This document shows positions 1-64,000 of a stretch of 64,000 nt of DNA, in pieces. Below the pieces are notes generated by a model, which was given only the letters and a program-made list of their open reading frames with translations, had not been told where the DNA came from and made no database searches. Numbering within the stretch: the first letter of the stretch is position 1; each line of letters opens with the position of its first letter. The stretch comes from Rhizobiales bacterium 62-47 (GTDB lineage: Bacteria > Pseudomonadota > Alphaproteobacteria > Rhizobiales > Xanthobacteraceae). A program made the translations under genes and the position numbers. The stretch lies in contig MKVX01000013.1 of the NCBI GenBank assembly GCA_001899255.1, positions 248,001 to 312,000 of the forward strand. The letters are read 5' to 3'.

Positions 1-201
1 AAGGTCTTCACCCTCGACATCCGTTATTCGGACACCGACCTGTCGCGGGCCAACTGCAATGCGTTCACCAGCGACCATACCGCAACATTCGACGGCAGCT
101 TTTCGCCGATCAATCCGAGCGGCGTTGGCTCCGGATGGTGCGGTCCCGCCGGTATCGTCAAGCTTTCGGCCGACCTGACGGCGATGACCAATCTGAAATA
201 G
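1..201 (+). CDS. C-terminal fragment of a TorF-like putative porin (5' end outside window)
   Basis: The reading frame is open from base 1 and stops at TAG 199-201, giving 66 residues of a protein that begins upstream. The fragment contains RYSDTDLSRANC, a second Cys in SGWCGPAG, and alternating polar/hydrophobic stretches that look like the last beta strands of an outer-membrane barrel. The YxDTDLS strand with paired cysteines resembles the alphaproteobacterial TIGR02001/TorF putative porin family. That assignment is from memory of the family and rests on a short piece. A strong hairpin terminator follows at once, so this is the end of its transcription unit. Confidence 0.55.
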   Translation, partial: KVFTLDIRYSDTDLSRANCNAFTSDHTATFDGSFSPINPSGVGSGWCGPAGIVKLSADLTAMTNLK

Positions 202-224
202 GGCATTCTGATCGTGATGCAGAA

Positions 225-250
225 GGCGGCGGAGCGCTCCGCCGCCTTTT
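225..250 (+). terminator. Rho-independent terminator of the porin-like gene
   Basis: An 11-bp perfect GC-rich inverted repeat with no loop spacer (GGCGGCGGAGC then GCTCCGCCGCC) is followed by TTTT, 24 bases after the stop codon. It lies between the rightward porin-like gene and the 3' end of the leftward ABC transporter, so it may serve both directions. Confidence 0.8.
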
Positions 251-283
251 GCATGTGCAGACCGCTCGATGGATGCGATCGTG

Positions 284-2011
284 TTACAGCTCGAAGGTGG
301 CCGGTCCCGTTTGGCTCGGCTTCAAGCCCATCTCCCGGTGATGGAACGCAGACAGCGTGTTGCGATGGCCGATCGAAATGATCGTTGTCTCAGGCAGTTT
401 CGCGGCCAGCAGCTCGTAAAGTCTAGCCTCCGACGGCTCGTCGAGCGAGGCTGTGGCCTCGTCGAGGAAGAGATACTGCGGCGCCTGCAGCAGGGCGCGC
501 GCTATACCAAGCCGCTGCTGTTCGCCGAGCGACAGCATCCGGTTCCAATGGCCGTCTTCATCCAGGCGTTCGACCATTGCCGGCATTCCCACCGCGATCA
601 GAACATCCCGCAGGCGGTCACGATCGAACGCGCCGGATTCCGACGGGTAGACGATGGCATCCTTGAGTGTGCCGACCGGAAAATAAGGGCGCTGCGGCAG
701 CATCATCAGCGTGGCATGGGCGGGGATGGTGATCGATCCCCGGCCGAACGGCCAGATGCCGGCGATCGTGCGGAATAACGTCGATTTGCCCGATCCCGAT
801 GGTCCCTTCAGCAGGATGTTCTCGCCGCTCTTGAAGCTGATGCGATTGGCGGTGAGCAACGGTTTGCCATTGGGGAGCTTGAGCGCCAGCTCGTCGAGCG
901 TGATTGCCGATCCGTCCGGCGACGCTCCAAGCTGAACAATATCCGTGCGGCTGCGAAAACTCTTTGCGTGAGTAACGGCTTCCTCGAACCCATCGAGCCG
1001 CATCATGATCGAGCGCCACATCGCCAGTTGCCGGTAGGCCGAGACAAAGAACGACAACGCGCCCTGAACGCTGGAGAAGGCCGAAGCAGTCTGCATCATG
1101 CCGCCGAGTTGAATCTTCTCGGCGAAGTAGGCCGGTGCCACCAGGATAAAGGGAAAGATCACCGACGCCTGCGAGTAGCTGGCCGTCAGCGCCGTCACCT
1201 TTTTGGTGCGAATCATGATCGCCATCCAATTGCTGATGACGTTGTTGAAGCGATCGAGCAGGCGTTCCCGTTCGGCCGATTCGCCGTGCAGCAGGGCGAT
1301 CTGCTCGGCATTTTCGCGGGCTCGTACCAGGTTGAAGCGGAAGTCGGCTTCGTATTGCTGTTGGCGGAAGTCGAGGCCGATCAGCGGCCGGCCGATGAGG
1401 TGGGTCAGCACGGTGCCGAGCACGGCATAGACCAGTGCGCCCCAGACCAGATAGCCGGGAATGTCGTATTGCATACCGAACACATGCAGTGGCGCCGCTG
1501 CCGAGAGTCCCCAAAGGATGATGACAAAGGATGCCAGGGTCACGATGGAGCTGAGGAAGCCGATGCCAATCGTGAGCGTTTGCTCGACGAAGAGTCTGAC
1601 GTCGTCGGCGATACGTTGATCGGGGTTGTCGGCGGCATCGCCGAGCAACTGCATGCGATAGTGATTGGCGTCATGCAGCCATTCGGCCAGATAGCGGCGC
1701 GTCAACCAGGTTCGCCAGCGAATCTGTAGCCACTGGTTCAGATAAAGCTGGTAGACGGCGAGCGCGATATAGATCGCTGCGATGACCGAGAAGTACTTCA
1801 GCTCGTAGACGAAGGTGCTCCAGTTGCGTTCCTGCAGCGCGTTGTAGAAGCGACTGTTCCATTGATTGAGCAGGACGTTGATGGCCACCGTCGCCAGTTC
1901 GATGCCGATCACGGCGCCGAGCAAGATCCAGCCGGCCCATTTGTCCTCGGAGCGAAAATACGGCGCAGAGAGCCGCCAGACCGTCGCAAGCGTCGTGCCG
2001 AGCTTCTTCAC
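284..2011 (-). CDS. ABC transporter, fused permease/ATPase of the SbmA/BacA-like family (BclA/YddA type)
   Basis: This 575-residue half-transporter has an N-terminal membrane domain (about residues 25-330, some six hydrophobic segments) of the SbmA/BacA type and a C-terminal ATPase. The nucleotide-binding motifs are intact: Walker A GPSGSGKST at 403-411, signature LSLGEQQR at 493-500, Walker B YLFLDE at 513-518, and the H-loop His549. Classical BacA/SbmA lack the ATPase domain; the fused form is that of Bradyrhizobium BclA, E. coli YddA and mycobacterial Rv1819c, which handle peptides, cobalamin or bleomycin-like substrates. It probably acts as a homodimer in the inner membrane. The substrate cannot be read from sequence. 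It diverges from lactate permease across a 300-bp gap. Confidence 0.88.
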   Translation of the reverse strand: MKKLGTTLATVWRLSAPYFRSEDKWAGWILLGAVIGIELATVAINVLLNQWNSRFYNALQERNWSTFVYELKYFSVIAAIYIALAVYQLYLNQWLQIRWRTWLTRRYLAEWLHDANHYRMQLLGDAADNPDQRIADDVRLFVEQTLTIGIGFLSSIVTLASFVIILWGLSAAAPLHVFGMQYDIPGYLVWGALVYAVLGTVLTHLIGRPLIGLDFRQQQYEADFRFNLVRARENAEQIALLHGESAERERLLDRFNNVISNWMAIMIRTKKVTALTASYSQASVIFPFILVAPAYFAEKIQLGGMMQTASAFSSVQGALSFFVSAYRQLAMWRSIMMRLDGFEEAVTHAKSFRSRTDIVQLGASPDGSAITLDELALKLPNGKPLLTANRISFKSGENILLKGPSGSGKSTLFRTIAGIWPFGRGSITIPAHATLMMLPQRPYFPVGTLKDAIVYPSESGAFDRDRLRDVLIAVGMPAMVERLDEDGHWNRMLSLGEQQRLGIARALLQAPQYLFLDEATASLDEPSEARLYELLAAKLPETTIISIGHRNTLSAFHHREMGLKPSQTGPATFEL

Positions 2012-2311
2012 AACTAATTATCTCCGGCGAAAATGTTGATTTAATTAGAAGATTCGATTTAGAGCGGACAGCATTGGACGAATTCTGTGGCAATTCATCG
2101 CTGCGTTCTCTTGTCGCAGAACCGAATTTGGTCCTAGCATAGCTGTGCGGGAGCTGGCGATCCGCCAGTTCAAAGTGGGGGTGAGCGTTAGCTGGACGGG
2201 CTCCAGAGCGCAATCTCGTAGGAATCAACAAGCCGTTAGCAAGCCGGAGTGGGATCGGCTGAAGCAGCGATGTCGGCTGTAGCGCCGAGAAACCCGGGGG
2301 GAGCGAGAGCG
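2012..2311. promoter_or_regulatory. Divergent intergenic region between ABC transporter and lactate permease
   Basis: This 300-bp gap must hold the promoters of both flanking genes. The part next to the ABC transporter (about 2015-2070) is clearly AT-richer than the surroundings and contains the imperfect inverted TTAGAA/TTC pattern around 2045-2060. I could not match it to a defined operator. The part next to the permease ends in the ribosome binding site GGGGGAGCGA (2297-2306). No gene is supported here. Confidence 0.45.
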
Positions 2312-3976
2312 ATGTGGGATCAACATTATAATCCGATGGACAACGCCGCGTTGTCGACGATCGCCGCGGCAATACCGGTTATTACCCTGCTGGTCCTGAT
2401 TGCCAGCGGCAAGGTCAAGGCGCACATCGCAGCGATCACCGCGTTGATCGTTGCCAATCTGATCGCGATTTTCATCTTCACGATGCCGGCCGGCATGTCG
2501 ATCCGGGCCTCGCTGCTCGGCGTCGTCGTCGGGTTCTTCCCGATCGGCTGGATCGTTCTCAACGTCATCTTCATGTATCAGCTCACCGTGGCGTCGGGGC
2601 GCTTCGAGACCTTGCAACGCGCCATCGGCGGCGTGACAACCGATCGGCGCATTCAGTTGCTGCTGATCGCGTTCTCCTTCGGCGCCTTCTTCGAAGGCGC
2701 TTCGGGCTTCGGTACACCGGTGGCGATCACCGGCGCGATCCTGATCGGCCTCGGCTTTTCGCCGCTCGCCGCGTCCGGCCTGTCGCTGATCGCCAACACC
2801 GCACCAGTGGCTTATGGCGCACTGGGCACGCCCATTCAGGGCCTTGCCTCGGTCACCGGGCTCGATCCGTACCTGCTCGGCGCGATGGTCGGCCGGCAAT
2901 TGCCGGTCTTTTCGCTCATCGTGCCGTTCTGGGTGATCTGGGCTTTTGCCGGATGGAAGGGCATGAAGGAGGTGTGGCCGGCCATTCTGGTCACCGGCGT
3001 TTCGTTCGCCATCCCGCAATTCATCATCTCGAACTACATTAATCCGTGGATCGTCGATATCGGCGCCTCGCTGATCTCGATGGGCTGTCTGATTCTGTTC
3101 CTGCGGGTGTGGCAGCCGAAAACCTTGTGGACCTCGCCGGCGCTGCGCAGCCACGATATTTCGGCGGACCTCGCCAAGCCCGACAAGAGCACCACGCTGC
3201 CGGCGCTGACGCAGGCCGAGGTCTGGTCGTCGGTGTTGCCGTGGATCATCGTCTGCGCCGTGCTGCTGATCTGGGGCACCGGCTGGTTCAAGAACGCGGT
3301 GAATCCGATCTTCACCTGGAACTACGCCGTTCCTGAACTCCACAACATGATCAACAAGGTGGCGCCGATCGTCGCCAAGCCGACGCCGGAAGCGGCCGTT
3401 TTCTCATTCCAGTACCTGTCGTTCACGGGTACCGGCATGTTGATCGCGGCAGTGATCTCCGGTCTGGTGATGGGCTTCTCGCCCGCCAAGATCATCGGCA
3501 TCTATGGCAGCACCATCCGGCTTTGCGCGATTTCGCTGATCACGATCTCCGCCATGCTGGCGATCGGAACGCTGACCCGTCTGTCGGGCATCGACGCGAC
3601 CCTTGGTCTCGCCTTTGCCGCGACCGGTGTGCTGTACCCGTTCTTCGGCACCTTGCTGGGTTGGTTGGGTGTCGCGTTGACCGGGTCGGACACGGCCTCG
3701 AACGTGCTGTTCGGCAACCTGCAGCGCATCACTTCGGAACAGCTTGGTCTGTCGCCGATCCTGATGAGCGCCGCCAACTCGTCGGGCGGTGTCATGGGCA
3801 AGATGATCGACGCACAATCGATCGTCGTCGCCTCGACCGCGACCAACTGGTACGGGCATGAAGGAAGCATCCTGCGCTTCGTGTTCAAGCATTCGATCAC
3901 GCTGGCCTGCCTGGTCGGCTTGTTCGTCATGCTGCAGGCTTACGTCTATCCGTTCACGCTGATGATCGTGAAGTAA
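2312..3976 (+). CDS. lldP: L-lactate permease (LctP family)
   Basis: The product is a 554-residue polytopic membrane protein of the lactate permease family, which imports L-lactate (and often glycolate) with protons. The start at 2312 is preferred over an in-frame ATG at 2249 because the protein then begins MWDQHYNP, matching the MNLWQQNYDP start of E. coli LldP, and GGGGGAG lies just upstream. Family signatures include FGAFFEGASGFGTPVAI near residue 130, NTAPVAYGALGTP near 175, and ALTGSDTASNVLFGN near 470. No lactate dehydrogenase or lldR regulator is adjacent. A terminator follows directly. Confidence 0.93.
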   Translation: MWDQHYNPMDNAALSTIAAAIPVITLLVLIASGKVKAHIAAITALIVANLIAIFIFTMPAGMSIRASLLGVVVGFFPIGWIVLNVIFMYQLTVASGRFETLQRAIGGVTTDRRIQLLLIAFSFGAFFEGASGFGTPVAITGAILIGLGFSPLAASGLSLIANTAPVAYGALGTPIQGLASVTGLDPYLLGAMVGRQLPVFSLIVPFWVIWAFAGWKGMKEVWPAILVTGVSFAIPQFIISNYINPWIVDIGASLISMGCLILFLRVWQPKTLWTSPALRSHDISADLAKPDKSTTLPALTQAEVWSSVLPWIIVCAVLLIWGTGWFKNAVNPIFTWNYAVPELHNMINKVAPIVAKPTPEAAVFSFQYLSFTGTGMLIAAVISGLVMGFSPAKIIGIYGSTIRLCAISLITISAMLAIGTLTRLSGIDATLGLAFAATGVLYPFFGTLLGWLGVALTGSDTASNVLFGNLQRITSEQLGLSPILMSAANSSGGVMGKMIDAQSIVVASTATNWYGHEGSILRFVFKHSITLACLVGLFVMLQAYVYPFTLMIVK

Positions 3977-4001
3977 GACGCAGGCTTCGACGTTTCTCCA
4001 T

Positions 4002-4037
4002 CAACTCCCCGCGGCGAAAGCTGCGGGGAGTTGCTTT
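4002..4037 (+). terminator. Terminator downstream of lactate permease
   Basis: An 11-bp perfect stem (CAACTCCCCGC at 4002-4012, GCGGGGAGTTG at 4023-4033) encloses a 10-base loop containing GAAA and is followed by CTTTG. It begins 25 bases after the permease stop codon. Confidence 0.75.
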
Positions 4038-4133
4038 GCAAAGAGCCTGAACGATCGGTCGATGTCCGGCGATTGCCACATTTCGCAGGCAAGGCCAGTG
4101 ACGACTATCGAAGCCAGCGAACCGGAAAGTGGT

Positions 4134-4544
4134 ATGAATTTTCAGCAAACCCATCGTGCCGTCGTCGCGGCAGCGCTGCTCTGCATCGGCCTTTGTCCGA
4201 ATGGAGCGAGCGCCTCCGAGCAGTTTCCTTTCGGGCTCGAGATGACGCTCGACGTGGCGCCGAAGCCGGGCTCGAAGCGCATCCCGAATCTGGAGATCGG
4301 CGATCGCGGCGAAGTGCAGCTTGAACTCTGGTGCAAGGGCGGCGAGGGGCAATTCTCGGTCGCGGGCAACACCGTGGTGTTTGTCGCCGGCGCGATGCAG
4401 GATCGAGCTTGCGCGCCGGAATTGGCGGCGGCCGACGATGCGCTGGTGGCGGCCCTGAGTGCGGCGACCAACTGGACGCGGCAGGGCGACTTCGTCTCGT
4501 TTACCGGCAGTACGCCGCTACGCTTTCATCTCAACACCAATTGA
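4134..4544 (+). CDS. Secreted small protein with a META/HslJ-like domain
   Basis: The 136-residue product has a clear Sec signal peptide (MNFQQTHRAVVAAALLCIGL then a cleavage site after GASA, about residue 28). The mature part has a conserved Cys pair (LWCKGG and DRACAPEL) and ends in SFTGSTPLRFHLNTN, the hydrophobic strand pattern of META-domain (HslJ-type) proteins. Start 4134 is preferred over an in-frame ATG at 4062 because it puts the signal peptide at the N terminus. Its last 27 bases overlap the convergent oxidoreductase gene. Its function is unknown; the META assignment is tentative. Confidence 0.65.
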   Translation: MNFQQTHRAVVAAALLCIGLCPNGASASEQFPFGLEMTLDVAPKPGSKRIPNLEIGDRGEVQLELWCKGGEGQFSVAGNTVVFVAGAMQDRACAPELAAADDALVAALSAATNWTRQGDFVSFTGSTPLRFHLNTN

Positions 4545-6026
4545 GATGTCTGCCGCTTCGGCGTCGGCGAGGATCATGTCGGCGCAGGCGCCGCCGGCCT
4601 GCACCGCGCCGGTGAACCCTCCACTGCCGGCATAGGCCGACGCGAGATACAGCCCTGCAATCGGCGTGCGCGGCGAGCGGCCGGATGCCGGCGCGAAGCC
4701 ATAGACCGCGCCATGCGGTGCGTTGAGATATTGCCGGACCGACTGTGCGGTGTTGAATGTCGATGCAACGATCGCATCGGCCAAGCCGGGATAGTGACTG
4801 TCGAGATAGTCGACGAGAGCCGCCTGCCAACGGGCGCGCTTGCTGCGGTAACTGTCGGGATCCGGCGAAGTCCAGTTCGCCAGATGATCCGGTGCGACCA
4901 CCGATAGAACGTAAGGCGGCGCGGGGATGCCCGACGCGATCGCGTCATAGTCGACAATGGCGAGCGGCGGCATGCGCCCGTTCGGGAGTTCGGCCATCAG
5001 GCGTGTACCGTCAGCGTAATCTGTCAATCGCTGCATCCAGTCCGGTAACAATTGTGTCGAATAGCTGGTGATGCCGAATTCGCGCGGCGGTCGCTTCAGT
5101 CCAAGTGTGAGAGCGAACAACGATATCGACGGTTTCTGCTGCGCGTAGGCTTGCGTCAGCTTTTCCGCCACCGGCGCGGGAGCCAATGAAGTCAGCACGG
5201 CTGGAGCGGCATTGCTCACCACGCGTTCGCACGTCACTGTCTGCGGGTCGCTGCCGTCGCGCGCCGTATGGGTCACCGTCGCGCCGATGCGCGTGCCGCT
5301 GGCGCCGATGTCGATGTGGCTGACGACGCGACGTACAAGTACGTGCCCTCCGGCGGCTCGAACTGCTCGCGCCAGCGCGCTCGAGAGCCGTTGCGATCCG
5401 CCCTCGATGAAGCGGCCGCCGCTCAACAGATAGCGGCCCTGGGCGACGGCAAACTGCTGCCAGCCCAGCGTCGCCGGATCGTCGTGATAGTAGGACAGGT
5501 TGGCGGCAAGCGCGCACTTGACGGCTTCACGATCGCCAAACACCTGATCGAATTTTGCCGCCAGCGAGAGCGCCGGCTCAGTGCGTGGCGAGGCGTCAAC
5601 TGCCGCGCCATTAGTCGCCATTCGCTGCATCTCTTGCAGTACGTGTTCGATCCCGGAACGCGCTTCGGGAAAGCGTTGTGTCAGTGCGGCGAGAGCTGCC
5701 GTAAAGTTGTCGGGCAACACGAAGGGGTGCCGTAGCGGCCCGCCGCGCACTTCATAAAAATTGCCGGACGGGATCCATTGCACGGCGTCCAGCACCCCGG
5801 CGCGGCCGAGGATGTCGTGCTTGGGGTCTCGCGGACTTTGTGGATTGCTGGTTTCGTGCAGCGAACCTTCGACGAACAGATCGCCGACCTTGTAGCTCGA
5901 CGCCGCGCCGCCAACCGAATTGCTACGCTCGATCACCAGCACCTTGTGGCCGGACCGGGCGAGGATCGCCGCGGCGGTCAGGCCCCCAAGGCCAGCGCCA
6001 ATGACCACGACGTCGTAAACTGTCAT
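4518..6026 (-). CDS. FAD-dependent phytoene desaturase-like oxidoreductase
   Basis: The 502-residue protein starts with a Rossmann FAD-binding motif VVVIGAGLGG (residues 6-15) followed by the dinucleotide-binding Glu in LVIERSNSVGG. It ends with a second FAD-contact motif GLYLASAYAGSGGFTGAVQAG. This layout is that of the CrtI/NAD(P)-amine-oxidoreductase family (phytoene desaturase, CrtO ketolase and RetSat-like proteins). No carotenoid genes lie nearby, so a carotenoid substrate is not implied. It is a single gene, convergent with and overlapping the META-domain gene by 27 bp. Confidence 0.8.
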   Translation of the reverse strand: MTVYDVVVIGAGLGGLTAAAILARSGHKVLVIERSNSVGGAASSYKVGDLFVEGSLHETSNPQSPRDPKHDILGRAGVLDAVQWIPSGNFYEVRGGPLRHPFVLPDNFTAALAALTQRFPEARSGIEHVLQEMQRMATNGAAVDASPRTEPALSLAAKFDQVFGDREAVKCALAANLSYYHDDPATLGWQQFAVAQGRYLLSGGRFIEGGSQRLSSALARAVRAAGGHVLVRRVVSHIDIGASGTRIGATVTHTARDGSDPQTVTCERVVSNAAPAVLTSLAPAPVAEKLTQAYAQQKPSISLFALTLGLKRPPREFGITSYSTQLLPDWMQRLTDYADGTRLMAELPNGRMPPLAIVDYDAIASGIPAPPYVLSVVAPDHLANWTSPDPDSYRSKRARWQAALVDYLDSHYPGLADAIVASTFNTAQSVRQYLNAPHGAVYGFAPASGRSPRTPIAGLYLASAYAGSGGFTGAVQAGGACADMILADAEAADISIGVEMKA

Positions 6027-6141
6027 CTCAACTTTCGCCTTGTAAGCTTGATCGGAAGTGGGCGCGGGACTGCCGCGGAATCAGATGTGCTGCGATCAAC
6101 GTGTCATGTTTGCCACGGGAGTGGTTCGACAGGCATCGCAA

Positions 6142-7332
6142 CTATTTCCAGGCCGAATTTTCGACGTCCCAGCGCTGACCCTTGAAGTCCTTGGCGAGCG
6201 CATCGACGATGCCGTAATCGTCACCTTGATCGCTCTCCTCGTCATCGGGTGAATTGTCGATCAACTTGAGCTTCTCTCCTGCGGCTTCGTCGATCGTGGT
6301 GATCGAAGGAGCACTGATCCAGAGCATGAGGTGATCGGCGTTCAACGGCCTGTCGGGAGCGACGAGGGCATTGAGCTCAATGACATCGGTGAGTGCGAGC
6401 GAAGGGAACGTCTCGCTATCGCGCTTCAAGGTCAAGGTCAGCTTGCCGGTGTTTTCGTTCCAGCGCGACGATGCGAGCTTGGCGGAGAAGGTCTTCGCTG
6501 CGACAGCCGCGATGGAAGATGCCAGCTTGTCGCGGTTCAGCGTGGCGCCGTCGCGCCAGCCCGATGCGGAAAAGCGGATGGTGCGGTCCATGTCCACGGC
6601 GCCGCTGGTCCAGCCGGCGCTGGCGACTCCCGGAAAGGATCTTACCTTCGTGATCAGCGCGGCGGCGCGATCCGGATCGACCGCGAGGTTGATGGTCATC
6701 TTGCCGCTGCGTAGCGCTTCGCACGAGGCGGTCAGGCTGCCGAGCGTCACCTCGACGTTCTGGCCCTTGAGGGATTTGAGGAAGTCGGCGGCGCTGTCGA
6801 GCGCCACTTTCACGGCGACTGCTTCCGGCGAAACCTCGGTGAAATCCTTCGGTGCAACCGAGATGCCGTCGTCGGTTGTCTGGGTTTCCAGATATTCCTT
6901 CTCGCTGAGATCGGAATTGTCGGTGGAGACCACGTTGGTCAACGTCTGGCCGACACGGATCTGCCCCTTGAACTCGACGGTATCGCTGGTCTGCCTCCGC
7001 GTCAGGTTGACCGACACCGGCAACTTGTCGCCGAGGCTTTGCGTCGTGCCGGTCATGGTCTGGCCATTGACCGCGAGGTTGACGACGAAGCGATCCTTGC
7101 GGTCGGAACCTCGCGCAGCAGGATAGCAGACATCGAGCACCGCGGATGTCACGGTCTTGCCCTGATAATTCTCCTTCAGGACGACATCGGCGTTGCCATC
7201 CATCAATCCGTCGATGGAGGTGAAGTAGCGCGGTTCATTCCCGGCCGGCAGTTTGGCGGTATTCTTCTGGGCGAGGGCCAGGTCAGGCGAAGCTACGACG
7301 ATGCCGAGCAGGCAAACAAGGATTGCGCGCAT
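6142..7332 (-). CDS. Secreted conserved hypothetical protein
   Basis: A 396-residue protein starting MRAILVCLLGIVVASPDLALAQ, a good signal peptide with cleavage near residue 22. The reading frame extends 40 codons further upstream, but only this start places the signal peptide correctly. The mature protein contains two Cys (LDVCYPAA and LTASCEAL), long stretches of beta-type alternation and an acidic patch near the C terminus (DNSPDDEESDQGDD). I do not recognise a domain. It lies downstream of the groEL terminator, so it is separately transcribed. Confidence 0.7.
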   Translation of the reverse strand: MRAILVCLLGIVVASPDLALAQKNTAKLPAGNEPRYFTSIDGLMDGNADVVLKENYQGKTVTSAVLDVCYPAARGSDRKDRFVVNLAVNGQTMTGTTQSLGDKLPVSVNLTRRQTSDTVEFKGQIRVGQTLTNVVSTDNSDLSEKEYLETQTTDDGISVAPKDFTEVSPEAVAVKVALDSAADFLKSLKGQNVEVTLGSLTASCEALRSGKMTINLAVDPDRAAALITKVRSFPGVASAGWTSGAVDMDRTIRFSASGWRDGATLNRDKLASSIAAVAAKTFSAKLASSRWNENTGKLTLTLKRDSETFPSLALTDVIELNALVAPDRPLNADHLMLWISAPSITTIDEAAGEKLKLIDNSPDDEESDQGDDYGIVDALAKDFKGQRWDVENSAWK

Positions 7333-7453
7333 TGCAGTTTTCTCGCCGATGGTTAGAGCGTGAGGGCAGCGGACGCTGCTACATATGTTTCGGTTTCGCG
7401 CTCCGATAGCCTGAAACAGGGCCGAGGAAGCAGAAACCTCATGCAAAAGCAAG

Positions 7454-7475
7454 AAGGCCGCCCAAAGGCGGCCTT
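7454..7475 (-). terminator. Terminator of the groES-groEL operon
   Basis: A 9-bp perfect stem (AAGGCCGCC and GGCGGCCTT around a 4-base loop) lies 26 bases past the groEL stop codon. Read leftwards it is followed by the T-rich CTTGCTTTTG. Confidence 0.75.
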
Positions 7476-7500
7476 CCGTGGTCGAATGAGGCTGGCGGGA

Positions 7501-9150
<1,650 letters not shown>

Positions 9151-9188
9151 TTACTCCTGTGTGAATTAGTCGCCGCACCGTTTTCCGG

Positions 9189-9261
9189 GTCATTGCCGGG
9201 CTCGACCCGGCAATCCATCGCTTTTGCAAGATGGATGCCGGGATCAAGTCCAGGCATGACG
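9189..9261. repeat. Intergenic palindromic repeat (GTCAT...ATGAC family) inside the groES-groEL spacer
   Basis: The element starts GTCATTGCCGGG and ends CCAGGCATGAC, with inner complementary segments (GCCGGG/CCCGGC and ATCCATC/GATGGAT). The same plan recurs at 37145-37242 and 42275-42364. Its position inside the operon means it is transcribed between groES and groEL and could fold in the mRNA. Confidence 0.7.
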
Positions 9262-9303
9262 CATCAAAACTGGCGGTTCATTAGATTGAGAGAAAAAAAG
9301 CGG

Positions 9304-9600
9304 TTAGCCGACCACGCCCATGATGTCGGATTCCTTCATGATGAGGAGATCCTCACCGTCGAGCTTGATCTCGGTGCCCGACCACTTGCCAAACAGCACG
9401 CGATCGCCGGTCTTGATGTCGATCGGGATCAGCTTGCCGCTTTCGTCACGGCCACCGGGGCCGACGGCGATGACCTGGCCTTCGGACGGCTTTTCCTTGG
9501 CGCTATCCGGAATGATGATGCCGCCCTTGGTTTTTTCCTCGGCATCAATACGCTTCACCACGACGCGGTCATGCAGTGGACGAAATTTGGTTTTAGCCAT
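9304..9600 (-). CDS. groS: Co-chaperonin GroES (Hsp10)
   Basis: The 98-residue lid of the GroEL chamber. It starts [18 protein letters not shown] and contains the mobile loop [18 protein letters not shown], which contacts GroEL, and ends DIMGVVG. The frame stays open upstream to 9762, but family length and the ribosome site AAAGGAAC seven bases upstream fix the start at 9600. It heads the groESL operon, downstream of an RpoH-type promoter and a CIRCE operator. Confidence 0.98.
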
Positions 9601-9695
9601 GACGTTCCTTTGGGGTTCGGTTACGGTCTGAATCGCCAGCGATTTTGATTGGGCAGTGCCCTTAAAAGATGGGGAACCGCCGACAGGCAGATGTT

Positions 9696-9722
9696 TTGGC
9701 AATCGCGAGGCCGGAGTGCCAA
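9696..9722 (-). promoter_or_regulatory. CIRCE operator (HrcA binding site) of groESL
   Basis: TTGGCAATC, nine bases, then GAGTGCCAA: the CIRCE consensus (TTAGCACTC-N9-GAGTGCTAA) in the TTGGCACTC form, with one mismatch between the arms (A for C at position 7). It lies 96 bases before the groES ATG and directly downstream of the predicted -10 box, where HrcA would block transcription. hrcA itself is not in the window. Confidence 0.88.
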
Positions 9723-9734
9723 TCTCGTGCCCGG

Positions 9735-9763
9735 AAATATGGGTTGGCGCCGATCCTGTCAAG
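9735..9763 (-). promoter_or_regulatory. Heat-shock (RpoH/sigma-32-type) promoter of groESL
   Basis: On the minus strand, -35 CTTGAC (9758-9763) and -10 CCATATTT (9735-9742) are separated so that 17 bases lie between CTTG and CCATAT. This fits the alphaproteobacterial RpoH pattern. The start site would fall near 9727, just before the CIRCE element. Confidence 0.75.
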
Positions 9764-9913
9764 CGAACGGCTTAATGCGTTGGTGAGGCGAATCTAGGAT
9801 GGTTGAAGAAACGGTATCGCTGCGGCGCATCATTGACTGCAGGGGATCGGTCCGGCAGGACAGGACCGCTGGTGAGATGCGTGCGGCAGACAACCTTCGT
9901 TAAGGGGATTTAT

Positions 9914-10444
9914 ATGGTTGAAACACAATTGCGCCGTGGACGCGCCGTCTCGCGTCAGGGACGTGTGCTGCTCAACGTCGGGGCTGCCTCGCTGTTGGCC
10001 ATGCTGCTTGCCGGATGCGAGACGTTCAGTACGTCGCAGCCCTCCGCGGTGCAGGAACCGGCGGCGGCGCCAGAGATTCCGTCGACCATCCGGTCGAGCG
10101 AACTGGTTGGCCGCTGGGGATTGGCCTCCTACCAGAACCCGAACGACCGGGCGCGCACCGAAGCCGCCGCGCGCGGCCAGTGCAAGAATCCCTATGTCAT
10201 CGGCGCCGGGGCCAATGGCGGTGTCGTAATGCATCTGGCAGACGAGGCGACGCCGCAGGAGCTTCGCCTCAAGGGCAGCCCGAGCGGCAAGAATTACATC
10301 GGACCGGAAGGCCCGGCCGGCGGCGAAAAGGATCGCGAGATCATCTCGTTCGACGGCAAGGTGCTGGTGACCCGCTTCATCGACAAGGATGCCGGGACAC
10401 GCTACGGCAACATGGTCTACGTTCGCTGCGCCCCGCGCGCGTAA
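9914..10444 (+). CDS. Lipoprotein of unknown function
   Basis: A 176-residue protein with a type II signal peptide: basic start, hydrophobic run and lipobox LLAGC with Cys near residue 35, so it should be a lipid-anchored envelope protein. The mature part contains ELVGRWGLASYQNPNDRARTE, a single downstream Cys in RGQCKNP, and a compact C-terminal domain ending YGNMVYVRCAPRA. The start at 9914 is supported by AAGGGGA six bases upstream. I do not recognise the family. It diverges from groES and is followed after 38 bp by an MFS transporter. Confidence 0.75.
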   Translation: MVETQLRRGRAVSRQGRVLLNVGAASLLAMLLAGCETFSTSQPSAVQEPAAAPEIPSTIRSSELVGRWGLASYQNPNDRARTEAAARGQCKNPYVIGAGANGGVVMHLADEATPQELRLKGSPSGKNYIGPEGPAGGEKDREIISFDGKVLVTRFIDKDAGTRYGNMVYVRCAPRA

Positions 10445-10482
10445 GGCGCAGGAGGCGCTGTCGTCCTTAAAGCCGTCGTCCA

Positions 10483-11688
10483 ATGCACAAACTGCGCGAT
10501 CTACTGCTGGGGCCTGAGCGCGCAGTCCTGGTGCTTTCCTTCACTGAAATTCTGGCCTGGGGCATCCTGATCTATCCCCCGGTGCTGACCGCGCCGCACA
10601 TGGCGGCCGAACACGGCTGGTCACTGGCCTTCTGCATGGCCGGGCTCTCCGTCGCCTTGATCGTCTCCGGCATGTTCTCGCCGACCGCCTGCGGCCTGAT
10701 CGATCGTCACGGCGGTAACAGCGTGATGTCGCTGGGGGCGCTGGCGGGTGCCGCCGGTCTCGCCGGTATCGCAGTGGCGGATCAACGCATCACCTATCTG
10801 CTGTGTTGGTTATTGATCGGCGTCGGCATGTCGACGACGCTCTACGATCCGGCTTTCACCACACTGACCCGGATATTTGGTGCGTCGGCGCGGCGGCAGA
10901 TCACCTTTGTGACGTTCGCAGGCGGCTTTGCTTCGACTGTGGGCTGGCCGGCAACCCATGTGCTCATCGAGCAGGTCGGTTGGCGCGGGGCTTATATGAC
11001 ATTCGCGGCCGTCTTCGTCCTGGTGGTGGCGCCGCTACATGCCTTCGCGCTGCCGCGCGCGGTTTTCAAGTCGGCTGGCGGGGCGCCCGCCAGCGCCGCG
11101 CCGACGACGACGGCATACCTTGCGCCCCACGGTGCTGCCTTTCTCTTGTTGACCGCGGCGTTCGGGCTCCACGCGTTCATCCTCTCCGGCGTGACCTCCA
11201 ACCTCCTGGCGATGCTCGGACGTCACGGTATTGCGGCAAGCACGGTCGTTGCCATCGGCGCGCTGTTTGGACCCTCGCAGGTGGTGGCGCGGCTGGGCGA
11301 TTTCATGTTTGCCAGCCGCACCAGTCCGCTATGGGTCGCGCGCGTTGCGATTCTGGCGATGGCCGTCGCTTTCTCGCTGATGGCGATCCTGGGTATTTCG
11401 CCGCTGGTCGCTGCGGTCTTTGCGATCATGTTCGGCGCCGCCAACGGCGTCATGACCATCGTGCGCGGAGCCTTGCCGCTGCATCTGTTCGGCCCGGCCG
11501 GCTACGGCCGCGTAATTGGCCGGATCGCCCGGCCGGCCCTAATCCTGCAGGCCCTGGCGCCGTTCGCAGTGGCTTCTGCGATAGAAGGCTTGTCGGACAG
11601 TGTCGTGCTCGAACTGGGGGCGCTGGGCGCGATCGTTGCGCTTGGCTGCTTTATCGTTGTCCGGTCGCCGCAGCCTGTGCGGCAATAG
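10483..11688 (+). CDS. Major facilitator superfamily transporter
   Basis: A 401-residue polytopic membrane protein with about 12 hydrophobic segments in two halves. The loop-2 region reads CGLIDRHGGNSVM, a variant of the MFS G-x-x-x-D-R motif. The N-terminal part (LSFTEILAWGILIYPPVL, then HGWS) resembles monocarboxylate or oxalate/formate-type MFS members of proteobacteria, but the substrate cannot be assigned. It follows the lipoprotein gene by 38 bp on the same strand and may be cotranscribed. Confidence 0.82.
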   Translation: MHKLRDLLLGPERAVLVLSFTEILAWGILIYPPVLTAPHMAAEHGWSLAFCMAGLSVALIVSGMFSPTACGLIDRHGGNSVMSLGALAGAAGLAGIAVADQRITYLLCWLLIGVGMSTTLYDPAFTTLTRIFGASARRQITFVTFAGGFASTVGWPATHVLIEQVGWRGAYMTFAAVFVLVVAPLHAFALPRAVFKSAGGAPASAAPTTTAYLAPHGAAFLLLTAAFGLHAFILSGVTSNLLAMLGRHGIAASTVVAIGALFGPSQVVARLGDFMFASRTSPLWVARVAILAMAVAFSLMAILGISPLVAAVFAIMFGAANGVMTIVRGALPLHLFGPAGYGRVIGRIARPALILQALAPFAVASAIEGLSDSVVLELGALGAIVALGCFIVVRSPQPVRQ

Positions 11689-11697
11689 CGGCGTCCG

Positions 11698-12465
11698 CTA
11701 GCCGAACATGGCGTCGATATCGTCCTGCGAGGCGTGACCGACGTCGCCATCGGTTTTGGGCCCGTTCAACAGACGCGCATCGCCGACGCGGTCATCGATC
11801 ACCGCCGGTGCATGGGCCTTGATGGCATCGACGCCGCCCCAGATATCCATCATGACGTTGATGTGATGCTCGACGAACTTCATCGTGTTCATCACCTTGT
11901 TGATGCGCTGGCCGGTAAGGTCCTGGAAATTGCACGCTTCGAAGATGGCGATGACCCGTTCCTGAATTTCTTCGCTGAGCAGGCGCTGCTGGTCGGGCGA
12001 AGTGACCTTGGCCATAGCGCTGGCCGATTGGTCGATGGCTTCGGCGGCTTCGAGGATCTGCTGCGTGGCCTCTTCGGTTCCGCCGACGACGGCGCCGAGT
12101 TCACCGGTCACCTTCGCCATTTCCGCGCCGTTGAAGGACTTGCCATGTAGCACGGCAATTTCCTGCTTGGTGCGATTGATGGCATCGTGAATCAAGTCGA
12201 GCTCGATCTTGAGTTTTTCGCATTGCTCGATTTGCGCGCGGTAGGTTTGCAACAGGGAATTGGCATCGGCAACCTGTTGCAACGTAGCTTCGGTGGTGGT
12301 GTCGCTCTTGACGCCTCGTTGCGCTGCCATCTGCTCGCGGATGGCGCGCAGTTCGCTCATGATTTCGCGGTGCATTGGCATGACGTCATTACTGACATCC
12401 TCGGCGGGCGGCGCGTTGCCGAACACGATATCCTCAATGCGAAAACGCTTGCGTTGCACAACCAT
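11698..12465 (-). CDS. cheZ: CheZ-like protein phosphatase of chemotaxis
   Basis: A 255-residue, mostly helical protein with the CheZ signature FQDLTGQRI at 180-188, in the position of the catalytic FQDLTGQ motif that dephosphorylates CheY-P. The C terminus, SQDDIDAMFG, matches the short acidic/hydrophobic CheY-docking peptide that ends CheZ proteins. Residues 55-170 form a long coiled-coil-like hairpin. The start is at 12465 (MVVQRKRFRIED), preceded by GGGGG; the frame is open 32 codons further. No chemotaxis cluster is adjacent; a CheY-like protein is encoded at 53814. Confidence 0.82.
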   Translation of the reverse strand: MVVQRKRFRIEDIVFGNAPPAEDVSNDVMPMHREIMSELRAIREQMAAQRGVKSDTTTEATLQQVADANSLLQTYRAQIEQCEKLKIELDLIHDAINRTKQEIAVLHGKSFNGAEMAKVTGELGAVVGGTEEATQQILEAAEAIDQSASAMAKVTSPDQQRLLSEEIQERVIAIFEACNFQDLTGQRINKVMNTMKFVEHHINVMMDIWGGVDAIKAHAPAVIDDRVGDARLLNGPKTDGDVGHASQDDIDAMFG

Positions 12466-12854
12466 CAAAACCCCCAGCTTTATCGAACTGGTTCTAGCGC
12501 GTCGGCATTTAACGGTGAGTTCACAGCGGGAACTTTTCGCGATGAATCTCACGCACACCATTGATTAACCAACGCTACCCGTCGTTCATCGAAAATAAAC
12601 GCTGACAGCAGGAACGGCGCCTCGTTGGTGACGTGGTGAATCCAAACGGCGGTGTCGTTTACCAAACCGATGCGGTTTTGATCTTTAGTCAACCACGTGC
12701 AAAGCGCTCCTGGCGTGAATGACGCATCATCGGCTTCGATGCTGCGGGCAGATCGACGCGGCTGACGATGCCGCCGATCTCGCGACGCTCCGTGTCCGGG
12801 TCGTCCATGATTGCCGAGGGGCATGTTCATGACGCAACAGTACAGAGTAAGTCG
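12466..12854. other. Intergenic region upstream of cheZ and the L,D-transpeptidase
   Basis: This 389-bp gap separates two divergent genes. Open frames crossing it are antisense extensions of the transpeptidase gene and show no family resemblance. The part near 12560-12620 is AT-richer and probably holds a promoter, but no box is convincing. Confidence 0.4.
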
Positions 12855-13646
12855 ATGTTCAAGACATTTTCGATTGCGGTCGTCGCCGGCGCCTCGAGCC
12901 TCGGCCTGAGCCTGTCTTCCGCTGCAGCGGTAGAAGTTGTCATCCCCGTCGCGCAGCCGAGGGTGTTTTATGCCGATCAACCGGAGCCGCCGCCTGCGCC
13001 GACGCGTGTCGCCTATGCCGAACGCCCGAATATGGGCGGTGGCTTTATCGAGTTCCTGTTTAGCGGCGAGCAGCCGCAGCGCCGTTCGCGCTATCCGGTG
13101 CAGCAGATGTACGAACCGCAGCCGGCCTACGCGCCGGGGCAGACGATGTATGCGCCGCAAGGCATGCGCCAGCAGTCGATCGATCCGGCGCGACCGGCGT
13201 TCGATCCGAAATATGAGAAGCAACTGGTCGAGTATCACGGCAAGGAGCGGGCAGGGACGATCGTTATCGATACGCCGAACAAGTTTCTCTATCTCGTGCA
13301 AGGTGACGGCAGCGCGCTGCGTTACGGTATTGGCGTCGGCCGCCCCGGCTTCACCTGGTCGGGTGTGAAGACCATTTCCGCGAAAAAGGAATGGCCGGCA
13401 TGGACGCCGCCGAAGGAGATGCTGGCTCGCCGTCCCGATCTGCCGCGACACATGGAAGGCGGTCCGGAAAATCCGCTCGGCGCGCGCGCGATGTATCTCG
13501 GCTCATCTCTCTATCGCATTCACGGTTCCAACGAGCCGTGGACGATCGGCACCAACGTCTCGTCGGGCTGCATCCGCATGCGAAATGAAGACGTCATCGA
13601 TCTCTACGGTCGGGTCAATGTCGGCGCCCGGGTCGTCGTGATCTGA
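12855..13646 (+). CDS. L,D-transpeptidase (YkuD domain)
   Basis: A 263-residue periplasmic enzyme that forms 3-3 peptidoglycan cross-links or attaches proteins to peptidoglycan. A signal peptide covers residues 1-24 (MFKTFSIAVVAGASSLGLSL...AAA). A Pro/Tyr-rich linker follows to about residue 130, then the YkuD domain from ERAGTIVIDT to the end. The catalytic site is complete: His223 in HGSNEP and Cys239 in SSGCIRM. The frame is open upstream to 12768, but the signal peptide fixes the start at 12855. A bidirectional terminator follows. Confidence 0.93.
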   Translation: MFKTFSIAVVAGASSLGLSLSSAAAVEVVIPVAQPRVFYADQPEPPPAPTRVAYAERPNMGGGFIEFLFSGEQPQRRSRYPVQQMYEPQPAYAPGQTMYAPQGMRQQSIDPARPAFDPKYEKQLVEYHGKERAGTIVIDTPNKFLYLVQGDGSALRYGIGVGRPGFTWSGVKTISAKKEWPAWTPPKEMLARRPDLPRHMEGGPENPLGARAMYLGSSLYRIHGSNEPWTIGTNVSSGCIRMRNEDVIDLYGRVNVGARVVVI

Positions 13647-13668
13647 CGTTCGTGCAGCACAAACAAAG

Positions 13669-13700
13669 CGGCCGCTCGTGAGAGCGGCCGTTGCTGTTTT
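13669..13700. terminator. Bidirectional terminator between L,D-transpeptidase and DUF2076 genes
   Basis: A 9-bp perfect stem (CGGCCGCTC and GAGCGGCCG) with a 4-base loop is followed rightwards by TTGCTGTTTT and leftwards by CTTTGTTTG. It sits between two convergent genes. Confidence 0.8.
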
Positions 13701-13717
13701 AGGCTACTGGTGGTCTG

Positions 13718-14515
13718 TCACGCGTAGTCGCTGTCGCCACCATCATCGAAGTCGTCCGACTCCATGTCGGCGAAATCGTCGTCATCGTCCTGATCTTGAT
13801 CCTGGTCCTGATCGGCATCGGCTTGTGCCTGATCGAATTGTCCGGCGCGGCTCGCGTCCGCTTGCCGTCCGCTCGAGCCAATATCGTTGAGGCCGGCGTC
13901 ACGCGCGAGACTGCCGCCGGACTGATCCGAGCCCCACGGATTGCTGCCGCCGCCACGGTCGCCGCCAAGTGCGCCGCCATCGCCAAAGCTCTGATGACCG
14001 CCGCCCATCATCGAGCGGATACTGCCGAGCAGCAGCGAACCGCCGACCATACCGGCAGCGGCCGCCGCCGCCGTTCCGAGAAACGAACCGCCGCCGCCAC
14101 CGCCAGCCGGTGCTTGCTGCGGAGCATATTGTCCCGGTGCGCCGCCGGGCGCACCGAGCACCTGACCGGTGTTCCAGGCCGGCCGGTTGGACGCGCCGGG
14201 CGGCTGCACATTCGGCACCGAGCCGCGTGCGGCGTTCTGTCCGAACACGGCGTCGCGCATCGAATCGAGGAAACTGCCGGGCGGATTCTGCGCGGCGGAC
14301 GTTCCCGCAGCTTCCAGTTCCTGAATGCGTGCATTGGCGCGTTTCAGCGCCTCGTCCTGCACCAGCACGGTCTGCACCAGCGCATAGGCGGCGTTGGGTG
14401 CGCGCTGCCAGGCCTGTGCGATCGCGGCTTCGGCGCCCGGATCGCGCACTGCGCTTTCGACGCGGGCCAGCCGGTCGAAAAGCTCCTCGATCATCTGCCG
14501 TTCTTGCGGTGTCAT
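13718..14515 (-). CDS. DUF2076 family protein
   Basis: A 265-residue protein starting MTPQERQMIEELFDRLARVE, the typical N terminus of DUF2076 (YtfJ-unrelated, function unknown). The first 75 residues form helices with VQDEALKRANARIQELE. Then come a Pro/Gly-rich region, a small hydrophobic Gly/Ala segment (SFLGTAAAAAAGMVGGSLLLG) and a strongly acidic tail with QDQDQDQDDDDDFAD near the C terminus. The start at 14515 is chosen from the family N terminus; the frame continues 23 codons upstream. Confidence 0.82.
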   Translation of the reverse strand: MTPQERQMIEELFDRLARVESAVRDPGAEAAIAQAWQRAPNAAYALVQTVLVQDEALKRANARIQELEAAGTSAAQNPPGSFLDSMRDAVFGQNAARGSVPNVQPPGASNRPAWNTGQVLGAPGGAPGQYAPQQAPAGGGGGGSFLGTAAAAAAGMVGGSLLLGSIRSMMGGGHQSFGDGGALGGDRGGGSNPWGSDQSGGSLARDAGLNDIGSSGRQADASRAGQFDQAQADADQDQDQDQDDDDDFADMESDDFDDGGDSDYA

Positions 14516-14654
14516 GGCGTTCTCCCAATGCGAAACCGTCCAAGATGTAGGCGTGGTTTGTGTCGCAATAAGTGCGCTCGCCAAAATAATTTTGGTGGTA
14601 GCACTGGGCGAAAATTACTTTTCCGCAATGTCGGCCTGAAGCGTTGCGATGTTC

Positions 14655-15494
14655 TCAGCGCAGCGCCACGCCCTGCTCGGCCAGCAGGGCCGGGAAGGCG
14701 GCGCTCGTGAGATAGGCGTATTCGCGTTCGCGCTGATCGGTCAGAGGATCGAGTTGCACCAAAACGTCATCGACGAATCCGGGGTGGCACATGACAAGGC
14801 CACCGTCCGGCAGACCGTCGAGGAAAGAGCGCATCAGGGTGCCGAAGTCCGGCTGTCGCGTGAAGTCATAGGCCCCGGCGAAACCGGGGTTGAATGCCAG
14901 CCCGGATCGCGCAGCCTTGCGGCGGAATTGGAGGCTCAGCGTGTCGAGCAGCAGCGCTTTCGGCGGTCCCAGCCGCAGCGGTCGAGCACGTCCGCACTGG
15001 CGCACCCAGGCTTGCGGCGCGTGACTTTTGACAGCGTCGAGAAAAGCGTCGCGAACCTGCGGAAATACCTGCACGTGTTGGTGGCCGTCGACATAATCCG
15101 GCGCACGTCCCAGCAACGCGGTGAAGGCCGCGATCTGTGCCGCGAATTCGGCGCCGATGATTTCGGTATCCAACCTTTGCAAAGCACTGACGCGAAGCAA
15201 TTTCGTCAGCGGCAGGAACAAGCCGCCATCGAGCGGCTTGAACGGCATCGTCAACGGATGAAACGGCGCGGTCAGCACCGCGTGCAGACCGACGGCGCAA
15301 TGCGGATTATCGACGGCGGCGGCTTTGAGTGCGGCGATGTCGTCTTGTCCGATTGCAGGGCCCGTGACCATGACGGACGTCGCATTGAGGCGGCGCAGCT
15401 TGATCAGTTCGCAGATGGCGCGATTGACGCCGGGACTGATGCCGTAGTCGTCGGCGCACAGCCAAATACGGCGCACCGGCACGGCGTCGCTCAT
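14655..15494 (-). CDS. ChbG/HpnK/YdjC-family carbohydrate deacetylase (NaxD-like)
   Basis: The 279-residue protein belongs to the YdjC superfamily of metal-dependent deacetylases that remove N-acetyl groups from sugars. Metal and catalytic residues are visible: the Asp pair in LCADDYG (15-16), the His in VGLHAVLT, and YVDGHQHVQVFP around residue 130. It overlaps the upstream glycosyltransferase gene by four bases (ATGA), so the two are translationally coupled. That pairing is the arrangement of NaxD with FlmF2 in Francisella, where the deacetylase acts on undecaprenyl-phosphate-linked GalNAc before lipid A modification. The hopanoid enzyme HpnK is the alternative, but no hpn genes are nearby. 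Confidence 0.8.
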   Translation of the reverse strand: MSDAVPVRRIWLCADDYGISPGVNRAICELIKLRRLNATSVMVTGPAIGQDDIAALKAAAVDNPHCAVGLHAVLTAPFHPLTMPFKPLDGGLFLPLTKLLRVSALQRLDTEIIGAEFAAQIAAFTALLGRAPDYVDGHQHVQVFPQVRDAFLDAVKSHAPQAWVRQCGRARPLRLGPPKALLLDTLSLQFRRKAARSGLAFNPGFAGAYDFTRQPDFGTLMRSFLDGLPDGGLVMCHPGFVDDVLVQLDPLTDQREREYAYLTSAAFPALLAEQGVALR

Positions 15495-16537
15495 TCGGCG
15501 GCGGTCCGCTTGTCGTCGCCCAATTCACTCTTGGCTTCGGCCCGCCTGGTGCGGTGCTCGGCGACGAAGTAGATCGGCCGCGCTTTCAGCTCGGAAAGAA
15601 TCTTGCCGATGTACTCACCGACGATGCCGATCATCAGCAACTGAACGCCGCCGATGGTCATCAGGCCGACGACCAGCGATGGATAGCCCGGAACCGACTC
15701 GCCTTTCACCAGCGTTTCCCACAAGATCGACAGGCCGAACAGGAATGCGCCGAACGCCAGCAGCAGTCCGAGCATGCTGGCGAAGCGCAGCGGTGCCACG
15801 GAGAACGAAGTGAGGCCCTCGATCGAGAGGCCGAGCAGGCGGCCCGGACTGAAAGTGGTGACGCCATGCGCGCGCGGCGCCGGTTCGTAATCGACGCGGA
15901 TTTGGCGGAAGCCGATCCAGCTCGCCAGTCCCTTGAAGAAACGATTGCGCTCGGGGAGCTGGCGTAGTGCGGCGGCGGCACGCGGCGATAGCAGGCGGAA
16001 GTCGCCGGCGTCTTCCGGTATCTTCTGCCGCGCACCCCAATTGATCAGTGCGTAAAATCCATGCACGGCGACGCGGCGCAGAACGGATTCGTTGTTGCGA
16101 TGTGCCTTGGCGGTGTAGACCACGTCGTAGCCATCGTTGATCCAATGACCGACCAGTTTCTCGACCAGATCCGGCGGATGCTGGCCGTCACCATCCATGA
16201 ACAGGATGGCACCGTCGCCGGCGTAATCGAGGCCAGCCATCAGCGCGGCTTCCTTGCCGAAGTTGCGCGACAGCGAGACGACCTGAACGTCGAGCGATGT
16301 CGCCGGCAACTCGCGTGCGATATTCAGCGTCGTATCGGCGCTGCCGTCATCGATGTAGATCACCTCGGACGACAGGTCGAAGCGTTGCCGGAGCGTATTC
16401 GCCATTGCGATGAGGCGTTCGTGCAGCCGGGCCAGCCCGGCGGCCTCGTTGTAGAGCGGGACGACAATTGACAGGCGTTGCGCGGTTGCGGTGTTGATAT
16501 CAGCAGGCACGCTGGCTGTTTCCCTGTTCGGCGCCAT
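15491..16537 (-). CDS. Glycosyltransferase family 2, polyprenyl-phosphate sugar transferase type (FlmF2/GtrB/ArnC-like)
   Basis: A 348-residue GT2 enzyme with the nucleotide-sugar site SIVVPLYNE (24-32), IYIDDGSAD, and the metal-binding DGDGQHPPD around residue 118. Two C-terminal membrane segments (about 240-265 and 280-305) end in EYIGKILSE. This is the DPM1/GtrB/ArnC plan, in which a sugar is moved from its nucleotide carrier to undecaprenyl phosphate on the cytosolic face. It overlaps the downstream deacetylase start by four bases. Together they suggest an N-acetylsugar loaded on the lipid carrier, then deacetylated. The final transferase is not in the window. Confidence 0.85.
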   Translation of the reverse strand: MAPNRETASVPADINTATAQRLSIVVPLYNEAAGLARLHERLIAMANTLRQRFDLSSEVIYIDDGSADTTLNIARELPATSLDVQVVSLSRNFGKEAALMAGLDYAGDGAILFMDGDGQHPPDLVEKLVGHWINDGYDVVYTAKAHRNNESVLRRVAVHGFYALINWGARQKIPEDAGDFRLLSPRAAAALRQLPERNRFFKGLASWIGFRQIRVDYEPAPRAHGVTTFSPGRLLGLSIEGLTSFSVAPLRFASMLGLLLAFGAFLFGLSILWETLVKGESVPGYPSLVVGLMTIGGVQLLMIGIVGEYIGKILSELKARPIYFVAEHRTRRAEAKSELGDDKRTAAE

Positions 16538-16625
16538 CGATCAGCTTTCCGAGGCTTCGATGTGCACAGCGCATAATATGAGGTCTGGGCCGCATTTCAG
16601 CAATGACAGGCTGGCAGCGATATGG

Positions 16626-17600
16626 TCACGGCAGAAACGCCTGCAGCCTGGCGAACAGCGGATTCTCGCGATCCAGTACATAGTCGAGCGATGCCACCGA
16701 GACAGTGTCGGCGCCGTGGTCGCGCAGGAAGCTGCCGAGCGCGTAGATTTGCGACGGCGGGCAGTGCAGCGTCAGCATGCCGGATGAGGTCGGACCGCCG
16801 AATGGCGACACCACACCGAAACGACTGTGCGCTTCGGCAAGCAGCTTCGCATCGCAACCGGTGAAGCGTGTCCGCACTTCCTTGTATTTGCTGGCGCGGG
16901 CGCGAGCGGCGATATGGTCGAGGATGACGCGCGCGGTTTCGCGGGCATCGCTCGACCAGTCGGCGCTGCGCGATGCGACCAGATTGGCCTGGCTGCGCAG
17001 GATGACGCCGTCGTCCAGCACCTTGAGGCCGTTGGCTGCCAGCGTCGCTCCGGTGGTGGTGATGTCGACGATCATCTCTGCGGTGCCGGTGGCGGGTGCG
17101 CCTTCGGTGGCGCCGGCGCTTTCGACGATGCGATAGTCGACGATGCCGTGCTGCGCGAAGAAGCCGCGCGTCAGGTTGATGTACTTGGTGGCAACGCGCA
17201 TCCGCCGGTTGTGCTGCGCGCGGAATTCCGTCGTCACATCGTCGAGGTCGGCCATGGTGCGGACGTCGATCCACGCCTGCGGCACAGCGACAACCACGTT
17301 CGCGCTGCCGAAGCCGAGCGCCTCGATCAAAGCCACGCGGCTGTCGGCATCGAGGATGCTTTCGCGGATCAGGTCTTCGCCAGTAATGCCGAGATGCACG
17401 GCACCGCGCGCGAGGTTCGCCGCGATTTCACTCGCGGAGAGATAAGCGATCTCGACATTGTCGAGGCCGGCGATGGTGCCGCGATAGTCGCGGGCGCCGC
17501 CGGGTTTGGACAATACCAATCCGGCGCGGGAAAAGAACGCCTCGGCGTTTTCCTGCAGACGTCCCTTCGACGGGACAGCGAGAACGAAGGGTGCGGTCAT
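16626..17600 (-). CDS. hisG: ATP phosphoribosyltransferase catalytic subunit
   Basis: HisG catalyses the first step of histidine synthesis, joining ATP and PRPP to give phosphoribosyl-ATP. The 324-residue protein starts [19 protein letters not shown] and carries the PRPP-binding loop in [18 protein letters not shown]. Its neighbour hisZ overlaps it by four bases. Short HisG forms (about 200-230 residues) normally pair with HisZ; this one has an extra C-terminal segment of about 80 residues ([20 protein letters not shown] onward) that resembles a diverged ACT-like regulatory domain. Confidence 0.95.
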
Positions 17601-18772
17601 GATGCGCTCGCGCCAATTTTGCTTGCGGCAGCGTTGCGGCGAACCTGTGTCAAAGTCTCGACCCAGATCGAGAAGCCGACCGCCGGGATCGGCTCCGGCG
17701 CGCCGAGCTGAGTCATCAAGCCGTCGTAGCGTCCGCCCGCGACCAGCGGGTCGTCGCCGTTGCCTTTGCGGTGAAGTTCGAATTCGAACCCGGTGTAGTA
17801 ATCGACGCCGCGGCCGAACGAGGTCGAGAAGCGCGTCGCAGCCAGATCGATGCCGCGCTGGGTCATGAAGCCGATGCGGCGCTCGAATTCATCGACGGCG
17901 GCATTGACGTCGACCTTGGCGTCGGCGGCCAGCGTCCGCAACTGGCGCAGCGCATCTTCGGGCGTGCCGGCGATGGCGAGGAATCGGTTAATCAGTTGCA
18001 GCGCGTCGCGGGGCAGCGCGCCGCCCTGCAGCGTCGATTGCTCGAGGAAGCGGTCGGCGATCTCGGCGACGGTGCGGCCGCCGACATTGGTGGTGCCGGC
18101 GATCGACATCAGGTCGGTCACCAGCGCCAACGCGGCCTTGCGATCGGACCCGGCCAAGGCCGCCAGCACGCCCTGATATTCGTTGCGCGTCGGTTCGGTC
18201 TCCAGCGTCAGCCGCGCAATATCCTGCGCCAGGCTGACCTTGCGGTTGAAGTCCTTGATCAGCCGCCGCCGCCACACGGGATAGAGGTCGAGCGCATCGA
18301 TCAGTGCGATGAACAGCGCGACGTCGCCGGTGCGGATCTCGACGTCGTCGATACCGAGCGTGGAAGTGGCTTCGAGACCGAGCGCCAGCATTTCGGCGTC
18401 GGCCGCGGCGCGATCCTGTCGGCCGAAGGATTCGAGGCCGGCCTGCAGGAATTCGCTGGGCTTGCCGTCGCGATAGCGGAACACCGGGCCGAAATAGCAG
18501 AAGCCGGCGGGTTTGCCGTTGCGGCTAGACGCGAGATAGTCGCGTGCCACCGGGATGGTCAGGTCGGGGCGCAGGCATAGCTCTTCGCCACCGGCATCGG
18601 TGGTGAGATAGAGGCTCTTGCGGATGTCCTCACCCGACAGATCGAGGAATGGTTCGGCAGGCTGCAGGATCGGCGGTTCGGCGCGGACGTAACCGGCGTC
18701 CGCGAACGACGACAGCAGCTCTGCCGCCCAGGCGGCAGTTCCGGTCGCGCGGGGGGCGGCGGGTTTGCTCAT
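17597..18772 (-). CDS. hisZ: ATP phosphoribosyltransferase regulatory subunit
   Basis: A 391-residue histidyl-tRNA synthetase paralogue that is required for activity and histidine feedback in HisG-HisZ enzymes. It keeps the class II synthetase core ([16 protein letters not shown] near residue 70, [19 protein letters not shown] near 95, [12 protein letters not shown] and [12 protein letters not shown] near the C terminus). It ends there without the anticodon-binding domain of true HisRS. It is the first gene of a hisZ-hisG operon (ATGA overlap). The true hisS is also in this window at 62503, on the other strand. Confidence 0.93.
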
Positions 18773-18993
18773 TGGTCTCGTCCACGATGCTCAAAAGCGC
18801 TTGCGCGCCGCCCAGTGACATCCGGGGCAGCCCACGAGACGCATCTAACTCATTGAAGTTAAGTATGTTTCAACAGCGCGGCAACGTTGCCAGGCCGTCG
18901 GGCGCGTTCGCTACGGCAGCCCTTAGCACGACGGGCTGCGGGTTTCGACCTCGAATAGCGAAGTCGCTTAATACATTTGGCGCGGTGGCGGGT

Positions 18994-21159
18994 TCAGAAT
19001 TTGACCGAGGCAAACAGCCGGACATTGCGGCCCGGCTGCAGCACTTCGTCCTTCTTGTAGGACTGGTGCAGCCGGATGTTCTCATCGAGCAGGTTCTCGC
19101 CCTTGAGCCCGACAGTCATCTGCGTGGCCCAGCCGTTGACCGGCAGTGTCGCGGTGTAGCTCAGCTCGGCATTGAGCAGGTTGAAGCCTGCGGTCGGCGT
19201 CTCGAACGCGCCGAGGTCGTTCTGCGCAAAGGCATGCAGCAGGTTGACGCGGGCGGTCCAATTCGGGTCGCGGTAGAACACGCCGCCGCCAAGCCGGTGC
19301 GGTGGAATCTTCGGCACATAGCTGCCGTCGCTGAAGGTCGCGCGAACCATATCGTACTGCGCCTCGATTCCCCACACGCCGTTCCAGATGCGTGCGACAT
19401 CGTGCTCGACCTGAATTTCTCCGCCGACAAAGGTGGCGTCGCGTTGCGAATAGATGATCTGGTCGAAGGTTGCTCCGGGCTTGCCGCAGGTCGCGAACGT
19501 ATCGTTGCAGCGGATGCCGGTGAAGTTCTTGAAAATGAAGTTGTGGAATTTGGTGTAGTACACCGACGCTTCGAAGCGGGTTGCGCCGCGGCCGCGCTTC
19601 AAGCCGAGTTCGACGGTGTTGGCTTTCTCCAGCGTCATCGTCGGATCGCCGATCTCGAAGGTGCGCGGCGTATCGTGCGGTCCCTTGTAGAACAGCTCGA
19701 TGGGGTCCGGCGAACGCTCGACATGCTGCACGGTGACGCGCGCGATCACGTCATATGGCAAGTCATAGAGAAGACCGGCGCTGGCGCTGACCGGCATGAA
19801 CTGGCGATCGACCGGAAACACCACGGGTTGATTGGGCGGCGGCAGGAATGACGCCGGGAAGCGCGCGCCGGTGCCGTCGATTTTAGTTTGTTCGACACGC
19901 ACCGCAGCCTGTCCGCGCAGCCGTTGCGTCATCTGCAGTTCTTCGAACAGGAAGGCAGCGATGTTGCTGGCGCGCGCCGGCGACAGCAATTCTTCGGTGA
20001 AGCCTCCGACCGAAAGCTGGCGGCGCCCGGCTTGCAGGCCGGCGACGCCGCGCAATTCGCCCAATGCGGTGGCGACCGGCAGATGCGAGACCTCGACGCG
20101 CGATTCCATCTCGCGATTCTTGAAGGTCGATCCGATCACCGTGACACCACCGAAAATGTCGGCCTCGTCGTGTTTGTAGTCGGTGTAGCCGAGCCAGTAA
20201 CGCACCGCGTCGATGCCGCTCTCGGCGATCCGCCATTCGCCGCGGCTCGACCACTTCGATTGCTGCAGGGCGATGTGATTCTTCTCGCGCGCGGATTCGA
20301 TGCCCGGAATGAAGTAGGTCATCGCCATGTGCTGATAAGACACGCCGACGAAACCGCTGTCGAAAATATATGAGCCGCCGACGGCGTGGCCATCCGAGGT
20401 GTAGCTCGAATTCGGCTGCACCCCGCCCGGAATACGGTAGTCGCCGGCCTGGCGTTTGAAGGCATCGGCATGGATGGCGACGTTGCCGCCGCCGGCGTCG
20501 AGCAACACGGCGCCGTCATAGCCGCGATTGACGCTGGTCAAGCCGCCGCGCGATTCGAAGGCGACACCATTCCGCGGGATGGCTGTCGGGATCCGGCCGT
20601 TATTGGCGCTGACGACACCGCCGATGGCCTGCGAGCCGTAACGCAGCGTACCCGGCCCGCGCACCACCTCGACCTGTCCCGCGATCAGCGGATCGATGGA
20701 CACGGCATGATCCTCGCCGAGGTTGGCCATGTCATGCGAGCCGATGCCGTCCTCCTGGGTGCGGACGCGGAAGCCGCCGAGACCGCGAATGACCGGACGG
20801 CTGGCGACCGGTGAGAACGACGTGGCTGAGACGCCGGGCATGGTGCCGAGCGAGTCGCCAAGCGAGGCGGCGGCGTGGCTCAGGGTCTGCTCGGCCGTCT
20901 GCACGGATGTCGACGCGAAAGAGGGAGCCGTGGGAATCGAAGGCGCATCGACCGGAGGCGGCGAGGGCTCAGTGGCCGCAAGTGCCGCCGGTTGGGTCCG
21001 CACCGGCGCCGGACCGCGCCGGGCCTGCTTCGGCTTCGGTTTGCGGGGCGCCGTAACCTCGATAGCAGGCAGTTCGACGGCTTGCGCATAGACTTCACTC
21101 CGCGTCGCCACGTCGCTCACCAGCGCCGCCGTCGCGGCCAAAAGTCCCCAGCGGATCAT
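18994..21159 (-). CDS. TonB-dependent outer-membrane receptor
   Basis: A 721-residue receptor for energised uptake of a metal chelate or similar ligand. It begins with a signal peptide (MIRWGLLAATAALVSDVATR, cleavage after VYAQA), then a probable TonB box in LPAIEVTAP and a Pro/Lys-rich linker. The plug domain contains TMPGVSATSF, RPVIRGLGGFRVRTQEDGIG and VEVVRGPGTLRYGSQAIGGV. A 22-strand-type barrel follows, ending LFASVKF with the usual terminal Phe. The start at 21159 is set by the signal peptide. The ligand is not readable; the upstream inverted repeat suggests metal control. Confidence 0.9.
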   Translation of the reverse strand: MIRWGLLAATAALVSDVATRSEVYAQAVELPAIEVTAPRKPKPKQARRGPAPVRTQPAALAATEPSPPPVDAPSIPTAPSFASTSVQTAEQTLSHAAASLGDSLGTMPGVSATSFSPVASRPVIRGLGGFRVRTQEDGIGSHDMANLGEDHAVSIDPLIAGQVEVVRGPGTLRYGSQAIGGVVSANNGRIPTAIPRNGVAFESRGGLTSVNRGYDGAVLLDAGGGNVAIHADAFKRQAGDYRIPGGVQPNSSYTSDGHAVGGSYIFDSGFVGVSYQHMAMTYFIPGIESAREKNHIALQQSKWSSRGEWRIAESGIDAVRYWLGYTDYKHDEADIFGGVTVIGSTFKNREMESRVEVSHLPVATALGELRGVAGLQAGRRQLSVGGFTEELLSPARASNIAAFLFEELQMTQRLRGQAAVRVEQTKIDGTGARFPASFLPPPNQPVVFPVDRQFMPVSASAGLLYDLPYDVIARVTVQHVERSPDPIELFYKGPHDTPRTFEIGDPTMTLEKANTVELGLKRGRGATRFEASVYYTKFHNFIFKNFTGIRCNDTFATCGKPGATFDQIIYSQRDATFVGGEIQVEHDVARIWNGVWGIEAQYDMVRATFSDGSYVPKIPPHRLGGGVFYRDPNWTARVNLLHAFAQNDLGAFETPTAGFNLLNAELSYTATLPVNGWATQMTVGLKGENLLDENIRLHQSYKKDEVLQPGRNVRLFASVKF

Positions 21160-21170
21160 CTTACTCTCAT

Positions 21171-21215
21171 GCAACTCGTTCGCATCTGCATCTGAATGAT
21201 ATGCGAATGAGTTGC
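21171..21215 (-). promoter_or_regulatory. Inverted repeat with internal TGCATC-type hexamers before the TonB receptor: probable metal-regulator operator
   Basis: Two 15-base arms (GCAACTCGTTCGCAT at 21171-21185 and ATGCGAATGAGTTGC at 21201-21215) are complementary at 14 of 15 positions, with a 15-base spacer. From 21180 the plus strand reads as three consecutive hexamers TCGCAT/CTGCAT/CTGAAT, equivalently CGCATC-TGCATC-TGAATG in the shifted phase. The site ends 12 bases upstream of the receptor ATG. Fur/Mur of Bradyrhizobium is reported to bind three imperfect direct hexamers of this kind; the match is from memory. Confidence 0.55.
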
Positions 21216-21345
21216 AAGAGCAGCTATTCAGCGATCTCTGCGACAGAACCGCACAGAACGCTGTCACGGGAATGGAATGAGGTGCCGCGGGGCCGCCGTC
21301 GAGGCCCGGCGCTGTCTGCAGCGGTGGCGCCAGAGGGGCCTGGGG

Positions 21346-22101
21346 TCAGCCGGTGGCGGACGGTGTCCAATCGCCCAGCACGGCTTGCACGAGCGCCAGT
21401 GCGGCCACGGCGGCGGTATCCGCACGCAGAATGCGCGGGCCCAGCGATAGCCGCAGGATGTGGGGCTGGCGGAGCAGGGCGCTCCGCTCGTCGTCCGCGA
21501 AGCCGCCTTCGGGACCGATCAGCAGGTCGATTCCATCGGCTGCAGGGGCCGCCGCAAGGGCCGCGACGGGGGCCGCGACATCGGCGGCCTCATCGCAGAA
21601 CACCAGCAGGCGGCGGCCATCGCGCTGGCTCAGATAGCGGTCGAGCGCCAACGGCTCGTTGACCGTGGCGATGCTGAGGATGCCGCATTGTTCGGCCGCT
21701 TCGATGACGTTGGCGCGCATCCGCTCGCTGTTGACGCGGGTGACCTGGGTATGCCGCGTCAGGACCGGTTGTAGCGTCGCCGCGCCCATTTCGACGGCTT
21801 TCTGCACCATGTAATCGAGCCGCGCGTGCTTGAGCGGCGCGAACAGGTAAGTCAGGTTTGGCAGCGCATCCTGCGGCCGCGTCTGGTGCAGCACGGTGAG
21901 GCGGTCCGGCCGCTTGCCGCCCTCGATGGCGGCCCGCCATTCGCCGTCCCGGCCGTTGAACACCAGGATCGGGCTGCCGGCGGTCAGCCGAAGCACGTTG
22001 CCGAGGTAATTGGCCTGTGCACGGTCGAGCGGAACGCGCGCATCGGCACTGAGAGAGGCATCGACAAACAGCCTGGGGCTGCGAAAATCCGCCAGTGGCA
22101 T
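21346..22101 (-). CDS. rsmE: 16S rRNA (uracil-1498-N3)-methyltransferase
   Basis: The 251-residue SPOUT-class methyltransferase modifies U1498 of 16S rRNA with S-adenosylmethionine. It starts PLADFRSPRLFVDASLS. It contains the motif-2 stretch VQKAVEMGAATLQPVLT, and near the C terminus the knot signature LLIGPEGGFADDE with LSLGPRILRADTAA. The length is normal for RsmE. It is a single gene on the minus strand, sharing its upstream region with the divergent secreted repeat protein. Confidence 0.93.
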   Translation of the reverse strand: MPLADFRSPRLFVDASLSADARVPLDRAQANYLGNVLRLTAGSPILVFNGRDGEWRAAIEGGKRPDRLTVLHQTRPQDALPNLTYLFAPLKHARLDYMVQKAVEMGAATLQPVLTRHTQVTRVNSERMRANVIEAAEQCGILSIATVNEPLALDRYLSQRDGRRLLVFCDEAADVAAPVAALAAAPAADGIDLLIGPEGGFADDERSALLRQPHILRLSLGPRILRADTAAVAALALVQAVLGDWTPSATG

Positions 22102-22298
22102 TGCAAAAATCCGTTTGGTTACCGGTTATTAGCGCAATAGCGGGTAATTGCCAGCACCGACGCGGCCATGCGCCGCGCTGCCGCCCCATTCGGCGGGTTG
22201 TTAAGCGGGGGCAGGAATCGTAAAAGGTTCTAAACCGCAAATCGCTGAGTATTTCGAGAACCTTGGAACCGTCGGGATTTGCCGAAGGGAAATCTGTG

Positions 22299-23042
22299 AT
22301 GATCCGATGCTTGATCGTGTCGCTGGCTGTGGCCGCTGTCAGCTTGCAGGCTGGGCCGGTGCTTGCGCAGGGTGCTTTTCCGGCACCGTTGCCGGCGGGA
22401 GTGACTCCAGCCCAGAACGATTCGGTGTTTCCGCCAGTGAATGGCAGCGCCGCCAAGAACGACTCTGTGTTTCCGCCGGTGAATGCCGCACCACGCAGTG
22501 ACCCGGCTTTCCCGCCCGTCAACGGCACCGCGCCGCGCGCCTCGATCGGCGCGCCGAGTCCGTTCCCGTCGAATGGCGCCGCGCCGATTTCCGGTGGCTT
22601 CTCGCCGGCGCCTCAGGCCGGCGGTGGTGGCGATGCGGCCTGCATGGACGGCTTCATGCCGCTACGCAAGGATGCTGAGCGGCGCGGCAACCTGATCAAG
22701 GCGGCGAGCGACCGCCGCGCACCGCCGGCAGAAGCCTGCAAGCTGATCGGCAGCTTCTCGCAGGCCGAAGTGAAGATGATCAAGTATGTGGAATCGCACG
22801 CGCAGAAGTGCGGTATCCCGGCGCAGATTCACGAACAACTCGTGGCCGGTCACAAGAACACCGAGAAGCTGCTCAAGCAGGTGTGCGGCATCGCGCAACA
22901 GCAGGCGCAGCAGCCGCGCGGTCCCGCTGGTCCGAGTCTCAGCGATGTGCTGGGATCGTCGGCCTCGTTGCCCGAAGCCAACAATACCAAACGTGGCGGC
23001 AGCACCTTCGATACGCTCAACGGCAATGTGCTGACCCGATAG
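22299..23042 (+). CDS. Secreted protein with NDSVFPPVN-type tandem repeats
   Basis: A 247-residue exported protein. The signal peptide is MIRCLIVSLAVAAVSLQAG, cleaved near VLAQG. Residues 40-80 hold three copies of a 13-14-residue unit (NDSVFPPVNGSAAK, NDSVFPPVNAAPR, SDPAFPPVNGTAPR; DNA 22416-22538). The C-terminal domain (from about 118) has spaced cysteines (ACMDGF, EACKLIG, QKCGIP, KQVCGI) in a helical context with a conserved EVKMIKYVESHAQKCGIP. The start at 22299 follows GAAGGGA. I do not recognise the domain; it is probably periplasmic. Confidence 0.72.
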   Translation: MIRCLIVSLAVAAVSLQAGPVLAQGAFPAPLPAGVTPAQNDSVFPPVNGSAAKNDSVFPPVNAAPRSDPAFPPVNGTAPRASIGAPSPFPSNGAAPISGGFSPAPQAGGGGDAACMDGFMPLRKDAERRGNLIKAASDRRAPPAEACKLIGSFSQAEVKMIKYVESHAQKCGIPAQIHEQLVAGHKNTEKLLKQVCGIAQQQAQQPRGPAGPSLSDVLGSSASLPEANNTKRGGSTFDTLNGNVLTR

Positions 23043-23066
23043 TCGCCGTTCGATGACAGGCTTGCC

Positions 23067-24002
23067 ATGACCGGTGCTGCGGCCCGCGTCGCCGATGCCA
23101 CCAACAACTGGGTCGATACCCGCGCGCCGCTGTGGTCGCGGCCGTATCTGCGCTTGTCGCGGCTGGACCGGCCGATCGGTTCGTGGCTGCTATTGATGCC
23201 GTGCTGGTGGTCGGCGGCGCTGGCCGCCGGCGTCGCGCACGATCTGCGCCAACTGCCGCTCAACGTGGCGCTGTTCTTCATCGGCGCTTTCATCATGCGC
23301 GGCGCAGGCTGCACCTGGAACGACATTACCGATCGCCATCTCGATGCGCAGGTCGAGCGGACGCGTTCGCGGCCGATTCCGGCCGGGCAGGTCAGCGTGA
23401 CGCAGGCGGTGATTTTTCTGATCGCGCAGGCATTGATCGGTCTCGTCGTGCTGCTGCAGTTCAATCGTTTCGCGGTGCTGACCGGAATTGCGTCGCTGGC
23501 GGTGGTGGCGATCTATCCGTTCATGAAGCGGGTGACGTACTGGCCGCAGATTTTTCTCGGCCTGGCGTTCTCGTGGGGCGCGCTGATGGGCTTCGCGGTG
23601 ACGCTGGCGCGCATCGATGCGGCGGCATTGGTGCTCTATGCCGGTTCGATCGCGTGGGTGATCGGCTACGACACAATCTACGCGCATCAGGATGCCGAGG
23701 ACGATGCGCTGGTCGGCATCAAGTCGACGGCGCTGCTGTTCGGCGCGCGCACGCATCGGGCGCTGTGGATCTTCTACAGCATCGCCGTGGTGTTGATCGG
23801 TGTGGCGCTGTGGCTCGCCGGGGCTGGATGGTTCGCGGCGTTGGGGCTCGCAGCTTTCGCCGCGCATCTGGTGTGGCAGATCAGGCGGCTGGAGATTGCC
23901 GATCCTGCGCTGTGCCTGCGCATCTTCAAGTCCAACCGCGACGCCGGATTGCTGCTATTCGCTGGCCTCGTCGCGGACGCTTTCGTCCGCGCGATCAATT
24001 GA
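23067..24002 (+). CDS. ubiA: 4-hydroxybenzoate polyprenyltransferase
   Basis: A 311-residue integral membrane prenyltransferase of ubiquinone synthesis. It attaches the polyprenyl chain to 4-hydroxybenzoate. Both Asp-rich, Mg-prenyl-diphosphate motifs are present: NDITDRHLDAQVERT after GAGCTW (about residue 88) and YDTIYAHQDAEDD (about residue 205). The start is at 23067, 24 bases after the preceding gene, so cotranscription is possible. No ubi cluster is adjacent. Confidence 0.95.
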   Translation: MTGAAARVADATNNWVDTRAPLWSRPYLRLSRLDRPIGSWLLLMPCWWSAALAAGVAHDLRQLPLNVALFFIGAFIMRGAGCTWNDITDRHLDAQVERTRSRPIPAGQVSVTQAVIFLIAQALIGLVVLLQFNRFAVLTGIASLAVVAIYPFMKRVTYWPQIFLGLAFSWGALMGFAVTLARIDAAALVLYAGSIAWVIGYDTIYAHQDAEDDALVGIKSTALLFGARTHRALWIFYSIAVVLIGVALWLAGAGWFAALGLAAFAAHLVWQIRRLEIADPALCLRIFKSNRDAGLLLFAGLVADAFVRAIN

Positions 24003-24019
24003 GCCTGCGATAACTCACG

Positions 24020-24586
24020 TCAATCCCGAGCGATGATCTCGTATTCGCCGCGATGGATGGTGGCCGCATCGAGCGAAGCTCCGGCGCGCCGCCGCACCAG
24101 GAATTTCGGCCGCCGGCTTCGGATCGCGTTATGACGTCGCCGGCGCGGCGCGGGGTCGCGCGCATCGTCTTCGAGTTGCGGTAGCGCGAAGATGTCGCTC
24201 CACAATTGCCACGTCTCGGCGATGGCCTCGGCATCGGGCACGTCGCAAAGCGGAATCGACAATGACGGATCGCGATGCACCAGCACCAGCATCCGTGTCT
24301 CATCGGAACCGCGCACGGCGATGCCGAGAAAATCGCTGACGCGGACATTGATCGCCATCCGCATGCCGCGCACGGCGCGACGCAGGACGACTTGTTCCCG
24401 GTGTAATTCGATGTGCCGGACGCCGCCATCGGCGCGCACGTCATGCGCCTCGAAGCTGACCGGCAGTGAGTGGGGGTCGAGCCGCATGGCACGGCTCGAC
24501 CCGACGGGATTGATCCCGCCTGTTACTGTTTGACGCCGCAAGACTTTGATCTCCCCGCCAGGATTATGCTCCCGGTCGATACGCAA
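24020..24586 (-). CDS. DUF6101-like conserved protein
   Basis: A 188-residue, Arg-rich soluble protein. The middle carries a well-formed domain (SRAMRLDPHSLPVSFEAHD, then HIELHREQVVLRRAVRGMRM) and the tail is very basic (DPAPRRRRHNAIRSRRPKF). It resembles a Bradyrhizobium-group family that I recall as DUF6101, of unknown function. No signal peptide or membrane segment is seen. It is convergent with ubiA and divergent from pmbA. Confidence 0.65.
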   Translation of the reverse strand: MRIDREHNPGGEIKVLRRQTVTGGINPVGSSRAMRLDPHSLPVSFEAHDVRADGGVRHIELHREQVVLRRAVRGMRMAINVRVSDFLGIAVRGSDETRMLVLVHRDPSLSIPLCDVPDAEAIAETWQLWSDIFALPQLEDDARDPAPRRRRHNAIRSRRPKFLVRRRAGASLDAATIHRGEYEIIARD

Positions 24587-24815
24587 GACCTTGCCAGACC
24601 CGCGTCCGGATTGGCTTAAGAAGCCTGGTTAATCGAAAGTCACTTGCCCTGCTTTGGTTCGCATGATTGACAAGACCTTGGCGGGCATGATTGACGACTC
24701 GTTGCGCGGGAGCCGAAATTTTGTCGTTTTGCGTTGCCCGACGTGCTTGAAGTCCGCATAAATCAAGCACATTTGCTATTGACCGACATTGCATCCAAGC
24801 CTTGGGATTTTGTTT

Positions 24816-26216
24816 GTGAACCCTTCACCACAAGCGTCGTCGCCGCCCTCCGCCAGTTCCGTAAATTCCGATCTATTCGATCAATCGGCGCTCAGCACGC
24901 TGGCAGAACGGCTGGTGGATGCAGCGAGGCGCGCGGGCGCCGATGCTGCCGATGCGGTTGCCGTGCGTGGTGTGTCGCACGGCGTCGAAGTGCGCGATGG
25001 CCGCGTCGAGGAATCCGAACGCTCGGAAGGCGACGACGTCGGTCTGCGCGTGTTTGTCGGCAAGCGTCAGGCCGTGGTCTCGACCAATGATGTCAGCGGC
25101 GACAATGTCGCCAAGCTCGCCGAGCGTGCGGTGGCGATGGCGCGTGTCGCGCCGGACGATGCCTATGTCGGCCTCGCCGATCCGGCATTGTTGGCGCGCG
25201 ATTTCCCCGATCTCGATCTGCTCGATCCAGCCATGCCATCGACCGCCGAACTGGAGCGCCGTGCGCTTGAAGCGGAGGCCGCGGCAATGGCCGTGCAAGG
25301 CGTCACCAAGTCCGGCGGCGCGTCGGCATCGAGCGGCATCGGCGGCATGGTGCTGGTGACGTCGACCGGATTTCGCGGCGCCTATCTGCGCTCGAGCCAG
25401 GGCATCTCGACCACGGCCATCGTCGGTGAAGGCACCGGCATGGAGCGCGATTACGATTTCAGTTCGGCCTTGCACGGCGCGGATCTCGAAGCGCCCGCGA
25501 AGATCGGACAACGCGCGGGCGAGCGTGCGGTGGCGCGGGCCAATCCCCGCAAGGCGGCGACCTGCAAGGCGCCGGTGATCTTCGATCCGCGGGTCGCCGG
25601 CTCGCTGGTCGGCCATCTGGTGGGCGCGGCGAACGGCGCGTCGATCGCGCGCAAGACCAGCTTCCTGAAAGACCGGCTTGGCCAGCAACTGTTCGACAAG
25701 AGCATTCGCATCATCGACGATCCGCTGCGCGTGCGCGGCTTGCGGTCGCAGTCGTTCGATGCCGAAGGCGTTGCGACTAAGAAACTCGCTATCGTCGACG
25801 AGGGCGTGCTGACGTCGTGGCTATTGGATTCCGCGACCGCGCGAGAGTTGGGACTGACGACGACGGGGCACGCGCACCGTGGCGTGTCGTCCTCGCCGTC
25901 GCCAGGCGCATACAATCTGCATATGGAAGCGGGCGAGCCCACACCGGACGAATTGATGGCGGACATCAAAGAGGGCTTCTATGTCACCGATCTGATCGGC
26001 TCCGGCGTCAACGGCGTCACCGGCGACTACAGCCGCGGCGCATCCGGGTTCTGGATCGAGAACGGCAAGCGGACCTATGCGGTCAGCGAAATGACCATCG
26101 CCGGCCATCTGCTCGACATGTTCAAATCGCTGCGCCCCGCCAACGATCTGACGTTCCGCTACGGCGTCAACGCGCCGACGCTGCGCATCGAAGGATTGAC
26201 GATTGCCGGACGCTAA
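24816..26216 (+). CDS. pmbA: TldE/PmbA-family metallopeptidase subunit
   Basis: A 466-residue member of the TldD/PmbA family, the TldE partner that with TldD degrades or matures small peptides such as microcins. Seen: VRDGRVEESERSEGDDVGLRV-type N-terminal domain, RANPRKAATCKAPVIFDPRV in the middle, and the C-terminal core ASGFWIENGKRTYAVSEMTIAG. It lacks the HExxxH zinc motif of TldD, as expected for PmbA. The likely start is GTG 24816 (GGGA eight bases upstream); a TTG at 24789 is an alternative. It overlaps the next gene by 14 bases and leads the envelope-biogenesis run. Confidence 0.88.
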   Translation: MNPSPQASSPPSASSVNSDLFDQSALSTLAERLVDAARRAGADAADAVAVRGVSHGVEVRDGRVEESERSEGDDVGLRVFVGKRQAVVSTNDVSGDNVAKLAERAVAMARVAPDDAYVGLADPALLARDFPDLDLLDPAMPSTAELERRALEAEAAAMAVQGVTKSGGASASSGIGGMVLVTSTGFRGAYLRSSQGISTTAIVGEGTGMERDYDFSSALHGADLEAPAKIGQRAGERAVARANPRKAATCKAPVIFDPRVAGSLVGHLVGAANGASIARKTSFLKDRLGQQLFDKSIRIIDDPLRVRGLRSQSFDAEGVATKKLAIVDEGVLTSWLLDSATARELGLTTTGHAHRGVSSSPSPGAYNLHMEAGEPTPDELMADIKEGFYVTDLIGSGVNGVTGDYSRGASGFWIENGKRTYAVSEMTIAGHLLDMFKSLRPANDLTFRYGVNAPTLRIEGLTIAGR

Positions 26217-27015
26217 TGCTCTCGCATCCGATCTGTTGATGCAGCATTGCGAGTTGCTGACAGCAACGGTGCGCGAGGCGGGAGCGCTGGCACTCTCGAT
26301 GTTCCGTTCCGATCTCAAGACCTGGACCAAAGGCGCGTCGTCGCCGGTTTCCGAAGCCGATATCGCGGTCAACGATTTGATCGAGCAGCGCCTGCGGCAG
26401 GCGACGCCCCATTATGGCTGGTTGTCCGAGGAGAGTGCGGACGATCGCGCGCGGCTCGGGCAGCAGCGGGTGTGGATCGTCGATCCCATCGATGGCACGC
26501 GCAGCTATCTCAATGGTCGCGACGACTGGTGCGTCAGCGTGGCCTTGGTCGAGCACGGCGTCCCGGCGCTGGCGGCGGTGTTCGCGCCGGTCAGCGACGA
26601 GTTCTATGTGGCCACGCGCGGTGCCGGTGCACAGCTCAACGGTGCGCCGATTTGGGCCACGTCGGGAACCGCACTGGACTTCGCCCGCGTCGCCGGACCG
26701 AAGCCTATCGTCGAACAGCTCGGGCCGTCGCCGGCCGGGGTCGCGATCCATCCCCGAATCGGCTCGCTGGCGCTGCGGCTTTGCCGGATCGGCGATGGCA
26801 AGCTCGACGTCGCCTTTGCCGGTGGTCAGAGCCGTGACTGGGACATTGCCGCAGCAGATTTGATCGTCCATGAAGCGGGTGGTAGGATGACCATGCTCTC
26901 GGGCGAGGCGATTGGCTACAACCGCCCGGAGGTGACACACGGGGTGCTGGTGGCAGCGGGGCGTGATCGTCATAAGCACATCATCGAGCACTTTAGCCAC
27001 CGTCCGCGGCTGTGA
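26203..27015 (+). CDS. Inositol monophosphatase-family / 3'(2'),5'-bisphosphate nucleotidase-like enzyme
   Basis: A 270-residue Mg-dependent phosphatase of the IMPase/CysQ fold. Metal motifs: SEESADD near residue 75, WIVDPIDGTRSYLNG near 92, and SRDWDIAAADLIVHEAGG near 215. CysQ hydrolyses PAP made during sulfate assimilation; SuhB-type inositol phosphatase is the alternative and cannot be excluded. The start shown is TTG 26203, overlapping pmbA by 14 bases; ATG 26239 would shorten it by 12 residues. Confidence 0.85.
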   Translation: MPDANALASDLLMQHCELLTATVREAGALALSMFRSDLKTWTKGASSPVSEADIAVNDLIEQRLRQATPHYGWLSEESADDRARLGQQRVWIVDPIDGTRSYLNGRDDWCVSVALVEHGVPALAAVFAPVSDEFYVATRGAGAQLNGAPIWATSGTALDFARVAGPKPIVEQLGPSPAGVAIHPRIGSLALRLCRIGDGKLDVAFAGGQSRDWDIAAADLIVHEAGGRMTMLSGEAIGYNRPEVTHGVLVAAGRDRHKHIIEHFSHRPRL

Positions 27016-27055
27016 CCGCGGCCGGCAGGGTGCTGATTTTGTTTCGCCTCATACG

Positions 27056-27134
27056 CTAGTGGCGTGGATTTGACATTCGCTATCCAATTCGCAGCGAATG
27101 CCGGAAGCGAATGTCAAATCCAAAACGCCACTAG
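27056..27134. repeat. Family A intergenic palindrome, copy 1
   Basis: Nested inverted repeat: outer arms CTAGTGGCGT (27056-27065) and ACGCCACTAG (27125-27134); inner arms GGATTTGACATTCGCT (27066-27081) and AGCGAATGTCAAATCC (27106-27121), all perfectly complementary. A related copy follows after 13 bases, and a second pair lies at 53.44-53.59 kb. Confidence 0.85.
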
Positions 27135-27147
27135 AAACTTATACGTG

Positions 27148-27222
27148 CTAGTGGTCTCTGGATTCTGGCATTTGCAAAACACCTGCTGAAACGGGATGCA
27201 AATGTTAGAATCGAACCACCAG
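27148..27222. repeat. Family A intergenic palindrome, copy 2
   Basis: Same plan as the preceding element but diverged: outer arms CTAGTGGT and ACCACCAG, inner arms GGATTCTGGCATTTGCA and TGCAAATGTTAGAATC. The pair fills most of the 283-bp gap between the phosphatase gene and the DUF4170 gene. Confidence 0.75.
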
Positions 27223-27298
27223 ACTATTGGAATTGATCACTTCGTGATCTGGGCCTATGCGGTCCACCTCACCGTGATCCTGCTAGGAATCAAGACTT

Positions 27299-27556
27299 AT
27301 GGCCGACCACGCGCAGCAGTTGCTCCATCTCGTTTTTGGAGGCGAACTGACTGATCTCGAACACGTCACTTTCAAGGATCTCGACAGACTGGATATCGTC
27401 GGCATCTACCCGAACTACGCCACCGCCCACGCGGCGTGGAAGGCCAAGGCACAGCAGACGGTCGATAACGCGCACATGCGTTACTTCGTGGTGCACCTGC
27501 ATCGGCTGCTCGATCCGGGGCAAACGGCCAGCCCAGATTCGAAGTCCAGCCGTTGA
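27299..27556 (+). CDS. DUF4170 protein
   Basis: An 85-residue small cytosolic protein: MADHAQQLLHLVFGGELTD, then the family pattern IVGIYPNYATAHAAWKAKAQ and AHMRYFVVHLHRLLDP. DUF4170 proteins of Alphaproteobacteria have no known function but regularly precede the DUF374 and waaA genes, as here. Its TGA overlaps the TTG start of the acyltransferase gene by four bases. Confidence 0.85.
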   Translation: MADHAQQLLHLVFGGELTDLEHVTFKDLDRLDIVGIYPNYATAHAAWKAKAQQTVDNAHMRYFVVHLHRLLDPGQTASPDSKSSR

Positions 27557-28266
27557 AAAAGCTGACCCGCAATGTCCTGCGCTCTGCGTGGCTGCAACGT
27601 GCCGCCGGTGTGGCCGCGGCCGAATACTTGCGCCTGGTCTGGCTGACCAACAGGTTCAGTTTCGAACCGCCGGACGTCTACGACATCGTCGAGCCGGAAA
27701 TGCCGTTCATTCTGGCTTTCTGGCACGGCCAGCATTTCATGACTCCGTTCATCAGGAAGGCGCATCACCGCGGCAAGGTGCTGATCTCGCGGCATCGTGA
27801 CGGCGAGATCAATGCCATCGCCGCGGAGCGGCTGAAGATCGGGACGGTGCGCGGCTCGGGCGATCACGGCTCGGCATTTCACCGCAAAGGTGGTGTCGGC
27901 GCCTTCAAGGAAATGCTGCGGGCGCTGGACGAGAATTACAACATGGCATTGACCGCCGACGTGCCGAAACGGTCGCGCGTGGCGGGACTCGGCATTATCA
28001 TGCTGGCGCGCGAGTCGGGCCGGCCGATCATGCCGTTCGCCATGGCGACCAGCCGTTTCGTGCGACTGAAGAACTGGGACCGCACCACCATCAACCTGCC
28101 GTTCGGTCGCGGCGCGCTGGTCGGCGGTGACATCATCCGCGTCCCGCCGGACGCGAATGGAGCCACGATGGAAGTGCTGCGCGCGCAACTGGAGGCGACC
28201 CTGAACGACGCCACGCGCCGCGCCTACGCCGCCGTCGGACGCCCCGGCGAGGACGGTCATGACTGA
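27553..28266 (+). CDS. DUF374 lysophospholipid/lipid A acyltransferase-like protein
   Basis: A 237-residue membrane-associated protein of the DUF374 family, an acyltransferase-like group. Motifs: PFILAFWHGQHFMTPF near residue 52 (acyltransferase-type His), LISRHRDGEINA, GTVRGSGDHGSAFHRKGG, and TADVPKRSRVAGLGIIMLA. It overlaps DUF4170 by four bases and waaA by eight bases. This tight coupling with Kdo transferase suggests a role in outer-membrane lipid assembly, by inference only. The start codon is TTG at 27553. Confidence 0.85.
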   Translation: MKKLTRNVLRSAWLQRAAGVAAAEYLRLVWLTNRFSFEPPDVYDIVEPEMPFILAFWHGQHFMTPFIRKAHHRGKVLISRHRDGEINAIAAERLKIGTVRGSGDHGSAFHRKGGVGAFKEMLRALDENYNMALTADVPKRSRVAGLGIIMLARESGRPIMPFAMATSRFVRLKNWDRTTINLPFGRGALVGGDIIRVPPDANGATMEVLRAQLEATLNDATRRAYAAVGRPGEDGHD

Positions 28267-29563
28267 GCCGTTGCCGTTCACGCTGCACCTCTACCGCACG
28301 CTGTCGGCGGCGGCAGCGCCGCTGGCGGGGGTGCTCTCGGGACGGCGGTTGAAGCAGGGCAAGGAAGACCCGGCGCGCGTCGACGAACGGCGCGGCAACA
28401 GCAAGCGCCCGCGCCCCGAGGGGCCGCTGGTGTGGATCCACGGCGCAAGCGTCGGCGAGGTGCTGGCGGCGGCGGCCTTGATCGAACGGCTGCGCGCGCT
28501 GAAATTCAGCGTGCTGATCACGTCGGGCACCACCACCTCGGCGGCGATCGTCGCCAAGCGGTTTCCGCCCGATGTTATCCACCAGTACATTCCCTATGAC
28601 TCGCCGCGTTTCGTCGCGCGCTTCCTCGATCACTGGCGACCGAATCTGGCGCTGTTCATCGAGTCCGATCTGTGGCCCAACCTGATCCTGTCGGCCTCGG
28701 AGCGGCGGGTGCCGATGGTGCTGATCAATGGCCGAATGTCGCCGCGGTCGTTTCCGCGCTGGCAGCGCGCGGCGCAAACCATCGCCGCGCTGCTCGGCCG
28801 GTTCGATATCTGCCTGGCCCAGTCGCAAGCCGATGCGGACCGCTTCGCTGCGCTGGGCAGCCGGAACGTCATGGTGACCGGTAATCTCAAACTCGACGTC
28901 AAGGCGCCGCCGGCCGATAGCGCCAAGCTCGACCGGCTGTTGGCGCTGACGCGTGGCCGCCAGGTGGTTGTCGCAGCGTCGACGCATCCGGGCGAGGAGG
29001 AAATCCTGCTCGCGGCGCATCAACGCATCGCCAAACATGTGCCCGGCCTGCTGACGGTGATCGTGCCGCGTCATCCCAATCGCGGCGAGGCTATCGCCCG
29101 CATGGTGGCCGCATCCGGCGTCGAGGCGGCGCTGCGCTCGCACGAGGAACTGCCGGGCGCGCGTATCGGGATTTATGTCGCCGACACCATGGGCGAACTG
29201 GGGCTGTTCTATCGCCTCGCGCCGATCGTCTTCATGGGTGGCTCGCTGGTGTCGCATGGTGGCCAGAATCCGATCGAGGCGGCCAAGCTCGGCGCGGCCA
29301 TCGTGCATGGGCCGCACGTCTTCAATTTCGCCGAGGTCTACGACGCGCTGGATCGCGCCGGCGGAGCGCGGGTGGCGGACAGCGAAGACATGCTGGTGCG
29401 GCAAATCGGCGAACTGCTGCTCGATCCCGAGGCGCGCAAGACCGCGATCGTCACCGCCGAACGCGTCGTCGATCAGTTGGGTGGCGCGCTCGAGCGCACG
29501 CTGTTCGCGCTGCGGCCCTATCTGCTGCAGATGCGATTGGAAGTCGGGGCCACCGATGCATGA
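28259..29563 (+). CDS. waaA: 3-deoxy-D-manno-octulosonic acid (Kdo) transferase
   Basis: The 434-residue GT30 enzyme adds Kdo from CMP-Kdo to lipid IVA at the inner membrane. An N-terminal membrane anchor is followed by VWIHGASVGEVLAAAALIERL (catalytic Glu in GASVGE, about residue 65), then ESDLWPNLI near 137, LINGRMSPRSF, and the C-terminal donor domain with MGGSLVSHGGQNPIEAA. It overlaps its neighbours on both sides by eight bases, indicating translational coupling with DUF374 and lpxK. Confidence 0.95.
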   Translation: MTEPLPFTLHLYRTLSAAAAPLAGVLSGRRLKQGKEDPARVDERRGNSKRPRPEGPLVWIHGASVGEVLAAAALIERLRALKFSVLITSGTTTSAAIVAKRFPPDVIHQYIPYDSPRFVARFLDHWRPNLALFIESDLWPNLILSASERRVPMVLINGRMSPRSFPRWQRAAQTIAALLGRFDICLAQSQADADRFAALGSRNVMVTGNLKLDVKAPPADSAKLDRLLALTRGRQVVVAASTHPGEEEILLAAHQRIAKHVPGLLTVIVPRHPNRGEAIARMVAASGVEAALRSHEELPGARIGIYVADTMGELGLFYRLAPIVFMGGSLVSHGGQNPIEAAKLGAAIVHGPHVFNFAEVYDALDRAGGARVADSEDMLVRQIGELLLDPEARKTAIVTAERVVDQLGGALERTLFALRPYLLQMRLEVGATDA

Positions 29564-30578
29564 GCCAGCCTTCTGGCATCGGCCATCGTCGTTGACCTCA
29601 CGCCTGCTCACACCTGTCGCCATGCTTTACGGCGCCATTGCCGCGCGGCGCATGCAGCAGCCCGGCGCTGCCGCCGGCGTTCCGGTGATCTGCGTCGGCA
29701 ACTATCACGTCGGTGGCGCCGGCAAGACGCCGACGGTGCTGGCGCTGGTGGATCTGCTGCGCGGTCTCGGCGAGCAGCCCGTGGTGCTGAGCCGTGGTTA
29801 TGGTGGACGCCTTCACGGACCGGTGCGCGTCGATGTGCGTACGCATCGCGCCGCCGATGTCGGCGATGAACCGCTGATGATGGCGCGGCACGTCGCGGTG
29901 GTGGTGGCGCGCGACCGTGTCGCCGGTGCGGCGTTGGCGCGTGCACAAGCGGCCAGCGTCATCGTCATGGACGACGGCCTGCAGAATCCGGCGCTGCGCA
30001 AGGATCTGTCGCTGGTGGTGATCGATGCGCGGCGCGGTCTCGGCAACGGTCGCGTCTTTCCTGCCGGTCCGTTGCGTGCGCCGTTGCCGCCGCAACTGGC
30101 CCGCACCGATGCGCTGATCGTGATCGGTGAGGGCAGGGCCGCGAACCACGTTGCCGAAGCTGTGGCGGCGCGTGGCGGCGCGGTGTTGCATGCCGCAATC
30201 GTGCCGGATACCGGCGCGGTGGCGGCGTTACAGGGCAAGCGCGTGCTGGCGTTCGCGGGTATCGGCGATCCGGCGCGGTTTTTCCGGACCTTGCGCGCCA
30301 GCGGCATCGACGTCGTCAGCGAACACGTGTTCGCCGACCATCATGCCTTCACGGCGAGCGAAATTGCCGCGCTGGTCGCGCAGGCGAAGCGCGACGGGCT
30401 AACGCTGGCGACGACGGAGAAGGATCTGGCGCGGCTGCAAGATGTCAACGTGCCGGCTGCGGGAGCGGACGCGATCGTGCCTTTCCCGGTGACGCTTGCA
30501 TTCGACGATGGGCCTGCATTGCGGCAACGGCTCGCAGAGCGATTGCGCACCGCGCGGCGCGTTCGCGTTCTTGCTTAG
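29556..30578 (+). CDS. lpxK: Tetraacyldisaccharide 4'-kinase
   Basis: The 340-residue inner-membrane kinase phosphorylates the 4' position of the lipid A disaccharide to give lipid IVA, the substrate of WaaA. It has an N-terminal membrane segment, the Walker A variant GNYHVGGAGKTPTV (about residue 50), SRGYGG, and MDDGLQNPALRKDLSLVVID. The start at 29556 gives an eight-base ATGCATGA overlap with waaA. It is the last gene of the run and its stop overlaps the convergent DUF2093 gene by four bases. Confidence 0.95.
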   Translation: MHEPAFWHRPSSLTSRLLTPVAMLYGAIAARRMQQPGAAAGVPVICVGNYHVGGAGKTPTVLALVDLLRGLGEQPVVLSRGYGGRLHGPVRVDVRTHRAADVGDEPLMMARHVAVVVARDRVAGAALARAQAASVIVMDDGLQNPALRKDLSLVVIDARRGLGNGRVFPAGPLRAPLPPQLARTDALIVIGEGRAANHVAEAVAARGGAVLHAAIVPDTGAVAALQGKRVLAFAGIGDPARFFRTLRASGIDVVSEHVFADHHAFTASEIAALVAQAKRDGLTLATTEKDLARLQDVNVPAAGADAIVPFPVTLAFDDGPALRQRLAERLRTARRVRVLA

Positions 30579-30796
30579 GTCTTCAGCGCATCCGGGAAGT
30601 GGCGCTGCAGCACGGCATCGGGAACCGCATAGGCTTCCTGGAGGTCGACGCTCCAGTACTTCAGTTCGTCGAGCGGAATCTGCACGCCGGTGACGGCGCA
30701 ACGCACATAGGCTCCCGGTGAGATGACGCGGAAATCGCCGTCGAGATATTGCAGATGCGCTTCGCCGTGGCTCGACGGTCCAAATTTATTCAGCAC
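30575..30796 (-). CDS. DUF2093 protein
   Basis: A 73-residue protein starting MLNKFGPSSHGEAHLQYLDG, with FRVISPGAYVRCAVTGVQIP, then LDELKYWSVDLQEAYAVPDA. This is the alphaproteobacterial DUF2093 family, usually 70-80 residues and commonly found at the end of the lpxK region. Its function is unknown. It is convergent with lpxK, with a four-base overlap. Confidence 0.85.
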   Translation of the reverse strand: MLNKFGPSSHGEAHLQYLDGDFRVISPGAYVRCAVTGVQIPLDELKYWSVDLQEAYAVPDAVLQRHFPDALKT

Positions 30797-30967
30797 AGTC
30801 AGTCTCCTGGTCGCCCGATGATCGGCGGTGCGCGCACCGGCCCCGGTGCGTGTAATCTAGCACAGATAGGTGCGCGCGGTCTCCGTTAAACCACCGATTT
30901 GTGATGATTTGCTCCGGTTTGCGCATGTTAGCGTCGCGATTTCAATCCAGTCGCGAGAGGGCCGGTC

Positions 30968-31807
30968 TTGGTCAGGCAATTGCTGTCAGGGTGGATCGTC
31001 GCGGCGGCGCTGCTGGTACAACCGGTGGCGGCCGCGCCACAGGCCATGCCGGAACAAGTCGATATCGCGCGGCCGAACGGTGTGTTGCATGCGCTGCTGT
31101 ACAAGCCGGAAGGCGCTGGACCGTTTCACACCGTAATCGCCTTGCACGGCTGTGCGGGGTTGACCGGGCCGGACACGCGGTTGCTGCCGGCCTATCGCGG
31201 TTGGGTCACGCAATTGCTCGGGACCGGCAATGCGGTGTTGCTGCCGGACAGCTACGGATCGCGCGATGTCGGGTCGCAATGCCGCGCCAAGGAGCGGCGG
31301 GTGTTTGCACGGCGTGAGCGTGTCGACGACGTTCTCAGCACACGGCAATGGTTGCTGCGGCAGCCCTGGGTGGCGCGCGAACATATCGGCGTGATCGGTT
31401 GGGACAACGGCGCCAGCGCGCTGCTCTGGGCGGTGCGGCCGCAACTCGCGCACAGGCTGTCGCCGGATTTCCGGTCGGCGGTGGCGTTCTATCCGGACTG
31501 CCGGGTGTCGTCGCGGCTCGGCTGGAGCGCGCGCGTGCCGACGCTGGTGTTGATCGGTGCCAAGGACGAGACCAGCTCGCCGGCGGCGTGCCGCGAGATG
31601 ATCGAGGATGCGCGTGGGCGCAGTGCGCTCGCCCGCGTCGTCATCTATCCCGGCGCCGATCACGGATTCGATGTGGCTCGTGAGCCGCTGCATGCGCTGG
31701 CGGCGGCGCCTGGCGCCACGACGCCCGCCGCCCGCGCGCTGCGGACCGAGGATGCCGCGGCGCGCGCCGATGCGCAGAAGCGCGTCGCCGAATGGCTGAC
31801 GCGCTAA
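30968..31807 (+). CDS. Secreted dienelactone hydrolase-like alpha/beta hydrolase
   Basis: A 279-residue alpha/beta-hydrolase with an N-terminal signal peptide (MVRQLLSGWIVAAALLVQPV, cleavage near AAAPQ), so probably periplasmic. Oxyanion region IALHGCAGLTGPD (about 58), nucleophile-elbow sequence GWDNGAS (144-150), a late acid in LIGAKDETSS and the His in YPGADHGFD. The elbow carries Asp146 where Ser or Cys is usual. The start is TTG 30968, preceded by GAGAGGG. It is convergent with nirK, with nine bases between stop codons. Confidence 0.75.
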   Translation: MVRQLLSGWIVAAALLVQPVAAAPQAMPEQVDIARPNGVLHALLYKPEGAGPFHTVIALHGCAGLTGPDTRLLPAYRGWVTQLLGTGNAVLLPDSYGSRDVGSQCRAKERRVFARRERVDDVLSTRQWLLRQPWVAREHIGVIGWDNGASALLWAVRPQLAHRLSPDFRSAVAFYPDCRVSSRLGWSARVPTLVLIGAKDETSSPAACREMIEDARGRSALARVVIYPGADHGFDVAREPLHALAAAPGATTPAARALRTEDAAARADAQKRVAEWLTR

Positions 31808-31816
31808 TGCTTTTTG

Positions 31817-34003
31817 TTAGTGGCCCATGCCGTGTTCGACGACACCGTTGTAGATGTCCGGATTGGGCTCGCCTTCCACCACCAGCATGCCGGCCAACCC
31901 GCGTTCGGCGCGCGACAGAGCATGATCGACGATGGTGTAGCCGCCCGGCACGTCGAGCTTGAATTCGGTGATCACCGCGCCGCCCGGCGGCACCGTTACG
32001 GTCTGGATGCCTTCGAGCGGCGGCGTCATCACGCCGCCGAGGTTATAGACCTTGTCGAAGATCTCACCGATGACGTGGAACGACGAGGTGAAGTTTGGCC
32101 CGCCGACACCGAAGTACAGCCGCACCGTCTCGCCGACCTTGGCGTGCAGCGGATGCAGCTTGGTGATGGCGCCGACCGATCCGTTGAACACGAAATATTC
32201 CGGCTTCTCGGCGAGCAGCTTCTCGACGCTGAACTCCTGGCTACCGCGCTGACCGTAGGGCGCATCGGTATAGATCTCGCCCTGCATGACGTAGAACTCA
32301 TGATCGACCGGCGGCAGACCTTCCTCCGGCTCCACCAGAATGAGGCCGTACATGCCGTTGGCGATGTGCTCGGCGACCATCGGCGTGGCGCAGTGATAGA
32401 CGTAGAGCCCCGGCTTGAGCGCCTTGAAGCTCATCGACTTCTCCTTGCCGGGATCGACCTGCAACGCGGCTGCGCCGCCGCCGGGACCGGTGGCGGCATG
32501 GAAGTCGACCGAGTGAATCATGTTGCTCTCGGCGGCGTTCTTCAGATGCACATCGACGGTGTCGCCGACGCGGACGCGCACGAACGGACCCGGCACCTTG
32601 CCATTGAAGGTCCAGTAGCCGAATGTCGTGCCTTCGGCGAGACGGCCCTCCATCTCCACGGTCAACAGATCGAGCCGCACCGTTTTCGGATCGCGCTTGC
32701 CGATCGGCGGCGGCAGATCGGTCGGCGGCCGCGAGATGTCGGCCTCGACCGTCACCTGCGCCGATGGTGTCGCGGTGACAAGGAACTGGCCTTCCATGCC
32801 GGCGAGACGATGGCCCGGCACGTCGCAGTAGTAGAGGAAGTCGCCGGCCTTGCCGGCGCGGAATACGATGCTGGTGCTGGCGCCTTTGTTGATGACGCGC
32901 GGCGAGCGCGCATCCTGATCCGGGAAGACGATGTCGTGCTCGGTACCTTCGCCGTTGATCAATGTCACCTGCACCACCTGTCCTTCGACCGCGGTCAGGA
33001 TCGGATTGACCTTGCCGTCGATGGTGCCGCCGACGCCGAGAAACACCATGCGTCCCTCGGCGATACCCGAGCGCAGCGTGTATTTGGCATCCGACAGATA
33101 CGCCGTGACCGGACGCGCGGGCGCTTGTGCCGCCGGCGGAGTCGCTGCGGGCGCTGGTGCAGCAGCCTGGGCGGCAGGCGCGGCAGCCGCGGGAGCAGCA
33201 GCACCGGCGCTGGCCGAACCGGCGAGGAACGCGATCACGTCGGTGCGGTCAGCATCGGTCTTGAGGCCGGGGAACGGCATCTTGTTGCCGGGCACCACCT
33301 TTTGGGGATCGAGCAGATAGGCGTCGAGCTTTTCCGGAGTCCAGGTGATGCCGCTCTGCTTCATCGCAGTCGAGAAAGTATAATTCGGCACTTCGCCGGC
33401 CTTCGTTCCGACGATGCCGGCGAGGCTTGGCCCCAGCAGATTCTTGCCCGGCTCCATCGAGTGGCAGGCCTGGCACTTCTTGAACACCTGGCGGCCGTGG
33501 GTGACGTCGCCTTCGACACCGGCAGTTGCCGGCGCGGCTGCGGCCTTCGGTGCGGCAGGCGCTGCCTGCGCCATTTTCTGCATCGCGGCCATGTCGTGTC
33601 CGTGGCTTTGCGCCGCCGGTTTCGGTGCCGCGGCCTTGTCAGCCGAAGCCGCTGCGGGCGCCGCAGGTGCCGTTGCGACAGCGGCGGTTTGCACCGGCGC
33701 TGCCGCTTTGGCGGCTGGCGCTGCGGGTTCGGCCTTGGTGGCCGGCGCCGGCGCGGCGGCCTTCGCGGCCTGTTGCGGCGCGGGTGCAGGTGCTGGCTTG
33801 GGTTGTTCCTTGGCTGCGATAGCGGCCGATACTTCGGATTTCGCCTGCGCCACCGGGTCGGCGGCGGCGGTTGGGGCGGCCGCGTTGGTTTCGCGTTGGC
33901 CTTGCGATATGCCCGCGTAGCCCACGAGCGCGAATAGGATGAGAATGCCTGCCGCTCCGGGCAACCAGTTCTTTAAATTCGAACGATCAGGGGAGGAAGC
34001 CAT
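31817..34003 (-). CDS. nirK: Four-domain copper nitrite reductase (membrane anchor, cytochrome c, cupredoxin, NirK)
   Basis: A 728-residue protein that should reduce nitrite to nitric oxide outside the cytoplasmic membrane. Residues 14-32 form a hydrophobic anchor or signal. An Ala/Pro-rich linker runs to about 160, then comes a cytochrome c domain with CQACH (177-181) and Met242. A second Ala/Pro linker (263-298) leads to an extra cupredoxin with complete type 1 copper ligands His356, Cys393, His398, Met403. The NirK core has type 1 ligands His497, Cys538, His546, Met551, type 2 ligands His502, His537, His694, and catalytic Asp500 and His643. Both electron-donor modules are thus fused to the enzyme. 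Start 34003 is preferred over an in-frame 34141. No nirV or nor genes are adjacent. Confidence 0.92.
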   Translation of the reverse strand: MASSPDRSNLKNWLPGAAGILILFALVGYAGISQGQRETNAAAPTAAADPVAQAKSEVSAAIAAKEQPKPAPAPAPQQAAKAAAPAPATKAEPAAPAAKAAAPVQTAAVATAPAAPAAASADKAAAPKPAAQSHGHDMAAMQKMAQAAPAAPKAAAAPATAGVEGDVTHGRQVFKKCQACHSMEPGKNLLGPSLAGIVGTKAGEVPNYTFSTAMKQSGITWTPEKLDAYLLDPQKVVPGNKMPFPGLKTDADRTDVIAFLAGSASAGAAAPAAAAPAAQAAAPAPAATPPAAQAPARPVTAYLSDAKYTLRSGIAEGRMVFLGVGGTIDGKVNPILTAVEGQVVQVTLINGEGTEHDIVFPDQDARSPRVINKGASTSIVFRAGKAGDFLYYCDVPGHRLAGMEGQFLVTATPSAQVTVEADISRPPTDLPPPIGKRDPKTVRLDLLTVEMEGRLAEGTTFGYWTFNGKVPGPFVRVRVGDTVDVHLKNAAESNMIHSVDFHAATGPGGGAAALQVDPGKEKSMSFKALKPGLYVYHCATPMVAEHIANGMYGLILVEPEEGLPPVDHEFYVMQGEIYTDAPYGQRGSQEFSVEKLLAEKPEYFVFNGSVGAITKLHPLHAKVGETVRLYFGVGGPNFTSSFHVIGEIFDKVYNLGGVMTPPLEGIQTVTVPPGGAVITEFKLDVPGGYTIVDHALSRAERGLAGMLVVEGEPNPDIYNGVVEHGMGH

Positions 34004-34127
34004 GCGTTCACCTGCTTGTTGGCATCGATTGGCATTCGCGCGAGAGTTCCATGGTAGGACAGGCTCGGAATTTAGCAATGCCCGGCGCAAAGTATCGGCC
34101 AGTGTACGGCATTCTGCGCGGCATGAT

Positions 34128-34141
34128 TTGCGCTGAAGCAA
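34128..34141 (-). promoter_or_regulatory. Possible FNR/NnrR-type box upstream of nirK
   Basis: TTGCG-N4-AGCAA lies about 125 bases before the nirK start and is one base from the symmetrical TTGCG-N4-CGCAA form associated with NnrR. The wider palindrome TTTGC-N6-GCAAA is perfect. It overlaps the gap next to xseA. This is a weak single-site match. Confidence 0.35.
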
Positions 34142-34158
34142 AAGCCTCTTGCTACGAT

Positions 34159-35772
34159 CTAAAATAGATTGCCCTGATCGGCCGGTTTGCCTGCGCGCTT
34201 TGTCGCAGACTTCGGCTTTCCGGCGGATTCGTGCGGAGGGGCTGCCGTCCGCTCGCCATCGGCGGTCGCACCGATCCGGCTATCGGCGAATTCCAGCGTC
34301 AGATGCGCGCCCGATGCAATTGAAGCCGCATTGCGCAATGCGTGTCCCTGTTCGTCGCGCACCAGCGCGAAGCCGCGCGTCAGCACGCTCTTGTACGATA
34401 AAGCCGACAGCAATTGACCGGAATGGGTCACGCGGGCGTCATGGCGCTGGATCAATGTCGCCAGAGCGCGGCGTGCGCGTTCGGCGAGGCGTTGCACGCG
34501 TTCGCCGTTGCGGGCAATGGCATGACGTTGCGCCTGCGCGTTGGCAAGGCGCGACGCCTTGAGGCGTATCGCCAAACCGGCGAATCGCTCGCGGCGATGG
34601 CGCAGCACAACTTGTGTGCAATGCATCAGCCGCACGCCGGTCGTCGCCACGTTGTGCTTGGCGTGGGTGACCTGCGTCCGCAACACCTGCAGCGTCAGTC
34701 CACTGCCGATCTGCGTGAAACGGCGATGATGCGATTGCGTGTTCGCAGTCAACGCGCGCGGCAACGCAGCTGTGGCGGCATCGAGCCGTTGCCGGGGGAT
34801 TGCGAGCACGTCGCCGGCGGACGGCAACGCCCGCACGAGCCCGCGCAGGTCATTGCGGCGGTGGTCCTGTTCGCGTTGCCAGCACAACATCGCGCGGCGC
34901 GCGAAGCCGGTGATTTCGACGAACAGTTCGGCGCGAACCGGTACCGCCATTTCGGCGGCAGCGGTCGGCGTCGGCGCGCGCTTGTCGGAGACGAAATCGA
35001 TCAAGGTCACGTCGGTCTCGTGACCCACCGCCGAAATCAGCGGGATCATGCTTTCCGCCGCCGCGCGCACTACGATTTCCTCATTGAACGACCACAGGTC
35101 TTCCAGCGAACCGCCGCCCCGCGCCACGATCAGCAGGTCGGGCTTCGGAATTTTGCCGCCGTCCTCCAGCGCGTTGAAGCCGCGGATCGCGGCCGCGATC
35201 TGTTCGGCCGAGCCTTCGCCCTGCACCCGCACTGGCCAGACCAGCACGTGACGTGGAAAGCGGTCCTCGAGCCGATGCAGGATGTCGCGTATCACCGCGC
35301 CGGTGGGCGATGTGACGACGCCGATCACCTCCGGCAGATACGGCAGCAATTGCTTGCGCGCTTCGTCGAACAGGCCTTCGGCCGCGAGCTTCTTCTTGCG
35401 CTCTTCCATCAGCGCCATCAGCGCGCCGATACCGGCGGGCTCCAGTGCCTCGATGACGATCTGGTATTTCGACGAGCCGGGATAGGTGGTCAGCTTGCCG
35501 GTGGCGATGACCTCGAGGCCTTCCTGCGGCTTGAAGCGCATGCGGCCATGCACGCCCTTCCAGATGACCGCCTCGATCTTGGCGGATTGATCCTTCAGTG
35601 CGAAATAGCAGTGGCCCGACGAATGCGGCCCGCGAAAGCCGGAAATCTCGCCGCGCACCCGGACATGGCCGTAGGCATCCTCGACGGTGCGCTTGAGCGC
35701 GGAGGACAGTTCCGAGACGGTAAATTCCGGCGAGTTGGGCAATAACTGTGTGGAGTTAGAGGGCATCTGCAT
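34159..35772 (-). CDS. xseA: Exodeoxyribonuclease VII large subunit
   Basis: A 537-residue nuclease subunit that degrades single-stranded DNA with XseB. The N-terminal OB-fold domain starts [29 protein letters not shown]. The catalytic domain has [42 protein letters not shown] and [18 protein letters not shown], the conserved XseA blocks. A long helical region and a Lys/Ala-rich tail end in DQGNLF. A second in-frame ATG at 35766 is equally possible. xseB is not in the window. It diverges from purD. Confidence 0.95.
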
Positions 35773-35847
35773 CCATTCTGTTGCGACCCCGGAATACCAT
35801 GCTAAACCGCGTCGAAACCATCGAAAATCCCGGATTGGCCGTTATTC

Positions 35848-37131
35848 ATGAACATTCTTGTGCTGGGCTCGGGCGGTCGCGAACATGCGCTGGCCTGGAA
35901 AATCGCGGCCTCGCCGCTGGTCGCCAGATTGTGGTGCGCGCCGGGCAATGCCGGTATCGCGCAGGATGCCGAATGCGTCGCGCTCGATGTCACCGACCAC
36001 GCCGCGGTGATTGCCTTCTGCCGCACCAACAAGGTCGATCTGGTGGTGGTCGGTCCGGATGCGCTGATCGCCGCCGGCATCGTCGATGATCTCACGGATG
36101 CCGGCTTCAAGGCGTTCGGTCCGACCAGGGCGGCGGGACGGCTGGAGAGTTCGAAGAGTTTCACCAAGCAGCTTTGCCGCGACAACAACATTCCGACTGC
36201 AGCTTATGCGCATTTCACCGATGCAGAGGCTGCCAAGGCTTACATCCGTGCGCAAGGCGCGCCGATTGTGGTGAAGGCGGACGGGCTCGCGGCCGGCAAG
36301 GGCGTGGTCGTGGCGATGACGCTGGATGAAGCGCTCGGTGCGGTCGACATGATGTTCGGCGGCGGCTTCGGCGAGGCCGGTGCCGAAGTTGTCATCGAGG
36401 AGTTCATGCAGGGCGAGGAAGCCTCGTTCTTCGCGCTATGCGACGGCGAGCACGCGCTGCCGCTGGCGACGGCGCAGGACCACAAGCGCGCTTACGATGG
36501 CGACAAGGGGCCGAACACCGGCGGCATGGGCGCCTATTCGCCGGCGCCGGTGATGACCGACGCGATGAATCAGCGCGTCATGGACGAGATGGTGCTGCCG
36601 ACGCTGCGCGCGCTGAAGGCGATGGGCACGCCGTACAAGGGCGTGCTCTATGCCGGCGTGATGATCACGGAACAGGGTCCAAAGCTGGTCGAATACAATG
36701 CGCGCTTCGGCGATCCGGAATGTCAGGTGCTGATGATCCGCATGATGTCGGATATCGTGCCGGCGCTGCTCGCGGCGGTGGACGGCGAACTCAAGCATTT
36801 CGATCTGCGCTGGTATCCGGAGCCTGCGCTCACCGTCATCATGGCGACCAAGGGCTATCCCGGCGACTACGGCAAGGGCTCGCGCATCGAAGGACTCGAC
36901 GAAGCGAAGCAGGTCGAGGGCGTCGAGATTTTCCATGCCGGCACCAAGCGCGTCGACGGCCAACTCGTCGCCAATGGCGGCCGCGTGCTGAACGTCTGCG
37001 CCTCTGGCAAAACCGTCGAAGAAGCACAGCGTCGCGCCTATCAGGCCGTCGATCTGATCAAATGGCCGGAAGGCTTCTGCCGCCGCGATATCGGCTGGCA
37101 GGCGGTGAAGCGGGAACAAGAACTGAAGTAA
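35848..37131 (+). CDS. purD: Phosphoribosylamine-glycine ligase (GAR synthetase)
   Basis: The 427-residue ATP-grasp enzyme performs step 2 of purine synthesis. It starts [20 protein letters not shown], with [11 protein letters not shown] near residue 30. The ATP-grasp core has [55 protein letters not shown] and [14 protein letters not shown]. Length is normal. Start ATG 35848. The ORF is followed closely by an intergenic palindrome and the dehalogenase gene. Confidence 0.97.
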
Positions 37132-37144
37132 ATTCGTTCAATAT

Positions 37145-37242
37145 GTCATGCCCGCGAAGGCGGCTATCCAGTATGCCGCGTCGTCTGTTGTCGGATCGAT
37201 ACGTTGGTGTTTACTGGATCATCCGCCTTCGCGGATGATGAC
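37145..37242. repeat. Intergenic palindromic repeat (GTCAT...ATGAC family)
   Basis: The element starts GTCATGCCCGCGAAGGCGG, ends CCGCCTTCGCGGATGATGAC, and has inner arms ATCCAGTA/TACTGGAT-like segments. It fills the purD-dehalogenase gap. Related copies lie at 9189-9261 and 42275-42364. Confidence 0.75.
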
Positions 37243-37255
37243 GGAGCGTGACCCC

Positions 37256-38167
37256 ATGACCGATCTCGCCGACTTGTTTCCCGGTTATGCCTCGGAGTGG
37301 GTCAACACCAGCGCCCGTCGCATCTTCGCCCGGGTTGGCGGCAAGGGCCCGCCGCTGTTGCTGCTGCACGGCTTCTCCGAAACGCATGTGATGTGGCACA
37401 AGGTTGCGCCGCAACTCGCCGAGCGCTTCACCCTGATTATCGCGGATCTGCCGGGTTATGGCTGGTCCGACATGCCGGAGAGCGACCCCGACCACACGCC
37501 CTACACCAAGCGCGCCATGGCCAGGACGATGATCGAGGCCATGGAGCAACTGGGTTACGTGCATTTTGCCCTGGCCGGGCACGATCGCGGCGGCCGCGTC
37601 GCCTATCGCCTGGCGCTCGATCATCCCGGCCGGCTGTCGAAACTTGCGGTGCTGGATATCCTGCCGACCTACGATTACTGGCAACGCATGGATCGCACCT
37701 TTGCGCTGAAGATCTATCACTGGGCGTTTCTGGCGCAGCCGGCGCCCTTGCCGGAAAAGCTGATCCTCGGCCATCCGGATTTCTACCTCACGCAGAAGAT
37801 GGCGAGCTGGACCAAGTCGAAGACGCTGGATGCCTTCGATCCGCGCGCGATGCAGCACTATCTCGCGCCGTTCCACGATCCATCGCGGGTGCATGCGATG
37901 TGCGAGGATTATCGCGCCGGCGCGCACGCCGACTACGACATCGACAAGGCGGATCGCGACGCCGGCAAGAAGATCACCATTCCGATGCTGGTGCTGTGGG
38001 GCGATGCGGGCATTGCCGCTGCGCCGGCGACGCCGCTCGATACCTGGAAGGACTCGGCGACGCAGGCGAGCGGCGGCCCGATCGACAGCGGGCATTTCCT
38101 CACCGAGGAAAACCCCGACGCCACCGTGAAGGCGTTGCTGTCGTTTTTTACGGCCTCGTCATCCTGA
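37256..38167 (+). CDS. Fluoroacetate/haloacetate dehalogenase
   Basis: A 303-residue alpha/beta-hydrolase that should cleave the carbon-halogen bond of haloacetates, including fluoroacetate, by way of an aspartyl ester. Every residue of the R. palustris FAcD (RPA1163) mechanism that I recall is present at the same number: nucleophile Asp110 (GHDRGGR), Arg111, Arg114, Asp134, halide pocket His155-Trp156, Trp185, Tyr219, and base His280. The start at 37256 (GGAG upstream) reproduces that numbering exactly; the open frame reaches back to 37148 through a repeat. The last codons and stop lie inside another repeat element. Confidence 0.9.
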
Positions 38168-38256
38168 AGGTGCGAGCCAGTTTTGGCGAGCTTCGAAGGA
38201 TGACGACGTCGCCCTTCGAGGCTACATGCTTGCGCATGTCGCACCTCAGGGTGACG
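38157..38256. repeat. Family B intergenic repeat (CGTCATCCTGAGGTGCGAGC type), copy 1
   Basis: Begins CGTCATCCTGAAGGTGCGAG and ends GTCGCACCTCAGGGTGACG, nearly complementary, with inner GCTTCGAAGGATGACG/CCCTTCGAGG segments. The repeat supplies the last three Ser codons and the stop of the dehalogenase gene. Other copies: 44785-44850 (partial) and 54229-54342. Confidence 0.75.
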
Positions 38257-38281
38257 TCTTCACTTGTACTTGTTGTCAACG

Positions 38282-38728
38282 TCACCGCCGTGCCTTGAAG
38301 AACTGCCGCAGCAGCGCCGCCGCCTTGCTTTCGCCGACCGACGGATAGACCTCCGGCGCGTGATGGCAGGTCGGCGCAGCGAAGAACCGCACGCCGGAAT
38401 CAACCGCGCCGCCCTTGGGGTCGCTGGCGCCGTAATACAGCCGCCGGATCCGCGCGAAGGAGATCGCCGCCGCGCACATCGTGCACGGCTCCAGCGTCAC
38501 GTAGAGGTCGCAATCGGTCAGGCGCTCGCTGCCGACGCGGCGGGCGGCCTCGCGCAACGCCAGCACCTCGGCATGGGCGGTGGGGTCCCGGTCGATCAAC
38601 GTGCGGTTGCCGGCGCGGGCAATCACCTCATTGTCACGGACAATGACGCAGCCGATCGGCACTTCGCCGGATTTTTCGGCGTTTTCGGCCTGTTCCAGCG
38701 CCAAATCCATGAAAGATGCTGCCGTCAT
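38282..38728 (-). CDS. tadA: tRNA-specific adenosine deaminase
   Basis: A 148-residue deaminase that converts A34 to inosine in tRNA-Arg(ACG). The zinc site is complete: TAHAEVLAL (His and catalytic Glu, about residue 51-54) and EPCTMCAAA (two Cys near 81-84). The N-terminal GEVPIGCVIV is the family core strand. The start is ATG 38728. It is divergent from the pseudouridine synthase gene. Confidence 0.93.
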   Translation of the reverse strand: MTAASFMDLALEQAENAEKSGEVPIGCVIVRDNEVIARAGNRTLIDRDPTAHAEVLALREAARRVGSERLTDCDLYVTLEPCTMCAAAISFARIRRLYYGASDPKGGAVDSGVRFFAAPTCHHAPEVYPSVGESKAAALLRQFFKARR

Positions 38729-38878
38729 GCCTCGTTTCTCGTAAAAAACTCTGTTATGAGAGCGCCTTCAGCCAAGTGGATGCCAGTACTTGCGTGAAAC
38801 AGCGCCCTGATACGGTGCGCGCGCGAGCCCATCCATATCGCTCCACCTGCGATTGACGCACATTTGACGAGATCATTC

Positions 38879-41041
38879 ATGCCCCGCGATAGCGACAAAA
38901 ACAACGGCCCTCCGCGCGGCCGGCGTGACAGGCAAACCGGCGGCAAGGGCCGCTCCGGCGCACCGCGCAGCGCCGACAAGAAATTCGCCAAAAGGGGGTT
39001 CGGCGATAAGCCGGCTGGCGAGAAACGCCCCTTTGCAGGCAAGTCCGAGGGTGCCAGATCGTATGGCAAGAAGCCTTACGCGGCAGCGGGCAAGCCTTAC
39101 GCCGGCAAGCGCGATGGCGAGGCACCGCGCCGCGAGTATGGCGACAAGTCGCGCCGTGATTACGGTGACGCGCCGCGACGTGATTACGGTGACGCTCCGC
39201 GCCCGCCACGCTTCAATCGTGATGACCGCCCCGAGCGCGGCCCGCGCAAGGACTTCCGTCCGCGCGACGATCGCGGCGGCGAGAAGCGGCCCTACACGCC
39301 GCGCGAAGGCGGCGAGAAGCGTCCGTATACGCCACGCGGAGAGCGCGGTGACGCACGCCCCGCCGGGCGGTTTGGCGACAAGAAATTCGGTGACAAGAAA
39401 TTCGGCGACAAGCGCCCTTACACGCCGCGCGGCGAAGGCTTCCGCAAGGACGGCCCGCGCAAGGATTTCGGTTCGCGTGACGGTGGGCGCAGTTTCGACA
39501 AGCCTCGCGACAGCGGCTTCCGGCGCGATGACGACCGTTCGAAATTTTCGCGTGGCCCGCGCCGCGATTTCGATCAGGGGCCGGATCGCAGCAGCGAGAA
39601 GCCTTGGGAAAAGCGCGACAGCCGCGCGCGTGACGGCGGCCGAAATTTCGAGCGGCCGCGTTTCGACAAGCCACGCTTCGACCGGCCACGCGACGATCGC
39701 GGCGGCGAGGATCGCCCGCGTTTCTCGCGCTCGCGCGACGAGAGTTCCGATCGTGGTCCGCGCAAATTCGACAGGCCGAAATTCGATCGTCCGCGCGAAG
39801 GCCGCGAGGATCGTTCGAAGTTCAGCCGTCCGCGCGAGGATCGCGGTGCGCCGCGCCGCGACTGGCAGGAGCATCCGCGCAGCGAAGGACGCGGCGATCG
39901 TTTCGCCGAGCGCCCGCGCCGCGATAACGAGGACGAGAGCAAGATCTTCGCCAAGCGCCCGGCGTTCGGCGGCCGCGGTGCCTATCGCGAGCGCGTGCTC
40001 AATCCCGACAAGCGCATCGCGCGACCTGAACCGCGTCCGAAAAAAGCCGGCGAGCGCATCGCCAAGCTGATGGCGCGGGCCGGGCTGGCGTCGCGTCGCG
40101 ATGCCGAGGAATGGGTGACGCAGGGCCGCGTCACGGTGAACGGTCGCGTCATCAATTCGCCGGCGCTCGATGTCACCGACAACGATGTCGTGCTGGTTGA
40201 CGGCAAGCCGTTGCCGGAACGCGAGCGCACGCGGCTGTTTCTCTATCACAAGCCGCGCGGGCTGATGACGACGCATGCCGATCCGGAGGGGCGGCCGACG
40301 GTGTTCGATCATCTGCCGGAGGGGCTGCCGCGTCTCATCAGCATCGGCCGGCTCGATTTCAACACCGAGGGCCTGCTGTTGCTGACCAATGATGGTGGCT
40401 TGGCGCGCGTGCTGGAATTGCCGGACACGGGATGGCTGCGGCGTTACCGCGTGCGCGCCCACGGCGAAGTCACGCAGGCGCAGCTCAATGAATTGCGCAA
40501 CGGCGTCGAGGTCGATGGCGTCAAGTACGGTTCGGTCGAAGCGACGCTGGAGCACGACAGCGCTGCCAACGTCTGGATCGTGGTGGCGATCCGTGAAGGC
40601 AAGAACCGCGAGGTGCGCAACATTCTCGGCCATCTCGGCCTCGATGTGAATCGCCTGATCCGCGTCTCCTACGGTCCGTTCCAGCTCGGCGAGATCGCAG
40701 AAGGTGAGGTCGAAGAAGTGAAGACCCGCGTGCTGCGCGAACAGCTCGGTGATCGCGTCGCGATGTTGGCGGGTGCGGAATTCGGCCGCGCCGCCGAGCC
40801 GGAGGAGCCCGTGAAGCTCGGCCGTGACGGCACGCCGTTGCGCCCGAAGAAAAGCAAGGTCAAGGAACGCGCCAAGCGCTCCAAGATCGAGGATCGCAAG
40901 GGCCGCAGCGTTGTCGTGCAGCGCACCGGCAGCGGCGAAGCGCGCGCGCGCAATGAGGCGGAAGCGGGCGGCTTCGGCCCGCCGCGCCGCCCCAAGCGCG
41001 GCTATCACGGCAAGCGCGATCTCAAGGCGCGCGACGAGTGA
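38879..41041 (+). CDS. RsuA/RluB-family pseudouridine synthase with long disordered basic N-terminal tail
   Basis: A 720-residue protein. About residues 385-440 form an S4 RNA-binding domain (ERIAKLMARAGLASRRDAEE). The RsuA/RluB catalytic domain follows, with catalytic Asp493 in GRLDFNTEG and later KNREVRNILGHLG. This enzyme class isomerises uridine in 23S or 16S rRNA. The first ~380 residues are low-complexity Arg/Asp/Gly/Lys-rich with short repeats (RPYTPR three times, KKFGD units, RDYGDAPR units). A basic tail closes the protein. ATG 38879 is the start; a TTG 15 bases earlier is in frame. Typical RluB proteins are 250-330 residues. Confidence 0.9.
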   Translation: MPRDSDKNNGPPRGRRDRQTGGKGRSGAPRSADKKFAKRGFGDKPAGEKRPFAGKSEGARSYGKKPYAAAGKPYAGKRDGEAPRREYGDKSRRDYGDAPRRDYGDAPRPPRFNRDDRPERGPRKDFRPRDDRGGEKRPYTPREGGEKRPYTPRGERGDARPAGRFGDKKFGDKKFGDKRPYTPRGEGFRKDGPRKDFGSRDGGRSFDKPRDSGFRRDDDRSKFSRGPRRDFDQGPDRSSEKPWEKRDSRARDGGRNFERPRFDKPRFDRPRDDRGGEDRPRFSRSRDESSDRGPRKFDRPKFDRPREGREDRSKFSRPREDRGAPRRDWQEHPRSEGRGDRFAERPRRDNEDESKIFAKRPAFGGRGAYRERVLNPDKRIARPEPRPKKAGERIAKLMARAGLASRRDAEEWVTQGRVTVNGRVINSPALDVTDNDVVLVDGKPLPERERTRLFLYHKPRGLMTTHADPEGRPTVFDHLPEGLPRLISIGRLDFNTEGLLLLTNDGGLARVLELPDTGWLRRYRVRAHGEVTQAQLNELRNGVEVDGVKYGSVEATLEHDSAANVWIVVAIREGKNREVRNILGHLGLDVNRLIRVSYGPFQLGEIAEGEVEEVKTRVLREQLGDRVAMLAGAEFGRAAEPEEPVKLGRDGTPLRPKKSKVKERAKRSKIEDRKGRSVVVQRTGSGEARARNEAEAGGFGPPRRPKRGYHGKRDLKARDE

Positions 41042-41073
41042 TGCTGTGGTCCGATCGGAAAGACGACCTCCGT

Positions 41074-41182
41074 TTCCCTCCCCCCTTGTGGGGGAGGGTT
41101 AGGGAGGGGGGTGAGCGACAGAGCGTCTTGTTTCTGAGAATCCCCACCCTCAACCCCTCCCCACAAGGGGGAGGGGAGCGCT
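41074..41182. repeat. CT/AG-rich palindromic repeat
   Basis: TCCCTCCCCCCTTGTGGGGG and its near-complement CCCCTCCCCACAAGGGGGAG flank about 60 bases, in the gap between the pseudouridine synthase gene and rsmD. Each arm is itself a small hairpin around CTTGTG/CACAAG. Such CCTCCCC-CACAAGGGGG elements are common between genes of rhizobia. Confidence 0.7.
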
Positions 41183-41237
41183 CCGACTCCAGCGCGATGC
41201 GCGCGCGAACATCCCGATTTGATCGGAGCATGTGCTG

Positions 41238-41801
41238 ATGCGCGTCGTCGGGGGGCGGCTGAAAGGGCGCAACATCGCCGCGCCGTCGTCGCGTGATATT
41301 CGCCCGACAGCGGATCGTCTGCGCGAGTCGGTCTTCAACATCCTGCTGCATGCCTATGGCGATCCGATCGCCGGCGCGCGGGTGCTCGACCTGTTTGCCG
41401 GCACCGGTGCGCTCGGCATCGAAGCGGTGTCACGCGGCGCGATGTTCGTGCTGTTCGTCGACAACGGCGCCGAAGCCCGCGCGCTGTTGCGCAACAACGT
41501 CGAGGCGCTCGGGCTCGGCGGCACCACCAAGGTCTATCGCCGCGATGCGACGCAGCTCGGACCGGCGCACCCGGTCGAACCGTTTTCGCTGGTGTTGCTC
41601 GATCCGCCCTATGGCAAAGGTCTGGCGGAGAAGGCACTGGCTTCGCTGCGCGACGGCGGCTGGTTGACGCCGGATGCGTTGCTGGTCGTCGAAGAAAGCA
41701 AGGCGGCGAACTTCACCGCACCGGAGGGTTTCGAACAGCTCGAACGCCGCGCTTATGACGATACCGAGTTCGTATTCCTTCGCGCCGTGATATCGAAATA
41801 A
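41238..41801 (+). CDS. rsmD: 16S rRNA (guanine-966-N2)-methyltransferase
   Basis: A 187-residue Rossmann methyltransferase that modifies G966 in 16S rRNA. It starts MRVVGGRLKGRNIAAPSSRD, with RPTADRLRESVFNIL, the SAM-binding VLDLFAGTGALGIEAVSRG, and catalytic DPPYGKG near residue 118. Start ATG 41238 has GGAG upstream. It follows the pseudouridine synthase, so two rRNA modification genes are neighbours. Confidence 0.95.
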   Translation: MRVVGGRLKGRNIAAPSSRDIRPTADRLRESVFNILLHAYGDPIAGARVLDLFAGTGALGIEAVSRGAMFVLFVDNGAEARALLRNNVEALGLGGTTKVYRRDATQLGPAHPVEPFSLVLLDPPYGKGLAEKALASLRDGGWLTPDALLVVEESKAANFTAPEGFEQLERRAYDDTEFVFLRAVISK

Positions 41802-41853
41802 GGCACCGCCACACGACGTCAAAAATCAAAAGGCAAAACAGGGAGAAAACAAG

Positions 41854-42249
41854 ATGGCCAATGCAAAGCCGCAAGTCAGTTGGGATCACGTCCACATCCG
41901 CACGCCGGACCCGGAAGCCACGGCGCAGTGGTTTGTCGAGATGTTAGCCGCCGAGGTCGTGCGCACGCCGGTCCGGCTCGATGTGAAGCTCGGCGGCGCC
42001 AGCGTTTTCCTTGCGCCGGTGACGGCGGGCGATGGCGTCAATCCGCCGCCGGTCACACCTTATCAGGGGCTTGATCATATCGGCCTTGCGGTGAAGGATA
42101 TCGATGACCTTGCCGCGCAGCTCAAGGCGAAGGGCGTCGAGTTCACCACCGACGTTCACAACATCCGCCCCGGCGTGCGCATCTGCTTCATTCGTGGGCC
42201 GCAGGGCATTTCCATCGAACTGCTGGAACGCGACGCGAAGTACAAGTGA
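41854..42249 (+). CDS. VOC family (glyoxalase/bleomycin resistance-type) protein
   Basis: A 131-residue single VOC domain: WDHVHIRTPDPEATAQWFVE at the N terminus and LDHIGLAVKDIDDLAAQLKA in the second half, with a metal-ligand-like His in each repeat, and terminal ISIELLERD. Such proteins act as small lyases or dioxygenases; no substrate can be assigned. A good purine-rich site (GGGAGAA) precedes the ATG. Confidence 0.85.
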   Translation: MANAKPQVSWDHVHIRTPDPEATAQWFVEMLAAEVVRTPVRLDVKLGGASVFLAPVTAGDGVNPPPVTPYQGLDHIGLAVKDIDDLAAQLKAKGVEFTTDVHNIRPGVRICFIRGPQGISIELLERDAKYK

Positions 42250-42274
42250 TGGACTGACGAGCATTGTCCCAGCC

Positions 42275-42364
42275 GTCATGCCCGGCCTTGTGCCGGGCAT
42301 CCACGTCTTGAAGATGCTGTAAAAGTCCAGACGTGGATGGCCGGGACGAGCCCGGCCATGACGC
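42275..42364. repeat. Intergenic palindromic repeat (GTCATGCCCGG...CCGGCCATGAC family)
   Basis: Strong inverted repeat: GTCATGCCCGGCC at the left end and GGCCATGAC at the right, with inner CATCCACGTCTTG and CAGACGTGGATG arms. It lies between the convergent VOC and mutL genes and could act as a terminator. Related copies: 9189-9261 and 37145-37242. Confidence 0.8.
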
Positions 42365-42389
42365 AAGGATGAATGCTGAGTAAAAAAAG

Positions 42390-44204
42390 CTACCGCCGCC
42401 CGAACAGCTTCTCGATATCCGACAATTTCAGTTCGACATAGGTCGGGCGGCCGTGGTTGCACTGGCCGGAATTCGGCGTGTCTTCCATCTCGCGCAGCAG
42501 CGCGTTCATTTCCTCGGGCTTGAGGATGCGTCCGGCGCGCACTGAGCCGTGACAGGCCATGGTGGCGGCGACGTGCAGCAGTCGCCGCTCCAGCGGCAGC
42601 GCTTCGTCCCATTCCGCCATATGTTCGGCGAGATCGCGCAGCAGCGCCGCCGCATTGGTCTTGCCGAGCAGCGATGGTGTTTGGCGAACCGCCACGGCAC
42701 CGGGACCGAACGACTCGATCGCCAGACCGAATTGCTCGAGCTCGCTTGCGCGCGCGACCAGCTTTTCCACGGTGGCTTCGTCGAGTTCGACGATCTCCGG
42801 GATCAATAGAATTTGCCGCTGCACGCCGTTGGCCGCGAGCGACGCTTTCAGCCGCTCGTAGACGATGCGCTCATGCGCGGCGTGCTGGTCGATGACGATG
42901 AGGCCGTCGCGGGTTTGCGAGACGATGTAGGTCTCGTGAATTTGCGTGCGTGCGGCGCCGAGCGGGCGGTCGAGCAGGTCGGGCGTCGGCGCGGATTCAA
43001 AGCGCACGTCGGCGGTCGGCGTGCCGACATCGAACGCGGATTGATCGCGCTCGGCGAATGCGGTTGCCGCTACACCGCCGCCGTAGGCCGGTGCGGAGCC
43101 AGTGGGATAAGATGGCGAGCTGCGCCAGTCCCAATTGCCGGGACGCGGCGAAAACGCCGGGCGGAACGATGAGATCACCGCGCCGTCGACATTCGCTGCG
43201 GTGCGCCTGCCTTCGCGCGCCAGGCCATCCTTGAGCGCGTTGACGATCAGCGCGCGCACCAGGCCGGCATTGCGGAAACGCACCTCGGTCTTGGCGGGAT
43301 GGACGTTGGCGTCGACTTCCTGCGGATCGAGCGTGACGAACAGCGCCACAATGGGATGGCGGTCGCGCGGCAGATAGTCCGCATAGGCGGCGCGCACCGC
43401 GCCGAGGATCAGCTTGTCGCGCACCGGACGGCCGTTGACGAACAGATATTGGCCGAGCGCATTGGCACGCGTCAGCGATGGTGCCGCGGCAAAACCTTCC
43501 ACCGTGACGCCCTCGCGCTCGCTGCGCACCGCGATGGCGGCGGCGCGGAAGTCGGCGCCGAGAATATCGCCGAGCCGCGTCAGTTGCCCTGGCGCGCCGG
43601 GCAGCGCCGCCGCCCACGTCACCGGCGCACGTTCCTCGCCGGCCAGCGTGAACGCCACGTCAGGCCGCGCCATCGCGAGACGCCGCACCACTTCGCGGAT
43701 AGCCTCCGCCTCGGTGCGATCGGTCTTGAGGAATTTCAGGCGCGCCGGGGTCGCATAAAACAGATCGCTGACCTCGACGCGCGTACCTTGCGTCAGCGCG
43801 GCCGGGACGATGGCCGATTTGGTCCCGCCTTCGACGCTCAGCGACCACGCATGCGGTTCGCTGACGTGGCGCGTGGTAATGGCGAGTTTCGCCACCGCGC
43901 CGATCGAGGGCAGCGCCTCGCCGCGAAAGCCCAGCGTGCGGATCCGCAGCAGGTCCTCGTCGTCGAGTTTCGAGGTGGCGTGGCGGTCGACCGCCAGCGC
44001 CAGATCGGCCTGCGTCATGCCGCTGCCGTTGTCGGTGATGCCGATGCGCCGTCGTCCGCCGCCGTCGGTGAAGATATCGACGCGACTGGCTCCGGCATCG
44101 ATGGCGTTCTCCACCAGTTCCTTGACCACGCTGGCCGGCCGCTCGACCACTTCGCCTGCGGCAATGCGGTTGACGATGGTTTCTGGCAGTTGGCGGACGG
44201 GCAT
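42390..44204 (-). CDS. mutL: DNA mismatch repair protein MutL
   Basis: A 604-residue mismatch repair mediator. The N-terminal GHKL ATPase has IAAGEVVERPASVVKELVEN (Glu-Asn site near 36-40), DNGSGM and TLGFRGEALPSIGAV. The C-terminal domain carries DQHAAHERIVYE, which fits the DQHA(x)2E(x)4E metal motif of MutL endonucleases. So this MutL likely nicks DNA itself, as expected in bacteria without MutH. The start is ATG 44204. It lies upstream of nothing cotranscribed; arfB is 124 bp away. Confidence 0.96.
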   Translation of the reverse strand: MPVRQLPETIVNRIAAGEVVERPASVVKELVENAIDAGASRVDIFTDGGGRRRIGITDNGSGMTQADLALAVDRHATSKLDDEDLLRIRTLGFRGEALPSIGAVAKLAITTRHVSEPHAWSLSVEGGTKSAIVPAALTQGTRVEVSDLFYATPARLKFLKTDRTEAEAIREVVRRLAMARPDVAFTLAGEERAPVTWAAALPGAPGQLTRLGDILGADFRAAAIAVRSEREGVTVEGFAAAPSLTRANALGQYLFVNGRPVRDKLILGAVRAAYADYLPRDRHPIVALFVTLDPQEVDANVHPAKTEVRFRNAGLVRALIVNALKDGLAREGRRTAANVDGAVISSFRPAFSPRPGNWDWRSSPSYPTGSAPAYGGGVAATAFAERDQSAFDVGTPTADVRFESAPTPDLLDRPLGAARTQIHETYIVSQTRDGLIVIDQHAAHERIVYERLKASLAANGVQRQILLIPEIVELDEATVEKLVARASELEQFGLAIESFGPGAVAVRQTPSLLGKTNAAALLRDLAEHMAEWDEALPLERRLLHVAATMACHGSVRAGRILKPEEMNALLREMEDTPNSGQCNHGRPTYVELKLSDIEKLFGRR

Positions 44205-44327
44205 GCAGGGCGGGTTCCGGAGCGATTCGGCACGAGACCGCCAATTTAGGCGGTCGGCACCGCAAATGCATGGCTCAAGTATCAGATCGGGAGTCGTACG
44301 GACAAGAACAGCGGGGATATGCCCGGC

Positions 44328-44747
44328 TTAATCGTCATAGCCGCCACTGCGGCGTCCTGCCTTGATGTCGCTGCGGCGCTTCTTGCCTTCGAGGCGGCGT
44401 TTTTTCGAGCCCAGCGTCGGCTTGGTGGGCCGGCGCGGCACTGGCCGGATGGAGGCCTCGCGCAGCATCTCGATCAAGCGGTCGATGGCGTCGGCGCGGT
44501 TGCGCTCCTGGGTGCGGAAGCGCTGCGCGTGGAGGACGATGACGCCATCCTTGGTCAGCCGCTGTCCGGCGATGCGCTCCAGTCGCGCGCGTGTGTCGGG
44601 CGCAAGCGTCAGGCGGTTCGTGTCGAAGCGCAATTGCGCTGCCGTCGAGAGCTTGTTGACGTTCTGGCCGCCCGGGCCGGAGGCGCGGACGAATCCGATC
44701 TCGATGTCGTTTTCGTCGATCACGATGTCGCGGGTAATCCGCAGCAT
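44328..44747 (-). CDS. arfB: Alternative ribosome-rescue factor / peptidyl-tRNA hydrolase ArfB
   Basis: A 139-residue class I release-factor-like protein with the catalytic GGQ in RASGPGGQNVNK (about residues 26-28) and a strongly basic C-terminal tail (KKRRLEGKKRRSDIKAGRRSG) that enters the mRNA channel of stalled ribosomes. Length and tail distinguish it from RF1/RF2. The start is ATG 44747. It is a single gene. Confidence 0.95.
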   Translation of the reverse strand: MLRITRDIVIDENDIEIGFVRASGPGGQNVNKLSTAAQLRFDTNRLTLAPDTRARLERIAGQRLTKDGVIVLHAQRFRTQERNRADAIDRLIEMLREASIRPVPRRPTKPTLGSKKRRLEGKKRRSDIKAGRRSGGYDD

Positions 44748-44784
44748 GGCAGCACCAGAAGCTAAAGCCGGGACATCCCAGATA

Positions 44785-44850
44785 CGTCATCCTGAGGTGC
44801 GAGCCAACTTCGTCAAGCATCTCGGAGGTGGGCGGCTTCGAATCCGGGAC
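44785..44850. repeat. Family B intergenic repeat, partial copy
   Basis: Begins CGTCATCCTGAGGTGCGAGC, as at 38157, but the right half is eroded (GGCGGCTTCGAATCC). It lies between arfB and the M16 peptidase genes. Confidence 0.65.
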
Positions 44851-44854
44851 GAGG

Positions 44855-46222
44855 TCAGTTCGCCTTCGGCGGTGTGACTGCGGCGGGTTGCGCGGATGCC
44901 TGAGGCGCGCGGCCGACCACGACGGTGACGAGGCCCTGACCCCACAGCCGCTTGGCGACGCGCTTGGCATCGGCCAGCGTGACCGCGTCGACCAGCGTGT
45001 TCCGCTTCTCCAGATAGTCGATGCCGAGATTGTCGAGCTGATATTGCAGCAATCCGGACGCCAGCTTGGAGGAGGTGTCGAGCGCCAGCATTTGCGAGCC
45101 CTTGAGGTAGGACTTGGCCTCGTCGAGTTCCTGCTGCGTCGGTCCGTTGTCGGCCATCTTGCGCACTTCCGTGTCGATGGTTTCGACGGTCTCGTTGGCG
45201 CGGTCGGCGCGCGTCGCGGTGGTGCCGATCACCAGCGAGGAATGCACCATCCAGGCGAGGTATTCATAGACCGAATACACCAGCCCGCGTTTCTCGCGCA
45301 CTTCGTGGTAGAGCCGCGACGTCAGTGAGCCGCCGCCGAGGATGTGATTGACGACGTAGGCGGCCATGAAGTCCGGATCGTCGCGCTTGACCCCGGGGAC
45401 GCCGAACGCCACCACGGTTTGCGGCACGTCGAGCGGAATGAAAAAGCGCTGCGGCGGTTGCGCGGCCTTGATCTCGGCCACCGGTGTCAGATCGCTTTTG
45501 GCAGGCAGAGCACCGAACGTGTCGTCGAGCAGTTTGCTCAGCGACGCCGCATCGATATCGCCGACGACGGCAATCTTGAGCGTATCTTTCGCCAGCACGC
45601 GGCGGGTGTAATCGCGCAGATCGGCGACGTCGATCTTCGGAATGCTGGTCAACGTGCCGCCGGCGGGGCGGCCGTAAGGATGATCGCCGAACTCGGCCTC
45701 AAGCAGTTTGATGCTGGCCAGCGAGTTGGGGTCGGTGGTCTGGCGCCGCAGCCCCGACATGATCTGCGCGCGGATGCGTTCGACGTCGTCCTTGTCGAAC
45801 CGTGGCGCGGTCAACGCCAGGCGCAACAGCCCGAACGCCTCGTCGCGATTGTCTTTCAGCATGCGCAGCGACCCGCGGAAATAATCCCGTGTCGAATTGA
45901 AGCTGAGTTCGATGGCGCGGCGGTCGAGCCGTTCGTGGAACGTCTTGGAATCCAGTTCGCCGGCGCCTTCATCGAGCAGCCCGGCGACCATGGTGCCGAC
46001 GCCCGGCTTGTCGGCGGGGTCCTGATCGGCGCCGCCGCCAAAGGCGTACTGCATGGCGATCAGCGGCACCGTCGCGTCTTGCACGAACCAGGCCTCGATG
46101 CCGCCCGGCGTCTTGATGTGCTGGATATTAGTGGTGGCGAAAGATGCTTGCGGCTGCAGCAACAGGACGGCGAGCGCCGCCATCAGAGCACAGGCGAGGC
46201 GCCCGAGACGAGAGCGGTTCAT
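44855..46222 (-). CDS. M16-family peptidase-like protein, non-catalytic partner
   Basis: A 455-residue secreted insulinase-family protein (signal peptide MNRSRLGRLACALMAALAVL, cleaved near ASFA). It has the M16 fold signatures GGGSLTSRLYHEVREKRGL and VYSVYEYLAW but lacks the HxxEH zinc motif: the equivalent stretch reads TMVAGLLDEGA. It thus looks like the inactive subunit of an M16B heterodimer. It overlaps the catalytic partner upstream by four bases (ATGA). The start at 46222 is set by signal peptide and overlap; the open frame runs 44 codons further. Confidence 0.9.
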   Translation of the reverse strand: MNRSRLGRLACALMAALAVLLLQPQASFATTNIQHIKTPGGIEAWFVQDATVPLIAMQYAFGGGADQDPADKPGVGTMVAGLLDEGAGELDSKTFHERLDRRAIELSFNSTRDYFRGSLRMLKDNRDEAFGLLRLALTAPRFDKDDVERIRAQIMSGLRRQTTDPNSLASIKLLEAEFGDHPYGRPAGGTLTSIPKIDVADLRDYTRRVLAKDTLKIAVVGDIDAASLSKLLDDTFGALPAKSDLTPVAEIKAAQPPQRFFIPLDVPQTVVAFGVPGVKRDDPDFMAAYVVNHILGGGSLTSRLYHEVREKRGLVYSVYEYLAWMVHSSLVIGTTATRADRANETVETIDTEVRKMADNGPTQQELDEAKSYLKGSQMLALDTSSKLASGLLQYQLDNLGIDYLEKRNTLVDAVTLADAKRVAKRLWGQGLVTVVVGRAPQASAQPAAVTPPKAN

Positions 46223-47610
46223 GATCGTTTTTCCTCGCTCTTCGGCGTCGTATCCTTGATCAGGTAGCCGGTCACCGACCGTTTCTTGTCGAGCCATTTC
46301 TTTGCAACATCGCGCACCTGTTCGGCGGTGACGGCGCGCACACGATCCGGCCAACTGCGGATATCCTCGATGCTGAGGCCGACGGTCAACGCAGCGCCGT
46401 ACCAGCGCGCCATGGTGGCCTGATTGTCCTGCGCGTAGATCGCTTCGGCGATAAGCTGGGTTTTGGCGCGTTCGAGATTTTCTGCGCTCACCGGATTTTG
46501 CTGCATGTCGGCGATGACGCCGTCGATCGCGGCTTCGGTGTCGGCGAAGTTGACGCCGGGTTTTGGGGCCGCCGAAATCATGAACTGGGTCGGATCGAGC
46601 GCGGTGCCCTGATAGCCCGCCGAGGCACTGACCGCGAGCGAGCGATCGACGACGAGGGCGCGGTAGAGCTTCGAATTGCTGCCGCTGCCCATCAGTTGCG
46701 CCAGCACGTCGAGCGCGGCGCTTTCCTGCGGTGAAGCGGTCGTTGCGGATGGCACCAGATAATAACGGCGCAGCATGGTCTGCTGCACGTTGGGGTCAGC
46801 CAGCGTAACGGTGCGGGGTGCGGTCGGCACCGGCTCTTGCGGTCGCAGCCGGCGCGGCGCGATCGACGGCTGTGCCGGGATCTGACCGAAGGTACGCTCG
46901 ACGATGGGGCGGATTTCCGCCGCGTCGACGTCGCCCGCGATCACCAGCGTCGCATTGTTGGGCGCATAGAAGCGCCTGTAGAACGCCAGCGCATCCTCGC
47001 GATTGAGCTTTTCGATCTCGTGGCGCCAGCCGATCACGGGGCGGCCGTAAGGATGATTGAGATAGAGCGCCGCCATGATCTGTTCGCCGAGCCGCGCATC
47101 GGGATTGTTGGCAACCCGCATGTTGTATTCTTCGAGCACGACATCGCGCTCAGGCAGCACGTTCTCGTCCTTGAGCACGAGGCCGGTCATGCGGTCGGCT
47201 TCGAATTCCATCATGCGGCCGAGTTGCTCGCGCGGCACGCGCTGGAAGTATCCGGTGTAGTCGGTGGACGTGAAGGCGTTCTCGTTGCCGCCGATCTTCA
47301 GCACGGTTTGCGAGAACTCGCCCTGCGGATGCTTCGCCGTGCCCTTGAACATCAGATGTTCGAGGAAGTGCGCGAGGCCCGATTTGCCGGGCGTCTCGTC
47401 GGCCGACCCGACCTTGTACCAGATCATTTGCGTGACCACCGGCGTGCGGCGATCCGGAATGACGACGACGGTCAGCCCATTGTTGAGCGTGAATGTCGTC
47501 GGCGGATCTGAAGTTACGGTTTGCGCGGTGAGCGACGACGGCAGCGCCATCGCGAACAGCAAGCCGGTGGCCGCAACAAATTGGAAGATGCGTCGGTGCA
47601 ATGAGGTCAT
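46219..47610 (-). CDS. M16-family zinc metallopeptidase, catalytic subunit
   Basis: A 463-residue periplasmic protease. A signal peptide covers residues 1-29 (cleavage near SLTAQ). The zinc motif HFLEH (81-85) is intact, with a following Glu in LEEYNMR near 161. Substrate-domain motifs SGSNSKLYRALV follow. Its start may be ATG 47610 or 47619; neither has a strong ribosome site. It is coupled to the inactive partner by a four-base overlap. It lies in the ileS-lspA region, as in many alphaproteobacteria. Confidence 0.92.
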   Translation of the reverse strand: MTSLHRRIFQFVAATGLLFAMALPSSLTAQTVTSDPPTTFTLNNGLTVVVIPDRRTPVVTQMIWYKVGSADETPGKSGLAHFLEHLMFKGTAKHPQGEFSQTVLKIGGNENAFTSTDYTGYFQRVPREQLGRMMEFEADRMTGLVLKDENVLPERDVVLEEYNMRVANNPDARLGEQIMAALYLNHPYGRPVIGWRHEIEKLNREDALAFYRRFYAPNNATLVIAGDVDAAEIRPIVERTFGQIPAQPSIAPRRLRPQEPVPTAPRTVTLADPNVQQTMLRRYYLVPSATTASPQESAALDVLAQLMGSGSNSKLYRALVVDRSLAVSASAGYQGTALDPTQFMISAAPKPGVNFADTEAAIDGVIADMQQNPVSAENLERAKTQLIAEAIYAQDNQATMARWYGAALTVGLSIEDIRSWPDRVRAVTAEQVRDVAKKWLDKKRSVTGYLIKDTTPKSEEKRS

Positions 47611-47786
47611 GAGCTGCATCGGCGGCGATTGATCGTGGGGAGCCGATCGCAGCCTGTCCTTATGTGAAGCGCCGTAAACTTTACCGACGCGCTGTTGCCG
47701 AAATCCGAACGAACGTGAGGCCAAGCAAAGCAACTCGTCCCCGCCGGGGCAACAGTATCAGGTGTCGCAGGCTGCGCTGTGCAACT

Positions 47787-48518
47787 CTATTTGATTTCCT
47801 TACCGGTCTGAACGTTGTAGCCGCCTTGCACCAGCGGCTGCTTCGGACCGGTACCATAGGCGAAATTCGGCGACGGCGTCTGATAGCCGGACGGTGGCTG
47901 TGTCAGTGTCTCGCGGTCGGGCTCGCCGGTGAACGGCGCGCTCTCAGTCTTGTTGCCGCCGAACAGCGTGCCGAACAGATTGCCCTTGAAGCCAAGCTCG
48001 GACGGGCTGAGCATCGGATTCCTGTTGACACCCGGCTGGACCGGTTCAGTCGCCGCGACATGCTTGGTCTTGCCGATGGCCAGTTCGCTCGGCATCAGCG
48101 GGCGAGCGCCTTCGTTTCCAGTGACCTTCTTTTGTTTGGCGACAGCGCGGATACGTGCGCGCTCGGCTTCGTCTGGATCTTTAGGCCAGTTCGGCGCGGT
48201 GATCTCGGCCGAGCTAGACACCGGCGGCGGCAAATCGACCTTGGGTGGAATCACCAGCGGCGACCGCTCGCGGTAGTCGATGCCGCGGTTATCCATATTG
48301 GTGGCGCCGATGCCACCCATCAGGTTCTTGATGATCTTCTCTTCGAAGGTGGAATCGTCGTCGTCGGAGTCCTGCGCATGGGCAACGCCGGCGCTTACCA
48401 CCATGCCGATGCCGATGGCGACCGCCGCGAGGCGGGTGGCGCGGGCGAGCGATTTCGACACAGCCATCCAGGCCGAAGTGGGCTGCATCTCACAATCGCC
48501 TGTCACGGAATCTCGCAT
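47787..48518 (-). CDS. Conserved secreted hypothetical protein
   Basis: A 243-residue protein with an N-terminal export signal after a basic leader (ATRLAAVAIGIGMVVSAGVAHA) and a mature part starting QDSDDDDSTFEEK. The remainder is Pro-rich with motifs IKNLMGGIGATNMDNRGIDYRERSPLV-type and LSPSELGFKGNLFGTLFG; it is probably envelope-located and flexible. Start 48518 has AGGA eight bases upstream; ATG 48527 is in frame. I know no function. It lies between lspA and the M16 genes on the same strand. Confidence 0.7.
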   Translation of the reverse strand: MRDSVTGDCEMQPTSAWMAVSKSLARATRLAAVAIGIGMVVSAGVAHAQDSDDDDSTFEEKIIKNLMGGIGATNMDNRGIDYRERSPLVIPPKVDLPPPVSSSAEITAPNWPKDPDEAERARIRAVAKQKKVTGNEGARPLMPSELAIGKTKHVAATEPVQPGVNRNPMLSPSELGFKGNLFGTLFGGNKTESAPFTGEPDRETLTQPPSGYQTPSPNFAYGTGPKQPLVQGGYNVQTGKEIK

Positions 48519-48654
48519 CACGTTCATCCTGCTCAAGTCTCTGCGCTATGGCTCTTGGTACGAACCGCAACCTTCCCCGGTTCCCGAACCAAGGCCGGGG
48601 CCGCTCCGTAACGGTGACGGACGACTGATGTTGCACAGGGCATATCGGCCGGGA

Positions 48655-49148
48655 TCAGGGCGCTTTTACGGCGTCCGAGCCCCGGAAGGAGTCATACAGC
48701 AGGGCCGCCACGCCGACAACAATGGCCACGTCGGCGAGGTTAAAGACGTACCAATTATAGGTTTTTTCGGCAATTTGGACGTGGAAAAGGGCGAAATCGA
48801 CCACCGCACCATAGGCCAGCCGGTCGATCGCGTTGCCAATTGCGCCGCCGATAATCAGGCCGAGGCCGATGGTCGCAAGCCGGGTGTGCGAGCGCGCCAT
48901 CCAGATCGCCAGCGCGATCACGGCGACCACCTTGAAGGCCAGCAGGATCGCAGCCCCGGTCGGGCTGTCGTTCTGGAACCAGCCGTAGCTGATGCCGGTG
49001 TTCCACGCCAGCACCAGGTCGAAAAAGGGTGTCACCCGCACCGCGCCGTGCCGGCCCAGCTCGAACGCGAACAGCAGCCAGAGTTTGCTCGCCTGATCGA
49101 GGATCAGGGCGACGAAAGCGGCGATGATGCCCTGACGGACCGCCGGGT

Positions 49149-49152
<4 letters not shown>
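48655..49152 (-). CDS. lspA: Lipoprotein signal peptidase (signal peptidase II)
   Basis: A 165-residue inner-membrane aspartyl protease that removes lipoprotein signal peptides. Four hydrophobic segments and both catalytic blocks are present: [19 protein letters not shown] and [14 protein letters not shown] 49152 is preferred because it overlaps the ileS stop in GTGA and gives the usual family N terminus; an ATG at 49176 would overlap ileS by 28 bases. It is cotranscribed with ileS, and the window encodes a lipobox protein at 9914. Confidence 0.93.
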
Positions 49153-52163
<3,011 letters not shown>

Positions 52164-52231
52164 GAAAACTCTGGCTTGGCTAGGGTCGATCCAACTGCGT
52201 TGAATCAGGCCCGTTGTTTATCTTTTTGTTT

Positions 52232-52283
52232 GAGCATGATCTTGTCCGAAAACCGGTTTCCACTTTTCGGGATCATGCTGCTC
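52232..52283. repeat. Rhizobial intergenic palindrome (GAGCATGATC...GATCATGCT type)
   Basis: GAGCATGATC, then CCGAAAACCGGTTTCCAC, then TTTTCGGGATCATGCTGCTC, an almost perfect inverted repeat between ribF and ileS. It matches the abundant palindromic element found between genes across Rhizobiales (RIME-like, recalled). It is transcribed if ribF and ileS share an mRNA. Confidence 0.8.
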
Positions 52284-52437
52284 TAAAGGGCGCGGAAGGG
52301 CGGAAACGACATCAATCCCGGTCTTGCGCCGAGCGAAGCTCAGGCGGAAGCCGGGCCGGTAATGCTGATAATGGTGCGCCGCGCCAACATGGGGCTTTCC
52401 ATAGCAGGCGGCGGCGGGAACGCAAAGGCCGTGGCGG

Positions 52438-53409
52438 CTAGCCGATCGCCCCCAGTCTGGGAAAGGCGCCCGGCGCGGCGACAAGTGCGGCGCGGGCCTT
52501 GGTGCTGTCGTCGTCCATCTGGCGCACCAGCGCGTCGATATTGTCGAACTTCAGCTCGTCGCGAATGTAGGCGATGAAGGCGACATCCAGCGTCTTGCCA
52601 TAGAGGTCGCCTTTGAAGTCGAACAGGAAGATTTCAAGGAGCGGCGCGCCGTTGTCGAAGGTCGGGCGGCGGCCGAAACTGGCGACGCCATCGACGCGGC
52701 TATCGCCCATCCCGACCCGCACGGCATAAATGCCATGCCGCAGGCCGCAATGGGGATCGAGGCGGATATTGGCGGTGGGATAGCCGAGATCGCGGCCGCG
52801 CTTTTCTCCGTGGATGACATCGCCGGAGATGAACCACGGCCCGCCGAGCATGGCCGTGGCTTCAGCGATCTGGCCTTCGGCCAGCGCCATGCGGATTGCG
52901 GTGGACGACACCGGGCGCTCGTCGATATCGACGTGAGGTTGTACCGCGACTTCGATGCCGAGGCGCGGGGCTTCGCTTTGCAACAGCGATGGCGACCCGA
53001 CACGGCCTTTGCCGAAATGAAAATCGTAGCCGATGGCAATGCCGCTGATGCCCAGCCGTCCGATCAGTTCGTGCTGGATGAAATCCTGCGCGCTCGTTCC
53101 GGCGCGACCGGCGTCGAAGGTCATGACCACCGCGCCATTCAGCCCGGTACCGGCCAGCAGACGCAGCTTGCTGGTCTCGTCAGTGAGACGGAATTGCGGA
53201 GTATGCGGGCTGAAGAACAATCGCGGATGCGGTTCGAACGTCACCGCCAGAGCCGGCCGGTTCAGCCGTCGCGCCATATTCAGTGCCGCGGCGATCACGG
53301 CGCGATGGCCGAGATGAACGCCATCGAAATTGCCCATGGCGATGACCGCTCCGCGAGGAACGGCGGCGGCAGGTGTGGAGTCACGGATGACGGAAAAGCC
53401 AGCAGGCAT
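52438..53409 (-). CDS. ribF: Bifunctional riboflavin kinase / FAD synthetase
   Basis: A 323-residue enzyme that makes FMN and then FAD. The N-terminal adenylyltransferase domain has IAMGNFDGVHLGHRAVI (about 24-40) and FEPHPRLFF. SSTAIRMALAEG closes it, and the C-terminal kinase domain has RDLGYPTANIRL and GVASFGRRPTFD. The start is ATG 53409. It precedes ileS and lspA on the same strand, separated by 274 bp. Confidence 0.96.
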   Translation of the reverse strand: MPAGFSVIRDSTPAAAVPRGAVIAMGNFDGVHLGHRAVIAAALNMARRLNRPALAVTFEPHPRLFFSPHTPQFRLTDETSKLRLLAGTGLNGAVVMTFDAGRAGTSAQDFIQHELIGRLGISGIAIGYDFHFGKGRVGSPSLLQSEAPRLGIEVAVQPHVDIDERPVSSTAIRMALAEGQIAEATAMLGGPWFISGDVIHGEKRGRDLGYPTANIRLDPHCGLRHGIYAVRVGMGDSRVDGVASFGRRPTFDNGAPLLEIFLFDFKGDLYGKTLDVAFIAYIRDELKFDNIDALVRQMDDDSTKARAALVAAPGAFPRLGAIG

Positions 53410-53440
53410 GGATGATTTCGTTCATTCGGCTTCGTTGTCC

Positions 53441-53493
53441 GGTTTTAACATTCGCAATCAGTTTCAGCATGCATTTCTGCGAAGGTCAGAATC
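53441..53493. repeat. Family A intergenic palindrome, copy 3 (eroded)
   Basis: Inner arms GGTTTTAACATTCGC and GCGAAGGTCAGAATC follow the ACATTCGC/GCGAATGT plan of the copies at 27 kb but with several mismatches; outer arms are not clear. Confidence 0.5.
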
Positions 53494-53520
53494 TCGGGAC
53501 CGCTGCCAACATAGGTTTCG

Positions 53521-53594
53521 TGTGGAGGCTCGAATTTGCCATTCGCAATAGGCGTTTGCAGCCATGGAGCTAGCGAATGTCAAATCCACGCCAC
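53521..53594. repeat. Family A intergenic palindrome, copy 4
   Basis: Left part GTGG then CGAATTTGCCATTCGC (53531-53546); right arm GCGAATGTCAAATCCACGCC (53573-53592), whose first 15 bases match the 27106-27121 arm almost exactly. Confidence 0.7.
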
Positions 53595-53813
53595 GGGTGG
53601 GAGATGGACCGTGACGCCTTGATACGACTTAAGTCAAGACAGCTTTATCGTTTGTCGATACGAGTCATTCACCGGTAGCATCGGTGTTTCTGCCGATGCA
53701 GGAAGTTAACGGGCTGTTTAACGGCTGGTGGTACAGGTTACCGCTGACCCGAAGGTGGCAAGCGGTGTGGCCGCGACCGACGGCGCACTTGGTTCGCTTT
53801 GAAGAGGTTTGAG

Positions 53814-54209
53814 ATGGCGGTCGATCTATCAATGCCGGTTCTGGTCGTCGATGATTACAACACCATGATCCGCATTATCCGCAATCTCCTCAAGCAGCTC
53901 GGTTTCCAGAACATCGATGATGCCAGCGACGGATCGGCGGCGCTCAACAAGATGCGCGGCCGCAAGTATGGGCTGGTGATCTCTGATTGGAACATGGAAC
54001 CGATGACCGGCTACGACCTGCTCAAGGAAGTCCGCGCCGATCCCAATCTGGCGATGACCCCGTTCATCATGATCACGGCGGAGTCGAAGACCGAGAACGT
54101 CATCGCCGCGAAGAAAGCGGGCGTCAATAATTACATCGTCAAGCCGTTCAACGCCGCGACCTTGAAGACCAAGATCGAGGCTGTGTTCCCCGATATCGTC
54201 ACGGCGTAA
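53814..54209 (+). CDS. cheY: CheY-like single-domain response regulator
   Basis: A 131-residue receiver domain. Acidic pocket VVDDYN (Asp13-Asp14), phosphoacceptor Asp58 in ISDWNMEPM, conserved Thr in MITAES and Lys in IVKPFN. The DWNMxPM loop and the FxxxRNLLKQLG helix are typical of true CheY, which carries the chemotaxis signal to the flagellar switch. Start ATG 53814 follows GAAGAGG. There are no che genes beside it; its likely phosphatase partner is the CheZ encoded at 11698. Confidence 0.88.
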   Translation: MAVDLSMPVLVVDDYNTMIRIIRNLLKQLGFQNIDDASDGSAALNKMRGRKYGLVISDWNMEPMTGYDLLKEVRADPNLAMTPFIMITAESKTENVIAAKKAGVNNYIVKPFNAATLKTKIEAVFPDIVTA

Positions 54210-54228
54210 ATTTCAAAACTAGCCAGGT

Positions 54229-54342
54229 GTCATCATTCTGACGAGCCGCGCGCTGCGTGGCGCCTCGAAGGATGGTCATGCACGACAACAATCATTCTTC
54301 GAGGCTCGCCAAAGCGGGCTCGCACCTCTGGATGAAATGACG
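54229..54342. repeat. Family B intergenic repeat, copy 3
   Basis: Starts GTCATCATTCTGACGAGCC and ends GCTCGCACCTCTGGATGAAATGAC, with inner GCCTCGAAGGATGGTCATG and CATTCTTCGAGGC arms. It lies between convergent cheY and HAD hydrolase genes. Confidence 0.7.
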
Positions 54343-54356
54343 CTCGGTGATGTCGC

Positions 54357-55208
54357 CTACCACCGCAGTTCGCGCGTCAGCGCCAGTGGCGGATGGCCGA
54401 ACAGTTCCTTGGCCGAAGCAGGATCCTTCAGATCGATATCCTCGATCTCGCTGGCATGAATGCCGCGCATCACGAACAGGCAATCGATGCCGAAGCCGTG
54501 AGCGCCGGTGAGATCGGTCCGCACCGAGTCGCCGATCGCCAGCACGCGCGATAATGGCGTCGCGACGCCGCGCTGCTGCTGCGCGATCGCCATGGCGCGC
54601 TCGTAGATCGGCCGGTGCGGCTTGCCATAGAAAATCACCTCGCCGCCGAGTTCGCGATACAGTTCAGCGATGGCGCCGGCGCAGTAGATCAAACGGTCGC
54701 CGCGCTCGACGACGATATCTGGATTGGCACAGATCAATGTCAGGCCGCGTTCGCGGGCCTGCACCATCATGTCGCGATAGTCTTCCGCGGTTTCGGTTTC
54801 GTCGTCGAACGGCCCGGTGCAGACGATGAAGTTGGCGGATTCCAGCGGCGCGAATTTCGCGTCGAGCCCGCGATAGATCGAGTTGTCACGCTCCGGCCCG
54901 AGCCAGAACATCGATTGTCCGGCATGTTCGGCGACGTAGTGGCGCGTCAGGTCGCCGGACGACACGATGGCATCGTAGGTCTCGTCGGCGACGCCGAGCT
55001 TGCGCAATTGCCGCTGCACCGAATCCGCTGGTCGCGGCGCATTGGTGATGAGCACCACGGTGCCGCCGCGTTTACGAAACGTGTGCAGCGCCGCACAGGC
55101 TTCGGGAAACGATTCCAGACCGTTGTGGACGACGCCCCAGATGTCGCTCAGCAACACATCGACACCGTCCACCAGATCGCTGATGCGATCAACAATACGC
55201 AACTGCAT
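54357..55208 (-). CDS. HAD superfamily class IIA hydrolase (TIGR01459-type)
   Basis: A 283-residue phosphatase of the HAD IIA class. The nucleophile motif has an unusual form: LLSDIWGVVHNG (about 19-30) in place of the common DxDGTL. Then LITNAPRP, GKPHRPIYERAM, and the C-terminal Asp pair in LAIGDSVRTDLTGA. The fold resembles NagD/phosphoglycolate phosphatases. The substrate is unknown. It regularly neighbours ribF in alphaproteobacteria, and here the cheY gene sits between them. Confidence 0.85.
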   Translation of the reverse strand: MQLRIVDRISDLVDGVDVLLSDIWGVVHNGLESFPEACAALHTFRKRGGTVVLITNAPRPADSVQRQLRKLGVADETYDAIVSSGDLTRHYVAEHAGQSMFWLGPERDNSIYRGLDAKFAPLESANFIVCTGPFDDETETAEDYRDMMVQARERGLTLICANPDIVVERGDRLIYCAGAIAELYRELGGEVIFYGKPHRPIYERAMAIAQQQRGVATPLSRVLAIGDSVRTDLTGAHGFGIDCLFVMRGIHASEIEDIDLKDPASAKELFGHPPLALTRELRW

Positions 55209-55226
55209 TACAATCTCGACTGGAAG

Positions 55227-56726
55227 TTAGGTGGGACGAAGGGCTCGGCGTGCCAGCGCGGCATTGCCGATGGCGGGCTGCGGTTCGATACGGCCGGTCC
55301 CGGGTTGGAATGGTTTGGCGGCCCCATTGATAAGGTGCGGAGCCTCTTGCGGTCTGGTCTCCGGTTGCTTGTGAGCCGGCGGCGTCGCTGTCGACGCCGG
55401 TGTATTTTCCGGTCGCAGCGGTCGTGGCGCCGCGAACAGGAATCCCTGCCCGAAGCGGACGTCATAGTCCAGCAGTTCGACCGCCGCTTGCTCGCCTTCG
55501 ATGCGCTCGACCACCATGTCGATGCCAAATCGGCCGAGCAGGCCGGACAGATCCGCCGCATGAATATCGGATGCCGACGCCTTCTCCTGATCGAGCAGCA
55601 GTGCGGCCGGAACCTTGATGTAACGCACGCCGCGATCGGCCAATTCGCGCGGCTCGATCCGCAGGTCGGTGACATGATCGAGCGAGAAGCGGTAGCCGCG
55701 CTGGGCCAGCGCCGCGAGATGCTCGCGCTCGACCGGGCCGAAGCTGCGGAAAGCCGCCTGCTTGAATTCCAGGATCAGGGACGATGCCAGCGCGCGATTG
55801 GCTTCGAGAAAATCCAGGCATTGCGCGAAACTGGCGGGATTGCCGAGCGTCGCGGCGGCGACGTTGCAGAACACGCCAACATCCTTGTTGCGCACCATCA
55901 GGCGCCGCAGCACCTGCACGCCGCGCAGCATCACCATGTGATCGATCCGGCCCATCAGGCCGGCGTCCTCGGCAACGCCGATGAAATCGTCTGCGGTCAG
56001 GATCTGGTCGCTGCCGTCGCGCAGCCGCGTCACCGCCTCATAGAAGCGCACCTTGCGTTGCGGCAAGGTGACGATGGGCTGCAGGTAGATGTCGATGCGG
56101 TTGCTGTCGATCGCATGGCTGATCGCGGCAAGGATTTCGCTGTCGCGATCCGGCGGCAGTGCATCGAGATCGGCGTCGACGTAGTCAGGCTCGACAGTGA
56201 CCGGCGGCGGTGCCGGGCGCGGCGTGAAGACCTTGGTGACGACCCTGGCCGGCTGCGGCGTCGCGCTGCGCAAGGTGGCCGTATCGTCGATCGTCGCCGG
56301 TGCAGCCGTTGAGGCTAGTCCCGACGCCAGCATGTCTTCGTGCGCGGCGACCGACTCGGCAAGCTGATTGACCAGTGCGCCAAGCTCGCCGATCTCACCG
56401 GTGACGGCCTGGATGCGCTCCTGTGCAGTCGAATTTGAGGTCATGACGCGCGACTCGATGGTCGCAAGACGGCGCGCGAATTCGCCGACCTGCCGTGCCA
56501 GATCCGCGGTGCCCTGCGAGAGGTCGGCAATCTGGCCGTCGATATCGGGCCGGTCGCGCATGCGCATCGACACAGCGTTGTAGAGAATCATGAAAGTCAG
56601 GACCGCCAGCGCGACAATGGCCGATTGCTGACCATTCACGCCGGCAACGGCATGCAGCACCAGCCCCAGCGAGGCGGCGATCAAGGCCATGCAGATCGCA
56701 ACGAAAATGGTGGAGATTCGAATCAT
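55227..56726 (-). CDS. Membrane-anchored EAL-domain protein, probably catalytically degenerate
   Basis: A 499-residue protein: two N-terminal membrane segments (IFVAICMALIAASLGLVL and IVALAVLTFMILYNAVS), a coiled coil to about residue 135, a Pro-rich linker, and an EAL-type domain from about 200. Active-site positions: Glu230 in YEAVTRLR, Asn288, Glu320, Lys371, Gln427 in GQGFLF remain. The DDFG block reads SLDHVTD, so the second metal Asp is His351. It may bind rather than hydrolyse cyclic di-GMP. ATG 56726 is preferred (GGGGAAG upstream); 56768 would add 14 residues. A Pro-rich tail ends the protein. Confidence 0.8.
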   Translation of the reverse strand: MIRISTIFVAICMALIAASLGLVLHAVAGVNGQQSAIVALAVLTFMILYNAVSMRMRDRPDIDGQIADLSQGTADLARQVGEFARRLATIESRVMTSNSTAQERIQAVTGEIGELGALVNQLAESVAAHEDMLASGLASTAAPATIDDTATLRSATPQPARVVTKVFTPRPAPPPVTVEPDYVDADLDALPPDRDSEILAAISHAIDSNRIDIYLQPIVTLPQRKVRFYEAVTRLRDGSDQILTADDFIGVAEDAGLMGRIDHMVMLRGVQVLRRLMVRNKDVGVFCNVAAATLGNPASFAQCLDFLEANRALASSLILEFKQAAFRSFGPVEREHLAALAQRGYRFSLDHVTDLRIEPRELADRGVRYIKVPAALLLDQEKASASDIHAADLSGLLGRFGIDMVVERIEGEQAAVELLDYDVRFGQGFLFAAPRPLRPENTPASTATPPAHKQPETRPQEAPHLINGAAKPFQPGTGRIEPQPAIGNAALARRALRPT

Positions 56727-56906
56727 ATGTCGCGCATCTTCCCCGAGCGCCAGCCTAATAATGGACATTGCATCGGGAAAGCCAAGCCCCCACCCGGATG
56801 CGTAATTTCACCAGTATCGCTGATTCGAGGCCCGTCGTGTTACGAACGATTCGGAGATGCCTTTATCTCCACAATCCGGTTCCTGGGGGTAAGGCGACTG
56901 CGGAGC

Positions 56907-58004
56907 CTAAGGAATCCGCGACCTCAGCGCCGCGCGCCCCGAGTTCCTCGCCGGGCCTACGGTCGTATCGACTGCCGTCTGGTGCTCGAGTTCGGAATTC
57001 AGTTCGGCACCGCATAATACGACGATGGCTGACATCCATAGCCACATCATGAAGCCGATAGCTGCGCCGAGCGAACCGTAGGTGGCGCTGTAATTGCCGA
57101 AACTGGAAAGATACCACGACAGCGCGAAAGAACCGGCGATCCACAGCAGCGCCGCCGTGAGCGCGCCGACGCTCAGCCATTCCCACCGGGCTTCGGTGCG
57201 GCTCGGGCCGAAGCGATACAAAATTTCCAGCGCGAACAACAAGATAATGAACAGCAACGGCCAGCGGGCGAGATCGAGGATGGCTTGCAAATGGTCGGGT
57301 ATCCCCAGCCGGGTCAGGGTCAGCGGTATCACCACCACCGCCCCTGTCATTGCCAGCAGAGCGACGATGCCGCCGATCGTAAAGGTCAGGGCGACAGCAT
57401 TCAGCCGGAGAAAATTCCTCTTTTCGGTTTCGTCGTAGACCACGTTGAGGGCGTCGAGAATGGCCTTCGTGCCAGCGTTTGCGCTCCAGAGCGACATCCC
57501 GATCCCGAACAGGAAGGTGACGCTCAGTGCTGCGTTGCCCTTGTCGAGGACACGAGCGATCTGATCCTGAACAATCTGGAATGAGCCGTCTGGAAGCATG
57601 CCCGCCAGTGACTGCAGGTTGCGGGTGATGGTCGAGGGATCGGCGAACAAGCCATAGCAGGACACCAGCGCGGTGATGGCCGGGAAAACCGCCAGCAAGG
57701 CGAAAAACACCACACCTGCCGCGATAGCCAGTAAACGATCTTCGCCGATCTGCTGATAGGTGCGCCAAAGCACATCCCGCCAGCCCTTCAGCGGGATCTG
57801 CAATGGGCTGGCGGCCTGACGGCCTCGCCCCGGCTCCGCCCGTTCGAGCGCTGTGGCCACGTCGGCTGGGGGCGGCGCGCTTCCGTCGATTTGCCGGCGA
57901 TCGCGATTCAACTGAACGTAACGTTGTGCGGCAAGCAGGGTCAGTGCTGTCGCTGTGGTGATCAGCAGCGCGTCGAAGCCGCCGGTGCGGCGAATTTCTC
58001 TCAC
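56907..58004 (-). CDS. YihY/BrkB-family inner-membrane protein
   Basis: A 365-residue membrane protein of the BrkB/YihY family. The conserved core starts GWRDVLWRTYQQIGEDRLLAIAAG, then FFALLAVFPAITALVSCYGL, and six hydrophobic segments follow, with RFGPSRTEARWEWLSVGA and FGNYSATYGSLGAAIGFMMWLWMSAI. The function is not established; BrkB was first named as a Bordetella serum-resistance factor. It has an extra N-terminal segment with one hydrophobic helix. Start GTG 58004 overlaps the preceding gene by four bases. Confidence 0.88.
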   Translation of the reverse strand: MREIRRTGGFDALLITTATALTLLAAQRYVQLNRDRRQIDGSAPPPADVATALERAEPGRGRQAASPLQIPLKGWRDVLWRTYQQIGEDRLLAIAAGVVFFALLAVFPAITALVSCYGLFADPSTITRNLQSLAGMLPDGSFQIVQDQIARVLDKGNAALSVTFLFGIGMSLWSANAGTKAILDALNVVYDETEKRNFLRLNAVALTFTIGGIVALLAMTGAVVVIPLTLTRLGIPDHLQAILDLARWPLLFIILLFALEILYRFGPSRTEARWEWLSVGALTAALLWIAGSFALSWYLSSFGNYSATYGSLGAAIGFMMWLWMSAIVVLCGAELNSELEHQTAVDTTVGPARNSGRAALRSRIP

Positions 58005-58561
58005 CGCTCCACCCTTCGCCGGTTTCGGGCGATGGTCCAGCCCAGCAGCGTCACTGCCGCGAGCAACAACAACCTGCCGTCGCTCTGATGGCGTGCCTGA
58101 CGTGCATGTGACGGCGTTGCGCCGATGCCTGCATGAGGATCGTTGCTGTCACGCGCCGGAGACTGCTTGATTTGCTCCAAGCGAAGCGGGCTGGTCTTGG
58201 CCGCCGTTACCAGACGGTTGGACAGGCTCGGCACTTTTTTCGTCTGCGCGTGCAGTTGTGAGATCGCCACGCCGACACAGATCAACGCCATCACGACGAG
58301 GAGGCCGCCGACGCAACCGAACGCGACGAACTGACCGTACAGAAGCGCGATCCATCGATACAGCGCCATCAGGCCTACTGCGAATGCCCCGATCAGGAAG
58401 GCTCCTGCGACTACGAATAGGCTTGCCGCCACGGCATATGAAACGACAATGCCCTTGCCCTGGGCCGCGCGATCGTTGGCATAGGCGCGCACCGCGAGCT
58501 TGAATTGACGCGCCTTCAGCGCCAGCACCGCTTCCAATGGCGCGATTGCTTGCGAGAGCAT
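58001..58561 (-). CDS. Small membrane protein, phage-holin-3-6-like (DUF1469-type)
   Basis: A 186-residue protein with two adjacent hydrophobic segments (IVVSYAVAASLFVVAGAFLIG and FGCVGGLLVVMALICVGVAI), a basic helical N terminus (LKARQFKLAVRAYANDRAA) and a third C-terminal hydrophobic stretch before RNRRRVER. This resembles the putative actinobacterial-type holin-X/DUF1469 family, which despite its name is a general envelope protein. It is coupled to the BrkB-like gene by GTGA, suggesting a joint role in the membrane. Confidence 0.7.
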   Translation of the reverse strand: MLSQAIAPLEAVLALKARQFKLAVRAYANDRAAQGKGIVVSYAVAASLFVVAGAFLIGAFAVGLMALYRWIALLYGQFVAFGCVGGLLVVMALICVGVAISQLHAQTKKVPSLSNRLVTAAKTSPLRLEQIKQSPARDSNDPHAGIGATPSHARQARHQSDGRLLLLAAVTLLGWTIARNRRRVER

Positions 58562-58636
58562 GGAGTTTGGCCTCGTTCAATCGGACAGGTCGAGCTTCAA
58601 CCGTCTCGGGGATTGAACGGACACAAAGATCGAATG

Positions 58637-58664
58637 TTCCGCCGGCGTGGGTGCGCCGGCGGAA
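58637..58664 (-). terminator. Hairpin downstream of the aminotransferase gene
   Basis: An 11-bp perfect stem (TTCCGCCGGCG and CGCCGGCGGAA) with a 6-base loop lies 11 bases past the aminotransferase stop. The run after it on the minus strand (CATTCGATCTTTG) is only moderately T-rich. Confidence 0.6.
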
Positions 58665-58674
58665 ACATCACGCC

Positions 58675-60021
58675 TTACGCCACCGCGCGGATGACCTTGG
58701 CGACCTTCTCGATAATTTCGCCGATCTGGTCCTCGCTGACGATCAGCGGCGGCGTCAGGGCGATGGTGTCGCCGGCGACGCGAACCATGAGGTCATGATC
58801 GCGGAACGCCCGGTTCAGGCACTCGAACCCGCGTTTGCCGGGACCTTCCTTGTTGGCGGTGAGATCGATGCCGGCGGTCAGACCCACGGTGCGGATATCG
58901 ACGACGTTCGGTTCGCTGCGCAGGCTCATCACGGCGTCGGCGAACTTCGGCTCGAGCTTGTTGGCGCGCTCGAACAGCTTCTCGTCGCGGTAGATGTCCA
59001 GCGTCGCAAGACCCGCGGCGCACGCCAGCGGATGCGCCGAATAGGTGTAGCCGTGACACAACTCCACGGCATAGTCCGGCCCGGTCATGAAGGCGTCATG
59101 GATGGTGTCGCGCACGATCACGCCGCCCATCGGGGCCGCGCCGTTGGTGACGCCCTTGGCAAAGGTGATCATGTCCGGCAGCACGCCGTAGCGTTCCGCT
59201 GCGAAGGCGAAACCGAGACGGCCGAAGCCGGTGATGACCTCGTCGAAGATCAGCAGGATGCCGTGCTTCTGGGTGATCTCGCGCAGCCGCTTGAGATAGC
59301 CCTTCGGCGACGGAAGCACGCCGGTCGATCCGGCCATCGGCTCGACGATCACAGCGGCGATGGTGTTGGCGCCGTGCAGATTGACGAGGCGCTCCAACTC
59401 ATCGGCCAACTCGGCGCCCCATTCCGGTTCGCCCTTGCTGAAAGCCTGTTTCTCGCGGTTGTAGGTCGATTGCAGATGATCGACCCCAGCCAGCAGGCTG
59501 CCGAACATCTTGCGGTTGTTGACGATACCGCCGACCGATGTGCCGCCGAAGCCGACGCCGTGATAGCCGCGCTCGCGGCCGATCAGCCGCGTGCGCGATC
59601 CGTTGCCGGTGATCTGGTGGTAGCCCAGCGCGATCTTCAGCGCGGTATCGGCCGCTTCCGAACCGGAGTTGCAGAAGAACACCTGATCGAGCCCCTTGGG
59701 AGCGAGATCGGCAATGCGGCTGGCAAGTTCAAAGGCTTGCGGAATGCCGAACTGGAACGGCGGCGCATAGTCGAGCGCCTGCGCCTGCTTGCCGATCGCG
59801 GCGGCGATTTCCTTGCGGCCGTGACCGGCGTTGGTGCACCACATGCCGGCGGCGGCATCGATCAGCCTGCGGCCATCGGTGGTGATGTAGTGCATGCCTT
59901 CGGCGCCGGCGAGCAGGCGAGGGGCCTTCTTGAACGCGCGGTTGGCGGTGAACGGCATCCAGAACGCGGCGAGATCGTTCGGAACGTTTACGGCGGGCTT
60001 GTTTGGGCTCTTGTCTAACAT
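58675..60021 (-). CDS. Class III aminotransferase, beta-alanine/omega-amino acid:pyruvate type
   Basis: A 448-residue PLP enzyme. It contains FFCNSGSEAADTALKIA (cofactor phosphate site, about 117), GYHGVGFGGTSVGG, IVEPMAGSTGVLPSPKGYL, IFDEVITGFGRLG, and the Schiff-base Lys in MITFAKGVTNG (about 289). The N terminus NDLAAFWMPFTANRAFK is the signature of omega-amino acid:pyruvate aminotransferases, which move an amino group from beta-alanine or similar to pyruvate. The start at 60021 has AGGGA upstream; the frame is open 31 codons further. Confidence 0.9.
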   Translation of the reverse strand: MLDKSPNKPAVNVPNDLAAFWMPFTANRAFKKAPRLLAGAEGMHYITTDGRRLIDAAAGMWCTNAGHGRKEIAAAIGKQAQALDYAPPFQFGIPQAFELASRIADLAPKGLDQVFFCNSGSEAADTALKIALGYHQITGNGSRTRLIGRERGYHGVGFGGTSVGGIVNNRKMFGSLLAGVDHLQSTYNREKQAFSKGEPEWGAELADELERLVNLHGANTIAAVIVEPMAGSTGVLPSPKGYLKRLREITQKHGILLIFDEVITGFGRLGFAFAAERYGVLPDMITFAKGVTNGAAPMGGVIVRDTIHDAFMTGPDYAVELCHGYTYSAHPLACAAGLATLDIYRDEKLFERANKLEPKFADAVMSLRSEPNVVDIRTVGLTAGIDLTANKEGPGKRGFECLNRAFRDHDLMVRVAGDTIALTPPLIVSEDQIGEIIEKVAKVIRAVA

Positions 60022-60267
60022 ATCGTCCCTCTTGTGCTGACTGGCGCGCGGTTCGGTGCCTGCGGCTAGCCTAGATCGTTTTGTCGGCGAGTGGAAACAC
60101 GATGTCCTTGCCACGGGAGCGTAGCGCGTAACTTTGCAGCGATTGCGTCAGGCGTGCGGCCAGCGGCGGGGCGGTAGTCTTATCGCCCAGCGGAAGCGTG
60201 GTTATACTATCTGTGATTGCGTGACAGATTAAAACTCTCGTAATGGTTGTATGTTGAGCTATGCGGC

Positions 60268-60705
60268 ATGAAGCACGAGCTGTCATGCCTTCGCCGGTTT
60301 GCCGATTGCGGGCGCGCTGCGTCGACCGTCGAGTTCGCCATCCTGGCCCCGCTGTTTCTGGCGATCCTGTTCGGCATCGTGACATTCGGATCGTACCTCG
60401 CGGTCGTCCACGGCGTGCAGCAACTCGCCGCCGAAGCGGCGCGCTCGTCGGTCGCCGGACTGTCCGACAGCGAGCGCAGCAGCCTTGCCGCAAGCTACGT
60501 CAGCGCCAACGTCGCGTCTTATCCGCTGATCGAAAAGAGTCATCTGAAGGTTGACGCCGCGACCTCCGCTGCGAGCAACAAGGTGTTCGTGGTGAGCGTC
60601 GGTTACGACGCGTCGCACATGTTCATCTACGCGCTGCCGGCGTTCGTGCCGCTGCCGGCACCCAACATCGTGCGTTCGGCGGCGATTCCCTTCGGCGGTT
60701 ATTGA
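60268..60705 (+). CDS. TadE-like pseudopilin-type protein
   Basis: A 145-residue protein with the TadE/G N-terminal signature: short basic leader, CGRAASTVEFAILAPLFLAIL with the conserved Glu five residues into the hydrophobic helix, as in type IV prepilin-like proteins. The remainder is a small periplasmic domain. TadE proteins are minor pseudopilins of the tight-adherence (Flp) secretion system. It is 10 bp upstream of a TadG-like gene, but no secretin or ATPase genes are present. Confidence 0.85.
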   Translation: MKHELSCLRRFADCGRAASTVEFAILAPLFLAILFGIVTFGSYLAVVHGVQQLAAEAARSSVAGLSDSERSSLAASYVSANVASYPLIEKSHLKVDAATSAASNKVFVVSVGYDASHMFIYALPAFVPLPAPNIVRSAAIPFGGY

Positions 60706-60715
60706 GGGCGCGGCA

Positions 60716-62377
60716 ATGTGGAGCATGGGGCGACGGTTCAAGGCTGACCGCAGCGGCAACATCGCCATCATGGGCGCGGGCTGCATGATGCTGGTGATGG
60801 GTTGCGCCGCGCTCGGCGTCGATGTCGGCACGATCTTCGCCGACCGGCGCAAGGCGCAAAGTGCCGCCGACCTCGCGGCCATCGTCGCGGCCAGCGATAT
60901 CGGCAATGCCACCAATGCCGCGCGCGCGACGGTGGTCGACAATGCCTATCCCGCCAGCGCCGTGGTTGCCGTCGAACTCGGCAACTACACCGCCGACGCC
61001 GCACGCGCGCCCCGCGCGCGTTTCGTCACCCCGGCCCCCGGTGTTGCCAACGCCGCGCGCGTCACGTTGCAAACCGAAACGCCACTGCATTTCGCGCGCA
61101 TGTTCACCGGGGCCGATCGCTTCACGATCACCACGACCGCCACGGCGGCAAGCACGGCGGTGGCGTCATTCGCCATCGGCTCGCGGCTGCTGGCGCTGAA
61201 CGGCGGGCTGCTCAATACCGTGCTCGGCAGCATGCTGGGGACGTCGCTGTCACTGTCGGTGATGGATTATCGGGCGCTGATCGATGCGCGCATCGATGCG
61301 TTCGACTTTCTCTCGGCGCTGGCGACGCGCCTCAGCCTGACCGGCGTCACCTACGACGAAGTGTTGCGCGGCAACGTCAAGATCGCCGATATCGTCGCGG
61401 CGATGCTCTCGGCGCAGCAGGCCGCCAACGGCGTCAATTCTGCGACGACCGCATTGTCGCGCATCTCGTTTGCGCTGGCCGGCGTGACGACGAAGATCGT
61501 GCCGGGCAAGCTGATTGACCTCGGTCCTTACAGCAGTCTTGCCGTCGGGCAGAAACCGCAGACCGGCGTCAGCGTCGGGCTGTACGATCTGCTATCCGCG
61601 ACCGGCGCGATCGCCAACGGCGCCCATCAGATCGAGGCTGCCGTCGATCTCGGTCTGCCCGGCGTGGCGAGCGTCAGCATGCTGGCGACCATCGGCGAGC
61701 ATCCGCAGGGTGCGAGCTGGATCGCGGTCGGCGCGCGCGGCGCCCGCGTGCACACGGCGCAGACGCGGATCCTGGCGCAGATTCAATTGATCGGCAGCGG
61801 CAGCGTCGCGGCGGTCAACCTGCCGGTCTATGTCGAGGTGGCGTCCGGCACCGCGACGCTCGATGCCGTGAGCTGCGGCTTCCCCAATGTCGATAGCTCG
61901 CGCGTGACGCTGGGCGTGACGCCGGGCATCGTCGATGCCTGGATCGGCAACGTGACGAAAGCCGAAATGACCAATTTCACCGGCAAGCCGAACCCCGGTT
62001 CTGCAACATTGGTCAACCTCGGTGCGGTGCAGGTCAGCGGCAAGGCCCATGCCGGCGTGGGTAACACGACGCCGACAGCGGTGGATTTCAGCTATGCCGA
62101 CATCACCGCGCAGAGCAAGAAGACGGTGACGACCAGCAATCTCGCCCAGTCGCTGACGGGTAGTCTGCTGGGCGATCTCGCTTTGAATATCAAGGTCGGG
62201 CCGCTGGGACTGCCGGTCCCCGGCCTTGGCACAACGGTGACGAGTATCATCGGCAGTGCCACCGGCTCGATCGATCAGGTGCTGGCGTCGTTGCTGGCGA
62301 CGCTGGGCGTCGGCGTCGGGCAGGCGGATGTCTGGGTCTCCGGCGTACGCTGCGACCGCGCCGTACTGGTGAATTGA
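60716..62377 (+). CDS. TadG-like protein (pilus assembly, TadE/G type)
   Basis: A 553-residue protein with FKADRSGNIAIMGAGCMMLVMGCAALGVDVG at the N terminus, the pre-pilin-like helix of TadG, followed by the DRRKAQSAADLAA block that these proteins share. The rest is a large periplasmic Ala/Val/Gly-rich, beta-rich region without a clear von Willebrand A motif. It pairs with the TadE gene just upstream. Low charge and repeated hydrophobic small residues suggest a surface or periplasmic structural role. Confidence 0.82.
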   Translation: MWSMGRRFKADRSGNIAIMGAGCMMLVMGCAALGVDVGTIFADRRKAQSAADLAAIVAASDIGNATNAARATVVDNAYPASAVVAVELGNYTADAARAPRARFVTPAPGVANAARVTLQTETPLHFARMFTGADRFTITTTATAASTAVASFAIGSRLLALNGGLLNTVLGSMLGTSLSLSVMDYRALIDARIDAFDFLSALATRLSLTGVTYDEVLRGNVKIADIVAAMLSAQQAANGVNSATTALSRISFALAGVTTKIVPGKLIDLGPYSSLAVGQKPQTGVSVGLYDLLSATGAIANGAHQIEAAVDLGLPGVASVSMLATIGEHPQGASWIAVGARGARVHTAQTRILAQIQLIGSGSVAAVNLPVYVEVASGTATLDAVSCGFPNVDSSRVTLGVTPGIVDAWIGNVTKAEMTNFTGKPNPGSATLVNLGAVQVSGKAHAGVGNTTPTAVDFSYADITAQSKKTVTTSNLAQSLTGSLLGDLALNIKVGPLGLPVPGLGTTVTSIIGSATGSIDQVLASLLATLGVGVGQADVWVSGVRCDRAVLVN

Positions 62378-62419
62378 AGCGTCCTCGCCTTGCGGAACGG
62401 GGATGTTTCGAGCGCGGAC

Positions 62420-62455
62420 CACCGGGTGAGGGGCGTGGCTGACCCTTACCCGGTG
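62420..62455 (+). terminator. Stem-loop between tadG and hisS
   Basis: A 13-base stem with one G-T pair (CACCGGGTGAGGG and CCCTTACCCGGTG) and a 10-base loop follows the tadG stop. No T run follows, so it could equally be a hisS leader structure. Confidence 0.5.
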
Positions 62456-62502
62456 CGTTGCGCGTCTTGCCGCTTGGCGCGGCGGCTGATACCACCCGCC
62501 GC

Positions 62503-64000
62503 ATGGCTGACAAATCCAAAAAACCGCAAAAACTGAAGGCTCGCCTGCCGCGCGGGCTGGTCGATCGCAACGCGTCGGAAATCGCCGCCACTCGCCGGAT
62601 GACCGACGTCATCCGCGAGGTCTACGAGCGCTACGGCTTCGAGCCGGTGGAAACCCCGGCGATGGAGTTCACCGACGCGCTCGGCAAATTCCTGCCGGAT
62701 CAGGACCGGCCCAACGAGGGCGTATTCTCGTTTCAGGACGACGACGAGCAGTGGATTTCACTGCGCTACGACTTGACCGCGCCGCTGGCGCGCTACGTCG
62801 CGGAGAATTTCGACGCGCTGCCGAAACCGTATCGCAGCTATCGCGCCGGTTACGTCTATCGCAACGAGAAGCCGGGGCCGGGCCGCTTCCGCCAGTTCAT
62901 GCAGTTCGATGCCGACACCGTCGGCAGCGCCTCGCCCGCCGCCGATGCCGAGATGTGCATGATGGCCGCCGACGCCATGGAAGCGCTCGGCATTCCGCGC
63001 GGCAGCTATGTGGTGAAGGTCAACAACCGCAAGGTGCTCGATGGCGTACTGGAAAGCATCGGGCTTGGCGGCGACGAGAACGCGGGCCGCAGGCTCACGG
63101 TGCTAAGGGCGATCGATAAGCTGGATAAGTTTCCGGTGGCAGAGATTGAGAAGCTGCTTGGCTCCGGACGTTGGGATGGCGGGGAAGAAGGAAAGGGAGA
63201 TTTCACCAAAGGTGCAGGTCTCGACGCTGTTGGAATTTCCCGCGTAATCAGTTTCGTTGGATCACCGGGTGAATCGTCATCTGCGAAAAGCATCATCAAT
63301 TCAAACGAGGTCACTGTCGCTAATTTCGAGACCGCCGTTAAAGGAAATGGATTGGGTGAGGCCGGTGTTGCTGAACTCACTCAGATGAAAGAGTTGGTAG
63401 CCGCTTCCGGTTACGATGACGGTCGAGTTGTTATCGATCCTTCCGTCGTGCGCGGGCTCGAATACTACACCGGTCCGGTCTACGAAGTTGAACTGCTGCT
63501 CGACACCAAGGACGAGAAGGGCCGCCCGGTGCGCTTCGGCTCGGTCGGTGGCGGCGGGCGCTATGACGGACTCGTCTCGCGCTTTCGCGGCGAGCCGGTA
63601 CCGGCAACCGGCTTCTCCATCGGCGTGTCGCGTCTGCAGGCGGCACTTACCATGCTCGGCAAGATCGACACCAAGCCGGAGTTCGGGCCGGTTGTCGTGA
63701 CGGTGTTCGACCGCGACCGTGTCGCCGACTATCAGAAGATGGTCGCCGAACTGCGCAACGCTAAAATCCGCGCCGAACTTTATCTCGGCAATCCGAAGAA
63801 CATGGGCAACCAGCTCAAATACGCCGACAAGCGCAACTCGCCTTGCGTCATCATTCAAGGCTCCGACGAGAAAGCGCGCGGCGAAGTGCAGATCAAGGAC
63901 CTGATCGAGGGTGCCAAGGCAGCGGCGGCGATTGCCTCCAACGCCGAGTGGCGCGAAACGCGGCCGGCGCAGTTCTCCTGTGCCGAAAGCGATATCGTTG
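62503..64000 (+). CDS. hisS: Histidyl-tRNA synthetase (3' end outside window)
   Basis: The frame is open from ATG 62503 to the window end, 499 codons. Class II motif 2 is [18 protein letters not shown]; the histidine motifs are [12 protein letters not shown] and [12 protein letters not shown]; motif 3 is [11 protein letters not shown]. The anticodon-binding domain starts near [13 protein letters not shown] and continues past the edge. Between motif 2 and the RGLEYY motif, codons from about 63120 to 63420 have third-position GC of about 48 percent (my count) against 80-85 percent in flanking codons. The reading frame is intact throughout, so the gene is functional in form. Confidence 0.95.

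Follow-up and report, generated by a model that had tools for sequence, protein, structure and literature searches.

The 64,000-nucleotide stretch of Rhizobiales bacterium 62-47 DNA analysed here (the window) carries a gene for a four-domain heme-cupredoxin-copper nitrite reductase (NirK), in which a cytochrome c domain and an extra type 1 copper (T1Cu) cupredoxin both precede a complete two-domain core. The layout proposed in the initial annotation is confirmed, the architecture has already been described, and the window protein is a typical representative of a class already characterised. We consider it very likely that the gene is orthologous to the one for the four-domain enzyme of Bradyrhizobium sp. 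ORS 375 and, as parts of the same reading, that its product is exported, probably tethered to the membrane, fed by a relay from the bc1 complex, and used as a low-turnover second NirK. The interest lies in the evolutionary comparison rather than in the window protein itself. The features of the locus are as follows, with the basis of each in brackets.

31817..34003, minus strand: nirK, four-domain heme-cupredoxin-copper nitrite reductase, 728 aa (translation, profiles, alignment, fold search)
33908..33967, minus strand: hydrophobic N-terminal segment, residues 13-32, likely an uncleaved signal anchor (sequence; cleavage state predicted)
33509..33904, minus strand: linker 1, residues 34-165, Ala/Pro-rich, predicted disordered (composition, pLDDT mostly <50)
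33572..33607, minus strand: His/Met cluster in linker 1, residues 133-144, candidate metal-binding patch (shuffling test; putative function)
33218..33508, minus strand: class I cytochrome c domain, residues 166-262, with CQACH 177-181 and Met242 (profiles, alignment)
33101..33217, minus strand: linker 2, residues 263-301, Ala/Pro-rich, predicted disordered (composition, model)
33098..33100, minus strand: Tyr302, at the end of linker 2, kept in 38/39 rows (alignment)
32768..33100, minus strand: extra type 1 copper cupredoxin, residues 302-412, ligands H356, C393, H398 and M403 (profiles, alignment)
31820..32767, minus strand: two-domain NirK core, residues 413-728 (profiles, PDB searches, alignment)
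34128..34141, minus strand: FNR/FixK-type box TTGCTTCAGCGCAA, 125-138 bp upstream of the ATG (pattern scan; putative regulator type)

The minus-strand frame at 31817-34003 runs from ATG to stop over 728 residues without internal stops. In Pfam, Cytochrom_C matches residues 168-261 (E 4.2e-7), and the extra cupredoxin is matched by Cupredoxin_1 at 332-397 (2.1e-9) and Copper-bind at 367-409 (4.7e-8). The NCBIfam copper nitrite reductase model TIGR02376 matches residues 422-722 with 356.3 bits, above its curated cut-off of 296.3, and the T1Cu site, the type 2 copper (T2Cu) site and the active-site Asp and His are all present. By homology, we take H497, C538, H546 and M551 to be the core T1Cu ligands, H502, H537 and H694 those of T2Cu, and D500 and H643 the catalytic residues. 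The initial annotation had read a 728-residue single chain with this domain order and these ligands, and the translation, the profile matches and a 39-row alignment agree with it. Its hydrophobic segment and two Ala/Pro linkers are likewise borne out by sequence, composition and structure model: a single hydrophobic stretch lies at about residues 13-32, with a comparable one in most relatives compared, and Ala and Pro make up 61% of the last 110 residues of linker 1. Upstream of the ATG the frame stays open as far as a TTG, which would give 774 aa. The N terminus of the close relative L002 is MASPSDRSSLKNWLPG, and this supports the ATG at 34003 as the start.

The structure model of the protein has a mean pLDDT of 72 and a pTM of 0.51, a value at which the domain packing of this monomer is not reliable. 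In the two linkers (28-160 and 267-304) most residues score below pLDDT 50; in the three folded regions most exceed 70. The alignment behind the model holds 41 sequences, namely the window protein and 40 stretches, one each from 40 of the 80 loci introduced below.

The closest characterised protein is the ORS 375 enzyme. In the fold search, the top four chains are three-domain Hyphomicrobium enzymes (63-65% identity over 409-419 columns), and the fifth, PDB 6the, is 81% identical over 299 columns with a TM-score of 0.98 by target length. The title of 6the, released in April 2020, names the core domain of the four-domain heme-cupredoxin-Cu nitrite reductase of Bradyrhizobium sp. ORS 375. When the PDB was searched with the core alone, 6the scored 568 bits over 313 residues without gaps and was the sole distinct sequence below 1e-150. 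The cupredoxin part alone gave no match at 0.001 against PDB sequences, although the full-length search does align it to the Hyphomicrobium denitrificans enzyme (HdNiR).

BrNiR, the four-domain heme-cupredoxin-CuNiR of Bradyrhizobium sp. ORS 375, is reportedly the subject of Sasaki et al., FEBS J 2021 (doi 10.1111/febs.15324). By its published description it has, like the window protein, a cytochrome c and a cupredoxin N-terminal to the NirK core. The two cores are 81% identical, both genomes also hold a two-domain nirK, and no architectural difference was found in a comparison that covers the core sequence and the published layout. Four-domain NirKs of Rhizobiales carry both the cytochrome c and the cupredoxin tethered N-terminally (PMC8301774), several Rhizobiales hold the four-domain gene plus the usual two-domain nirK, as in ORS 375 (PMC7775769), and NirK clade 1e groups the four-domain enzyme with the Hyphomicrobium enzyme (PMC10999283). 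The initial annotation had hinted that the placement of both carriers before the core departs from the usual multi-domain NirKs. This hint of novelty fails because the layout is already known and characterised, an outcome that the initial annotation had itself named as refuting and to which the 6the title, PMC8301774 and PMC7775769 attest.

Other known types differ from the window protein. HdNiR (PDB 2dv6, 6tfd, 6tfo) shares the cupredoxin and the core, with 63-65% identity over 409-419 columns, but has no cytochrome before the cupredoxin, and the window protein, which has one, is therefore not of the HdNiR type. The substrate-anchoring His27 that the HdNiR literature places just before the cupredoxin is also absent from the window protein, which has Tyr-Leu-Ser-Asp there. 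RpNiR and PhNiR have a tethered heme donor, as the window protein does, and cores 51-52% identical to its own. However, their cytochrome c is C-terminal and they lack the extra cupredoxin, whereas the window protein has no cytochrome after its core.

A scan of genome contigs kept 80 loci of 232 relatives, some of them cut short. In 38 of these other loci (L001-L038), cytochrome, cupredoxin and core lie in one frame and in the same order. A search for further cytochrome c-cupredoxin-NirK proteins, proposed in the initial annotation as a check, thus recovered 38 loci of an arrangement known from Rhizobiales. They include L008, which a contig cuts on the N-terminal side so that it starts inside linker 1, and L026, whose frame is lost late in the core, near the C terminus. 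When the window protein and these 38 relatives, which are kin rather than independent rows (the L022 and L023 cores are identical), were aligned, the heme residues C177, C180, H181 and M242 were kept in 39/39, as were the extra T1Cu ligands H356, C393, H398 and M403 and the core residues H497, D500, H502, H537, C538, H546, M551 and H643. The remaining core ligand, H694, is kept in 38/39, the exception being L026. The N termini of L024 and L028 are doubtful. In L036 and L037, only a short signal-like N terminus precedes the domains, which shows that the layout can do without the long anchored linker. A further copy, L048, is broken by a contig end.

We placed these proteins in a quick tree of 72 cores, which left out nine near-identical Stutzerimonas rows and L048, because of its contig end. 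The four-domain rows form one branch (37/39, SH-aLRT 96); L036 and L037 fall near it without resolution. Three cytochrome-bearing Chloroflexota chains stand apart, inside the three-domain Chloroflexota. A Stutzerimonas cytochrome was considered as a separate partner gene and dropped (matches of 32-46 residues, 7e-8 to 7e-6, about 740-750 bases downstream).

The Chloroflexota chains were followed in a larger set. In the class to which the L067 genome (Anaerolineaceae) belongs, 37 of 396 genomes had a match at 1e-100; the best 30 of 38 matches, together with 7 further Chloroflexota genomes, gave 34 loci (L099-L132). Four of these (L099, L100, L106 and L107) share the domain order of the window protein, cytochrome-cupredoxin-core. 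Unlike the window protein, however, the Chloroflexota cytochrome-cupredoxin-NirK chains have an extra cupredoxin without the T1 Cys and a separate position in the tree. Altogether, a CxxCH motif precedes the core in 8/34 loci, the other four being L128, L130, L131 and L132, and the heme-bearing chains come in two orders, cytochrome-cupredoxin-core and cupredoxin-cytochrome-core. None of the eight has a live Cys-His-Met loop: six have dead cupredoxins and two have no cupredoxin match. In contrast, all 26/26 hemeless loci keep a live extra T1Cu loop. Well-supported branches force two switches between heme and T1Cu, and the domain order differs between them. With just two pairs, significance is out of reach for an independent-pairs test. 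The exclusion of heme and extra T1Cu across the 34 Chloroflexota loci is thus a strong pattern and, because it rests on only two events, not statistical proof. Our literature search found a single earlier report on such chains, PMC8756737, which suspects a Chloroflexota cytochrome-cupredoxin-NirK chain of being an assembly artefact.

Several Chloroflexota NirKs have long N-terminal parts (L115, L116, L117, L118 and L063). L115 and L118 carry cupredoxins in tandem, of which the first lacks the T1 Cys, and L063 has two cupredoxin matches. L118 had been considered as a hemeless chain with a dead cupredoxin; this was rejected, the second of its tandem cupredoxins being live.

These comparisons address a disputed point, namely whether electrons are genuinely donated by the domains tethered to NirK, and the apparent heme/copper swaps in Chloroflexota suggest that they are. 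Tentatively, the tethered heme and the extra T1Cu may be interchangeable, with the Rhizobiales enzymes using an obligate two-step relay in which the His/Met patch of linker 1 would help to load or hold copper, a combined proposal that we think somewhat improbable. On this proposal, the Rhizobiales four-domain enzymes, which keep both donors (39/39), would run a relay from the heme to the extra T1Cu and on to the core. The strict keeping of both carriers in the Rhizobiales-type rows makes this order directly testable.

We hypothesize the following route in the window protein. The protein would be exported to the periplasm, and its presumably uncleaved N-terminal segment most likely keeps it tethered to the inner membrane. 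There, the bc1 complex, the presumed source, would hand electrons to the cytochrome domain, which is of the c550/CycA kind, and the long disordered Ala/Pro linkers would let cytochrome and cupredoxin dock. Electrons would then pass from the heme to the extra T1Cu, the core T1Cu and T2Cu, a proposed order for carriers that are themselves shown, and nitrite would be reduced to NO at T2Cu. The cytochrome domain matches the c550 CycA model at 1.8e-25, which is below that model's cut-off, and a c550-like domain 52% identical to it is encoded elsewhere in the same genome. In B. diazoefficiens, CycA carries electrons from bc1 to NirK, according to PMC6710368. The best matches of the cytochrome domain include cytochrome cy structures, with other class I cytochromes scoring equally, and membrane-bound cytochrome cy has a similar succession of anchor, Ala/Pro linker and class I cytochrome. 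We presume that the window linkers are also like those of cytochrome cy. The suggestions of the initial annotation that the linkers let the donors swing and that the protein sits near bc1 are compatible with the modelled disorder of the linkers and with the hydrophobic segment.

Self-contained electron delivery, which had also been proposed at the outset, is plausible, but not simple. Tethered CuNiRs are reported as slower, with no gain in activity from tethering; according to PMC12117333, the extra domains brought no increase in activity and may have lowered it. A table in that review gives 9.38 nmol/s for the four-domain enzyme vs 1.67 nmol/s without the cytochrome. The extra T1Cu lies about 24 Å from the core T1Cu in HdNiR crystals (PMC7201279), and pulse radiolysis, as cited in the literature on tethered CuNiRs, indicates that the extra T1Cu passes electrons on when nitrite is present. 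The reported slowness of tethered enzymes and this gap in the crystals speak against a simple relay. Next to the classical two-domain NirK, the four-domain protein probably serves as a regulated second nitrite reductase of low turnover.

The same observations bear on a different role, in which the tethered domains act as a brake or sensor that holds the core in a low-active state and gates the substrate, with soluble donors mostly feeding the core T1Cu. The ORS 375 enzyme and other tethered CuNiRs, with no gain or a loss of activity reported, would fit such a role. So would Tyr302, which closes linker 2, is present in 38/39 aligned rows and adjoins the site of the Hyphomicrobium substrate-anchoring His27, and the gatekeeper Tyr that the linker of the Ralstonia enzyme holds. 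A pure brake would, however, have no need of the four heme and four extra T1Cu ligands found in 39/39 rows, the heme and extra T1Cu of Chloroflexota seem to replace each other as interchangeable donors would, and the rate in the review table falls after removal of the cytochrome. We therefore regard the brake or sensor as possible and rather unlikely compared with electron donation by the tethered domains.

The linkers themselves differ in composition. His accounts for 105/3987 residues in linker 1 vs 5/1642 in linker 2. A His/Met pattern, picked after viewing the sequences, occurs as a cluster in 33/37 linker-1 rows (L036 and L037 having been dropped beforehand) vs 13.2 expected when each linker is shuffled. 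The cluster is possibly a copper-binding patch; a keyword search of the literature found no matching paper.

Upstream of the gene, an FNR/FixK-type box was sought with a pattern also picked after viewing the sequences. With start codons assigned by rule, the box lies within 400 bases upstream in 17/36 relatives having enough sequence, vs a Markov mean of 1.14 and maximum of 5 (200 draws) and a whole-locus density of 0.05 per 400 bases. It is missing in the other 19/36, near relatives L004 to L007 among them. The 34128-34141 palindrome overlaps the TTG of the longer 774-aa open frame.

The box is suggestive of a gene controlled by low oxygen, like those of respiratory enzymes, and so speaks against a further view of the enzyme, in which it serves mainly in NO signalling or nitrite detoxification and not in respiration. 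The gene content of the source assembly (4.9 Mb, given as 100% complete) points the other way: the three PF00115 heme-copper oxidase matches are two aa3-type oxidases and one cbb3-type, with no NO reductase among them, NosZ and NapA gave no match over the cut-off, and there is one NnrS gene. With a NirK and these absences, the organism looks like a partial denitrifier from nitrite to NO, a reading in which each absence rests on single family models. We consider a main role in signalling or detoxification doubtful, and retain the low-turnover, bc1-fed nitrite reductase as our reading.

The second NirK of this genome is a classical two-domain protein of 375 aa, nearest to 8r8s and 6thf; 8r8s and 6zas (sequence same as 6thf) are Bradyrhizobium two-domain enzymes. 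In the source genome (contig C18, about 567676-568653, locus L081), the protein encoded after this classical nirK has 297 aa and matches several NCBIfam models, each below cut-off; by its position it could be nirV. Within the family, 72/296 genomes, the source genome included, have a NirK match at 1e-60. Judged by frame length and not by domains, 12/27 genomes with a long-frame NirK (at least 597 aa) also have a full classical one. A two-domain companion gene is perhaps not a defining trait of the BrNiR type.

An artefact, in which an assembly error or frameshift fused separate genes, has practically no chance of being correct, since nothing in the window speaks for it, 38 other loci carry all three parts in the same order in one frame, and a NirK match falls in an open frame of at least 597 aa in 27/296 family genomes (by frame length, not by domains). 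What frame breaks look like is illustrated by L026 and by the Acidicaldus locus L050, where cytochrome and cupredoxin-NirK occupy two overlapping frames (4090-5418 and 5225-6697), either through a real split or break or through a sequencing error.

The nirK neighbourhood is weak evidence for function. Of the 80 loci, some of which are truncated, only L005 has xseA, purD and the hydrolase all together near nirK; L006 and L007 have xseA with purD. In L034, the four-domain gene (5965-8208) has directly upstream of it one for a two-domain NirK (4514-5860) that belongs to the same broad class, and contig 309 of genome G109 holds a similar pair. Finally, a 725-aa open frame in the window (38864-41041) has a very long N-terminal half rich in Arg, Asp, Gly and Lys, followed by an apparent pseudouridine synthase.
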